From NCBI GenBank assembly GCA_028033615.1, contig JAOFDG010000007.1:1-50160 (forward strand): 50,160 nucleotides of DNA, in the 5' to 3' direction. The notes under the pieces are model-generated. The model made no database searches. It had not been told where the DNA came from and saw only the letters and a program-made list of their open reading frames with translations. This stretch comes from Verrucomicrobiales bacterium (lineage in GTDB: Bacteria > Verrucomicrobiota > Verrucomicrobiia > Verrucomicrobiales > DEV007). This document shows positions 1 to 50,160 of the stretch, piece by piece (position 1 is the stretch's first letter; every line of letters begins with the position of its first letter). The translations under genes were made by a program, and so were the position numbers.

Positions 1-996
1 GCTACTCCTGTGAACTCAGTTCTTCCTGGAAGGCGCCATAATCCTCCAAAAAAAGATTCTGGAATAAGAGCACTAGCTGTTTACAATCCTCTTCATTATC
101 AGGAATTGCCCGAACTTTTCATGGATTATATATCCAGTCTCACTGGAAAATCACCCTCGACTACTGGAGCCGGATCTGAAGGAGCATTAACAAAGGGCCC
201 ATTTAATGCGTTGCCTCCAATTATCGATCTTAACAATGCGCTTACATCTGCAATTCTAACTAGACAACCTCACTTCATCAGTGCGGCTGGTTACGTTGGA
301 CCAAACTTTCGCGTAGACCACGACATCAGCCTTATCATCCCTGAAATATGGTCGCGAATGAAAATCAATGAAAGGGATCCTGAAAAAATGATAACTGAAG
401 GGCTCTTAGAACCTTGTTGTGAAATCAAAGGATTCGTAGGCACTGAGAGATTAGGTTACCGAATCACTCAGAAATTTGTTACAAGGTATTTTGGTAGAGT
501 ATTTGCAGACCCTGCAAGCATTTTCACTGAAGAAATGCTAAGACCAGAGCTTCAGGATAATGAATCATTCGCCGATGGTCTCAGCAATATAATAGAAACA
601 CAGAGAAAAGTAGCACAACTGTACTTCGAAGATGAAAGCTACAATTATGCATGCCCTCCACTAAAAGCCTTACTCAAAATTATGGCTGACCCAGAGGAGG
701 AGAAGAACTTAAAAAGTCTCGAAGTGCGGTCACTATTTGATCCCGAAAGACTTATTAATAGCGATTGGTATAGAAAAAGAATTGAAGCAAAGTGTACGGT
801 AGATCAACGATTGTGGGAAAAACATTATAGTGCCCTCAAAAAATTCAACACTGATTCAATTTATACCGATGAGCAAGAAAAGTTAAATATTCCAGGAAAA
901 ATTATTTCTGTAAAAGAAAATATAGCAGCCACGAAAGATTCTTCCTATCTAGATTCCTTAATAGGAACAATAGGCGTTGACCCAACTGTCATCTAG
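1..996 (+). CDS. PPi-type phosphoenolpyruvate carboxykinase-like protein, C-terminal part
   Basis: The frame is open to the left edge, so this is the 3' end of a longer gene; the first GTG at position 10 is probably internal. About 331 residues are visible. Recognisable segments are GAGSEGALTKGPFNALPPII near visible residue 57, SAAGYVGPNFRVDHDISL near 95 and an RLGYRIT...FFxDPxxxFTEEMLRPE-like stretch near 150-185. From memory these match the C-terminal part of the very large (about 1,100-residue) PPi-dependent PEP carboxykinases, which interconvert oxaloacetate and PEP with pyrophosphate or phosphate. No signal peptide or membrane segment is visible. The identification rests on recollection of the family, so it is tentative; the alternative is an uncharacterised conserved cytosolic protein. 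The following gene is convergent, 33 bp away. Confidence 0.5.
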   Translation, partial: ATPVNSVLPGRRHNPPKKDSGIRALAVYNPLHYQELPELFMDYISSLTGKSPSTTGAGSEGALTKGPFNALPPIIDLNNALTSAILTRQPHFISAAGYVGPNFRVDHDISLIIPEIWSRMKINERDPEKMITEGLLEPCCEIKGFVGTERLGYRITQKFVTRYFGRVFADPASIFTEEMLRPELQDNESFADGLSNIIETQRKVAQLYFEDESYNYACPPLKALLKIMADPEEEKNLKSLEVRSLFDPERLINSDWYRKRIEAKCTVDQRLWEKHYSALKKFNTDSIYTDEQEKLNIPGKIISVKENIAATKDSSYLDSLIGTIGVDPTVI

Positions 997-1029
997 TTTT
1001 TAAATCAAGAAGTCATCAATAATAAAAGT

Positions 1030-2337
1030 CTAACAAAACCTTGAAGGTGACATGGTTTTTAAATCAAATTTATTTGTATTACCACAAATAATATCTGCCA
1101 TTAATTTTCCGGTAATAGGACCAAGGCTTAACCCCATCATTGCATGACCAGTAGCTATAAAAACACCTTTGCATTCAGGTCCTGCCGGCCCTATGTAAGG
1201 AAGACCATCTGGAGAACAAGGCCTGAGACCAGACCATTGTTTCACCCCGGAAAAATCATTTTTTTGAAATTGAGGGAAATACTTTGGAATAGACTTAAGT
1301 ATTCCGTTCACTCTTCGCGGATTAACTTTTAGATCATTATCCCCAAGTTCCATCGTGCCAGCAAATCGGAGAGAACCATTGAAGGGCGTCACAGCAACTC
1401 GGGCTTCGTTAAGAATAGAACAAATTGAAGGTAATTGAACTGGCTCAGTTAATGTCATCGAATATCCTTTTCCTGCAATTAATGGTAATTTCAGGCCTAA
1501 ACTATTAGCCAAGCTTGATGACCATGAACCTCCGGCGATAACAAACTGATCGGCATCAATAAGCTGAACTGATGATGGCTCTACATCTTTATTAATTTGA
1601 AAACACTCTACAGATCTTGCTCTACCGGACTCAAAGATAAATTTTTTTGCAGACAGATTATAATGTATATCAGCCCCCATTTTTATTACCTTTTCTTTGA
1701 GCTGTGATAAGAAAGCTCCAGGGTTCATGTGACAGTCTTGCTTAAACCACACTGCCCCTTGAACATTCATTTCAATTTCTGGATCAATTTTAGCTAATCT
1801 CTTTGAATCACATAACTCAATATCTAGACCTAATTCCTTCGCATCTTCTGCCAGTTCGGATTCTTCATTAAGCGCTCTGGACGTTTTGCAGAGCATCAAT
1901 AGACCGTTTTTACTTAGGACGTATGACCCATCAGAGGCAAGTTCCACAAAAAGCTCACGACTATGTAGATTTAAATCTCTTATCAACTCTCGACTTTTAA
2001 AAACATGGCTCTTGTTGGCTGATTTCCAAAAAAGATATAACCATCTAAACATATCAGCATTAGGCCTTAAACGTATAGAAAAAGGGCTCTCTGGATTAAG
2101 CATCCAGCGAAGGCCAAGGGAAATCATGCCCGGCGCAGCTAGAGGGACAAAATGACTAGGAACAACCATTCCAGCATTCTCGGCTGAACAGTTGTCTACA
2201 TTCTCAGGTCCACGCTCAATAAGAACAACTTTCTTACCTGCGATCAATGAATAATAAGCTATACAAAGACCAATGACACCACCCCCAATAATCAATACCT
2301 TTTGATCTTTTGGCCTGTTATTAATTGATGAAGTCAT
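1030..2337 (-). CDS. D-amino-acid dehydrogenase-like FAD oxidoreductase
   Basis: A 435-residue DAO-family flavoprotein. The N-terminus has the dinucleotide-binding loop IIGGGVIGLCIAYY (residues 16-29), then the conserved ER at the end of the second strand and SAENAGMV near residue 51, as in DadA-type dehydrogenases. The C-terminus has a GLRPCSPDGLPYIGP segment and an ATGHAMMGLSLGP segment that closes the FAD site. DadA enzymes oxidise D-amino acids to 2-oxo acids and ammonia and pass electrons to the membrane quinone pool. The exact substrate cannot be read from the sequence; hydroxyproline or sarcosine oxidases are related alternatives. It stands alone, divergent from the sulfatase gene 51 bp away, and no Shine-Dalgarno is visible before the ATG. 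Confidence 0.8.
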   Translation of the reverse strand: MTSSINNRPKDQKVLIIGGGVIGLCIAYYSLIAGKKVVLIERGPENVDNCSAENAGMVVPSHFVPLAAPGMISLGLRWMLNPESPFSIRLRPNADMFRWLYLFWKSANKSHVFKSRELIRDLNLHSRELFVELASDGSYVLSKNGLLMLCKTSRALNEESELAEDAKELGLDIELCDSKRLAKIDPEIEMNVQGAVWFKQDCHMNPGAFLSQLKEKVIKMGADIHYNLSAKKFIFESGRARSVECFQINKDVEPSSVQLIDADQFVIAGGSWSSSLANSLGLKLPLIAGKGYSMTLTEPVQLPSICSILNEARVAVTPFNGSLRFAGTMELGDNDLKVNPRRVNGILKSIPKYFPQFQKNDFSGVKQWSGLRPCSPDGLPYIGPAGPECKGVFIATGHAMMGLSLGPITGKLMADIICGNTNKFDLKTMSPSRFC

Positions 2338-2388
2338 TTAATATGAAAAATCTCAAAATAAATTAGTCGATAATAAAATATATTTCGA

Positions 2389-3879
2389 ATGAATAAACCG
2401 AAAATAAAAAAGCATATAATTCCTTTAATTGTCATCTGGGTTTTGACAATCAAAGTTTCAATAGGATTAGAAAAACCAAATATTCTTTTCATTGCAATTG
2501 ATGACCAAAATGACTGGATCGGATGTCTAGGTGGTCACCCTCAAGTAAAGACACCTAATATCGATAAATTAGCAGAAAATGGAACTGTCTTCTTAAATGC
2601 TCATTGTCAGTCACCTTTGTGTAATCCATCAAGAACAAGTCTAATGACTGGCTTGAGACCAACGACAACAGGCATTTATGGACTTGCCCCATGGTTTCGG
2701 AAAGTAGCCTCAATGAAAGACCTTGTGACCCTTCCTCAGCATTTCCAAAATCATGGATATTTAACAATGTGCGCTGGAAAGATATATCATGGACGCTATG
2801 GAAGGGAAAATGGAAAAAATCAAGAGTTTGATGTTATTGGACCAGCCGCTTCAGCCGCTCCTTTTCCAAAGCAAAGGCTTGTAGGGAAAACTCCTCAAAA
2901 TCATAAGCTCGTAGATTGGGGGAATTTTCCTCACAGAGATGATGAAAAAGGAGACTTCAGAATTGCAAATTGGGGCATTGAAAAACTCAATTCTCAACCT
3001 AAAGAACCTTTCTTTTTAGCATTAGGTTTTTTTCTCCCGCATGTACCATGCTTTGCTACTCAAAAATGGTTTGATCTCTATCCCGAAAATGAAATCAAAC
3101 CTCCTCAAACAATAAGAAATGATAGGTTAGATACACCAAGATTTTCATGGTACTTACATTGGAAACTTCCAGAAGTACGACTAAAGTTTTTAGAGGAAAA
3201 AAATGAATGGGTTAATCTCACGAGATCTTACATGGCTTGTACAAGTTTTGTCGATCACCAGATTGGCAGAGTGATTGATGCTCTTAAAAAGAATGACCAA
3301 GCTAAAAATACCATAATTGTTTTATGGTCAGATCATGGATGGCATATAGGAGAAAAAGAAATCACCGGTAAAAATACTCTTTGGGATGATGGAACACGGG
3401 TACCTTTAATTTTTTCAGGCCCAGGTATTAAGAAAGGACGATGCAAACAACCCGTAGAACTTCTCGATATATTTCCAACTCTTAACGAAATGTGTAATCT
3501 ACCAAGCTTAAATCACTTGGAGGGCCTAAGTTTAAAACCTCAACTAACCAACTTTAAAACTAAAAGACTAAAGCCAGCAATCACGTGTCATAACCATGAC
3601 AATAATGCCGTCCGCTCAGAAAATTGGAGATATATTCTTTATGCAGATGGAAGTGAAGAATTTTATGATATGAAAAATGATCCAAACGAATGGAAAAATT
3701 TAGCATCAAATAAAAAATACAAAGAGCTGATGATAGAACATAGGAAGTGGATTCCAGAAAAAAATCAAAAACCTGCCCCTGGAAGTAAGTATAGAATACT
3801 CACATATGACAAAGAAAATGGAGAAGTTATATGGGAAGGAAAAAAAATAAAAGATACTGATTCAGTGCCCGAAATATAA
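2389..3879 (+). CDS. Secreted sulfatase (iduronate-2-sulfatase-like)
   Basis: A 496-residue sulfatase with a hydrophobic signal sequence at about residues 10-26. Metal-binding NILFIAIDDQND (31-42) is followed by the sulfatase signature CNPSRTSLMTG with Cys78 as the residue converted to formylglycine. Later, WSDHGWHIGEK carries metal and substrate residues. The CNPSR core and the LGFFLPHVP segment resemble the iduronate-2-sulfatase-like branch, which removes sulfate from polysaccharides. The Cys-type site needs a formylglycine-generating enzyme, and none is in this window. Likely periplasmic or secreted, acting on sulfated algal or animal glycans; the substrate is inference. The 5' leader is AT-rich with no Shine-Dalgarno. 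Confidence 0.9.
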   Translation: MNKPKIKKHIIPLIVIWVLTIKVSIGLEKPNILFIAIDDQNDWIGCLGGHPQVKTPNIDKLAENGTVFLNAHCQSPLCNPSRTSLMTGLRPTTTGIYGLAPWFRKVASMKDLVTLPQHFQNHGYLTMCAGKIYHGRYGRENGKNQEFDVIGPAASAAPFPKQRLVGKTPQNHKLVDWGNFPHRDDEKGDFRIANWGIEKLNSQPKEPFFLALGFFLPHVPCFATQKWFDLYPENEIKPPQTIRNDRLDTPRFSWYLHWKLPEVRLKFLEEKNEWVNLTRSYMACTSFVDHQIGRVIDALKKNDQAKNTIIVLWSDHGWHIGEKEITGKNTLWDDGTRVPLIFSGPGIKKGRCKQPVELLDIFPTLNEMCNLPSLNHLEGLSLKPQLTNFKTKRLKPAITCHNHDNNAVRSENWRYILYADGSEEFYDMKNDPNEWKNLASNKKYKELMIEHRKWIPEKNQKPAPGSKYRILTYDKENGEVIWEGKKIKDTDSVPEI

Positions 3880-3933
3880 AGTCCCTATTAATTAATACGA
3901 ATCAATCAGAATTCCTTCAATAAAGTTGAAGTT

Positions 3934-5865
3934 TCAATCAGCTTCATTTTTGTTCGTTTCCCAAATAGCCAAAAATTCGCGAGCTTCGTTAGGATCATTA
4001 AGTATTAAGTGATTTTTTTTATTAATGTATGTGGCTTTTTTCTCTATTCTGAAAGTCGCCCATTGGTTTGGCGCAATTTTTTTCTGCAACTCCAAAGCAA
4101 CTCTACCCATCGTCATTCGGACATTAACCTCAACTACATGCCTAAAGCGAAGGTTACCTTTAGCATCACGCCACACAAAAGCATCAACTGATACTGGACC
4201 TTGATAATCACACAAAAGTCTCTTTAGACCATCAGGAATAATTTTTTGATACCACTCCAAAAAAGAAGATTCTTTAAATAAAAATTCCGCTATTTCAGAA
4301 GACAATAGTTTACTCCATTTTGGAGCAACTTCGATACCGCGAAATCTTCCTCTATGATCATTAATTAATTTTGTTATTCCCAATAAAGAAATTTTTCCAT
4401 CATTGATATGATAGTGAACCGATAAATCTTCAACTCGCGGAACCCACGGCTCAGCAACAACAAACCCGTTGTCTCTGATCATGGCCCCAAGCCAGCTCTC
4501 TAAATTATTAGTTCTATGTTTTGCAATTCTAAGGCCTTTACCGGCACATCCATAGCCAGGCTTGAAAGCAATTAAATCTCCTTTCAGATATGAAAGAGCG
4601 GTTCTCTTATCTCTGCACAATCCTCTATTTAAATCTGTAAGATTCAAATTTTCTTCGAGTTGATAACCAATTTTTTTTGATAACCAACTATTAGGAACTG
4701 GTGACCTCCACTCTTCTTTGGCTTTATCAGATACCATTTTGGAGAAAGGTTTTAAATAATCTGATGCATCCGGTGACCATGCCCAAGGACGCAGCCCACC
4801 TAGCTTTCTTTCTCCTAATTCATCAACACTAATAACATCCGGCAATTCCAAGCCTGCATGCTGCAAACTCTCAAGATGACTTAGGGAAGGCGGAGTGCGA
4901 AATAAAACGACATCATCACGCCTACTCATCGCTGTCATTAAAATTTCAAGATCATTCTCAATAGCAGACTCAAAGCGATTTATGGAAAAAAATTTTCCTA
5001 TTGCATGAGTACGAACATGAACTTCTGCATTGGGATTAAACCAATGAACTACGGGTGTTCTGCCTCGAGATTGCTGAAAAACTTTTAATCTTGAAATGAA
5101 TTCTGAATCAAATCCAATGTCTTTGCGCGCCTTCTCGTTGAATGGAGCAACACCTTTTGCTCTAGTCGCAGATAACGGAAAATGAATAGCGCCTGTATAA
5201 GCATCCCAATCAGACTGCCCTACTTTCTTCCAATATCTCAACCACTTTAACCCGTGCCCAACATGCTTCATCTCATCATGGTAAATTTTCTCAAGCACTA
5301 AGGCTGTGGACTTATCCCCGATGATCTTAAAATGTTCAGCATAGTACCTTGAATAATCTAAATTTGCCTGCTCGAAGGTTAAATTCATTCTTGAAATAAA
5401 ATCCAATTCCGTTTCTACCGAAGCAGTAATGCGCCAAAAAAAATCATTCAGAGGAAATTCACCTAACGTAACGTTACATTCTTTCATTCTCTTAATGTAA
5501 AGTCGGGTATGAATTTGTTCTTCCCTCATTGCATCATAGAGCCCAAGTCTATACTCTTTAGGTGCATTGGGAAACTTAAGTAAAGCCAAAGCCATTAGCT
5601 CAGCAGCCAAAAGTTCATGATTAGCAAGAAAGTGAAGCATCTTACCGCGATCCTTTTCATTTTCTATACGCGTTATTCCTGGAAAATCAGCCCTTAGCCC
5701 ATTAGCACTTACCTTAAGTGAATCATTTCGGCATGGAAAATTCGGAGTTTTTATGGCTTCACCTAATTTTAAATCTTCACCCCTTAGCGGACCTAGCTTA
5801 AGTTTTTCTTCCAAACTTTCTGTAAAGAGCACCCTCTCTGCAACAGAATTGATAGATTCTGTCAT
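3934..5865 (-). CDS. DUF455 ferritin-like domain fused to an ATP-grasp-like domain
   Basis: A 643-residue protein with two parts. Residues about 60-270 are a ferritin-like four-helix domain of the DUF455 type, with potential di-metal ligands in HELLAAE (83-89), EEQIH (115-119), Glu165 and EKIYHDEMKH (192-201). Residues about 270-640 look like an ATP-grasp ligase: FKPGYGCAGKG (434-444) would be the ATP-binding Lys and glycine loop, AEPWV (471-475) the hinge, Asp561 and EVNVR (579-583) the Mg-ATP ligands. No signal peptide is visible. ATP-grasp enzymes usually join a carboxylate to an amine through an acyl phosphate. The two activities together suggest a biosynthetic enzyme that oxidises and ligates a small molecule or peptide, but the product is unknown. 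Its start lies 4 bp after the methyltransferase stop, so the two are almost certainly co-transcribed. Confidence 0.7.
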   Translation of the reverse strand: MTESINSVAERVLFTESLEEKLKLGPLRGEDLKLGEAIKTPNFPCRNDSLKVSANGLRADFPGITRIENEKDRGKMLHFLANHELLAAELMALALLKFPNAPKEYRLGLYDAMREEQIHTRLYIKRMKECNVTLGEFPLNDFFWRITASVETELDFISRMNLTFEQANLDYSRYYAEHFKIIGDKSTALVLEKIYHDEMKHVGHGLKWLRYWKKVGQSDWDAYTGAIHFPLSATRAKGVAPFNEKARKDIGFDSEFISRLKVFQQSRGRTPVVHWFNPNAEVHVRTHAIGKFFSINRFESAIENDLEILMTAMSRRDDVVLFRTPPSLSHLESLQHAGLELPDVISVDELGERKLGGLRPWAWSPDASDYLKPFSKMVSDKAKEEWRSPVPNSWLSKKIGYQLEENLNLTDLNRGLCRDKRTALSYLKGDLIAFKPGYGCAGKGLRIAKHRTNNLESWLGAMIRDNGFVVAEPWVPRVEDLSVHYHINDGKISLLGITKLINDHRGRFRGIEVAPKWSKLLSSEIAEFLFKESSFLEWYQKIIPDGLKRLLCDYQGPVSVDAFVWRDAKGNLRFRHVVEVNVRMTMGRVALELQKKIAPNQWATFRIEKKATYINKKNHLILNDPNEAREFLAIWETNKNEAD

Positions 5866-5869
5866 ATGT

Positions 5870-6646
5870 TCAATCTGACAAAACTGCAGTTATACCCATA
5901 GACATATTACCATCTACATAGTCTAAGTCCTGAAAGTCACCATATATTTTCACATCAGAGAATCCAGCTTTTTGCAAAAGCAATTCAATCTCATACTTAC
6001 CATACCAACGAATCACCGAGTTTTTAATTTCAGATTTTTCTACTATCCCATTGTCATTCAATATTTCATATCGATGTGTAACTTCCATTATTTGTTCACA
6101 TCTATCTAACTCCATACATGTATGACATAAGGCTCTGCTTCCTTTTTTATTAATTATTTCATCTTTTTCCAACCTCCAAACTCCATCGAGATTTTCATGA
6201 GAAATCTCATAGAATGGATTGAAAAGACTGATGATCAAAACTCCATCCTCATTGAGATGGTTTCGAAAATTCTCAAGAGCACTCTCAGCCTTTGCACGGT
6301 CATTAATTAATTGAAAACTACCTCCTGGAAGGATCAATGAATTAAATTTCTTACCCAGATCAAAATTAACCATATCACCCTCTGTGATGTTAACTTTCAA
6401 ATCCTCTTCTTTTATTTTCTTTAAACACGCATCTACCATGAAATCAGATGAATCCAATCCAGTGATATCCAGACCTTCATGAGCTAAAGGAATTAACACC
6501 CTTCCAGTACCACATCCAATATCTAAGCATTTACCACCGATTTGTTGTACCATCCCAACATAGAAGCCTATCTCATCGAGATCATCACCTCCTCTAAAAA
6601 GGTCATAAAGCTCGCCTTCCAATCCTTTGTATTTTTTAGCTGACAT
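5870..6646 (-). CDS. Class I SAM-dependent methyltransferase
   Basis: A 258-residue methyltransferase. Motif I is CLDIGCGTGRV (residues 40-50), followed by LDSSDFMVDACLKK as motif II and EGDMVNFDLG as motif III. These define a Rossmann-fold enzyme that transfers a methyl group from S-adenosylmethionine; the overall style is of the Methyltransf_25/11 type seen for small molecules. The acceptor cannot be predicted. It is the first gene of a minus-strand pair: 4 bp separate its stop from the DUF455/ATP-grasp start, so it probably acts in the same pathway. The promoter must lie in the 63 bp shared with the divergent metX gene; no clear consensus was seen there. Confidence 0.85.
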   Translation of the reverse strand: MSAKKYKGLEGELYDLFRGGDDLDEIGFYVGMVQQIGGKCLDIGCGTGRVLIPLAHEGLDITGLDSSDFMVDACLKKIKEEDLKVNITEGDMVNFDLGKKFNSLILPGGSFQLINDRAKAESALENFRNHLNEDGVLIISLFNPFYEISHENLDGVWRLEKDEIINKKGSRALCHTCMELDRCEQIMEVTHRYEILNDNGIVEKSEIKNSVIRWYGKYEIELLLQKAGFSDVKIYGDFQDLDYVDGNMSMGITAVLSD

Positions 6647-6709
6647 TCCGAGTATTCGTCCGAAATTACTTATTAGTCATCATTAATTTTAACGTTATAT
6701 TCCCTCTCA

Positions 6710-7861
6710 ATGCCAGATAGCATAGGACAAACAGAAACCCAATTCTATCATTTTAATAATAAGGAATCCCCTTTCGAGTTAAAATCAGGTGCAAAGCTCA
6801 CGAGTTTTACCCTCGCTTATGAAATTTATGGTGAATTGTCAGAAAATAAAGATAACGCTATTCTGCTTTTTCATGCATTAAGTGCTAGTCAACATGCAGC
6901 AGGCACTAATGATAACGTCGAAGGTCTAACTGTGGATTGGGATAAAGAATGCCAAACTGGTTGGTGGGAAAAGTTTATTGGTTCAGGCAAAGCTTTGGAC
7001 ACTGACAAGCATTGTATTATTTGTGCAAACTATTTAGGAGGTTGTTACGGCTCCACAGGGCCTAGTTCAATAAATCCAGAAACAGGAAATCCTTACGGCT
7101 CTAGCTTTCCTCGAATAAGCATAAAAGATATAGTAAATTCTCAAATAGAACTAATTAATCATATTGGCATTAAAGAGCTTCATGCAACAGTAGGTAGCTC
7201 ACTAGGGGGGCTAATGGCTATTAGCCTTGCTGCGCAGTACCCTAGCAAGGTCAAAAATATTGTGGTCCTTGCAAGTGGCATCAAAACATCTGTTCTTCAA
7301 CGTATTCATAATCTTGAACAAATAACAGCAATCGAATCTGATGAAGATTTTGCTAATGGAGATTATTATAACGGTAACCATCCCAAAAAAGGGCTTTCGC
7401 TTGCAAGAATGATTGGACATAAGGTTTTTATATCACTTCGCACACTCGCAAGTAGGGCAAGCAAGGAAATTAAAAAGGAAGAAGACTCCTCTTGGTATCA
7501 AATACAAAGCTCTATAGAGTCTTACATGTTACACCAAGGTCAAAAATTCGTTAAACGATTTGACGCTAATACTTATCTTAGAATTTTAGACGCATGGCAA
7601 AATTTTGATATACTTGATGAATGCGGATTCAATGATTACAAGGAAATGTTTTCAAGATGTAGCCATCAGAAATATTTGATCTTTACAATAAATTCTGATG
7701 TTTGTTTCTATCCACACCATCAAGAAGAATTAAGCGCATCTCTCACTGAAGGAGGTATAGACCCAATGCATATTACAGTTCACTCAGAAAAAGGTCATGA
7801 CTCATTTCTCCTTGAGCCTGAACTATTTGCTCCGCATATTAGTTATGCTTTAAACAATTAG
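6710..7861 (+). CDS. metX: Homoserine O-acetyltransferase
   Basis: A 383-residue alpha/beta hydrolase of the MetX family, which acylates homoserine with acetyl-CoA (in some relatives succinyl-CoA) as the first committed step to methionine. Typical family segments are FHALSASQHAAGT (oxyanion region, about 54-66), ANYLGGCYGSTGPSSINP (107-123) and the nucleophile elbow GSSLGG with Ser164. The rest of the triad would be the Asp in NSDVCFYPHHQEEL and the His in KGHDSFLLE near the C-terminus. The elbow is GSSLGG rather than the commoner GGSMGG. Acyl donor specificity cannot be decided here. No other methionine gene is adjacent, though asd, which supplies the precursor, lies 3.3 kb downstream. Confidence 0.92.
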   Translation: MPDSIGQTETQFYHFNNKESPFELKSGAKLTSFTLAYEIYGELSENKDNAILLFHALSASQHAAGTNDNVEGLTVDWDKECQTGWWEKFIGSGKALDTDKHCIICANYLGGCYGSTGPSSINPETGNPYGSSFPRISIKDIVNSQIELINHIGIKELHATVGSSLGGLMAISLAAQYPSKVKNIVVLASGIKTSVLQRIHNLEQITAIESDEDFANGDYYNGNHPKKGLSLARMIGHKVFISLRTLASRASKEIKKEEDSSWYQIQSSIESYMLHQGQKFVKRFDANTYLRILDAWQNFDILDECGFNDYKEMFSRCSHQKYLIFTINSDVCFYPHHQEELSASLTEGGIDPMHITVHSEKGHDSFLLEPELFAPHISYALNN

Positions 7862-7889
7862 ATTCATTCTAATCAGAGCTAATAAATTT

Positions 7890-9005
7890 CTATACATTGA
7901 ATCTAAATTCAATAACGTCCCCGTCTTTTACAACGTAATCTTTGCCCTCAATTCTTAGTTTTCCTACATCTCTTGCAGCAGATTTAGACTGATATTCGAC
8001 ATAGTCATCATAGTGCAGAACCTCTGCAGCTATAAATCCACGTTCAAAATCTGTATGAATTACACCAGCAGCTTCTGGAGCCTTTGCCCCCGACTTTATC
8101 GTCCATGCTCTAGTTTCTTTTTCACCAGTAGTAAGATAGGTGTTCAAACCTAGTAGATGATAAACTGAGCGAATCATTGTAGATACTCCGCTATCAGATA
8201 TACCCATATCAGAAAGAAAGTCTTTTCCATCTTGTGGAGATAAGTCAATGAGTTCTTCCTCAATTCTTGCAGAAATGACTATTGCCTCTGCTCCATGACT
8301 ATCCTTGGCATAACTCTTAACTCTAGAAACCATAGCATGCCCTTGAGGATCACTTATAGCGTTTGCAAGTTCATCCTCTGATACATTACAAGCAAAAATT
8401 GTGCGCTTAGAAGTTAACAAAAAGAATTCCTTAATTATTTCTTTTTCATCATCATTCATTTCAGCTGTGATAGCTGGCTTGCCTTGATCCAAATGAGGCA
8501 AAAGCTTATCCATTACGACCAACTCTTTTTTTGCCTCTTTGTCACCACTTTTAGCTTTTTTTTCACGAGATGTTTTTCTTTTTTCTAAGGCCGCATGATC
8601 AGCAAGAATCAACTCAGCGTTAATAATTTCAATATCCCTGAGTGGGTCAACAGTTCCAAGCTCATGAATAATATCATCATTTTCAAAACACCTCACCACT
8701 TGAACAATGGCGTCAGTTTCTCTAATATTAGCCAAAAACTTATTACCAAGACCAGCACCCTCTGAGGCCCCCTCAACCAATCCAGCAATATCAACAAATT
8801 CAATAGCAGCAGGTATTACCTTCTCTGATTTAGACATTGACCCTAATACCTCGAGTCTTGGATCTGGCACAGAAACGACACCAATATTGGGATCTATTGT
8901 GCAAAAGGGATAATTAGCGGCTTCCGCATTACGGTTTCTCGTTACTGCATTAAACAAAGTGGATTTACCTACATTAGGCATCCCTACTATTCCGGCTTTT
9001 AGCAT
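7890..9005 (-). CDS. ychF: Ribosome-binding ATPase YchF
   Basis: A 371-residue member of the Obg-related YchF/OLA1 family, which binds ribosomes and prefers ATP over GTP. The P-loop GMPNVGKS is at residues 8-15; switch II appears as [20 protein letters not shown], followed by [12 protein letters not shown] coiled-coil insertion of alternating Lys and Glu is visible at about residues 135-175. The C-terminal TGS domain ends in [19 protein letters not shown] followed by VIEFRFNV. Length and start (MLKAGIVG) are standard. It is convergent with metX (28 bp apart) and divergent from the NIF3-like gene (47 bp). Confidence 0.97.
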
Positions 9006-9052
9006 AGGATGGTGAGACTAGACGTGAAGAGCAGTCTGCGCAAGGTTATCAG

Positions 9053-9808
9053 ATGAACAAGCTAGATAAAATTATTTCTTACCTAGATAACACACTAAAA
9101 AATAACGAAATTCCAGATTATCCTGGAGCTCTTAATGGGCTACAGCTTAGAGGAAAGACTAATATAAAAAAAGTCGGTGCAGCAGTCGATGCCGCACTTC
9201 CAGTTATTTACAAAGCAATTGACGCCAAAGTTGACCTATTAATCGTACATCATGGAATTTTTTGGGAAGGGGCACAAAAAATCGATGGGGCTCTTTATAA
9301 AAAAATTAAAGCCTCGATTAATTCAGGAATGGCAATTTACTCTTCTCACATACCTCTTGATGTACACTCAAAATTTGGAAATAATACCTTAATGGCTAAG
9401 GCTATAGGCCTCAAAGGAGGAAAGCCATTTCTTGAATGGAAGGGATTAAAAATTGGTCTTCAGTTCGATTATAAAACAAAAAGAAAACAATTAATTAAAC
9501 AAATCGAAAACTCAATTAATGGGAAAGTTCACTTAGCCCCTGGCGGAAAAGAGACAATAAAAAGCATTGGAATAATAACGGGGGGAGCAGCCTCAGAGGT
9601 CAAAGCAGCAGCGAAGGAAGGTATAGATACTTTCATAACAGGCGAAGGAGCACATCATACATTTACTCTCGCCGAAGAGCTCGGTGTTAACTTAATATAT
9701 GCTGGACACTATCTAAGTGAAACTTTTGGGGTAAAAAAAATAGCTGCTCACATAGGGGAAAAATTTAAAATAAAAAATACATTTATAGATCACCCCACGG
9801 GGCTATAA
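9053..9808 (+). CDS. NIF3-like dinuclear metal-centre protein (YbgI family)
   Basis: A 251-residue NIF3 family protein. Members form toroidal hexamers with a two-metal centre; a GTP cyclohydrolase I type 2 activity has been reported for some, but the general role is unsettled. Family hallmarks are NGLQLRG near residue 28, DLLIVHHGIFW with His66 and His67 as metal ligands, YSSHIPLDVH, the glycine-rich IGIITGGAASE and the C-terminal GEGAHHTF and GHYLSETFGV with further His and Glu ligands. The long insert domain found in some Firmicutes versions is absent, as in the short gammaproteobacterial form. It lies 28 bp upstream of the DNA glycosylase gene and may share its transcript. Confidence 0.92.
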   Translation: MNKLDKIISYLDNTLKNNEIPDYPGALNGLQLRGKTNIKKVGAAVDAALPVIYKAIDAKVDLLIVHHGIFWEGAQKIDGALYKKIKASINSGMAIYSSHIPLDVHSKFGNNTLMAKAIGLKGGKPFLEWKGLKIGLQFDYKTKRKQLIKQIENSINGKVHLAPGGKETIKSIGIITGGAASEVKAAAKEGIDTFITGEGAHHTFTLAEELGVNLIYAGHYLSETFGVKKIAAHIGEKFKIKNTFIDHPTGL

Positions 9809-9836
9809 AATTTTTGATTAACTGTTTAAATTCATT

Positions 9837-10409
9837 ATGAGAATTAGCTCCAAATTCTTCAAGAAGGACCCAGTTTCCGCAGCAAAATCTTTAGTGGGCA
9901 AAAGAATGGTTTGTGGTGAGTGTTCAGGTATTGTGGTGGAAACTGAAGCATACGCTACTGAAAATGATAAAGCAGCGCACACATTTACCAAACCAAGCGC
10001 CAGAGATTTCATAAGTAATCATAAAGCTGGAGCTGCATATATTTACTTGAATTATGGTATGTATTGGATAGCAAATGTACTAGTCAAAGGGAATGAAGGA
10101 AATGGATTTATATTAATAAGAGCTATTCGACCTGATAAAGGAATAGCTCTCATGATGGAGAGACGAGGCAGGAAAAAAATAGGTGATCTGTGTTCTGGAC
10201 CAGGTAAACTTACTATTGCTTTAAATATTGGAGGCGAAGATCATGGAAAATCTTTTACCAGAAACCCTAAAAATTTTTGGTTCGAAGAAACAAAAGAAAT
10301 AACTACCGTGACATCTGATAAGCGTATTGGAATCAGCAGATCTAAAAGTTTACTTTGGCGATTTCTTGAGAAGGACAGCAAGTTTGTGAGCAAAAAAAAA
10401 GGCAGGTGA
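9837..10409 (+). CDS. DNA-3-methyladenine glycosylase (AAG/MPG family)
   Basis: A 190-residue alkyladenine DNA glycosylase, a base-excision repair enzyme that removes 3-methyladenine and related damaged purines. Visible hallmarks: an early KSLVGKRM, the catalytic-Glu segment VVETEAYA (residues 34-41), AGAAYIYLNYGMYW for the intercalating Tyr region, LIRAIRPDKG, and LCSGPGKLTIALNI near 121-134. Length is typical of bacterial forms. The stop codon TGA (10407-10409) is the last part of the left arm of a terminator hairpin that serves the opposite-strand lipoprotein gene, so the two genes share a very tight 3' end. Confidence 0.95.
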   Translation: MRISSKFFKKDPVSAAKSLVGKRMVCGECSGIVVETEAYATENDKAAHTFTKPSARDFISNHKAGAAYIYLNYGMYWIANVLVKGNEGNGFILIRAIRPDKGIALMMERRGRKKIGDLCSGPGKLTIALNIGGEDHGKSFTRNPKNFWFEETKEITTVTSDKRIGISRSKSLLWRFLEKDSKFVSKKKGR

Positions 10410-10424
10410 AATAAATCACCTGCC
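10401..10424 (-). terminator. Rho-independent terminator of the small lipoprotein gene
   Basis: A perfect 9-bp stem (GGCAGGTGA at 10401-10409 and TCACCTGCC at 10416-10424) with a 6-nt loop. On the minus strand it is followed directly by a run of nine T residues (the A run at 10392-10400), the classical intrinsic terminator layout. It starts 24 bp after the stop of the 45-codon lipoprotein gene. Its right-hand minus-strand arm overlaps the stop codon of the convergent glycosylase gene, so it may also help end that transcript. Confidence 0.85.
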
Positions 10425-10447
10425 CATAAAATTACTGTTTAGAAAAA

Positions 10448-10585
10448 TTATTTACCGCTATCAATATAGCTTCCAGGAGCTACTGGTGGAGTTGTTTGAT
10501 AACCAGCATTTTTATTTTTACAAGCTCCCAAAGAAAGAAAGCCAATTGCTGCTGCTGCTAGTGAAATGATACGAATAATTTTCAT
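10448..10585 (-). CDS. Small lipoprotein, 45 residues
   Basis: A short gene encoding a 45-residue predicted lipoprotein: Met-Lys-Ile-Ile-Arg, then an Ala-rich hydrophobic core, a lipobox LSLGAC with Cys22 as the lipid-modified residue, and a mature tail of only about 23 residues (CKNKNAGYQTTPPVAPGSYI, then DSGK). The codons run cleanly from ATG at 10585 to TAA at 10448, and a strong intrinsic terminator with a T9 tail follows 24 bp later, which supports it being a real transcript. The family is not recognised; tiny lipoproteins of this build (entericidin-like, or short Pro-rich envelope lipoproteins) are often abundant or stress-related, but that is analogy only. It is flanked on the same strand by an L,D-transpeptidase gene 86 bp upstream. 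Confidence 0.75.
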   Translation of the reverse strand: MKIIRIISLAAAAIGFLSLGACKNKNAGYQTTPPVAPGSYIDSGK

Positions 10586-10671
10586 GAATCTTATGTATTA
10601 ATTAAAAAGTTATTAAAGTAGTTCGTTGTTAGAATAATATAGGCAATGTGCTTTGCAAGCTAGATCTAACG

Positions 10672-11142
10672 CTAGTCGTAAATAAAAACTTTAGACCCAA
10701 GGCCTAAAAAATTATAAACTTCAATTATATCCTCATTAGACATCCTAATGCATCCCATACTGTGAGGTTTTCCTAATTCATTTACATGGTTCGTGCCATG
10801 AATATATATATACCTATCGAAGGTATTTTTATTATGGTTCTCAAGCCCACTTAACCACAAAATTCTAGTTAGAATTAAATCATCTTTAACCTGATTTTTA
10901 AAGTTATAGACACCGGCAGTTCTTCTACCATTAAAAACTGTTCCTAGCGGCTCACCAGCTCCAATCTTTTGCTCTATTTCAAACTTCCCTGTAGGTGTCT
11001 TGAAACTATTCAATTCATGACCAATACCAAATCTTGAAGTCGAAACTCTGTATTCCTTACAATAATTATTGCTAGAATACAGACGTAATAGCTGTTTTTC
11101 GATTGAAACTTCAGCACTGTAAATTTCTGCAGTTTGCATCAT
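10672..11142 (-). CDS. L,D-transpeptidase (YkuD domain)
   Basis: A 156-residue protein that is essentially one YkuD catalytic domain. The active-site signature is complete: IHGTN (114-118) and HSMGCIRMS (127-135) with Cys131 as nucleophile. Such enzymes form 3-3 cross-links in peptidoglycan or anchor lipoproteins to it. There is no obvious signal peptide or LysM domain; the frame has a stop five codons before the ATG-ATG pair, so no longer N-terminus exists. Export would therefore need an unrecognised route, or the protein begins with a cryptic signal. The next gene on this strand encodes a tiny lipoprotein; a functional link is possible but not shown. Confidence 0.88.
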   Translation of the reverse strand: MMQTAEIYSAEVSIEKQLLRLYSSNNYCKEYRVSTSRFGIGHELNSFKTPTGKFEIEQKIGAGEPLGTVFNGRRTAGVYNFKNQVKDDLILTRILWLSGLENHNKNTFDRYIYIHGTNHVNELGKPHSMGCIRMSNEDIIEVYNFLGLGSKVFIYD

Positions 11143-11197
11143 TCTAAGGAGAAGCTAATATCTTAGTCTCGAAAAAACCTTACTAAAGAAAAAATTC

Positions 11198-12196
11198 ATG
11201 GCATCACCTAATATAGCAATCGTGGGCATCACTGGAGCCGTGGGGCAGGAAATGTTAAATTGCTTAGAAAGCAGAGATTTTCCTATCAACGAGCTCAGAC
11301 CTCTTGCCTCTCTGCGATCAGCCGGTAAAACGATTAATTTTCGCAATGAGGAAATTGTCATACAAGAACTAACAAACAAGTCATTTGAAGGTATTGATAT
11401 TGCTCTTTTCAGCGCAGGAGGAAATATTTCAAAAGAATTTGGCGAATCCGCAGCAAGCGCAGGAGCTGTCGTAATCGATAACTCTTCAGCCTTCAGAATG
11501 GATGAAGGTGTACCTCTCGTAGTTCCTGAAATAAATCCTAACGATGCTCTCAACCATAATGGAATTATAGCAAACCCAAATTGTACAACGATTATAACTT
11601 TAATGGGTCTAAATCCACTTCATCAAAAGTGGAACGCTTTGAATATTATCGCTTCAAGCTATCAAGCTGTGTCAGGTAGCGGAGCCCAGGGGATTAAAGA
11701 ATTAAAGTCCCAAATCTCCGCAATCCACGAAGGTAAAGAAATTGAGACCAATGTTTATCCTTGCCAGATAGCTCATAATGTTATCCCTCAAGTAGATAAA
11801 TTTCTTGAAAATGGGTACACTAAAGAAGAAATGAAAATGGAGAATGAAGGACGTAAGATCTTAGACAATCCATCCCTAAAAGCTTCAGTTACATGCGTTC
11901 GAGTTCCTGTCTACCGCTCTCACTCAATTGCAGCGACAGTACAATTCGAATCCAGTCCAAATGTAGAAGAAGCAAAGATTTTAATTAAAGAAGCCGAAGG
12001 AGTTAATGTTATGGACGACCCTGTATCTGGAATTTTCCCAACAACACTCGATACGACTGAAAAAGATGAGTGCTTGGTCGGAAGATTAAGAAAAGATATT
12101 GTATTAGAAAATTCTTTGACGTTCTGGGTCGTCGGTGACCAAGTTCGAAAAGGAGCAGCACTAAATGCTGTGCAGATTGCTGAATTGCTAAAATGA
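11198..12196 (+). CDS. asd: Aspartate-semialdehyde dehydrogenase
   Basis: A 332-residue Asd, which reduces beta-aspartyl phosphate to aspartate semialdehyde with NADPH, feeding lysine/diaminopimelate, threonine and methionine synthesis. The NADP-binding loop is VGITGAVGQEML (9-20); the active-site Cys129 lies in ANPNCTTI, and the typical SSAFRMDEGVPLVVPEINP segment is at about 96-114. The later SSYQAVSGSGAQGIKEL and VPVYRSHS segments are also family hallmarks (Gln, Arg and His of the active site). Its TGA overlaps the ATG of the prenyl-transferase gene by 4 bp, which indicates translational coupling. Confidence 0.96.
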   Translation: MASPNIAIVGITGAVGQEMLNCLESRDFPINELRPLASLRSAGKTINFRNEEIVIQELTNKSFEGIDIALFSAGGNISKEFGESAASAGAVVIDNSSAFRMDEGVPLVVPEINPNDALNHNGIIANPNCTTIITLMGLNPLHQKWNALNIIASSYQAVSGSGAQGIKELKSQISAIHEGKEIETNVYPCQIAHNVIPQVDKFLENGYTKEEMKMENEGRKILDNPSLKASVTCVRVPVYRSHSIAATVQFESSPNVEEAKILIKEAEGVNVMDDPVSGIFPTTLDTTEKDECLVGRLRKDIVLENSLTFWVVGDQVRKGAALNAVQIAELLK

Positions 12197-13092
12197 AAAT
12201 GGGAAATGATATTGATCTAAAGACGTTCGTCTCAGACCATAGAAAAAGAATCGATAAAGCATTAAATTCTTTTTTGCCTAAGTCTACAGTTCGCCCAAAA
12301 ACTCTCCACAAATCAATGCGTTATAGCTTATTTGCAGGAGGAAAAAGGCTAAGGCCCGTGCTTTGCTTAGCCGCTTCAGAAGCTTGTGGCGGCGATTTTG
12401 CTAATGCTTTACCAGCAGCATGTGCTGTTGAATGCATTCATACTTATTCATTAATTCACGATGACCTTCCTTGCATGGATGACGATGATATGAGAAGAGG
12501 GAAACCAACTAACCATAAGGTTTTTGGAGAGCCTGTGGCAGTGCTTGCAGGCGATGCGCTCTTAACATTAGCTTTTGAAATTATAAGCTCAACGAAGCCA
12601 AACAAAAAATATAATAATAGTGATATGGTTAAAGAATTAGCTCTCATTTCAGGAAGCAAACATCTTGTGGGGGGGCAAGTCCTAGATTTGGAAGGGGAAA
12701 ATGAAGAAATTAATCCGAGAACTTTACAATTCATTCACAGTAGTAAGACCGCCGCATTGCTCACAAGTTCACTTAAGCTTGGAGCCATGTCAGTAGGAGC
12801 AAGTCAAAAAGAGTTATCATCTCTTGAGGAATTTGGACAATCTACTGGTCTAGCTTTCCAAGTGATTGATGATATTCTTGATGTCACCCAATCAAGCGAG
12901 ACCCTTGGCAAAAGTGCCGGTAAAGATGAGGCAGTTAATAAAGCCACTTATCCTTCTGTACATGGTCTTGAAAAATCAAAAAGAATTGCAGAAAAACTTA
13001 CAGTTAAAGCTATAAATGCTCTAAAACCTTTCAAGCGTAACGGCAAGAGACTAGAAGAATTAGCTCACTACCTTCTCGACAGAGATTATTAA
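12193..13092 (+). CDS. ispA: Polyprenyl diphosphate synthase (farnesyl diphosphate synthase type)
   Basis: A 299-residue short-chain isoprenyl diphosphate synthase. The first aspartate-rich motif is DDLPCMDDDDMRRG (90-103) with the bacterial four-residue spacing, and the second is DDILD (226-230). FAGGKRLRP (48-56) and KTAALLTSS (185-193) are also typical. A Tyr sits five residues before the first motif, which in this family favours farnesyl diphosphate as product, although geranylgeranyl diphosphate cannot be excluded. The start overlaps asd by 4 bp; a second ATG two codons downstream (MGND) is an alternative. The product feeds undecaprenyl phosphate, quinones and hopanoids or carotenoids. 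Confidence 0.93.
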   Translation: MKMGNDIDLKTFVSDHRKRIDKALNSFLPKSTVRPKTLHKSMRYSLFAGGKRLRPVLCLAASEACGGDFANALPAACAVECIHTYSLIHDDLPCMDDDDMRRGKPTNHKVFGEPVAVLAGDALLTLAFEIISSTKPNKKYNNSDMVKELALISGSKHLVGGQVLDLEGENEEINPRTLQFIHSSKTAALLTSSLKLGAMSVGASQKELSSLEEFGQSTGLAFQVIDDILDVTQSSETLGKSAGKDEAVNKATYPSVHGLEKSKRIAEKLTVKAINALKPFKRNGKRLEELAHYLLDRDY

Positions 13093-13096
13093 ACGC

Positions 13097-14026
13097 TTAT
13101 TTAGCTTGAGCACATATATCACCCATAACAGCATAAACTTCTGTACCATTTTCACTATGCTCCAAAAGGTCAGATGAAAAGGTAACTTTTTTGGGTTCTG
13201 TAAGGACAATCGTCATAGAACCACCAAAACTAAAATATCCCTTTTCTTGCCCCTTTAAAATATTGCCCTGTTGGTATGTCTGCTCTATACACCCGACACA
13301 AGTGGCACCAATCTCTAAAAGGCAAATATTACCAAAGGTATCTGATTTTAATTCAGTAATTGATCGCTTATTCTGCCAAAGATAAGAGATGTTTTTTTTC
13401 AATGCCAAAGGATTTACTGAATACAAATGTCCATTAATTAACTCAGCAGTTGAAGCCACTCCCTGACATGGAAAATGAAATCTATGGTAGTCGGTAGGAC
13501 ATAGCCGAGAAATGAGAGCAGAACCATATTTGAACCTCTCTGCCCTTTTCTTAGATCCTAGAAGACTGTTCAAGTCAAATGATTGACCTTTTGCCCAAAT
13601 GTTTTGTTTAAAAGATAGATCTTTCACAACAATATGACGACCATCTGCAGGAAAAACTAATTCATTTTGTTCACCTGTGATCGGTCGAGATTCAGTCTTT
13701 AATTTTCTTGAGAAAAAATCATTAAAACTTCGAAATGATTCTGGCCTATCAAGAAACAAACTAGAATCCAAATTATACTCTGAGATGAAAGGAACTATTT
13801 TTTCTACCGAATGATCGGACGACATCCTAAAGCCGTACCACTTAGAGAATATCGCCCTCTTTACCGCAGCCCAAAGAGCTAATTTACCTAAAGGGTTTCC
13901 ATAAATAAACTTGAGATAAGACTCTCCATATATCGCTTCAGTTTCAATTTGGCTAGTATAGCGATTGTAAAATCTTACCGAATTATTAGATCCCATGAAT
14001 ACATTATCGTCCATTGACGATGACAT
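13097..14026 (-). CDS. psd: Phosphatidylserine decarboxylase
   Basis: A 309-residue proenzyme that converts phosphatidylserine to phosphatidylethanolamine at the inner membrane. The self-cleavage site is FGGSMT, with cleavage expected between Gly269 and Ser270 to make the pyruvoyl prosthetic group; the alpha chain would thus be about 40 residues. Other landmarks are FNDFFSRKLK (101-110), FPADGR with Asp128 and DYHRFHFP with His181/His184. The longer N-terminus and the FNDFFxR segment resemble the eukaryote-like (PSD-B, type II) branch rather than the short bacterial form. It is convergent with ispA, with only 4 bp between stops. Confidence 0.94.
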   Translation of the reverse strand: MSSSMDDNVFMGSNNSVRFYNRYTSQIETEAIYGESYLKFIYGNPLGKLALWAAVKRAIFSKWYGFRMSSDHSVEKIVPFISEYNLDSSLFLDRPESFRSFNDFFSRKLKTESRPITGEQNELVFPADGRHIVVKDLSFKQNIWAKGQSFDLNSLLGSKKRAERFKYGSALISRLCPTDYHRFHFPCQGVASTAELINGHLYSVNPLALKKNISYLWQNKRSITELKSDTFGNICLLEIGATCVGCIEQTYQQGNILKGQEKGYFSFGGSMTIVLTEPKKVTFSSDLLEHSENGTEVYAVMGDICAQAK

Positions 14027-14080
14027 TCAATAGAGTTAGTGAAGAATGAGTTGGTGATAGATGCGAATTCGGAAAAAATT

Positions 14081-14162
14081 CCGCCAGGCCAGAAATTTCT
14101 AATCACCAATGAAACCTCACAAAGTTAGGTGAAAATTTAAAAGCGAAATTCTGGCCTGACGG
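14081..14162. repeat. Long imperfect inverted repeat in a divergent intergenic region
   Basis: Left arm CCGCCAGGCCAGAA (14081-14094) and right arm TTCTGGCCTGACGG (14149-14162) match over 13 of 14 bp, and the stem extends four more pairs past a one-base bulge. Inside the loop, TCACC (14103-14107) and GGTGA (14128-14132) can form a second stem. The element sits in the 280-bp gap between the divergent psd and peptidase genes. It could be a structured RNA, a regulator-binding dyad or a small non-autonomous element; no target-site duplication was found. The rest of this gap shows no gene, only a minor CGGAA/TTCCG hairpin at 14070-14083. Confidence 0.6.
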
Positions 14163-14306
14163 ATTTACTCTCACTCTCTGCAAATATTAAAAGCAGGGCT
14201 CATGCCAAATGTAGAATTAATCATAGAAATCTTTCATTTTTTTACATCCGCAATAATGTCGTATAAACTGTCATCTCAAACTTTTCATAATTCCCGCACT
14301 ATCTGA

Positions 14307-15551
14307 ATGCATATAAAGCTATATTTGACAGTTACTATTATCCTTTTTGGTTTATCTCCAATCGGCCATTGTATCCCACAAAACTTTGGAGGCAATCTAT
14401 TCGGAGCTACTTTTGTGCCGAGAAAAATTACTAACGATTTCACCGACAAGTTAATAGCAACTTCCCTGTGGAAGGGTAATAAACTCCCTGGAGATTGGAA
14501 AAGAATACCTTCAATTGATCAGGATAACATTTTAAGACTTATCGTTAGCCCTGTTGTTTTTGGGAGCCACCCAAATTCAATTTATGCAAACTATGAGGAT
14601 CAAGAACTAAGATCAATTTCAATTATGTATCTTGATTCTGAGGAATTCATCAGAAAGAAAACAAGCAATAATGTCAATGCCAACATAACAGGATTAAAAA
14701 GAGAATTCAGAAAAAATTACACCGAAATTTCCTCTAAAATCGAAGATCAATTATATAAAACTTTGAAAAGTAGACCCAGCGACGCTTATGTAGGAAATAC
14801 AAAATTTCTTCGAAACTACTACAGTGATTACCAAATAAGAGATTTAACAATTCGATTATGCCTGAAAGAAGATAACAGCATCAGTCTAATTATATTGCGA
14901 AGCAAGAATGTAACCAAAAGTTACCTGAGCACTGAAGCCAAAGCACTGGATAAAAACGAACGAAGAAAGAAGTTTGAAAAAAATGTTTTAATTACTAATA
15001 ACGGCGATCGAAATATAATTGATATACCAATTTTCCAACAAGGAAGACGCCCTTATTGTGCAGTGAACACTCTTGGAATGGCCACTTACTATCTAGGTCT
15101 AAGGATGAGTACAGACGCTTTGGCTGCTGGAGCTAAGTTTCGATACATGTATTCAGCTAAAGGCTCAAAAATGCTAGACTTATATCGAGCCGCTGCTGAA
15201 GAAAGTAAAGCTACACTTCAGAGAGGCAGGAGCTTTGATTTTAAAAGAGCGCAAAAATATCTTGAAAAAGGACTTCCTATAATTGTATGGAGAAGGTTTA
15301 GCTTTTATAGAGATCAACTTCACTCTGCTGCAGCGAAAGGAGCCAAGCTTCCTGCACCAACAAAAGAAGATCGTAGCCAATGGCCAATATCAAAAGACGA
15401 CCCGGGACATGCATCTGTAATTACTGGTTTTAATAAAGATACAGGGGAGGTCATCTTCATGGAAAGCTGGGGTGAAAATGCTCGTAATAAGAGAATGTTA
15501 GCTAATGAACTTGAAGCGACAAGTTACGCTACATTTTACTTTAAAATATAA
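14307..15551 (+). CDS. Secreted papain-like (C39-type) cysteine peptidase with N-terminal unknown domain
   Basis: A 414-residue protein with a signal peptide (residues 1 to about 21). The C-terminal 170 residues look like a papain-fold peptidase of the C39-like kind found outside bacteriocin exporters: RRPYCAVNTLGMA with candidate nucleophile Cys251, DDPGHASVITGF with His368 and FMESWGEN (385-391) for the third catalytic region. The preceding 200 residues are a domain I do not recognise, rich in charged residues. No ABC transporter part is present, so this is a free secreted enzyme rather than a leader-peptide-cleaving exporter. The target is unknown; a cell-envelope or extracellular protein role is inference. 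No Shine-Dalgarno is visible at the ATG. Confidence 0.65.
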   Translation: MHIKLYLTVTIILFGLSPIGHCIPQNFGGNLFGATFVPRKITNDFTDKLIATSLWKGNKLPGDWKRIPSIDQDNILRLIVSPVVFGSHPNSIYANYEDQELRSISIMYLDSEEFIRKKTSNNVNANITGLKREFRKNYTEISSKIEDQLYKTLKSRPSDAYVGNTKFLRNYYSDYQIRDLTIRLCLKEDNSISLIILRSKNVTKSYLSTEAKALDKNERRKKFEKNVLITNNGDRNIIDIPIFQQGRRPYCAVNTLGMATYYLGLRMSTDALAAGAKFRYMYSAKGSKMLDLYRAAAEESKATLQRGRSFDFKRAQKYLEKGLPIIVWRRFSFYRDQLHSAAAKGAKLPAPTKEDRSQWPISKDDPGHASVITGFNKDTGEVIFMESWGENARNKRMLANELEATSYATFYFKI

Positions 15552-15571
15552 ATCAATATTCTTTTCTAATA

Positions 15572-16384
15572 CTATTTAACCGTTAATTGATCTAACCTGA
15601 GTCTCTCACGCTCATCAAATAGTTTTTTTGATACCATTTTGACTGCAATCATACTACCAAATCCGCAGCCAACAGCAATTAGTAGCCATATAACAACCTG
15701 ATATCTTACAGCGTCATCAGGTGAATTACCTGCAAGTATTTGTCCAGTCATCATACCAGGCAAACTAACGACACCTGCAATAGCCATGGAATTGATGACA
15801 GGCATTAACCCAGACCTTAAAGAGTCTTTTACAATATCTTTAATTGCATCATTAGCGGTTTCCCCAATAATTAGTCTCGCCTCAATTGTATCGCGATCAT
15901 TCCAGACATTTGTTGTGAACCTATCAATACTCAAAGATACTGCAGTCATAGTATTTCCTAATAACATTCCAAGAACGGGTATAGCATATCTTGGGTCCCA
16001 CCAATTCTCAGCCTTGATTATGGCGATAAGTCCAAAAACTGACACCGCAAAAGAGGAAACGAACATAGAAGAGGTCCCAATGCCATAAGACCAAAAACCT
16101 TTTATCTTATACTTCTGCCTAGAAGAAACTTCCTTCCCTGCAACTAGTAGCATAACAAGCGCAATAAGAATAACTGGTAAAGGATGATCAATTTCAAAAA
16201 TATATACTAAAATCAAGCCAACTAAGAATAATTGAATCACCATTCGAAGAGAAGAAATCAAAAGTGATTTGGCTATCCCCAGATCAGCCTTCCAAGTAAA
16301 AAATCCGAGTGCAACGATTAGCAGACCTGCCAAACAAATTCTTTCATTAGAAAGGGATATTATCTCTTGAGAACTAGCTGTCAT
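15572..16384 (-). CDS. fetB: ABC transporter permease, FetB (UPF0014) family
   Basis: A 270-residue polytopic protein with about seven hydrophobic segments, from the UPF0014/FetB family. Recognisable are SSLRMVIQLFLVGLIL near residue 45, the conserved PVLGMLLGNTMTA segment near 141, and the cytoplasmic ETANDAIKDIVKDSLRSG segment near 176 that contacts the ATPase, followed by SLPGMMTGQILAG. The E. coli FetA-FetB pair exports iron and improves resistance to peroxide stress. The start overlaps the stop of the ATPase gene by 4 bp, so the two are translated together. Confidence 0.9.
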   Translation of the reverse strand: MTASSQEIISLSNERICLAGLLIVALGFFTWKADLGIAKSLLISSLRMVIQLFLVGLILVYIFEIDHPLPVILIALVMLLVAGKEVSSRQKYKIKGFWSYGIGTSSMFVSSFAVSVFGLIAIIKAENWWDPRYAIPVLGMLLGNTMTAVSLSIDRFTTNVWNDRDTIEARLIIGETANDAIKDIVKDSLRSGLMPVINSMAIAGVVSLPGMMTGQILAGNSPDDAVRYQVVIWLLIAVGCGFGSMIAVKMVSKKLFDERERLRLDQLTVK

Positions 16385-16971
16385 AACTCAATAAGAGATT
16401 TATTTTTCATAACTAGTTGATTTTGGCTCACGCGCTCTAATTGAGATTGATCATGAGTTATCCAAATAGCTGCTGCATCTTGGTTTTTACAGTAATTCTT
16501 TATAAGGGTTTCAACCAAAGAGGCAGTCAAGTTATCCAAGTTTGCTGTAGGCTCATCTAATAACAATACTTCTGGTGAACCAGATAAAAGGCGTGCAAGT
16601 GCTAACCTTTGTTTTTCACCCGATGAAAGCCTAGACACTTCACTATCAAATATTGTCATATCCAAAAAACCGAAATCTTCTAGTTCACAATCCTCAATAG
16701 AACTGAAATGCTGACTTACCTTAGGGTACCACCATCTAGATTCAGCAGGCAAGTAACCCACTTTCTTACGCCATACAGGCCCTGAAAATTCTTCCCTTTT
16801 TTTTTCGTTAATTAAAACTATTCCCTGACTTTGATCTAAGTCGGCAATTGCTCTTAGTAGTAAAGTCTTACCTGTACCAGAACGCCCAGAGAGACCCATA
16901 CATTCTCCAGAATTGACATTAAAACTCATAGGATTCCAGTCTAGGAATCTCAACTCTTGGACCTTTAACAC
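16381..16971 (-). CDS. fetA: ABC transporter ATP-binding protein, FetA type
   Basis: A compact 196-residue ABC ATPase. Walker A is GRSGTGKT (29-36), the signature is LSSGEKQRLALARLL, Walker B is VLLLDEPTANLD, and the switch His is in WITHDQ near residue 174. It is shorter than most ABC ATPases, as is normal for FetA. Together with the overlapping permease gene it forms a two-gene exporter operon (iron export in E. coli; the metal here is inferred from homology). The Q-loop is in KVGYLPAES. The operon is divergent from acnB. Confidence 0.88.
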   Translation of the reverse strand: MLKVQELRFLDWNPMSFNVNSGECMGLSGRSGTGKTLLLRAIADLDQSQGIVLINEKKREEFSGPVWRKKVGYLPAESRWWYPKVSQHFSSIEDCELEDFGFLDMTIFDSEVSRLSSGEKQRLALARLLSGSPEVLLLDEPTANLDNLTASLVETLIKNYCKNQDAAAIWITHDQSQLERVSQNQLVMKNKSLIEL

Positions 16972-17026
16972 AAAAACAAATAGAGCGCAGTTCAGACAAA
17001 CTCAAGATAACAGGCAAAGATTATTA

Positions 17027-17113
17027 ATGAATTTCAAACATTATGCTAAAATACTTGGCGTGAGGCTTGCTGATCCTGTATTCGAAACTAATATAAAGTC
17101 TCCATATTCCTAA
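17027..17113 (+). CDS. Possible 28-residue ORF upstream of acnB
   Basis: In the 175-bp gap between fetA and acnB there is an ATG-started frame of 28 codons (beginning MNFKHYAKILGVRLADPVFE and ending SPYS), stopping 33 bp before the acnB ATG. It has no Shine-Dalgarno, like its neighbours, and no recognised family. It could be a leader peptide of acnB or simply chance; the codon pattern is plausible but too short to judge. Apart from this the gap shows nothing distinctive. Confidence 0.2.
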   Translation: MNFKHYAKILGVRLADPVFETNIKSPYS

Positions 17114-17146
17114 GAAACGCTACAAATCTAAAAATTATAATATAAC

Positions 17147-19921
17147 ATGAGCATGTATCTAGAATACATTAAAGAAATTGAGGATCGAAAACCTCAAGGT
17201 TTACATCCTAAACCAATTGATAGTGGCAAGCTTACAGCCGAAATTATTACTCAAATAAAAGATCTACATAATGAACACAGGAGTGAATCTCTTAACTTTT
17301 TAATTTATAATACACTCCCTGGAACAACCGATGCCGCAGGAGAAAAAGCTAATTTCTTAGGAGAAATAATTTTGGGTGATTCTATTGTGGAAGAAATTTC
17401 ACAAGCATTTGCTTTCGAACTTTTATCCCAAATGAAAGGAGGCCCGTCCGTAGAAGTTCTTCTTAATTTGGCCCTTAGCGATGAAATACCAATTGCTGAG
17501 AAAGCGGCAAAGGTACTGAAAACTCAAATTTTCTTATATGAGGCAGACACTGAACGACTCAAAATAGCTTTTGAAGAAGGGAATAAGATTGCCAAGGAAG
17601 TTCTTGAAAGTTATGCCAAAGCAGAATTCTTCACAAAACTTCCAGAGTTGGCAGAAAAAATCGAAATAGTAACCTACATCGCTGGAGAGGGAGATATCTC
17701 CACTGATTTACTTTCTCCAGGAAAGGAGGCGCATTCTCGATCTGATCGAGAACTACATGGAAAGTGTATGATCTCTGAAGCTGCACAGAATGAAATTAAA
17801 GCGCTTCAAAAACAACACCCTAACAAAAGTGTTATGCTAATTGCAGAGAAAGGCACGATGGGAGTTGGGTCTTCGAGAATGTCAGGCATGAATAACGTCG
17901 CATTATGGACAGGTAAACAAGCAAGCCCCTATGTTCCATTTGTAAATATTTTTCCTATCGTTGCAGGAACAAACGGTATCTCACCAATATTTTTAACGAC
18001 AGTCAGCGTAACTGGCGGAATTGGCATCGACCTAAAAAACTGGGTTAAAAAGTTAGATGAAAAAGGAGAACCCGTCCTAGATGAAAAAGGAGAACCCGTA
18101 TTAGAGCAAGTCTACTCTGTAGAAACGGGAACCACTTTGACTATCAATACCAAAACAAAAAAATTATATAGTGAAGAAACAGAATTGGTTGATATCTCTT
18201 CAGCGTTAACTCCTCAAAAATTAGAATTTATAAAATCGGGAGGGTCATATGCAGTTGTTTTTGGTAAAAAACTCCAAAGCTATGCAGCTAGAACGTTAGG
18301 ATTAGAATTAGAACCTGTCTTTGCTAAGGCCAGAGAAATTTCGCATCAAGGGCAAGGCCTAACCGCAGTAGAAAAAATCTTTAACAAGAATGCAGTTGGA
18401 TTAACTGAAGGAATAATCTTACACGCTGGTTCTGATGTCAGGGTAGAAGTTAACATAGTAGGATCACAAGATACAACGGGCCTCATGACCTCTCAAGAAT
18501 TAGAGTCCATGGCAGCGACTATTATTTCACCTATTATTGATGCAGCTTATCAATCAGGTTGCCATACTGCTTCAGTATGGGACAAAAGAGCACAGGCCAA
18601 CATTCCAAAACTCATGAGTTTCATGAATAGGTTTGGACTCATTACGGCACGAGATCCAAAAGGCGAATATCACGCTATGACCGACGTCATACATAAGGTC
18701 TTAAATGATATCACTGTTAACGAATGGGCTATAATAATTGGTGGTGATTCTCATACCAGAATGTCTAAAGGAATCGCCTTTGGGGCCGATTCTGGAACTG
18801 TAGCCCTCGCCCTAGCTACAGGTGAAGCCACGATGCCTATTCCGGAATCCGTAAAAGTTACCTTTAAAGGAGACCTTAAACCTTATATGGATTTTCGTGA
18901 TGTAGTTCATGCAACACAATCTCAAATGTTGAAAAAGTTCGGTGAGAACGTCTTCCAAGGAAGAGTGATAGAGGTTCACATTGGAACATTGCCCTCAGAC
19001 CAAGCTTTTACCTTTACGGACTGGACTGCAGAAATGAAGGCAAAAGCTTCAATATGCATTTCTCAGGATGAAACGTTAATAGATTCACTAAAAATCGCTA
19101 TAGGTCGAATTCAAATAATGATCGATAAGGGGATGGATAATGAAAAACAGGTTTTACAAGCTTTAATTGATCAAGCGAACGAAAGAATTTTAGAAATAAC
19201 ATCGGGTGAGAAACCAGCCATAACACCTGATTCAAATGCCAAGTATTTTGCAGAATTTGTCGTCGACTTAAATCAAATCGTTGAGCCAATGATCGCCGAC
19301 CCTGATGTCCATAATGAGGATATTTCAAAACGCTACACTCACGATACGATTAGGGCTCTTTCTTATTACGAAGGAGAAAAAAAAGTGGACCTTGGCTTCG
19401 TAGGTTCATGCATGGTGCATAAGGGTGATTTAAAAATCGTTGCCCAAATGCTTAAGAATCTTGAAAAGAAAAGAGGTGAAGTCGATTTTAAAGCTCCGCT
19501 AGTGGTTGCAGCCCCTACTTACAACATCATTGAAGAGCTCAAAGACGAGGGAGATTGGAATATATTACAAAAATATTCTGGGTTTGAATTTAATGACAAC
19601 GACCCCAAAAATTCAGCACGACTAGAATACGATAACATGATGTATCTGGAAAGACCAGGTTGTAATCTATGTATGGGAAATCAAGAAAAAGCTGAAAAAG
19701 GCGATACAGTTATGGCAACATCAACCAGACTCTTCCAAGGAAGAGTTGTTGAAGACTCAGAACGAAAAAAAGGCGAGTCATTACTTTCTTCCACGCCGGT
19801 TGTAGTGCTTTCCGCAATACTTGGAAGAACACCAAGTTTTCAAGAATATGAAGTTGCAGTTGAGGGGGTCAACCTGACAAAGTTTTCTCCACCTGTAGAG
19901 GATTTAATCACGAGTTCATAA
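17147..19921 (+). CDS. acnB: Aconitate hydratase B
   Basis: A 924-residue AcnB, the bifunctional aconitase 2 / 2-methylisocitrate dehydratase of the TCA cycle. The N-terminal HEAT-like domain (about 1-160) is followed by the swivel domain, placed before the catalytic core as is usual for AcnB. The three 4Fe-4S cysteines are visible: one in VGSCMVHKG near residue 755 and two in PGCNLCMGNQEKAEKGDT near 835. IIGGDSHTRMSKGIAFGAD and HATQSQMLKKFG segments are also typical. A short duplicated segment, LDEKGEPV twice in a row, lies around residue 305 in a surface insert. Likely cytosolic; no signal. The start could be either Met of MSM. Confidence 0.97.
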   Translation: MSMYLEYIKEIEDRKPQGLHPKPIDSGKLTAEIITQIKDLHNEHRSESLNFLIYNTLPGTTDAAGEKANFLGEIILGDSIVEEISQAFAFELLSQMKGGPSVEVLLNLALSDEIPIAEKAAKVLKTQIFLYEADTERLKIAFEEGNKIAKEVLESYAKAEFFTKLPELAEKIEIVTYIAGEGDISTDLLSPGKEAHSRSDRELHGKCMISEAAQNEIKALQKQHPNKSVMLIAEKGTMGVGSSRMSGMNNVALWTGKQASPYVPFVNIFPIVAGTNGISPIFLTTVSVTGGIGIDLKNWVKKLDEKGEPVLDEKGEPVLEQVYSVETGTTLTINTKTKKLYSEETELVDISSALTPQKLEFIKSGGSYAVVFGKKLQSYAARTLGLELEPVFAKAREISHQGQGLTAVEKIFNKNAVGLTEGIILHAGSDVRVEVNIVGSQDTTGLMTSQELESMAATIISPIIDAAYQSGCHTASVWDKRAQANIPKLMSFMNRFGLITARDPKGEYHAMTDVIHKVLNDITVNEWAIIIGGDSHTRMSKGIAFGADSGTVALALATGEATMPIPESVKVTFKGDLKPYMDFRDVVHATQSQMLKKFGENVFQGRVIEVHIGTLPSDQAFTFTDWTAEMKAKASICISQDETLIDSLKIAIGRIQIMIDKGMDNEKQVLQALIDQANERILEITSGEKPAITPDSNAKYFAEFVVDLNQIVEPMIADPDVHNEDISKRYTHDTIRALSYYEGEKKVDLGFVGSCMVHKGDLKIVAQMLKNLEKKRGEVDFKAPLVVAAPTYNIIEELKDEGDWNILQKYSGFEFNDNDPKNSARLEYDNMMYLERPGCNLCMGNQEKAEKGDTVMATSTRLFQGRVVEDSERKKGESLLSSTPVVVLSAILGRTPSFQEYEVAVEGVNLTKFSPPVEDLITSS

Positions 19922-19967
19922 AATATATTATTTAAATCTGAAGCTTGAGTTATACTTAAATCTTTAA

Positions 19968-20813
19968 TTAAGTAAGAGATATTCCTTTTGTCTCAATCTT
20001 AATTTTTCCTTCTTTGTAAAGCTTTCCAACTGCTTGCTTAAAAACTTTTTTACTCATTCCTGTGAATTCTTTAATAGATTCAGGTGAACTCTTATCATGA
20101 ACTCCAAGAAATTTTTCATCTGTTAATTTTAAAGAATTCAACAGTTGATCAGCTGCACTTGCAATCCTGGAATACCCTGGAGGCTCTAAACTTAAATCAA
20201 GCAGACCGTCTTCTCTTATCCGGTTGACATAGCATTCTAACCTTTGTCCTGAATCTGCTAAATTAGTAGCATCCCTTCCCTTAAAGAAACCCCAAAAGGC
20301 ACCATTAACAATTGCTCGAATTCCAATGTCAGTCCTTTCCACTGTAAGGATTGAAACCTTATTACCAGTTCTAATGTGAGAAGGAATATCTTTAGAGACG
20401 AACTTTTTTAATTTTGATGATGCCACTAGCCGGCCGCTGACTTCATCAAGATAAATAAAAACAACCAAATAATCACCAACCCTAGATCTTCTAGGCTGCT
20501 CCCCGAACGGTAAGAGAAGGTCTTTCGGTAGACCCCAGTCAAGAAAAGATCCTGCCCTTGTCGAATCAATAACTTCAAGATATGCGAATTCTCCAGCAAC
20601 TGCTTTTGGGATTTCCGTCGTCGCTATTAGCCGATCCTCTGAATCTAAATACAGAAATACTTTTATAGTATCACCCTTATTTATTGATTCAGGTACATAT
20701 CTTTTTGGCAACAAGATCGATCCAAATTCTTCACCTCCATCAAGAAGTATCCCGGCTTCGTGCTCTTCGCTAAAGACCAAGTCATTAAATTGACCTATTT
20801 GTGGTGGAAACAT
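19968..20813 (-). CDS. CvfB-family S1 RNA-binding protein
   Basis: A protein of 281 residues when started at the ATG at 20813 (MFPPQIGQFNDLVFSEEHEA); a longer frame to 20855 adds a Cys-rich stretch that does not look like the family and is probably untranslated. The layout matches CvfB/YitL: repeated S1-like OB domains (AGILLDGGEEFGSILLPKRY, then FLDWGLPKDLLLPFGEQ, then a third with GLLDLSLEPPGY) and a C-terminal winged-helix part ending FTGMSKKVFKQAVGKLYKEG. CvfB binds RNA and affects virulence-factor and metabolic gene expression in Staphylococcus; the role here is unknown. Cytoplasmic. Convergent with acnB. Confidence 0.88.
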   Translation of the reverse strand: MFPPQIGQFNDLVFSEEHEAGILLDGGEEFGSILLPKRYVPESINKGDTIKVFLYLDSEDRLIATTEIPKAVAGEFAYLEVIDSTRAGSFLDWGLPKDLLLPFGEQPRRSRVGDYLVVFIYLDEVSGRLVASSKLKKFVSKDIPSHIRTGNKVSILTVERTDIGIRAIVNGAFWGFFKGRDATNLADSGQRLECYVNRIREDGLLDLSLEPPGYSRIASAADQLLNSLKLTDEKFLGVHDKSSPESIKEFTGMSKKVFKQAVGKLYKEGKIKIETKGISLT

Positions 20814-20924
20814 AATATAATTTGTAAAACAATCTGCAAAGCAACATGCTCTCAAGATAATACTAACTCAAAAATCTATTAATCGAATATATTAATACAA
20901 ACTATTATATCTATTTAATTAATA

Positions 20925-22715
20925 ATGACTCAAATCAAAATACTGACCCTTATTATATTTGGCCTATCTATTATAAATTCCTCTAATGGCTCACCCAAAT
21001 GGTCTAAAAATGCTATATGGTATCAAATTTTCCCAGAGCGGTTCAGAAATGGTGATACTACGAATGATCCGACTAAAGAAACGCTTGATGGAACATGGCC
21101 ATTTGATCCAGTAGAAGAATGGAGCATTAGCCCTTGGGGATCTGACTGGTATAAAATGCAAGAATGGGAAATTAAAACAGATAAAGATTTTTATTATAAT
21201 GCTCAAAGAAGAAGATACGGTGGAGACATCCAAGGAATAATAGATAAACTAGACTATCTAAATGATTTAGGTGTCACCGCGCTATACTGTAATCCAGTCT
21301 TTGAGTCTCCATCTTTACATAAATATGGAGCCACTCTATTGCATCATATTGATAATAATTTCGGCCCAAATCCTGAAAATGATATAGCTATAATTCAAAC
21401 AGAAAATCCTGCTTCTCCGAAGACATGGCAATGGACATCAGCTGATAAGTTATTTCTAAATTTAATTAAGGAGTGTCACTCCCGTGACATGAAAATCATA
21501 ATTGATGGTGTATTTAATCACGTAGGTATTGACTTTTGGGCACTAAAGAAAGTGCGCGCAGAAGGCCCATCAAGCCCTTATACAAATTGGTTTACTATTA
21601 AAAAATGGGACGACCCCACTACTATTGAAGATGAATTTGAATACGAAGGGTGGGCAGGTCATAAAGGGCTACCAGAGTTTAAACAGACTAAAAATAGCTA
21701 CCCAGAATCTTTAAAGTCTTATTTTAAAGCGATAGTTAAAAGGTGGATGGATCCTAATAATGATGGAAATCCAGAGGATGGAATCGATGGATGGAGACTT
21801 GATGTGGCCGCAGAGGTACCTATTGATTTTTGGAAAGAGTTCAGAAAGTGGGTTAAGGAAATAAATCCTGAATCATACATCACAGGTGAAATTTGGTGGG
21901 AAGATTACAAGACCAATAAACTCAAGAACGCGTCCAAGTGGATAAAAGGCGATACTTTTGATAGCATTATGAATTATAGATTTGCTGACAATTGCTATCA
22001 ATATTTTATACAAACAGAAAGCCCGTTAACGACCAAAGGCTTCACTAGTCAGATAAAAGAAATTCATTCTGACTATGGTTATAATATTTGTTTAAGCTTA
22101 CAAAATCTACTTGGAAGTCATGACACACAAAGAGTTATGTCCATGATTGAGAACCCGAACCATAGACTCGATCATGGAGCCAATCTCAAAAGAAATAGAA
22201 ATTATGCAGTTACTCCATTAAGCCAACATAACATCAAGAAAGCAGATCAATTGTTAGCTTATCAATTTTTCTCACCAGGCGCTCCATATATCTATTATGG
22301 CGATGAAGTAGGCATGTGGGGAGCTGATGACCCTGATTGCAGAAAGCCTATGATCTGGGATGACATTCAATACGAGGATGAACACGCCTTACCCTATGGT
22401 AATCCTCGAAAAAAAGGTTATCAGGTTTCTCAAGATAAGAGTCGATTGAATTTCTTTAAGAGGCTTTGCGCTATTAGAAAAAGCAATACCGCGCTACGCG
22501 AAGGAGATTTCAACATAATCTTACAGAACAATAGAACTCGCATGCTAGGTTTCAGAAGAACTCATAAACAAAATGAATGTTTGGCTTTTTTTAATTCTTC
22601 TAACACACCACAAGAAATTCCAAAGGTAGCTGATAATATGAAGCTTGAATTATTTTCTTCTGGCACAACGAGAAAAATTATTAGTTCTAAAGGATTCGTA
22701 CTTTTTGTAAAATAA
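20925..22715 (+). CDS. Secreted GH13 alpha-amylase-family glycosidase (neopullulanase-like)
   Basis: A 596-residue glycoside hydrolase family 13 enzyme with a signal peptide (about 1-22). The conserved GH13 regions are present: IIIDGVFNHVG (191-201), GWRLDVAAEV with nucleophile Asp293, YITGEIWW with acid/base Glu322, and LLGSHDTQR with Asp400. The opening WSKNAIWYQIFPERFRNGD and the GGDIQGIIDKLDYL segment (99-112) are typical of neopullulanase/cyclomaltodextrinase-type enzymes, which hydrolyse maltodextrins, pullulan or cyclodextrins. No starch-binding module is apparent. It would act in the periplasm or outside the cell. The adjacent PQQ-propeller gene follows 53 bp later on the same strand and may be co-transcribed. 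Confidence 0.92.
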   Translation: MTQIKILTLIIFGLSIINSSNGSPKWSKNAIWYQIFPERFRNGDTTNDPTKETLDGTWPFDPVEEWSISPWGSDWYKMQEWEIKTDKDFYYNAQRRRYGGDIQGIIDKLDYLNDLGVTALYCNPVFESPSLHKYGATLLHHIDNNFGPNPENDIAIIQTENPASPKTWQWTSADKLFLNLIKECHSRDMKIIIDGVFNHVGIDFWALKKVRAEGPSSPYTNWFTIKKWDDPTTIEDEFEYEGWAGHKGLPEFKQTKNSYPESLKSYFKAIVKRWMDPNNDGNPEDGIDGWRLDVAAEVPIDFWKEFRKWVKEINPESYITGEIWWEDYKTNKLKNASKWIKGDTFDSIMNYRFADNCYQYFIQTESPLTTKGFTSQIKEIHSDYGYNICLSLQNLLGSHDTQRVMSMIENPNHRLDHGANLKRNRNYAVTPLSQHNIKKADQLLAYQFFSPGAPYIYYGDEVGMWGADDPDCRKPMIWDDIQYEDEHALPYGNPRKKGYQVSQDKSRLNFFKRLCAIRKSNTALREGDFNIILQNNRTRMLGFRRTHKQNECLAFFNSSNTPQEIPKVADNMKLELFSSGTTRKIISSKGFVLFVK

Positions 22716-22768
22716 TTTCCCGACTATTCTTCTATTTTGGGTAATATAATAGAATAACAACCCAATAT

Positions 22769-24316
22769 ATGATTCCTATTTTTCCATTTAAATTTACACT
22801 GTATTCAGTTTTCATTATTGGCTCTTTTTTAATTCACATAGAAGCCAATGAAAACTGGAACCAATTTAGAGGGCCTAATGGATCAGGAGTTGCGAGCAAG
22901 AATTTCAAACCTCCTGTCAAAATTAGCAAAAAGAATATAACATGGGCTACAGAAATACCTGAAGGACTCTCATCACCAATAATTTATGGCGATAAAATAT
23001 TTTTGACAGGAGTTAAAGATAATAAATTACTAACACTATGCATAAATCGTAAGAGCGGTGATTTGTTATGGGAAAAGTTTACTCCTGATTGCCAAATTGA
23101 AAAGGTTCACAAAACAAGTAGCCCTGCATCATCAACACCCTACGCTGATAGTAAACAATTATATGTCTACTTCGGATCATACGGTCTACTTTGTTATGAC
23201 CATGACGGTAAAGAAATGTGGTCTAAACCCATTACTACTCCTAAAAGCTTATATGGGATGTCAACATCACCGTTGGGTTATGAGGACACGATAATTTTAG
23301 TGCTAGATAACGATTCTAACATCATAAAAAGTAGATTAAGCCAATCTAAAATAATTGCTTTTGATAAATCTAATGGCGCAACTAAATGGAGCGCTGAAAG
23401 GCCTCACCACCGCAGCGGGTGGTCAAGCCCAATCATCTGGAAGCATGATAAAGGGTCAGAACTTATCGTTCTTGGAAACGACAAAGTTAGAAGCTATAAT
23501 CCAGTAACTGGTTCAGAAAATTGGTTCGTAGGTGGGTTTTCAAGAGAGACGATTGCCATTCCCGTAGTTGGTCAAAATCATGTCTTTGTATCTTCAGCAC
23601 AGTTAGGAGGTGTAGCCGATAACGAAATCGATCCTAAACCTTTCTGGGAAGCTATATTACAATTTGATAAAAACAAAGATGACAAAATTAGCAGAACAGA
23701 AATGGTAGGAGATTTTACCTACCCTTTACGACCTGAGTTACCACTAGGCCATCCAGGGTTCGGGATTCCAATGCCTGATGATCCAAAAAGAAAAGAAGAG
23801 AGAATTAACGGCATTTTAAGATGGGTTGATAAAGACGGTGATCAATCATGGACAAAGGAAGAATTCATCAATCATATGTCATTTAGGAGGGGAAGGCCTA
23901 TTCTTCTCGCTATCAAACCAGGAGGCAAAGGTAATATTGAAAAAAGCCATGTTACTTGGGAATTAAATAAGAGCATCCCTGAAATCCCTTCTCCAATATT
24001 TTACGATAATATTATTTATCTGATCAGAAATGGGGGCATACTCGCAGCGATTGACGCAGAAACCGGAGAGCAATACTACCGCGAACGTGTCAACGGGTCT
24101 GGCCAATATAGCGCTTCTCCAGTCTCAGCAAATGGTCATCTCTATCTGGTTTCAAATCGAGGGCAAGTATCAATTATTAAACCTGGGGAAAATTTTGAGC
24201 AAGTACATGGTTATGAAATAGGCGAGCCAGTATTTGTAACTCCTGCGATTGATGCTCAAACAATATACTTTCGCGGACAAAAGAAATTGCTGGCATTCAG
24301 GAGAGCGATCCAGTAG
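22769..24316 (+). CDS. Secreted PQQ-type beta-propeller protein with embedded EF-hands
   Basis: A 515-residue exported protein (signal peptide about 1-26). It opens with NWNQFRGPNGSGVA, a common start of the PQQ-like propeller proteins of Planctomycetes and Verrucomicrobia, and carries BamB-like blades (KSGDLLWEK, YDHDGKEMWS, SNGATKWSAE, DAETGEQYY). Between blades lie two EF-hand calcium loops: DKNKDDKISRTE (300-311) and DKDGDQSWTKEE (354-365), both with acidic residues in the expected positions. No catalytic PQQ-dehydrogenase signature was seen, so it is likely a structural or binding propeller rather than an alcohol dehydrogenase. Function unknown. Confidence 0.8.
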   Translation: MIPIFPFKFTLYSVFIIGSFLIHIEANENWNQFRGPNGSGVASKNFKPPVKISKKNITWATEIPEGLSSPIIYGDKIFLTGVKDNKLLTLCINRKSGDLLWEKFTPDCQIEKVHKTSSPASSTPYADSKQLYVYFGSYGLLCYDHDGKEMWSKPITTPKSLYGMSTSPLGYEDTIILVLDNDSNIIKSRLSQSKIIAFDKSNGATKWSAERPHHRSGWSSPIIWKHDKGSELIVLGNDKVRSYNPVTGSENWFVGGFSRETIAIPVVGQNHVFVSSAQLGGVADNEIDPKPFWEAILQFDKNKDDKISRTEMVGDFTYPLRPELPLGHPGFGIPMPDDPKRKEERINGILRWVDKDGDQSWTKEEFINHMSFRRGRPILLAIKPGGKGNIEKSHVTWELNKSIPEIPSPIFYDNIIYLIRNGGILAAIDAETGEQYYRERVNGSGQYSASPVSANGHLYLVSNRGQVSIIKPGENFEQVHGYEIGEPVFVTPAIDAQTIYFRGQKKLLAFRRAIQ

Positions 24317-24339
24317 CTCATAAAATTAAATCATGAAAA

Positions 24340-25287
24340 TTACCATTTCCATGATTGCTGGTCCCAGAAACTATATAATTGATCTACTGTTCCGTTAAAA
24401 ATATTTCTTTCTAAGGGGCAACTCATATTACCGTAATATTTTGGAGATCGGTAATTATTATAAACATAATTGTGGATGACTGACTTAGATTTTCTCTTAT
24501 CCCAAAAAACCCCCGAATATTGCCACAAAGACCAGCGGTTCCAAACACCATACCTTTCCATTAAGCGATTTGGTGTTTCCATACTTTTTTTATTAGAAGA
24601 GTATAAAGCAATCCAGTAAGGGCAATTAGCCATTCTCTGTTTCTGACGCACAGTGGCGGCACTTAAAACTCGCCTCAAATGATCACTATTCTCGAGATAA
24701 ATCATTGGCAGTTGGCCAGTGCGTTGTTCTATCCGGTTTATAAACCTAATGATATCCAATACCGATGACATAGCATCAAAATCACCTACTAAGAGAATTT
24801 CGGGAGATCTCAATCTCTTAGTCGATTTAATTTTCTTAATCTGATCTACGAATTTGTCTGCCTGCCAGACCGGATCAACCCCCTTCAGGACAAAATAATA
24901 TGCCCCCAAGAGCATTCTTTGTTTTTCTGCAGCTGCAAGAAATGACGCACATTTTTTATCTAGCTTCTTACCTTTGCCGCACCTAGCTATGAGCCCTAGC
25001 GCCCCATTCTGCCTCAAAGCTCTTAGATCGAACTCATTATAATACGAACCCGAACGTTGCTTTTCTTTTGGATCATACGCTGAAACATTAATAATATGAG
25101 GAGCAGCCGTAAATGGGTTATGTGAAACTCTAATATTCCTGCTTTTAGGGATACCTGCTGAACCGGTACTTGAGGCAGTTACCTCTATCTCATTAGTCGT
25201 GCAACCCGAGAAGCACAATAGCAGTAAACTTGCGAAGATAGTTGCCTTTGAAATATATTTAGAGGCAATAATATCCATATCTTCCAT
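24340..25287 (-). CDS. GH25-like (lysozyme-fold) lipoprotein with altered catalytic residues
   Basis: A 315-residue predicted lipoprotein: the lipobox is CFSGC with Cys29. Residues 65-260 resemble the GH25 muramidase barrel: IINVSAYDP (65-73), LGAYYFVLKGVDPVWQADKF (127-146), LLVGDFDAM (165-173), MIYLENSDHLRRVL (195-208) and WSLWQYSG (252-259). In GH25 enzymes the first segment is GIDVS and the second ends DxE; here they read IINVS and DFD, so the first Asp is Asn67 and the usual catalytic Glu is Asp171. The protein may be a weak or inactive muramidase, or a peptidoglycan-binding lipoprotein. The ATG at 25278 (MDII) is an alternative start. On the same strand, 79 bp downstream of a membrane-protein gene. 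Confidence 0.7.
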   Translation of the reverse strand: MEDMDIIASKYISKATIFASLLLLCFSGCTTNEIEVTASSTGSAGIPKSRNIRVSHNPFTAAPHIINVSAYDPKEKQRSGSYYNEFDLRALRQNGALGLIARCGKGKKLDKKCASFLAAAEKQRMLLGAYYFVLKGVDPVWQADKFVDQIKKIKSTKRLRSPEILLVGDFDAMSSVLDIIRFINRIEQRTGQLPMIYLENSDHLRRVLSAATVRQKQRMANCPYWIALYSSNKKSMETPNRLMERYGVWNRWSLWQYSGVFWDKRKSKSVIHNYVYNNYRSPKYYGNMSCPLERNIFNGTVDQLYSFWDQQSWKW

Positions 25288-25366
25288 GAATAAAATATGT
25301 CCTTGATTGCAAAATGTGCAAATTTCATAATTATTATATTTTATTCATTTTTTTATAAAAAATTAA

Positions 25367-26071
25367 TTAATCAGCCTTCTCATCTCTGAACTCAGTATGC
25401 GAGGCATTTAATTCACCGCTGTATAGTTGAATTGCTCTTTTGCCAACTATTCCTAATATCGAAGGCTGAATAACTCTAGCCGCGGCATTTGAAGCCGCTA
25501 AACCCGCCCATGTAAGAGGGGACCTGTACCTTACCAACTGGACTACGGGTCGAATCTTTTTATAAATTGGTGAAAATGTCTGAACGATCGGATTCTTAGA
25601 AACAGTCTTTCCTTTTTTATAAGTTCTAATCGCACTACCTGCGCTAAAATCGATAAGCCTACCAATCCTCTTTTTCTGTAAAAAATCTGCGATATCTGTC
25701 GAAGCAAGTTCAACTGCTCGAATAAATTCCCCTAACTTGGGAGCCTTTAGCGGCTCAGGATCATCTGGATAATAGACACTTGCGATCTTTTCAACTAGCG
25801 GAGGGATTTCATTATAAAGTGCAGAAAACCACTCTGGATTGATTTGTTTTTTTAGCTTTATAGAATCCTGAGCCCCCTCTATTAAACTCATCGCTTGGCT
25901 GAATTTATCATCTCGGTTTTTTTCTGAATTATTGATTAGATACTCTTTATTAGTTTTTCTAATGTCTGACCATAATCTTAGTATTATTAAAAATAACCAA
26001 ATTATAGAAGCACATAGAAAACCAGAGCCAAAAGCAATAATCCAGTCTATATGCTGATTTATAAAATTCAC
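25367..26071 (-). CDS. Hypothetical membrane-anchored protein
   Basis: A 234-residue protein that I do not recognise. One strong transmembrane helix covers about residues 10-34, followed by a basic, helical, probably cytoplasmic region with EIPPLVEKIASVYYPDDPEP near 88 and LGEFIRAVELASTDIADF near 112. The C-terminal third contains an Ala-rich stretch (LTWAGLAASNAAARV) that could sit in or on the membrane, and LGIVGKRAIQLYSGEL. Its start is 37 bp after the cytochrome peroxidase stop on the same strand, so it may be the second gene of that operon. Confidence 0.55.
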   Translation of the reverse strand: MNFINQHIDWIIAFGSGFLCASIIWLFLIILRLWSDIRKTNKEYLINNSEKNRDDKFSQAMSLIEGAQDSIKLKKQINPEWFSALYNEIPPLVEKIASVYYPDDPEPLKAPKLGEFIRAVELASTDIADFLQKKRIGRLIDFSAGSAIRTYKKGKTVSKNPIVQTFSPIYKKIRPVVQLVRYRSPLTWAGLAASNAAARVIQPSILGIVGKRAIQLYSGELNASHTEFRDEKAD

Positions 26072-26108
26072 TTTGTTCTAAATTGTTAGTTGACCGTGAC
26101 CCAGCGTT

Positions 26109-27173
26109 TTATAATTCTTTTCGTGAAGGCGGGGTATACTTTTGATCACCACTCAAGGATCTTAAGAATTCAACCAAATCCTCAACGTCTCGGTTAGATA
26201 AATTTAAAGATCCCATGATAGGAGAGAGTAAAGGATCTTTACTCTCTCCCTCATTATAAAATTGAACAACTTCTTTGAGCGTACTTAATGAACCATCATG
26301 CATGTAAGGTGAAGTCTCAGCTACATTTCTAAGGGTCGGAGTTTTAAATGCTCTTTTTTCATATTCAAATTTTGTTGCTTCATACCTCCCAAAATCTTCA
26401 GGAAGGCCAAGCTTTTTACTTCTATAACTAACACCTGTATTGTGAAATTGATTGTCACTAAAAAGTACACCTGGACCGGCAATAGAATGACATTGCCAAC
26501 ACTGGGCTTGCCCCGCAAATAATTGATATCCACGCTGAGCTGGCTCATTCATAGCATCATCCTGTCCTTCGTAATACCATTTATCGTATCCCGAATTACC
26601 TGATATGAGGGTTCTTTGAAAAGCCGAAAGAGAAATAGCCAAATTAGTTTCACTAAGTCCCCCTAACCCAAAAGCTTTAGTAAATAATTCAACATAAGCT
26701 TTCTTCTTTTCAAGTTTTTGTAAAACATCAGACACGCTAGAATTGCCCATCTCGTCATGCGCTAGAATAGGCTGCCAGGCTTGCTCTTCTAAGGTAGCGG
26801 CTCGTCCGTCAACAAACATTGATTGAGCAAACGCAATATTCAAAAGCGTTGGTGTATTTCTTTGTCCTATTTTACCTCCAACTCCTGAGGAAAGACGCTT
26901 TCCATTTTCAGTAAATCCCTGTTCAGGAATGTGGCAAGTTGCACACGAAACCGCACCATTAATAGATAGGAATGGATCAAAAAATAATTTCTCTCCAAGT
27001 TTGATTACAGAGTGATTAAACAGTGATTTTTTTGGCATCTTAATAGATGGCAATCCAACTGCAGGATCCTCAACGTCTGGAATCTTAAGTTCAGCCTTAG
27101 ATACCATAGCAAATAAGATTCCAAAAAATGCTAGTATGAAAATACCCGAGATTTTTTTTATGTAATCCACCAA
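26109..27173 (-). CDS. Di-haem cytochrome c peroxidase (MauG/CCP family)
   Basis: A 354-residue exported protein (hydrophobic N-terminus about 8-24). Two c-type haem sites are visible: CATCH (77-81) in AVSCATCHIPEQGFT and CWQCH (225-229) in GQAQCWQCHSIAGPG. Other family landmarks are LGEKLFFDPFLS (59-70), RNTPTLLNIAF (105-115), FVDGRAATLEEQA (120-132) and FKTPTLRNVAETSPYMHDGS (near 275) with a candidate axial Met. Family members reduce peroxide in the periplasm with electrons from small cytochromes, or modify proteins oxidatively (MauG). Which role applies cannot be read here. Immediately upstream of the hypothetical membrane protein gene. Confidence 0.92.
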   Translation of the reverse strand: MVDYIKKISGIFILAFFGILFAMVSKAELKIPDVEDPAVGLPSIKMPKKSLFNHSVIKLGEKLFFDPFLSINGAVSCATCHIPEQGFTENGKRLSSGVGGKIGQRNTPTLLNIAFAQSMFVDGRAATLEEQAWQPILAHDEMGNSSVSDVLQKLEKKKAYVELFTKAFGLGGLSETNLAISLSAFQRTLISGNSGYDKWYYEGQDDAMNEPAQRGYQLFAGQAQCWQCHSIAGPGVLFSDNQFHNTGVSYRSKKLGLPEDFGRYEATKFEYEKRAFKTPTLRNVAETSPYMHDGSLSTLKEVVQFYNEGESKDPLLSPIMGSLNLSNRDVEDLVEFLRSLSGDQKYTPPSRKEL

Positions 27174-27243
27174 CTATATGAAAATACCTTTTTAGATAAT
27201 CTGCAAGCTCTTAGACATTTCAGATTATGCATATATATTCTAT

Positions 27244-27594
27244 ATGATATCCAAAGATCCTGAATCTTTAAATTATAATATATTACAAGACTCAATTCCT
27301 GATGCTGATTATCAGATTGAAAAATATACAGGTATTGTTAGTTGGGAATATCTTGAGAAACATTTCCTTAATGATTCGATCATATATGTAGATGAAAAAC
27401 TTGATATAAAGGATGTTGGAAAAACTATTGCCGATGATAACAAAGAAAAAGTAAGTAACTGGTTAGCCTCAGGTGATATATTAAAACCAGGAAAACCTCA
27501 TGCAGAGCACTGGAGGAAATCTCGGACAAATTTCGTAGCGCTCGTAATTTCTCCATTTGTGCTTATTAAAGAATGCACTAAAAAAGAAAATTAA
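27244..27594 (+). CDS. DUF2288-like protein
   Basis: A 116-residue soluble protein. The pattern EKYTGIVSWEYLEKHFLNDS, then IIYVDEKLDIKDVGKTIADD, VSNWLASGDI and VALVISPFVLIKE at the C-terminus matches the general layout of the DUF2288 family as I recall it (TA-W-EL start, LDL-VA-A-D middle, WAVV-SPWVL end). The function is unknown in the literature I know. It stands alone, divergent from the peroxidase gene (70 bp) and convergent with the desaturase (2 bp between stops). Confidence 0.6.
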   Translation: MISKDPESLNYNILQDSIPDADYQIEKYTGIVSWEYLEKHFLNDSIIYVDEKLDIKDVGKTIADDNKEKVSNWLASGDILKPGKPHAEHWRKSRTNFVALVISPFVLIKECTKKEN

Positions 27595-27596
27595 AA

Positions 27597-28694
27597 TTAT
27601 GCTAAGGAAGCTTCACGCTCACCCCTAACCACTTTGAATTGCTTCCAGGTAATGAGTTCTTTTTGGGATTCATCCCATAATCGAAAATGCATGCATCTGA
27701 AACTACTTAATAAAGTCAATTCAGTCACATTTGAAAATGCTGGATGAGAATTGTGACAAGCTTCTAAATTATAATTAGGAATTCTGGTGCTGAGGTGATG
27801 AAGATGATGAAAGCCAATGTTACCTGTAAACCATTGAAGAACTTTGGGTAGTTTATAAAATGAGCTTCCATCTAAAGCAGCAGACGTGTACTCCCAATGC
27901 TCGTGTCTTTCCCAATAGACTCCTTCAAATTGATGCTGAACATAAAATAGCCAAACCCCAGCAGTGGCAGCAATAGAAATAATGAATAACTGAAACAATA
28001 AAAACATGAATGAGCCAAATACTATGCATCCTATTGTCATCAACGATAATAAAGCTAAGTTAGTGCAAATGACCGCTTTGCGGTTAGCTGGGCTAGCTGT
28101 GGGCGCGGGAAATCTTTCCCTAACTAAAAAAATGTAAGTAGGTGCAAATCCAAAGAGGAATAATGGGTGCCTCCAAGCTCTGTAACTGAGCTTTTGAAGT
28201 TTTGAAAGTGCAAGGTACTCATCGACCATAAGCGTCCAAACATCACCCATACCCCTTCTATCAATGTCTCCCACGGTTGCATGGTGGACATTGTGTTCCC
28301 AAGTCCAATGCTTAAAGGTGGTAAAAGCCAAAGTTCCAGTTATAAAACCAAAAATTTGGTTGAGCTTTTTTTTCTTAAAAAACGATTGATGTCCGCAGTC
28401 ATGAAAGATGATGAATATCCTTACTGTTAAACCTGCACCAAGGATGAAGAGAGGAACATAGTAGTACCATAGACCCTGATTCTTGAAATTGATGAGGATT
28501 AATGACCATACAAAAAAGTACAAACCCAATGTAGAAACGAGCTGCCAAGATGATTTCCAAATTGACGGCTTTTCAAATTCAGAAACTATTTTCTTCCACT
28601 TCGAAACTTCGAGAATTGAAGGTTTTTCGACTTCATGGCTTGGTGCCTCTGAAGGCTTGCCAGAGTTTTTGAGTTGTGAGTTTGTGTTGAGCAA
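27597..28694 (-). CDS. Membrane fatty-acid desaturase
   Basis: A 365-residue integral-membrane di-iron desaturase. The three His boxes are present: HDCGH (98-102), HNVHH (134-138) and GFHHLHHLS near residue 294, with four or so membrane helices between. The pattern HDCGHQSFF ... WTWEHNVHHATVGD resembles acyl-lipid delta-12/omega-6 type desaturases, which put double bonds in membrane fatty acids and adjust fluidity in the cold. Regioselectivity cannot be fixed by reading. The N-terminal 45 residues are soluble. A 190-bp AT-rich gap separates it from the cyclic-nucleotide-binding gene; nothing definite was seen there. Confidence 0.92.
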   Translation of the reverse strand: MLNTNSQLKNSGKPSEAPSHEVEKPSILEVSKWKKIVSEFEKPSIWKSSWQLVSTLGLYFFVWSLILINFKNQGLWYYYVPLFILGAGLTVRIFIIFHDCGHQSFFKKKKLNQIFGFITGTLAFTTFKHWTWEHNVHHATVGDIDRRGMGDVWTLMVDEYLALSKLQKLSYRAWRHPLFLFGFAPTYIFLVRERFPAPTASPANRKAVICTNLALLSLMTIGCIVFGSFMFLLFQLFIISIAATAGVWLFYVQHQFEGVYWERHEHWEYTSAALDGSSFYKLPKVLQWFTGNIGFHHLHHLSTRIPNYNLEACHNSHPAFSNVTELTLLSSFRCMHFRLWDESQKELITWKQFKVVRGEREASLA

Positions 28695-28884
28695 GGTGAT
28701 TATTAAGAACGTAAACGAACAAATATCAATTTTTAGTTCTAAAAAATCTTTTTAATACAATTTAATAACCATTTAAGATTCTAAGTATTAGACACTTAAG
28801 AATATTTAATTGCTAATGTAATTTATAAAAAAATAAGAACCTATTTCAGAATTTAAACCAAAATAACCCTGTATTTTTAGAGCA

Positions 28885-29379
28885 TTAATAGTCTTGCTCT
28901 AAATAATGAGACTTAACATCGTAAATATGGTGCAACATTTTCTCATTATATAACCTAATTCTCTTACATAGAATTTTTGCTAACTCTTTCATTATTTCAA
29001 AACTAGCATGCTGATCAGATAACAAAAAATCAGTAAAATCATTATCTGATATTTGCCATAGTTGAGCACTATTTGAAATAACCCTAGCAGTGGCACTAGC
29101 CTTTTGGGGATCAATAACACTCATTTCTCCAACGACATCACTCGGTCCCAAGTTCATTACGGTTAAACTTTCACCATTTGCTCTAATCTTTACACTAACT
29201 TCACCAGAAATTATTAAAGACATTTTACTGTGAGCTTGACCCTGAACAGACAAGTAATCGCCACTTTTCTTGGTTTCAAAATTTCCAACATTGACCAATC
29301 TTTCACGCACATCACTTTCAAGGTTTGCAAGAAACCCCATTTCTTTAGATAAGGAATTAAAATCATCCATAACGATCAT
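28885..29379 (-). CDS. Cyclic-nucleotide-binding domain protein
   Basis: A 164-residue protein consisting of one cNMP-binding domain (about residues 13-135). The phosphate-binding cassette is in the segment VVGEMSVIDPQKASATARV, where GEMS and the ARV end match the family pattern GExx...R(T)A/ARV; the barrel starts SGDYLSVQGQAHSKMSLIIS. There is no DNA-binding helix-turn-helix after the C-helix, so it is not a CRP-type transcription factor. It may be a stand-alone sensor that acts by protein contact. The desaturase lies downstream on the same strand, 190 bp away. Met4 is an alternative start. Confidence 0.85.
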   Translation of the reverse strand: MIVMDDFNSLSKEMGFLANLESDVRERLVNVGNFETKKSGDYLSVQGQAHSKMSLIISGEVSVKIRANGESLTVMNLGPSDVVGEMSVIDPQKASATARVISNSAQLWQISDNDFTDFLLSDQHASFEIMKELAKILCKRIRLYNEKMLHHIYDVKSHYLEQDY

Positions 29380-29465
29380 ATTGTATTAACGGCTGTAAGG
29401 AGGCTAACATCACTTGATAATGGGTGACGTAAATGTAACTTTTAAATATAAGCAGAATTAATACC

Positions 29466-30824
29466 ATGAACTCATTTAATCACTATTATCTAATAATTCT
29501 GAATCTGTTTCCTGGATTATTCTTTTGCTCAATAATTTTAGCTAATGGTAATAGTACTAACATTATACATATAATGGTTGATGACCTTGGCTATGGAGAC
29601 CTTGGTTGTTATGGGCAAAAGACGATTAAAACCCCAAACTTAGATAGAATGGCTGAGAGGGGGGGTAAATTCACAGACTACTACTCTGGCAACACAGTTT
29701 GTAGACCATCTCGACTTTCTCTTTGGACTGGAAAGCACATGGGGCACACACCGATTTATTCAAACGCTAGCTACATTTTCAAACCAGAAGATATAACAGT
29801 CGCAGAGCTTTTAAAAACCAAAGGTTACATTACTGGTGGAGTCGGCAAATGGGCTATGGGCGGAGTCGGAACAAAAGGTCACCCTAACGATAACGGTTTT
29901 GAGTATTGGTTTGGTTATCTTGATCAAGGCCAAGCCCATAACTACTATCCTCCCTTGCTCTGGAGAAATAAGGAAAAGGTATTCCTTAAAGGTAATGTTT
30001 TAACAAATTCTTTGGTAGACAGGAAAAGGGTATCCAAGATTAGGACGACTTATTCTCATGATTTAATAACAGCAGAAGCTTTAAATTTTATTCAAAAACA
30101 TAAAAGGAAACCTTTTCTACTTCATGTGCACTGGACTATTCCTCATGCCAATAATGAGGGAGGAAGGGCAACCGGGGATGGTATGGAAGTGCCCGATTAT
30201 GGTATTTATGAAAGTGAGAAATGGTCATCTGTAAAAAAAGGTGCTGCAGCAATGATCACGAGAATGGACAGTGATGTTGGTAAAATAATAAACCTTTTAG
30301 AGAAACTTAAACTTAAAGAAAACACTTTAGTTTTTTTCACCTCTGACAATGGACCGCACTCGGAGGGAGGACATAAACATGAAACTTTTAATTCTAATGG
30401 ACCATTAAGAGGGTATAAGAGAGATCTATATGAGGGAGGAATAAGAGTACCAGCAATAGCCTACTGGCCAAAAACCATAAAAGCAGGAACAATATTTAGT
30501 AAACCCATGGCCTTCTGGGACTGGATGCCAACAGCCTGTGATATTGCATCCGTAGAGCCTCCTGAAAACATTGATGGATTATCTTTTCTTCCATCCCTAA
30601 GAGGCAATCATGAAGACCAACAGAGCCATGATTATCTTTTTTGGAAATTTTCTAATAAAAAAGCTATTAGAAAAGGAAATTGGAAAGGTGTCATAACTGG
30701 AACTAACAGAGATATGGAGCTTTATGATTTGAAATCAGATATTAGTGAGAGAAAAAATTTGGCCAGAAAATATCCAGAAAAAGTTCGCGAGTTGAATCAG
30801 ATAATCGGAAAATACAAAAAATAA
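29466..30824 (+). CDS. Secreted arylsulfatase-like sulfatase
   Basis: A 452-residue sulfatase with a signal peptide (to about residue 26). The metal-binding IIHIMVDDLGYGDLGCYG (33-50) has Asp39 and Asp40; the formylglycine site is CRPSRLSLWTGK with Cys79. HWTIPHANNEGG and FTSDNGPHSEGGHKHE give the remaining active-site residues, and the C-terminal LYDLKSDISERKNLARKYPE is a standard sulfatase ending. The CRPSR core and LGYGDLGCYG opening are of the arylsulfatase-A-like branch, different from the CNPSR enzyme at 2389. Probably acts on sulfated polysaccharides outside the cytoplasm. It lies 16 bp upstream of fxsA on the same strand. Confidence 0.92.
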   Translation: MNSFNHYYLIILNLFPGLFFCSIILANGNSTNIIHIMVDDLGYGDLGCYGQKTIKTPNLDRMAERGGKFTDYYSGNTVCRPSRLSLWTGKHMGHTPIYSNASYIFKPEDITVAELLKTKGYITGGVGKWAMGGVGTKGHPNDNGFEYWFGYLDQGQAHNYYPPLLWRNKEKVFLKGNVLTNSLVDRKRVSKIRTTYSHDLITAEALNFIQKHKRKPFLLHVHWTIPHANNEGGRATGDGMEVPDYGIYESEKWSSVKKGAAAMITRMDSDVGKIINLLEKLKLKENTLVFFTSDNGPHSEGGHKHETFNSNGPLRGYKRDLYEGGIRVPAIAYWPKTIKAGTIFSKPMAFWDWMPTACDIASVEPPENIDGLSFLPSLRGNHEDQQSHDYLFWKFSNKKAIRKGNWKGVITGTNRDMELYDLKSDISERKNLARKYPEKVRELNQIIGKYKK

Positions 30825-30840
30825 TAATTTCTTTTAATCA

Positions 30841-31296
30841 ATGTTTGTAAAGCTTCTAGCACTATTTCTTATAGTTCCAATTATTGAACTATATGTGATG
30901 CTCCAAATCGGAAAAGTCATAGGCTTAGGGATAACCATTCTAATTATTTTCATAACCGCTTTTATTGGAGCCAAACTAACCAAATCTCAGGGAATCCAAG
31001 CTATAAAAAATGGCCGCTCAGCATTTATGAGTGGTAAACTGCCACACAAAGAAGTGATAGACGGTGTCCTCATTATTATTGCAGGAGTCGTTCTCTTAAC
31101 GCCTGGATTTTTGACTGATCTACTTGGATTTTCTTTACTAATTCCCACTCTAAGGTCCTCGTATAGGGAACTACTAATCAACTACTTTAAAACTCGAATC
31201 GTCATCCAGCGTAGAGGCCAGAATAATAACAAGAAATCGAAGCCTGATGAAACAGACGATCAAACTATTTTAGAAGCTGAAATCATTGATGATTAA
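30841..31296 (+). CDS. fxsA: FxsA family membrane protein
   Basis: A 151-residue membrane protein of the FxsA family. It starts MFVKLLALFLIVPIIELYVM, has GKVIGLGITILIIFITAFIG, and the characteristic cytoplasmic loop AKLTKSQGIQAI, followed by GVLIIIAGVVLLTPGFLTDL, the best-conserved part of the family, and a basic hydrophilic tail. FxsA was named for suppressing F-exclusion of phage T7 in E. coli; its cellular role is otherwise poorly known. Convergent with yebC (7 bp between stops). Confidence 0.9.
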   Translation: MFVKLLALFLIVPIIELYVMLQIGKVIGLGITILIIFITAFIGAKLTKSQGIQAIKNGRSAFMSGKLPHKEVIDGVLIIIAGVVLLTPGFLTDLLGFSLLIPTLRSSYRELLINYFKTRIVIQRRGQNNNKKSKPDETDDQTILEAEIIDD

Positions 31297-31303
31297 ATTT
31301 TTA

Positions 31304-32014
31304 TCAGGCAATATTCGTAAACACTGACTGAACATCATCATCGTCTTCAATCTTATCAATTAGAAGTTCTATTTCTTCGATTTGTAAATCTTGTAAATCT
31401 ATTGGAGACGTCGGCTTCCTCTGAAGATTTGCTTTAACGTTCTGAATGTCTAGTTCAGAAACAGCATTGGTCAGACTTCCAAAAGCTGTGAATTGACCCT
31501 CGAGATATGCGGTTTCATCATTAAATGCTAATTCCTCTAATCCATGATCAATGAGGTCGAGTTCAATTTCATCCATATCCATACCCTCAATTACCGGAAA
31601 TTGAATAACTGCTTTTCTTGAAAACATAAACTCCAATGATCCAGTCTGAACCATTTCACCTCCATTCTTATTGAGAATCATTTTTAAGTTGGCCACGGTA
31701 CGGTTGGTGTTGTCTGTAGCGGTTTCAATAAAGAACAAAGATCCATGAGGACCTTTAGCCTCATAGTTAATCTCATTGTAATTAGCCCCGTCACCACCAG
31801 CAGCACGCTTGATTGCCTTATCGATATTATCTTTAGGCATATTCTCAGCTTTAGCATTGCTAATTGCAGTCCTAAGAGCACTGTTAGATTCAGGATCAAT
31901 TCCCCCAGCCTTAGCAGCAATTGTAATAGATCTTGCAAGCTTGGGAAAAACCTTGGACATTTTATCCCAACGTTTTTCTTTTGATGCGCGACGATATTCA
32001 AATGCTCTTCCCAT
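31304..32014 (-). CDS. yebC: YebC/PmpR family protein
   Basis: A 236-residue YebC family protein. The opening MGRAFEYRRASKEKRWDKMS is the variant start used by Bacteroidetes and PVC bacteria in place of MAGHSKWANIKHRK. Family signatures follow: SNSALRTAISNAKAENMPKD, then NIDKAIKRAAGG, YEAKGPHGSLFFIETATDN near 84 and MVQTGSLEFMFSRKAV near 120. Members were described as transcription regulators and more recently as factors helping translation of proline-rich stretches (TACO1 in mitochondria); which applies here is not visible. It is divergent from the SOUL gene, 85 bp apart. Confidence 0.95.
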   Translation of the reverse strand: MGRAFEYRRASKEKRWDKMSKVFPKLARSITIAAKAGGIDPESNSALRTAISNAKAENMPKDNIDKAIKRAAGGDGANYNEINYEAKGPHGSLFFIETATDNTNRTVANLKMILNKNGGEMVQTGSLEFMFSRKAVIQFPVIEGMDMDEIELDLIDHGLEELAFNDETAYLEGQFTAFGSLTNAVSELDIQNVKANLQRKPTSPIDLQDLQIEEIELLIDKIEDDDDVQSVFTNIA

Positions 32015-32099
32015 AACTAATAAAAAATGCTCATAATTTGTATTTACGCAAGTTAGCTAATTAAAATAAGGACAAAATTATAATAAATCACTCAAAACG

Positions 32100-32729
32100 A
32101 TGAATAAAAAAATAAATCTATGCATACTTAGTATTATGTTGGCTGGATCAGCTCTAGGATTTGCAGGGATCAAATTAACCAGAAGTGGTTATGAATCTCC
32201 TGAATACACATCCAAAAAGCATTCTAACGGCTTTGAAGTTCGCTCTTACTCTAGCATGACAATCGTGAGCACCAGAAAGGAAGTTTCTCAAAATAGAAAT
32301 GAACGTGACTCTAGATTTATGAGGCTGTTTAAATATATCGATAAATCTAATACCAAAAACAAAAAAATTGCCATGACTACGCCCGTGTTTATGGGAATGG
32401 AGGGTAATGAGGGAGAAATGAGTTTTGTGATTCCCAAAAAAGTTGCTAGTGAAGGAGCTCCGGCTCCGGCTTCTGACTCCCTTCAAGTGAAAGAGATGAA
32501 GCCTGTCACTTTTGCAGCAATGCGTTTCAGAGGAAAACCTTCAAAGGAGAGTTCTGCCGCTATAGAATTAATAAAGAAAGTCAAGAGCGCTGGACTAGAG
32601 ATTGAAAAGAATACAAAACCAATATTTGCATACTATGATCCACCATGGATACCTTTCTTCTTAAGAAAAAATGAAGTTCTAATAAAAATCGTGGCACCAA
32701 AAAAAAATATTAAGACTAATAAAAAATAA
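32100..32729 (+). CDS. SOUL haem-binding family protein
   Basis: A 209-residue protein with a hydrophobic N-terminus (about 6-22) that is a signal peptide or membrane anchor. The SOUL pattern is clear: YTSKKHSNGFEVRSYSSM (about 36-53), RLFKYIDKSNTKNKKIAMTT, then PVFMG, the MSFVIPKK segment and MRFRGKPSKESSAAIELIK, ending with YDPPWIPFFLRKNEVLIKI. The TTPV and PPW-P-F-RKNEV motifs are diagnostic. SOUL/HBP proteins bind haem or related tetrapyrroles, but the bacterial role is unknown. The stop overlaps the mazG start by one base (TAATG), so the two are likely co-translated. Confidence 0.9.
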   Translation: MNKKINLCILSIMLAGSALGFAGIKLTRSGYESPEYTSKKHSNGFEVRSYSSMTIVSTRKEVSQNRNERDSRFMRLFKYIDKSNTKNKKIAMTTPVFMGMEGNEGEMSFVIPKKVASEGAPAPASDSLQVKEMKPVTFAAMRFRGKPSKESSAAIELIKKVKSAGLEIEKNTKPIFAYYDPPWIPFFLRKNEVLIKIVAPKKNIKTNKK

Positions 32730-33538
32730 TGCCTGAGGCTCCTGATAAATCAATAGAACCAATTGAGCGACTTAGAACCATAGTAAGAATTTTGAGAGGG
32801 CCGGGTGGATGCCCTTGGGATATAGAGCAAACCCAAGAAAGTTTGATTCCCAATATTCTAGAAGAGGCCTATGAAGCAGCCGATGCAATTAGAACAAAAA
32901 ACAGAGAAAACATTATTGAAGAGCTCGGCGACCTACTTCTGCAAGTTGTCATGCAATGTGAAATTGCATCTGAATCAAATAATTTCAACCTTGAGGATAC
33001 CGCGAATGAAATTTCTGAAAAATTAATACGCAGGCATCCTCATGTATTTGGAGAAGAAGAAATCAGTGATGCTGAATCGGTAATCAATAAGTGGGAAGAA
33101 ATTAAAAGGAAGGAAAAAGGCGGGGGGAAACAACGTATCTTACAAAGTGTTACCAAGGGGCTACCCTCTTTGATTAAAGCTCACGAAATACAAAAGAAAG
33201 TAGAAAAAGTTGGGTTCGACTGGCCTGAAGCAAAGAGCGTCATCGTTAAAATTAGAGAAGAAATTGATGAAGTCGAATCTGCGATTACTGAGGGCGGGGC
33301 GACAAAAAGCAATAGTCACTTGGCTGAGGAAATTGGTGACCTTTTATTTGCTGTCACTAACCTTACACGAAAAATAGGTCTAGACTCTGAATCATTATTG
33401 GCAGCGGCTAATGAAAAATTCACAAGGCGCTTCAATGAACTTGAGGAAATTCTAGAGGAAAATGGCTCAAATGTGGTAGATGCAAACCTTGAAAGCATGG
33501 AAAAAGCTTGGAACAAAGTTAAGAATAAAGAACCTTGA
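32729..33538 (+). CDS. mazG: Nucleoside triphosphate pyrophosphohydrolase MazG
   Basis: A 269-residue two-domain MazG, which hydrolyses NTPs and dNTPs to monophosphates and pyrophosphate and cleans the nucleotide pool. The first domain contains GGCPWDIEQTQESL (26-39), the Mg-binding EExxE at 45-49 and EELGD at 64-68; HVFGEEEISDAESVINKWEE is the linker typical of the family; the second domain repeats the acidic motifs in REEIDEVESAI and EEIGDLLFAVTNL. Length and starts are standard. It follows the SOUL gene with a one-base overlap; terC follows 38 bp later. Confidence 0.96.
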   Translation: MPEAPDKSIEPIERLRTIVRILRGPGGCPWDIEQTQESLIPNILEEAYEAADAIRTKNRENIIEELGDLLLQVVMQCEIASESNNFNLEDTANEISEKLIRRHPHVFGEEEISDAESVINKWEEIKRKEKGGGKQRILQSVTKGLPSLIKAHEIQKKVEKVGFDWPEAKSVIVKIREEIDEVESAITEGGATKSNSHLAEEIGDLLFAVTNLTRKIGLDSESLLAAANEKFTRRFNELEEILEENGSNVVDANLESMEKAWNKVKNKEP

Positions 33539-33576
33539 AATTGATGGTATTTTCCTAAATTATTAATCTTTAAAAA

Positions 33577-34392
33577 ATGGAAATTCTAGAGCAATTATTT
33601 ACCCTACTAATGCTTTTACTGCTACAGGCGGTACTTGGTTTTGATAACCTTTTATATATTTCTATCGAATCAAAACGTGCTCCAAAAGATAAGCAAGCCT
33701 ATGTCAGAAAACTTGGGATTGGAATTGCGGTAGCTGCAAGAATTATTCTTCTCTTTCTTTTGACTAGTGTCATATCTGCATTCACAGAGCCATTCTGGAA
33801 TCTGAATTTTTGGGGGCTCATCGAAGGAAGCCTAAACCTAGAAAGTGTTATTGTTCTCTTCGGGGGTATTTTCATTTTATATACAGCGGTAAAAGAAATA
33901 TTTCATCTTATCGGAACAGAAGACCTACATGGAGACTCTAATGAAAAAAACTCTAAGTCTGTTGGAATGGTCATTAGCACAATTGTTTTAATGAATTTAG
34001 TTTTCTCATTTGATTCAATTTTAAGTGCTATGGCGTTAGCACAAGAACCTATTTTAAATGAATCTGGTGATCCCACAGGTGAAACTCGTTATATTATGTG
34101 GGTAATGGCAACAGCAATAATATTGAGCGGCATTCTAATGATTGTACTTGCTGATAAAGTTTCTGATTTTCTTCAAAAAAATAGGCTCTATGAAATTCTA
34201 GGATTATTTATTCTATTCATTGTCGGGATAATGTTAATTTCCGAAGGGGCTCATAAGGCACACCTTAAGTTGTTTGGAAATGAAGTAATGCCTATGACCA
34301 AAACAACTTTCTACTTTGTTATAGCCATCTTAGTGATAATTGATATCGTCCAAGGAAAGTACCAAAAGAAGCTAATAGCTAAAAAACAATAA
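33577..34392 (+). CDS. TerC family integral membrane protein
   Basis: A 271-residue protein with about seven to eight membrane helices. The TerC family marks are acidic residues within helices: LQAVLGFDNLLYIS (16-29) and NLVFSFDSILSAMAL near 145, plus a charged cytoplasmic loop (LIGTEDLHGDSNEK). Members are linked to tellurite resistance and, in better-studied cases such as MeeF/MeeY or Alx, to manganese export; the acidic pairs suit a divalent cation. The substrate here is inference. The next gene on the opposite strand ends 7 bp away. Confidence 0.88.
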   Translation: MEILEQLFTLLMLLLLQAVLGFDNLLYISIESKRAPKDKQAYVRKLGIGIAVAARIILLFLLTSVISAFTEPFWNLNFWGLIEGSLNLESVIVLFGGIFILYTAVKEIFHLIGTEDLHGDSNEKNSKSVGMVISTIVLMNLVFSFDSILSAMALAQEPILNESGDPTGETRYIMWVMATAIILSGILMIVLADKVSDFLQKNRLYEILGLFILFIVGIMLISEGAHKAHLKLFGNEVMPMTKTTFYFVIAILVIIDIVQGKYQKKLIAKKQ

Positions 34393-34399
34393 TGATAGA

Positions 34400-35350
34400 C
34401 TAATGATCTGCATAGTCTAAAGCCTGCGCCGCACTCCCTATAATACCTGACTCATTACCAAAAAATGCGGGTAAGATCTTCAAATCTTGAGCTATCACAT
34501 CCGACACCTGACTTTTAATTTTCTCCTTAAGTGGATCAAATAAGAATCGTCCTGCCTTGGCAACACCTCCTCCTATTACGAAAGCATCTGGATTCAACAA
34601 CCATGCCGTACTTGCCAGTGCCGATGCGAGCCACTCGGAAACCTGATCCCAAATTTCGATAGCAATCAAATCTCCTTTTTTTGCCTTATTTGTCACCTCT
34701 TCAGGGGTCCAACCGCCATCTGGTAAATCCTTACCTTGAAATCGATTTTCAGCTAGTTCACAAATTTGTTTATTACCCATGTAGCATTCTAGTGCTCCTT
34801 TTAACCCATATGCATTTGAAGGGCCGCGATAATCGATGGAGTAATTTCCAAGCTCTCCAGCAGCAAAATTACTGCCTCTGTAAAGTTTACCATCAATAAT
34901 TAAGCCTCCTCCAATACCAGTTCCTAAAGTTAATGCTACAACATTAGAACATCCTTGAGCGGCTCCATAACGGTACTCAGCGTATGCCATACAATTAGCA
35001 TCATTGTCTACATGAACAGGAAGATTCAATTCTTTCTGCATAATATCTTTCAAAGCAATGTCGTTCCAACCAGGAACGTTTGTGAGCATATGTATATGAC
35101 CATTATCAAAATCAACTAGACCTGGAACACCACACCCAACGGTGATTATTTCTTCCTTTTCTCTGAATTCATTTACGACTTCAACCATAGCAGAAATGAG
35201 AGAATCGACCGTTTCAAAATCTGATGTTTTAAGAGACCTTACGTTATTATTTTCTTCCGAAAGTAATTGAGATAAAGATCCGATCTTCACTGATGTACCA
35301 CCAAAATCAATACCGATGGCTGAGCCTCTAGTTAAATTATCGGTTTTCAT
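34400..35350 (-). CDS. ROK family sugar kinase (glucokinase-like)
   Basis: A 316-residue ROK kinase. The phosphate loop is GIDFGGTSVKIG (13-24); the second phosphate motif is ALTLGTGIGGGLIIDGKLY near 143-161, with VDNDANCMAYAEYRYG near 119 giving the catalytic Asp. The usual zinc-binding CxCGxxGCxE is not present; in its place is a GALECYMG segment, so this is a zinc-less ROK protein. No DNA-binding domain, so it is an enzyme rather than a repressor. Glucose is a plausible substrate, given the amylase elsewhere in the window. Its start overlaps the end of coaX by 14 bp. Confidence 0.87.
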   Translation of the reverse strand: MKTDNLTRGSAIGIDFGGTSVKIGSLSQLLSEENNNVRSLKTSDFETVDSLISAMVEVVNEFREKEEIITVGCGVPGLVDFDNGHIHMLTNVPGWNDIALKDIMQKELNLPVHVDNDANCMAYAEYRYGAAQGCSNVVALTLGTGIGGGLIIDGKLYRGSNFAAGELGNYSIDYRGPSNAYGLKGALECYMGNKQICELAENRFQGKDLPDGGWTPEEVTNKAKKGDLIAIEIWDQVSEWLASALASTAWLLNPDAFVIGGGVAKAGRFLFDPLKEKIKSQVSDVIAQDLKILPAFFGNESGIIGSAAQALDYADH

Positions 35351-36104
35351 CTTGAATGTTTAGAGCCGCTATTATACGTAGACCCTCCAAAGTGAGTCTT
35401 TCGTTCACTTCGATAATCTCCTCAATATCAGAAGAAATCAATTTAGAATAACCTCCAGTCGCAATGACTGGAATATTACCTTCGCCTAATTCATCAAAAA
35501 TAGATGCCAGAATTCCCTTCACTAAACCCTTATAGCCAATAACAGCCCCTGAGAGCATGGCCTCTTTAGTAGATTTACCAATAACCGATAAAGGTTCATG
35601 TAAATCAATCTTTGGAAGTAACGCTGTACGATCAGCCATATAATCAGTCATTGAGGCTAACCCTGGAGCGATAACACCACCTATATAGCAATTTTTCTTA
35701 GAAATTATATCAAATGTAACTGCAGTACCAAAATCAACGACAATAATTGGCGCTTCTGTGAATTGCGACGCAGCCACCACATTAGCTATTCTGTCAGCTC
35801 CTATTGTCTCTGGGTGAGGATAATCAATGTTAAAACCGAGTTTAAGATTACTTGAAACTTTAAGGACCCTCTGAATTCCAAAATAATCTTCGATGAATTT
35901 ATTTTTTTCAGGAACTACCGAAGAAAATATTATTCTCGTTTCTTTCTTTTCAATATCAAATGGCAAACGTTTGAGAGCATCCAAGTCAAGCTCACGCGTG
36001 GGTAAAGAGAACACTTCGCCACAAAGAGATGAGCAAGTAGATTTAATCATCTTTGTGTGTGAATTACTAATATCTATCAGTAATAGCTCTTGTTTCTCCA
36101 GCAT
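35337..36104 (-). CDS. coaX: Type III pantothenate kinase
   Basis: A 255-residue CoaX, the ATP-dependent kinase for the first step of coenzyme A synthesis that is not inhibited by CoA. Conserved segments are VDFGTAVTFDIISKKNCYIG (near 125-144), GVIAPGLASMTDYM, GADRIANVVAA near 103 and STKEAMLSGAVIGYKGLV. The N-terminal nucleotide motif normally reads DxGNTxxK; here it is DISNSHTK (residues 11-18), with Ser in place of Gly. It overlaps the ROK kinase gene by 14 bp, so translational coupling is likely. The start at 36104 gives a standard N-terminus. Confidence 0.92.
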   Translation of the reverse strand: MLEKQELLLIDISNSHTKMIKSTCSSLCGEVFSLPTRELDLDALKRLPFDIEKKETRIIFSSVVPEKNKFIEDYFGIQRVLKVSSNLKLGFNIDYPHPETIGADRIANVVAASQFTEAPIIVVDFGTAVTFDIISKKNCYIGGVIAPGLASMTDYMADRTALLPKIDLHEPLSVIGKSTKEAMLSGAVIGYKGLVKGILASIFDELGEGNIPVIATGGYSKLISSDIEEIIEVNERLTLEGLRIIAALNIQDENR

Positions 36105-36176
36105 ATTTATTTATATGCTTAACCGAAGGGGACAAATCTGAAAGAAGAAATTGTACCTTAATCTTAAAAACAGGAA

Positions 36177-36202
36177 CGGTGAGGTACCTAAGTACCTCAC
36201 CG
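36177..36202 (-). terminator. Intrinsic terminator after the ammonium transporter gene
   Basis: A perfect 11-bp stem, CGGTGAGGTAC (36177-36187) and GTACCTCACCG (36192-36202), closes a 4-nt loop. On the minus strand it is followed by TTCCTG and then a run of five T. It lies 79 bp beyond the amt stop codon and is well suited to end that transcript before coaX, which starts at 36104. Confidence 0.75.
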
Positions 36203-36215
36203 CCCTGTCTCTGTT

Positions 36216-36250
36216 GAACCCCCTACTAACGGGTTCTGGCGAAACCAGAA
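36216..36250. other. Two overlapping small hairpins between amt stop and terminator
   Basis: GAACCC (36216-36221) pairs with GGGTTC (36231-36236), and TTCTGG (36234-36239) pairs with CCAGAA (36245-36250) across a CGAAA loop. The two stems share three bases, so they are mutually exclusive. Together with the terminator they make the 3' untranslated region of amt highly structured. Whether this has a role beyond transcript stability is unknown. Confidence 0.45.
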
Positions 36251-36281
36251 TCCAAGGGAGAATTTTTAATTTAGTTCAAAT

Positions 36282-37802
36282 TCAAGCTTCGACTGTTGCA
36301 GTAGCTGGTGTAGGAGCTGCAGTTAAAGTTGATGTTTGAGCGTATGCTGGAGCTCCATGCTCCTCGACATCGAGACCTTTTGCTTCAGTTTCTACATCGA
36401 CTCGGATACCCAATGTGCCTTTTAGAATGGTGAAGACGATGGCTGAGAAGGCGAATGCTGCGCCGGCCACAAGTAGACTACCTACAACCTGTGTTACTAG
36501 GTTTGCATCTCCAAAAATTGCTACTGCCCAAGTTCCCCAAAGTCCGCAAACACCGTGAACAGATATTGCTCCAACAGGGTCATCAATCTTAAATTTATCC
36601 AGCCCAACGATTGAGAAAACTACGATAACACCTGCAATTAAGCCAACCAATATTGCAGATGGTATAGTCATAGCATCTGCACCAGCTGTAATACCAACTA
36701 GTCCGGCCAATATTCCGTTGAGAGCCATTGATAGGTCTGGCTTTTTCAAAAATAACCAGGAAATGATAATTGCGCCTAGTGCACCACCTGCAGCAGCGAG
36801 GGCAGTGGTTACAAAAACAAATGATACGCCATTAGCATCTCCACTCAAAACAGATCCACCATTGAATCCGAACCATCCGAGCCAGAGTAAGAAAACACCT
36901 ATCGTAGCTAACGGCATGTTACTTCCCAAAATAGGTTTAATGCCATCTTTAGTATATTTACCAGCACGAGGCCCAAGAATAATAACGCATGCAAGTGCCG
37001 CAAAACCTCCAAATGCATGAACAACGGTTGATCCAGCGAAATCATAGAAAGCTCCTCCTAGGAAATCTCCAAGAAATCCACCACCCCAGTGCCATGAACC
37101 GACAACTGGATATAGGAATCCGACCAGCAAAACAGCATAAATCATAAAGCTGCTTAGCTTAATTCTTTCAGCAACAGCACCAGAAACGATCGTTGCAGCA
37201 GTTGCAGCAAACATTGCTTGGAATATAAAGTCAGTCCACCAAGTATAAGAGGCATAAACTTCAGTCTGGTTAGCAATCATGGTTCCAGCACCAACATCAG
37301 ACATCCATCCCCACTTAAATATTCCAGCAGACCCTTCTTCAAAGCCTGGATAATGCGTATTAAAACCGAAAAAGTAGTAGGTTAACAATCCTGCCGAAAT
37401 GATGAAAACATTTTTAAATAGAATATTTACTGTGTTTTTTGATTGTGTAAGTCCTGATTCCAAAGTGGCAAATCCTAGGTGCATCGCAAAAACTAAAAAG
37501 GCCGAAATTAACAGCCAAAGATTATTCACTAGGAATGTACCGTAACCCGAAGTAGATGGATAAACGTCAGTGACAAAAGCTGCATCTGCTGCGGGATCTA
37601 GATCAACCTCAGCCTCAATGAGTGATTTTGCTTCTGCAAATAGTGCATCTGCATCACCTTCAAATTCACCTCCTTCGGCTACAGTTTTTACATATGCATC
37701 CCACAAGGGCGTTTCTGCGGAGGCAACCATGCCAAGCATCAGCGCCAGAAAAGCTGAAACACCTAAGTACTTCAACATGTTATTTAGTATCTTTGTTTTC
37801 AT
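36282..37802 (-). CDS. amt: Ammonium transporter
   Basis: A 506-residue Amt/MEP/Rh channel. A signal peptide (about 1-29) and an acidic periplasmic stretch of some 55 residues rich in Asp, Glu and Ala precede the eleven-helix core, which starts near GTFLVNNLWLLISAFLVF. Core landmarks: ATLESGLTQSKN, ESG-type conserved; FAGSTVVHAFGG with the first pore His; ISVHGVCGLWGTW with the second; GSWHWGGGFLG. The cytoplasmic tail is Ala/Pro/Thr-rich. It carries ammonium into the cell. No GlnK (PII) gene is adjacent. A sigma-54-type promoter lies about 105 bp upstream, consistent with induction under nitrogen limitation. Confidence 0.95.
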   Translation of the reverse strand: MKTKILNNMLKYLGVSAFLALMLGMVASAETPLWDAYVKTVAEGGEFEGDADALFAEAKSLIEAEVDLDPAADAAFVTDVYPSTSGYGTFLVNNLWLLISAFLVFAMHLGFATLESGLTQSKNTVNILFKNVFIISAGLLTYYFFGFNTHYPGFEEGSAGIFKWGWMSDVGAGTMIANQTEVYASYTWWTDFIFQAMFAATAATIVSGAVAERIKLSSFMIYAVLLVGFLYPVVGSWHWGGGFLGDFLGGAFYDFAGSTVVHAFGGFAALACVIILGPRAGKYTKDGIKPILGSNMPLATIGVFLLWLGWFGFNGGSVLSGDANGVSFVFVTTALAAAGGALGAIIISWLFLKKPDLSMALNGILAGLVGITAGADAMTIPSAILVGLIAGVIVVFSIVGLDKFKIDDPVGAISVHGVCGLWGTWAVAIFGDANLVTQVVGSLLVAGAAFAFSAIVFTILKGTLGIRVDVETEAKGLDVEEHGAPAYAQTSTLTAAPTPATATVEA

Positions 37803-37875
37803 ATCTTTTATTATTTGTTAGTAGGTTCGATTAAAGACGATTTTATTTATTATTTGATTTAGTTATTTAATTAAA

Positions 37876-37890
37876 GGGGAAAATTGCCCC
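37876..37890 (-). other. GC-rich hairpin at the predicted 5' end of the amt mRNA
   Basis: GGGG (37876-37879) and CCCC (37887-37890) can pair around an AT-rich loop in an otherwise very AT-rich leader. Starting transcription about 12 nt after the -12 element puts the RNA 5' end near 37894, so this hairpin would be at the very start of the amt transcript. It could protect the 5' end or act in control; it is short and may be incidental. Confidence 0.35.
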
Positions 37891-37905
37891 GCATTAGTTA
37901 TATAA

Positions 37906-37921
37906 GCAGAGGCCGTGCCAA
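37906..37921 (-). promoter_or_regulatory. Sigma-54 (-24/-12) promoter of amt
   Basis: Read on the minus strand the sequence is TTGGCACGGCCTCTGC. This matches the RpoN consensus TGGCAC-N5-TTGC at all but one -12 base, and the diagnostic GG and GC doublets are separated by exactly 10 bp (GG at 37919-37918, GC at 37907-37906). It lies upstream of amt in the same direction, giving an untranslated leader of about 90 nt. RpoN control of ammonium transporters through NtrC-like activators is well known in Proteobacteria. Confidence 0.75.
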
Positions 37922-38039
37922 CTTTAAAAAAATGAATTTTGGTTTTCTTAAATATTTTTATTATGATTTTGTTAGTCGAAATGAATGTAGCTTTTAACTG
38001 GATTAAAAAACTATATATTTTTGTTAAATATATAAATGG

Positions 38040-38075
38040 ATTGGCCCCGAACCAATGACTTGGAACGGGGCCAAT
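38040..38075. promoter_or_regulatory. 36-bp interrupted dyad between the porin and amt genes
   Basis: Outer arms ATTGGCCCCG (38040-38049) and CGGGGCCAAT (38066-38075) are perfect; inner arms CCAA (38052-38055) and TTGG (38060-38063) are also perfect, with AA on both sides between them. It lies 98 bp after the porin stop and is centred about 137 bp upstream of the amt -24 element. It is thus either a transcript terminator for the porin gene (no T run on the minus strand) or an upstream activator site for the sigma-54 promoter. The remainder of the 371-bp gap (37803-38173) is AT-rich and shows no gene. Confidence 0.55.
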
Positions 38076-38173
38076 TAACCAACAAAACTTGTATTAAATA
38101 TATGATTAAAAACTTATAAAATTTGAAATAGGGTTTGAATTAATATTTATAACTTTGTTCAATTCGATATGAA

Positions 38174-38887
38174 TTAGAACCCAACTGTAAGAGACAGTCC
38201 GCTGAAAATGTCGTCTCCGTCATCTTCATAATCGTCAAGAGGGATATTAACACCAACATAAGGTGAAAGTGATGCAGTATCCGTCAAAGTGATAGGTATT
38301 CCGATAGTAAAAGTTAAAGCAGTTAGAGAATCACCATCGGCATCTCCAATCGCTCCACCAACGTCTACTGACATTGTATCAGTCAGATCAAATGAAGTTG
38401 AAGCTCCTACCTCGTAGTAAGCAGCCTCTAAATCAATGTCATAATAAATTCCAAGACTGAGATCAAAAGGACCTGCACTAGTGCCTAGGCCTAGACCAAA
38501 CTCAAGTGTACCATCTGCAGCTTCTGGATCTGGATAATAGTAGTAAGTTGCTCCAAGATCGACAGACATTTCACCCATAGAAGTGGAAAGACCTGCATAA
38601 ATGTCGAGCTCATCGTTACCTGCATCGTCTGCAACGTTCGCGTACCAAGCACCAACTCCTAGATCTAAACCATCTGTTAAAGTGGTAGACACATTTACAT
38701 CACTCCATAGGAGATCTTGTCCTAAGTTAGCACCTCTAAACATGTAATCAGTATCATAACCAACACTGACTTCTGCACCAATTGGTTCCGCAGTAGATTT
38801 TTCACCTGCAAAAGCAGGAACTAAAGCCAAAACGGCAGTGCATCCAAAGATTTTAGCTGTTTTTTCAGCAATTTGACGGATTTTCAT
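38174..38887 (-). CDS. Outer-membrane beta-barrel, TorF-type putative porin
   Basis: A 237-residue exported protein with a signal peptide ending near AFAGE (about residue 28). The mature part alternates short beta strands rich in Gly, Tyr and Asp, starting with AEVSVGYDTDYMFRGANLGQ and ending in the typical outer-membrane C-terminal Phe (LSLTVGF). The VGYDTDYMFRGxxxxxD..W..V.VS pattern is that of the TorF-like putative porins. About ten to twelve strands are suggested. It is strongly acidic. A sigma-54-type promoter about 90 bp upstream, like the one in front of amt, suggests it serves uptake of a nitrogen source; the solute is unknown. Confidence 0.78.
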   Translation of the reverse strand: MKIRQIAEKTAKIFGCTAVLALVPAFAGEKSTAEPIGAEVSVGYDTDYMFRGANLGQDLLWSDVNVSTTLTDGLDLGVGAWYANVADDAGNDELDIYAGLSTSMGEMSVDLGATYYYYPDPEAADGTLEFGLGLGTSAGPFDLSLGIYYDIDLEAAYYEVGASTSFDLTDTMSVDVGGAIGDADGDSLTALTFTIGIPITLTDTASLSPYVGVNIPLDDYEDDGDDIFSGLSLTVGF

Positions 38888-38975
38888 ATAATAGTTTTTA
38901 TTTTATAGTTATTTAAGTATCTGCTTTAAGTTTTTTTAGGCAGGGTTTGTTTTATGTATTGCAAAAGGTTAATTA

Positions 38976-38991
38976 GCACCTTCCATGCCAA
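38976..38991 (-). promoter_or_regulatory. Sigma-54 (-24/-12) promoter of the porin gene
   Basis: On the minus strand the sequence is TTGGCATGGAAGGTGC. The GG (38989-38988) and GC (38977-38976) doublets are exactly 10 bp apart and the -24 part is TTGGCA, as in the RpoN consensus; the -12 part is GTGC rather than TTGC. It points at the porin gene with a predicted leader of about 77 nt. The layout is the same as at amt. Confidence 0.65.
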
Positions 38992-39022
38992 GATTTTAAC
39001 AATTTAAAAAACCTTAAGTTTT

Positions 39023-39952
39023 TTAAGCTCTTGGATGAGCTTTCTTGTATGTCTTCTTAATCCTTTCAACACTAACGTGGGTATAGATCTGAGTCGTAGA
39101 AAGACTCGCATGCCCGAGCAAACTTTGAACACTCCTTAGGTCTGCTCCATTATCAAGTAAATGAGTAGCAAAGCTATGCCTTAATTTATGCGGGCTAACT
39201 CCAACGGGAAGATCTGCCAGCTGGGTGTACTTTTTTACGATATCTGAAACGGCTCGCGCAGATATTTTTTTCTTAGATTTACTTACGAAAAGTGGTCCTT
39301 CTTTAATCTTTGCCTGATGAAAATATTTGTTAAGTGCCTCTAGAGCATGAGATCCAACAGGCACTATTCTTTCCTTTGATCCTTTACCTTTAACTTTAAT
39401 AGTTTCATTGAAAAAATTAAAGTCACTAAACTTAAGTGTCGCTAATTCTGATAGCCTAAGACCCGTGCTGTAGAAAACCTCTAATATTGCTGCATCACGA
39501 GAAGCTGCCCACTTAGGCGCCTGCTTAGGCTGTTTGACATTAAATGGCAAAGCCAAAAGGTGTTCTACCTGTTTAATGGTGAGAACTAAAGGAAGAGACC
39601 TATTTGCTTTTGGGAGTTGTATATCTAGCAGTGGATTCAACTTCAAATTTCTCCTTCGTGTCAGATAACGAAAGAAACTCCTCAACGCCGAAAAATGTAG
39701 CCTTATCGTAGAACGCGATAATTCCCGCTTCATACATTCATATAAATATTCACGGAAATCGTCTGCTTTACAGTTGAACCATCCTTCAAATCCTTCAGAC
39801 CATGTTTTATACTCTCGCAACGAATGATTATAATTTCTTAACGTTCTCGGAGAAACATTTCTCTCAACATCAAGAAATTTAAGGAAATCATCTACAAGCT
39901 GATCTTCAGCTTTACTCTTATCTATTTCATCGCTTTTCTGATTTGAGAGCAT
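39023..39952 (-). CDS. Xer-type tyrosine recombinase
   Basis: A 309-residue site-specific recombinase when started at the ATG at 39952 (MLSNQKSDEIDKS). The open frame runs on to 40171, but that extra part lies over the hisF coding start and looks unlike the family. Residues about 18-110 are the SAM-like core-binding domain (FLKFLDVERNVSPRTLRNYN). The catalytic domain has STGLRLSELATL with the first Arg, KGSKERIVPV with the Lys, HKLRHSFATHLL with His-x-x-Arg, LGHASLSTTQIYTH with His and the nucleophile Tyr. The length and layout are those of XerC/XerD, which resolve chromosome dimers at dif; no integrase-associated genes are nearby, so a housekeeping role is likely. XerC versus XerD cannot be decided. 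Confidence 0.88.
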   Translation of the reverse strand: MLSNQKSDEIDKSKAEDQLVDDFLKFLDVERNVSPRTLRNYNHSLREYKTWSEGFEGWFNCKADDFREYLYECMKRELSRSTIRLHFSALRSFFRYLTRRRNLKLNPLLDIQLPKANRSLPLVLTIKQVEHLLALPFNVKQPKQAPKWAASRDAAILEVFYSTGLRLSELATLKFSDFNFFNETIKVKGKGSKERIVPVGSHALEALNKYFHQAKIKEGPLFVSKSKKKISARAVSDIVKKYTQLADLPVGVSPHKLRHSFATHLLDNGADLRSVQSLLGHASLSTTQIYTHVSVERIKKTYKKAHPRA

Positions 39953-40049
39953 GAATATAGTTATTTTATCACACTTTAGGCAAAGAGCCAGATAAGCAAT
40001 CAAGCTCGTCAATAACTTGACGTTAAGCGAACGCGAGGAATGTTGCTGT

Positions 40050-40838
40050 GTGTCAAACTCTGGACTAACAAAGCGAATTATACCATGCCTTGACGTAACA
40101 AATGGACGCGTCGTCAAGGGAACAAAGTTTTTAGAACTTCGTGATGCAGGTGATCCAGTCGAATGCGCCATCGCTTATGACGCACAGGGAGCAGACGAGC
40201 TCGTTTTTCTGGATATTACAGCTTCTTCAGATGAAAGAGAAACAATGGTAGACGTTGTTGAAAGAACAGCTGAGCAATGCTTTATGCCTCTGACGGTAGG
40301 AGGTGGTATTCGTGCAGTTGATGACATGAGAGTAATGCTGCGTGCAGGCGCCGATAAGGTTGGTATTAATACTGCAGCTGTTAAGAATCCTGAAATCATT
40401 TCAGAAGGAGCACGTGCATTCGGGTCGCAATGTATCGTTGTTGCAATAGACGCTAAAAAAAATCCTGAAACCAACTCTTGGCAAGTCTATACACACGGTG
40501 GCCGAACCCCAATTGATTTAGATGCTATTGAATGGGCTAAAAAAGTAGAAGACCTTGGTGCTGGAGAAATTCTCTTAACCAGTATGGATGCTGACGGAAC
40601 CAAAGATGGTTATGACATCGAATTAAATGCTAAAGTCAGCCAATCTTTAAATATTCCTGTGATAGCTAGCGGAGGTGCGGGTAAACTGGAGCATATGGCT
40701 GAAGTTTTAAATAAAGGCAAGGCTGATGCAGTTCTTGCAGCTAGTATTTTTCATTTTGGCGAATACACCGTATCAGATGTTAAAGATTACTTAGCAACAG
40801 AGGGGCTTCCTGTTCGCCGCACATTCGAAAAAATGTGA
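40050..40838 (+). CDS. hisF: Imidazole glycerol phosphate synthase cyclase subunit HisF
   Basis: A 262-residue HisF, the (beta-alpha)8 cyclase that with HisH makes imidazole glycerol phosphate and AICAR in histidine synthesis. The start [19 protein letters not shown] carries the catalytic Asp; [23 protein letters not shown], and the second Asp region in [15 protein letters not shown] are standard, as is [15 protein letters not shown]. No ATG precedes the domain: GTG at 40050 gives a normal N-terminus and has GAGGA 10 nt upstream, one of the few Shine-Dalgarno-like sites here; TTG at 40017 is less likely. No other his gene is adjacent. Its 3' end overlaps the convergent symporter gene by 52 bp. 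Confidence 0.95.
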
Positions 40839-42280
40839 ACTATAAATACTAACATTATATTTAATCCAAGACCCCATATTCCGGCATGAACACCAAGAGG
40901 TTTACTATCAGGCGCCATTGTTAAATAGACCGCTAAAATAGTTCCAAAAAGAGCTCCAATGAAGAATGGGAGGGCTCCAATTCTTTTGATTTGTGTTCCC
41001 AACATGACAGCAGGAGCAATTTGTGCTAAAACTTCAAGCTTGATTTCTAATAGTCTCCAAATGGTCTGATCTTGTAATAGAATTGTTAAGAGCACGACGC
41101 ACGCCATAACAATAATGGATGTCATTTTACCAATCATAGTGAGAGTTTTGTTATTAGAATTTGGATATTTCACCCTATAAATGTCATTAGTGACCATTGA
41201 TGATATTGCTAATAATGCCGAATCTATAGTGGACATTGTTGCGGCAATGACTGCAGCAACAAGTAACGGCCCCATCATCACAAGAGCCGGTAATTCCTCC
41301 ATTAGTTTACCAACCATCAATAGCGTCGTTCTGTCAGATTCACTCTTTTGAAGGTCTGGAAATACTGAAATAGCCATAACTCCAAGTAATACTAAAAAAA
41401 ATGTAGTAACCAAAGGCATGAAAGCCATGACCTGAAGCGATCGACGTAAAGTCTTCTCATCCCTAGCAGCATATATACGTTGAACGGCATGAGGATACAT
41501 AGAGATACCAAAGAAAAATAACAAAACCGAACTTAACCACGTAATTTTCTGTTTTAAACTTGGTGGCTCCCAAATATCTGGCCTTACCGACTCAAGACCT
41601 TCAGCAACACCACTTGGGCCACCAAGATGAAAAAAAAGTGCAAAAGCAATAAATCCGAGACTTATTAATAATATCACCCCTTGCGTCACATCAGTCCAGG
41701 CAACACTTCGCATGCCACCCATCGTCTCATAAATAAGCATCACTACTGCAAGAGCGATAACTGCATAATTAAAATCTATTCGATTTCCGCTCACGACTTC
41801 AGCTAATTTTCCAAGAGCGAGTAAATTGGTAAGAACATAATTACCCAAGCCAAAAATTCCAATCAACACAAGAAGAATAGTCAAGGGTCTAAAGGAAAAC
41901 CTATCTTGAATATAATCACCAAGAGTCACGTATTTTTTTCGTATCGAAAGACGGTATAGACGAGGAGCATAAATAAAATATCCACCTATCACCGCCATCA
42001 TTGCAACTACTGTAGAAAAGACAGGAAACCCATCACGATACGCCTTACCTACAAACCCCATAAAACTGTTACCACTATATTGCGTTGCATAAAGAGTAAG
42101 AAAAAGAACACTGAAACCGAAGGCGCGGCCTCCTAGATAATGATCTTCTAGAGAATCTTCTTTTTTTGCCCGATGCCCAAGCCAACCAATACCAATCAAG
42201 GTCAATATATATAGACTAATGAAAGCAAGGCCTCCATTCCCTAAAGCATACCCAGTGGGACTATTAGCTAAAATTATCAT
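40787..42280 (-). CDS. Sodium:solute symporter (SSF family)
   Basis: A transporter of 497 residues when started at ATG 42280 ([14 protein letters not shown]); a start at 42316 is possible but lies further inside the upstream gene. Twelve to thirteen hydrophobic helices are visible. SSF features include the early [11 protein letters not shown] loop, [22 protein letters not shown] with the sodium-site helix, [18 protein letters not shown] and [21 protein letters not shown]. It resembles the PanF/proline-symporter part of the family; the substrate is not predictable. The upstream small membrane gene overlaps it by 17 bp and bioA precedes both on the same strand. The last 52 bp overlap the 3' end of hisF. 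Confidence 0.9.
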
Positions 42281-42479
42281 TATTTTCACCGGCAGAAATA
42301 TTCCAGCAAAACCCAATAAGAAACGCCATTAGAGTTGCAAAAGATGCAGAGCCAATCAATGAATATATTACCCAATCAGGCAATCCAAATAACACTTTTT
42401 CAGAATTTTTAACAAAACCCCATGGTACTGAAATTACCAAGAATACGATAGGTAGTAATAAATAAAAAAGTCGCTTCAT
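42264..42479 (-). CDS. Small membrane protein (DUF3311-like), partner of the SSF symporter
   Basis: A 71-residue protein with two hydrophobic helices (about 3-21 and 37-62) separated by EKVLFGLPDWVIY. The FGLP motif and the two-helix build match the small DUF3311-type proteins found in front of SSF symporters, in the same way that YhdT precedes PanF. The role is presumed accessory to the symporter: the stop overlaps the symporter start by 17 bp, and the gene starts 30 bp after bioA. Assignment to the domain family is from memory. Confidence 0.65.
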   Translation of the reverse strand: MKRLFYLLLPIVFLVISVPWGFVKNSEKVLFGLPDWVIYSLIGSASFATLMAFLIGFCWNISAGENNDNFS

Positions 42480-42509
42480 TAGTCGCTTCTCAGTAAATCA
42501 TTTTTGTAA

Positions 42510-43760
42510 TTATGAGACAATAACATTAATTGCTTTATCTATCGCATCCAATGAATCATTAATCTGTTCCTCATTGATGACTAATGGAGGCATAAAAACA
42601 ATAATGTTTCTAATTGACCTTGTCAGCAATCCATAGCTTCTAGCAGCATTGCAAATCTCTGAACCTATATTTCCAAACTCTTGTGAAATTTCAATTCCAG
42701 AAATTAAGCCGGACTGCCTTACATCAGAAATATTATGATTCTTCAGTTTGAGACTATTTAGGCCAATTTTAAGGCACTCTACTTTTTTTGCCAACTTATC
42801 GAGGACTCTGTCTTCTTCGAAAATTCGTAAACTTGCCAAAGCTGCTGCACAACCGAGTGGATTACCTGAATAACTATGTCCATAATAAAAAGTATTATTT
42901 TTACTTCCAAGAAAAGCTTTAAAAATCGACTCTCTAGTCATGGTAACCGCTAAAGGTAAGTAACCTCCAGATAAACCTTTGGCCAGACACATTAGATCAG
43001 GGGTGACTCCTTCATGTTCACAAGCAAACATTTTACCTGTTCTTCCGAAGCCGGTCATTACTTCATCCAAAATGAGTAACACGTTGTTTAAATTACACCA
43101 GTGACGAAGCTCTTGTAGCATTCCGTCGGGCCACAAACGAATTCCTGCAGCTCCTTGAACTTTAGGTTCAATCACTATTGCGGCGATTTCTTTTGCATCA
43201 ACACTCTTTAAATCATCAACAGAATTCAACTGCACAGTTGGGAAACTCAAATCTTTAAATCTAGAAAAAAATGTTTTAATACCTCCAATCGATGAGGCTC
43301 CAAAAGTATCACCATGGTAAGCATTATCAAAAGCAACGAACCTCCTCTTTTCAGACTGACCTATAATTTGAAAATATTGTATTGCAATTTTCATGGCACA
43401 CTCCACAGCCGTCGAGCCATCATCACTATAAAATACTCTCTGTAATGTTTTATCTGGAAACATATTAACAAGCATCTCAGCAAGTAATATTGCAGGCTCG
43501 TTTGTGGTACCCAAAAATGAAGTATGAGATATTTTGCTCAGTTGCCTAGCAATAGCTTGGTTGATCCGTAGATCGTTGTGCCCATGTAAATTCGTCCATA
43601 TCGAAGAATTACCATCAATATATTTTCCACCAGATTTATCAAAAACGTAAACACCCTCACCTCTCTCTATCACTAGAGGGTCATGATGATCAGCACACCA
43701 ATCTGACATCTCTGTGAAAGGATGCCATATGTATTCCTTGTCTTTGTCAGATAGAGTCAC
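42510..43760 (-). CDS. bioA: Adenosylmethionine-8-amino-7-oxononanoate aminotransferase
   Basis: A 416-residue PLP-dependent class III aminotransferase that converts KAPA to DAPA in biotin synthesis with S-adenosylmethionine as amino donor. The opening DKEYIWHPFTEM (6-17) is diagnostic of BioA. Others: NSSIWTNLHGHN, VFYSDDGSTAVECAMK, AYHGDTFGASS, ILDEVMTGFGRTGKMFACE and LAKGLSGGYLPLAVT with the PLP-binding Lys near 272. No other biotin gene lies in the window. The symporter pair follows 30 bp downstream on the same strand, which raises the question of a vitamin-related substrate. Confidence 0.94.
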   Translation of the reverse strand: MTLSDKDKEYIWHPFTEMSDWCADHHDPLVIERGEGVYVFDKSGGKYIDGNSSIWTNLHGHNDLRINQAIARQLSKISHTSFLGTTNEPAILLAEMLVNMFPDKTLQRVFYSDDGSTAVECAMKIAIQYFQIIGQSEKRRFVAFDNAYHGDTFGASSIGGIKTFFSRFKDLSFPTVQLNSVDDLKSVDAKEIAAIVIEPKVQGAAGIRLWPDGMLQELRHWCNLNNVLLILDEVMTGFGRTGKMFACEHEGVTPDLMCLAKGLSGGYLPLAVTMTRESIFKAFLGSKNNTFYYGHSYSGNPLGCAAALASLRIFEEDRVLDKLAKKVECLKIGLNSLKLKNHNISDVRQSGLISGIEISQEFGNIGSEICNAARSYGLLTRSIRNIIVFMPPLVINEEQINDSLDAIDKAINVIVS

Positions 43761-43822
43761 TTTAAAACGCCTTACTCATTATTTACATTTATAGAAAATG
43801 ACGTTTCCAGTGTAAACAAAAA

Positions 43823-43854
43823 GCTGGGCCACCACATGAGAGTGGAAGCCCAGC
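43823..43854 (-). terminator. Intrinsic terminator of the rpoBC operon
   Basis: Outer stem GCTGGGC (43823-43829) with GCCCAGC (43848-43854) and an inner stem CCAC (43832-43835) with GTGG (43842-43845), with two unpaired bases on each side between them. On the minus strand it is followed by TTTTTGTTT. It lies 23 bp after the rpoC stop codon and before bioA, so it should end the rpoB-rpoC transcript. Confidence 0.85.
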
Positions 43855-43877
43855 ATAATTATGCTAAATGCAAATAT

Positions 43878-46800
43878 TTACGCCTCTATAGGTTGAATCT
43901 CTTCTTCAGCCTCAGCATTTTCTGAGTTTTCTTCTGAAGCACTGTCATCGAGTTCGGGCGGTTCAACCGTTTCAAGAGGCTGGATTCTTTTCTTAGTGGC
44001 GAATCCTGAACCTGCTGGAATAAGGTGCCCCATAATCACATTTTCTTTAAACCCTTTGAGAAGATCACTCTTCCCTAAAGTAGCTGCATCAGTTAAAACA
44101 CGCGTTGTATCTTGGAAGCTTGCAGCAGAAATGAAACTTTCTGTTTCTAGGGATGCTTTAGTAATTCCGAGCAGCACTGGTTCACCCTCTGCAGGCTTAC
44201 CTCCCTGCTCTTCAATCTCTTCATTAATTCTAATGAATTCAGTTCTTTCAACCTGATCTCCCCATAAAAATAAAGTGTCACCAGGATCCGTGATACGAAC
44301 CTTCCTAAGCATCTGCCGGACAATAATTTCTATGTGCTTATCATTAATTTCAACACCTTGAAGTCTGTACACTTCCTGAACCTCAAAAACAAGGTGTTCC
44401 ATCAATGCGTGGGTACCAAGTATTTCGAGAATCTCGTGAGGAACCACAGGTCCGTCAGTAAGTAAGTCTGCCCTTTTAACAACATCATCCTCATAAACAG
44501 TAATATGCTTATTTCTTGGAATTAAGTGTTCAGCTATTTCACCAGTATTAGGATCGGTAATGATTAACTTTCTCTTACCGCGTGACATTCCGTCAAACCC
44601 AACAACACCATCAATCTTAGCAATCTCAGCATTATCTTTTGGCTTTCTAGCCTCAAATAGCTCAGCCACTCTAGGAAGACCACCGGTAATATCTTTAGTC
44701 TTTGCAACTTTTCTCGGCGTCCTAGCCAATAATGTTCCACCTTGAACAGTCTCCTTGTCTTTTACTGATAAGTGCGCTCCAGTAGGCACAGAATAACTTG
44801 CTAGAATTTCACTAGTCTTTGGATCAGTAATGACAATCTGAGGATGCAAATCCTCCTTGTGTTCAATGACAACCATACCCTCAACACCTGTAGCATCATC
44901 TTTTTCTTTCTTAACAGTAATTCCAGAAATCATATCACGGAATTCAATCTTACCTCCTTTTTCGGTGATAATAGGAACATTGTGAGGGTCCCAAGTAGCA
45001 ATTTGATCTCCTCGAGAAACTTCTGAACCATCGGCAGGGTCAATAACTGTTCCAATCACTAGTGGATGAGATTCAAGTTCCATGCCTTTATCATCGAGAA
45101 TAGCTACTGATCCACTCTTGTTGAGTACGATAAATTTACCATCTAGTGATTCAACTGTTCTTAGGTCTTTGTAACGAACCTTACCATTATTACCAATATT
45201 GATAACTGGTTGTTTGAGGGCCTGCTGAGCAACACCACCAATGTGGAAAGTACGCATTGTAAGCTGCGTACCAGGCTCACCGATTGATTGTGCAGCAATA
45301 ATTCCTACTGCTTGACCAATCTCAACTGGTTCGCTGTTTGCTAAGTTCAACCCATAGCACAACGCACAGCAACCTCTTGGAGACTCGCAAGTTAAAACAG
45401 AGCGAATACGCATTTTCTCAACCCCGATATCCTGTAACTTCAAAGATATTGGCTCATCGATTAATTGATCAACTTCTACAATAACCTCCTGTGAAACAGG
45501 GTCTGTAATTTTTTCACAACTGGTACGTCCATACACCCTAGTAGAAAGCTCAACGACTTCCTCATCTCCTTCATAAACAGAGGCAACAGTAATTCCTTGC
45601 GTAGTACCACAATCAGATTCAGTGATTATGACATCCTGTGAAACATCTACAAGTTTTCTAGTTAGATAACCGGAATCAGCTGTTTTAAGAGCCGTATCTG
45701 CAAGTCCCTTACGTGCGCCGTGAGTAGAAACAAAATATTCAAGAACTGATAAACCTTCACGGAAATTAGATGTGATCGGTCTTTCAATAATTTCTCCAGA
45801 TGGTTTAGCCATCAACCCTCGCATACCAGACAGTTGTTTAATTTGCTGCTTATTACCACGAGCACCGGAATCAACCATCATGTAAAGTGGGTTGGCTATC
45901 TCATTACCATCATTATACTCTAGCGTACGATACAAGGCACTTGCAATTTTATCTCCTGCAGCTGTCCATATATCAATTACTTTATTGTAGCGCTCACCGT
46001 CCGTAATAATACCTTTAGTGTATTGCTTTTGAACAACATCCAATTGCTTATATGCATTCTTGAGCTCGACTTGTTTTTCATTAGGAATCACCATATCCGT
46101 GATTCCAATTGAAACACCTGCTCTAGTTGCCTCTTTAAAGCCTAACTGCTTAAGAAGGTCTAAAGTTTTAACTGTCTCTTTAGGGCCTGAGACTTGGAAA
46201 GTTCTCCATATGAGATCAGAAAGTTGTTTCTTTGCGATAGTTTCATTAATGAAGCCTAGAGATTTACCACTTTCATTTTCAACCTTAGGCCAAATTTCAT
46301 TAAATCTAACTCGACCCGGGGTAGTTTCTATAATTACAGATTTAGGGTCTCCATAAATAGTGTCTTTACCACGATCTGGATTAGCTAAGCGAATTTTACA
46401 ATGAAGAGAAAGAGCTCGCTCGGCCACCGCGTATTCTACCTCTGTAGTGGATTCAAATAGAGGAATCCTCTTATCATCAGCATCCTTATAAGTAATATGA
46501 TGTCTATGATGAGTTAAGAAATAACTTCCAAGAGTGATATCCTGAGAAGGTGTCGTAATCGGTCGACCGCTAGATGGGGAGAAAATATTGTTTGGTGCTA
46601 ACATCAACAACCTAGCTTCCATTTGAGCCTCAATAGATAAAGGCACATGAACAGCCATCTGATCACCATCAAAGTCCGCGTTGTAAGCTGAACAGGTTAG
46701 CGGATGTAAGCGTATAGCGGAACCTTCAATTAAGACCGGCTCAAATGCTTGTATTGATAATCTGTGAAGAGTCGGTGCACGATTCAATAATACAGGATGG

Positions 46801-48065
46801 CCTTTAGTAACTTCCTCAAGAATATCCCAAACTTCGGGAGTTTTCCTTTCGATCATCTTTTTCGCGGACCTTACAGTGTGAACATAACCAAGTTCCTTTA
46901 ATCTCCTTATGATAAAAGGTTCAAAAAGAACAAGAGCCATCTTCTTTGGAAGGCCACATTGATGAAGTTTAAGTTCAGGCCCTATAACAATAACAGAACG
47001 GCCAGAATAATCGACTCTCTTGCCAAGTAAGTTTTGACGAAATCTTCCACCCTTACCCTTCAACATATCAGATAGAGATTTTAGAGCGCGATTGCCAGCA
47101 CCCGTAACCGCTCTACCATGTCTACCATTATCAAAAAGAGCATCAACAGCTTCCTGAAGCATCCTTTTTTCATTTCTAATAATAACTTCTGGCGTCTTAA
47201 GCTGAAGTAAATTTTTGAGACGATTATTTCTATTAATGACACGTCTGTATAAATCGTTAAGATCGGAAGTAGCAAATCTTCCCCCTTCTAGTGGAACCAA
47301 AGGTCTTAGATCCGGAGGTATGACAGGCAGAACCTCAAGAATCATCCATTCAGGCCTAGTATGACTACCAGCAAAACCCTGAGCTAATTTAAGCCTCTTT
47401 GATAGTTTCTTTCTAACCTGTTTTGAGCGAGTTTTAGTCATCGCATCCTCAAGCTCTGCAACTAATGAAATGAGATCTATGCCCGCAAGAAGATCACGAA
47501 CAGCTTCTGCTCCCATTCCTGCACGAAAACTATCCTCTCCAAATTCCTCTTCAGCTTCGCGCAATTCTTGCTCAGTGAGCAATTGAGCTAATTCTAGAGG
47601 CGTATTCCCTGGGTCAGTAACGATATAATCCTCATAATATATAACCCTCTCGAGCATTCTTGCGCTCATATCAAGCATAAGGCCTATGCGCGAGGGCATA
47701 CACTTGTAAAACCAGATGTGACTAACTGGTACAGCAAGTTCTATATGCCCTTGTCTTTCCCGGCGCACTCTGGACAAGGTAACTTCAACTCCACAGCGGT
47801 CGCATATTACTCCCTTGTGCTTAATCCTTTTGTACTTTCCGCAAGCACACTCCCAATCCTTAGTAGGACCAAAAATTCGCTCACAAAAAAGGCCACCTTT
47901 TTCTGGTTTGAATGTTCTATAGTTTATCGTTTCTGGATTCTTTACTTCACCGAAACTCCAGCTCCGAATCGTATCGGCAGCAGCAACAGTAATGTTAACC
48001 TGATCGAAACCAGATTCTTTTTTATCAGCTCCAAAAAGCTCTTGGATATTGGACTCAACGCTCAT
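43878..48065 (-). CDS. rpoC: DNA-directed RNA polymerase subunit beta'
   Basis: A complete 1,395-residue beta' subunit. The N-terminal zinc site has Cys73, Cys75, Cys88 and Cys91 ([10 protein letters not shown] ... ICDRCGVEV). The rudder and lid follow, then [16 protein letters not shown] (428-443) and the catalytic NADFDGDQM (462-470) with Asp464, 466 and 468 binding Mg. The second zinc site is around [13 protein letters not shown], and the trigger loop is [16 protein letters not shown]. The C-terminal tail is acidic and of low complexity. It follows rpoB by 45 bp in the same direction; a bipartite terminator follows. Sequence is of ordinary housekeeping type. Confidence 0.99.
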
Positions 48066-48110
48066 GATTTTAATCAGTCTTAAATCTCTAAATTATTATT
48101 ATTTCTATAT

Positions 48111-50160
48111 TTATGCAGTACTTCTATTCTCGTCGACGGTAGGACTTGAACCCTCTCCAACTTTCACATCTAAACAAAGGCTTCTCATTTCCTTTATCAA
48201 AACATTGAATGATTCAGGTGTTCCCGCATCAAGGCTATTGTCTCCTTTAACAATGGATTCATAAATTCTTGTTCGACCTTGAACGTCGTCAGACTTAACT
48301 GTTAATAACTCTTGCAAGGTATAGGCAGCGCCATAAGCCTCTAGAGCCCACACTTCCATTTCTCCAAATCTCTGACCTCCGTATTGAGCTTTGCCACCAA
48401 GCGGTTGCTGGGTAACAAGTGAATATGGTCCTACAGCTCTTGCATGAATCTTATCAGCAACGAGGTGTCCTAGTTTTAACATATAAATATAACCTACAAC
48501 AACTTCCTGATAGAAAGGATCTCCTGTTAAACCGTCATATAATTGAGATTTTCCATTTAGGCCAATCCAATTATAACCTTCTGTACCCTTCGCTTCTTTT
48601 AAGTAATCAAGGATTCTAGTTTCTGGAATACCGTCAAAAATTGGCGTGGCAACTTTAAAGCCAAGAGCTTTAGCTGCGACCCCTAAGTGAGTTTCAAGCA
48701 CCTGACCGACGTTCATCCTTGATGGCACTCCAAGAGGGTTCAAACAAATATCAACTGGTGTTCCATCATCAAGGAAAGGCATGTCTTCTTCAGGAACAAT
48801 CTTTGCCACAACACCTTTGTTACCATGCCTACCAGCCATCTTATCTCCTACCGATAATTTACGCTTACTGGCAACGTAAACTCTAACAGATTTAATTATA
48901 CCTGGATCAACCTCATCACCGCTCTCCATACGGTCCAATGATCTCTCACGCTCGGAGTCAACATCACTGAATTTTGGAGCGAAACTAGAAATAATGTCCA
49001 TTATCTTATTTCTGATGGGTGATGGATCAATTTCAATTGAGTCGTGAGAAGCCGCCAACTTGCGTAGCAAGGTTTTGGTTATCTTTCGATTAGCAGGAAT
49101 AATTAATTCACCTGATTTACTATCTACAACATCTAGAGGTATCTTTTCTCCAAGAAGAATATCCGAAAGCTTCTCAGTGAGTTGATCGGTTAATTCATCT
49201 CGTTTCTTCTTGTGATCCGAATCAATACTTTTAAGCTGTTTTTTCATTTCAGCTTCTGACATTTGCTCCTTCTCAGCAACGTTTCTGGAAGAAACTCTTA
49301 CATCCATAACTATTCCAGTGCACCCTGATGGGACACGCAGGGATGTATCTTTAACATCAGCAGCTTTTTCGCCAAATATTGCTCTTAGAAGACGCTCTTC
49401 GGGAGCCAATTCTGTTTCACTCTTTGGAGTAATCTTACCGACAAGAATATCGCCAGGCTTAACTTCCGCACCTATCCTAATAACGCCATCAGGACCAAGA
49501 TCAGCTAAGGCTTCTTCCCCAACATTTGGAATATCTCGAGTTATCTCCTCTGGTCCAAGTTTTGTATCTCTAGCGCCGACATCAAAATTCGAAATATGAA
49601 TTGATGTGTAAACATCGTCTTTAACTACTCTTTGTGAAATTGTAATAGCATCCTCAAAGTTATATCCATTCCAAGGCATGAACGCAACGAGAACATTTTT
49701 CCCAAGGGCGAGTTCTCCTTGTTCAGTACAAGGTCCATCCGCAAGAACATCGCCTTCTTTAACCTCTTGGCCTTTTGAAACGATTGGCTTTTGGTTAATA
49801 CAAGTTCCTGAATTTGAACGCATGAACTTTCTCAGAGGATAGACATAAATTCCTTTACCCGGTTCACTTTTAAGCTTTCTTGGATCAGATAAAAATTTCT
49901 GATCAGAAACATGAAGTTCACCGTTTGGTGTAACTACAATCAATTCAGCAGTAGCCGCAGCTACCTTTCCAGACCCTTCTGAAACCACAACGGCTCTAGA
50001 GTCTCTAGCAGCCTTGCCTTCCATTCCTGTACCAACCAATGGTGATTCAGCACACAGTAATGGAACTCCCTGACGTTGCATATTAGAACCCATGAGTGCA
50101 CGGTTAGCGTCATCATGCTCTAAAAATGGAATCAATGAAGCAGCAATTGAAACTAATTGC
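48111..50160 (-). CDS. rpoB: DNA-directed RNA polymerase subunit beta, C-terminal part
   Basis: About 682 residues of the beta subunit are visible; the frame is open to the right edge, so the N-terminal half is missing. Segments present include [79 protein letters not shown], the [20 protein letters not shown] switch region and the clamp segment [21 protein letters not shown] moderately charged lineage-specific insert with many Lys and Ser residues lies between about 49000 and 49270. It is the promoter-proximal gene of the rpoB-rpoC pair; the promoter and rplL are beyond the window. Confidence 0.99.

Follow-up and report, generated by a model that had tools for sequence, protein, structure and literature searches.

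Predicted sigma-54 promoters of amt and a neighbouring barrel gene

Two adjacent minus-strand genes, encoding an ammonium transporter (amt) and an outer-membrane beta-barrel, were each found behind a predicted sigma-54 promoter in the window, the 50,160-nucleotide stretch of Verrucomicrobiales DNA analysed here. It is very probable that the two genes share a single nitrogen regulon of the sigma-54/NtrC type and that a duplicated Gcw_chp/TorF barrel was drawn into it. The amt gene (36282..37802, minus strand) encodes 506 amino acids and was assigned to the Amt/MEP/Rh ammonium transporters, as the cut-offs of both PF00909 (E = 2.7e-106) and TIGR00836 (364 bits, cut-off 343) were passed. The Amt domain is preceded by an additional N-terminal domain of roughly 90 amino acids, and the closest matches came from Verrucomicrobiales and Akkermansiaceae MAGs at 63-65% identity. 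The barrel gene (38174..38887, minus strand) encodes a Gcw_chp/TorF-type protein of 237 amino acids (PF09694, 41.9 bits, cut-off 24). Upstream of it was a xerC/xerD-like tyrosine recombinase ORF (39023..40171, minus strand; TIGR02224, E = 1.2e-95), which probably has its true start further in. The gene order was the same in relatives.

The promoter of amt was assigned to TTGGCACGGCCTCTGCT (37905..37921, minus strand) and that of the barrel to TTGGCATGGAAGGTGCT (38975..38991, minus strand). An earlier note on this DNA had described TTGGCA with GG-N10-GC spacing at 37906-37921 and 38976-38991, about 105 and 90 bp from the start codons. Both elements were found there. The minus-strand readings were TTGGCACGGCCTCTGC, 102 bp from the amt ATG (37802), and TTGGCATGGAAGGTGC, 87 bp from the barrel ATG (38887). 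The GG-N10-GC spacing of sigma-54 promoters was exact in both and lay inside TTGGCAC-N5-TTGCW.

The strength of the elements was evaluated with a sigma-54 weight matrix, whose frequencies follow the published consensus approximately. Against a maximum of 21.3, the amt site scored 19.7 and the barrel site 17.5. The best score per simulated window was 12.3-16.7 (n = 20), and both elements exceeded all 20. Among 8 million null positions, scores of at least 17.4 occurred at 0.0011 per kb per strand, or about 2e-4 per 200 bp upstream region, and a score of 19.7 did not occur. In a genome pattern search, TTGGCA-N7-TGC gave 12 exact matches in 1.65 Mb, where our own base-composition estimate of the chance expectation was about 8-9. 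By itself this pattern is thus about as common as base composition predicts, which would fit a chance resemblance. Since the pattern is not rare genome-wide, the evidence lies in position, full matrix score and conservation, not in the hexamer alone. Set against these, a chance resemblance is extremely improbable, and the scores together with the family-wide conservation ruled out a chance origin.

Conservation of the elements in relatives

The amt site scored at least 18.1 in all seven genus genomes holding this amt, and at least 16.5 in 23 of the 24 amt genes from other genera of the family. The sole exception was G015, whose upstream DNA is only partly present. In the case of the barrel, all six readable amt-linked copies had a sigma-54 site. 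TTGGCA(C/T)...AAGGTGCT was retained in five genomes while the surrounding region had diverged, and the sixth, near-identical genome (G043) had an undetermined base (N) inside the element. In G041 and G047, a different small gene directly upstream of the barrel promoter replaced the xerC end. The amt element was identical in the window genome (G000), G043 and G049, and the barrel element was also retained in them. Loss of the -24/-12 bases in close relatives had been named beforehand as an observation that would speak against promoter function; comparison of the upstream regions showed that these bases were kept. As judged from comparative sequence data, amt and the barrel each appear to carry a real, evolutionarily conserved sigma-54 promoter.

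A separate observation was made at the loci of G047 and G042 (L194, L196). The amt behind the barrel was only about 62% identical to the window amt, and the barrels were 79-87% identical (compared with L145, L146 and L195). The locus seems to have kept its position, promoter and barrel and to have exchanged its amt.

Sigma-54 elements before other nitrogen genes, activators and rpoN

The same element was found before further nitrogen genes of the genus. It preceded glnA in 7/7 congeners (scores 16.0-19.7) and P-II in 5/5 (14.4-18.1); glnA and P-II were not found in the window assembly, and no linkage of P-II to amt is seen in the genus. A second amt had a site of 19.6 in G045, G046 and G048, so that three of four congeners had a strong one; the score in the window genome was only 14.9, and no site of at least 12.5 was detected in G041. 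NtrC-type activators were sought in the window genome, as the earlier note had proposed, and two intact GAFTGA activators were detected. One, a response regulator of the AAA+ type, has GAFTGA as well as a Fis-type helix-turn-helix and follows a PAS histidine kinase, which gives an NtrBC-like pair. The other has no NtrB beside it. Because the element precedes glnA, P-II and the second amt and an NtrBC-like pair is present, nitrogen status is the most likely signal. An NtrC-type activator would then switch on the barrel and amt under nitrogen shortage, in one regulon with glnA, P-II and the second amt. No dyad common to the upstream regions of the candidate nitrogen genes was found that could mark an enhancer site.

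The earlier note had seen no other such element in the window. This was incorrect, as a third site, TTGGCATGAGCCCTGCT (14192..14208, minus strand), had the same TTGGCA and spacing and scored 18.1. It lies upstream of psd (13097..14026, minus strand; PF02666, E = 2.6e-50), which encodes phosphatidylserine decarboxylase, and was kept in seven of eight congeneric psd upstream regions with scores of 16.9-19.6. As psd is no nitrogen gene and has the same conserved element, sigma-54 does not appear to be nitrogen-only here. The psd site is a candidate for the same regulon or for another sigma-54 output. Directly downstream of the psd element, a AGAGTGAGAG block was also conserved in congeners.

The gene for sigma-54 itself, rpoN, was not found in the window assembly (54% complete), nor in the closest relatives G043 and G049. 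Its absence had been proposed as an observation that would refute sigma-54 control; the gene was indeed missing from this partial assembly, but it was present in 64 of 75 family genomes and 7 of 10 congeners. One explanation would be that rpoN was lost in the cluster of G000, G043 and G049 and that the promoters are relics, in line with the lack of a match in all three assemblies, one of which is 83% complete. However, the M48 protease gene, which adjoins rpoN in other congeners, was missing from the same three assemblies, which makes an assembly gap likelier than a loss. The identical amt elements, the retained barrel elements in all three and the two intact GAFTGA activators of the window genome also argue against relics. 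Loss of rpoN in this cluster was thus regarded as very unlikely.

Origin of the barrel gene and transcription units

The genus has a second barrel gene beside priA, about 65% identical to the amt-linked barrel. A sigma-54 site was present in none of five priA-linked barrels (G041, G044, G045, G046 and G049), in contrast to the six of six amt-linked ones. In the tree, the amt-linked barrels formed one group, with a support of 0.81 when the G044 copy was included and 0.99 when it was left out, and this group adjoined the priA-linked copies of the same genus, which indicates that the amt-linked barrel is a duplicate. Neither this amt nor its linked barrel was present in G045 and G046. The order of events suggested by these data is that the family-wide priA-linked barrel, which has no sigma-54 promoter, would have been duplicated, and that the copy would then have come between xerC and amt and under sigma-54. 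Strong sigma-54 sites also preceded family barrels not seen beside amt (L135, L137, L139 and L144). This meant that recruitment of the barrel family by sigma-54 was repeated, or is older than the genus.

The G044 bin, which is a mixed bin with 6% contamination, contained two versions of the locus. The order was xerC-site-amt in C12 (L230) and xerC-site-barrel-amt in C95 (L180). The two were 98.4% identical before the insertion point and 91.1% identical beyond it, and 15 bases overlapped at the junction. They differed by the clean insertion of a barrel where amt starts. The locus may show an outer-membrane gene as it joined, or left, an existing nitrogen promoter. In C95, the barrel and amt are separated by only about 60 bp, a gap into which no second promoter fits, so they should form one unit behind the amt promoter.

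The arrangement in the window was different. About 370 bp, a conserved hairpin and the second promoter lie between the two genes, and a single barrel-amt operon was therefore disfavoured. The hairpin (38040..38075, minus strand) has no U-run and a predicted energy of -24 to -27.5 kcal/mol in six genomes, with compensating paired changes across congeners (GGCCCCG/CGGGGCC to GGCTCCG/CGGAGCC). It probably marks the 3' end of the barrel transcript, or serves in its processing, and divides two units. The barrel and amt would thus be adjacent yet separate transcription units, each transcribed from its own -24/-12 promoter by sigma-54 RNA polymerase. The footprinting in relatives, the lack of the element at paralogues not linked to amt, and the same element before glnA, P-II and the second amt together gave strong support to sigma-54 control of both genes, at the level of sequence.

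Pairing of barrels with amt in other phyla

Eighty amt loci, which were fetched by similarity to this amt alone and are not a random sample, were searched with a profile of this barrel family. A barrel lay on the strand of the adjacent amt in 13 of the 80, often with P-II, and the same profile gave zero barrels in 218 kb of control loci. The MAGs or genomes behind these 13 loci carry the labels Verrucomicrobia, Kiritimatiellae, Acidobacteriota, Bacteroidota, Chlorobiota and Pseudomonadota. For L045, one of the 13, both barrel calls are doubtful, as the first overlaps amt and the second is weak. Some of the barrels are distant relatives, because not all of them passed the Pfam model. A plasmid collection searched with the barrel of a MAG labelled Pseudomonadota gave no match. 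In annotated proteobacterial genomes, TorF-type genes are common in the vicinity of glnK-amtB. No publication on a link between Gcw_chp/TorF and amt was found in a literature search that covered few subscription journals.

As barrels of this kind stand beside amt in several phyla, the link between them is wider than this lineage. The earlier note had proposed a nitrogen uptake route across both membranes in this lineage; its proposal was supported in part, for sigma-54 control of both genes. It is also possible, though we put this forward tentatively, that in several phyla Gcw_chp-type barrels serve Amt/P-II as dedicated partners in the outer membrane, within a two-membrane module for nitrogen uptake. 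Such a barrel would be a specific small channel, present only under nitrogen stress, that passes ammonium or small amines on to Amt.

These results also bear on whether the two genes share one signal. The promoters could be true sigma-54 promoters with the barrel under another activator or signal, such as envelope or carbon status, and the neighbours would then have no single nitrogen response. The second, NtrB-less activator, the sites at psd and at several family barrels away from amt, and the lack of a common enhancer dyad are consistent with this. However, in C95 of the G044 bin a single sigma-54 promoter precedes the barrel and amt, with about 60 bp between the two genes, the site is restricted among the barrels of the genus to the amt-linked copies, and barrels recur beside P-II-amt in other phyla. 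Separate signals were therefore considered unlikely, and a common nitrogen regulon was preferred.

Possible role of the barrel

The barrel protein has the characters of an outer-membrane barrel, namely a signal peptide, a C-terminal Phe (from the alignment) and 12 predicted strands, and its AlphaFold2 model also had 12 strands (pLDDT 84.4). It resembles the Gcw_chp (PF09694)/TorF (TIGR02001) family in these characters and in passing the Pfam cut-off. It differs in its TIGR02001 score of 39.3 bits, which was under the curated cut-off of 47.15 and indicates a divergent branch. For this reason the protein is labelled Gcw_chp-type and not a TorF member of TIGR02001. No tested function of the family was found in the literature search, and a PDB sequence search with the barrel gave no match. 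A structure search with the model returned the generic barrels FapF, OmpG, NanC (TM 0.56/0.62) and PcoB (TM 0.62/0.72). Because these matches were generic and their TM-scores modest, no substrate was assigned from them.

Control of this kind is already known: in Proteobacteria, sigma-54/NtrC governs glnA, glnK-amtB and porins. In the E. coli glnK-amtB/glnA regulon, sigma-54 -24/-12 promoters stand before glnA, P-II and amt, together with NtrBC (PMC3224663). The genomes analysed here are similar in having -24/-12 elements before the same genes and an NtrBC-like pair. They differ in being Verrucomicrobial, in having P-II and amt unlinked in the genus and in the addition of an outer-membrane barrel. 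The Burkholderia/Paraburkholderia porins BCAL3473, Bphy_4515 and Bphy_7819 change upon deletion of ntrC or rpoN, and BCAL3473 carries biological amines and has an imperfect promoter spacer (PMC5491218, PMC10117139, PMC5979394), in contrast to the exact spacing of the sites in the window. Here too outer-membrane channel genes share regulons with nitrogen uptake genes, but these porins are of another class than Gcw_chp and are not described beside amt. In P. aeruginosa, the GlnK-NtrB/NtrC-OprD system places a channel for nitrogenous solutes directly under a nitrogen two-component system; the evidence is binding of NtrC to oprD, and RpoN is not mentioned (PMC13029640). OprD is likewise an outer-membrane channel under nitrogen control, but it belongs to another channel family and has no linked amt.

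With these systems as precedents, we infer that the barrel most likely raises outer-membrane permeability to small nitrogen compounds or ammonium, and Amt would move ammonium across the inner membrane. It is rather unlikely that the barrel is co-regulated with amt and yet is no nitrogen uptake channel, being a general or structural outer-membrane protein or serving export. Such a role would agree with the lack of a solved homologue by sequence and with the fold matches to generic barrels. Ammonium also crosses ordinary porins, and a special channel is not strictly required. However, the recurrence of such barrels beside amt and P-II in several phyla and the known NtrC-controlled amine or amino-acid porins speak against it. 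This alternative touches nothing but the role of the barrel, and what the preferred reading says about regulation could hold alongside it.

The uptake reading would connect this channel family with nitrogen scavenging and would give widespread barrels a testable role. The predicted regulon would also place a sigma-54 nitrogen response, comprising glnA, P-II, two amt genes and a porin, in Verrucomicrobial genomes. For bacteria of nutrient-poor waters, regulating how permeable the outer membrane is to nitrogen is a plausible limiting step, one seldom studied outside Proteobacteria.

Further sigma-54-like sites

Two weaker sites were noted. In the window, TTGGCGTGAGGCTTGCT (17055..17071, plus strand) scored 16.1 and lies about 75 bp before a gene for an aconitase B (acnB-like; 17147..19921, plus strand). 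In G045, a sigma-54-like site TTGGCAGGAAACCTGCT (L179:3409-3425, minus strand) scored 15.8 about 55 bp upstream of rpoN, and autoregulation of rpoN is possible in that genome.
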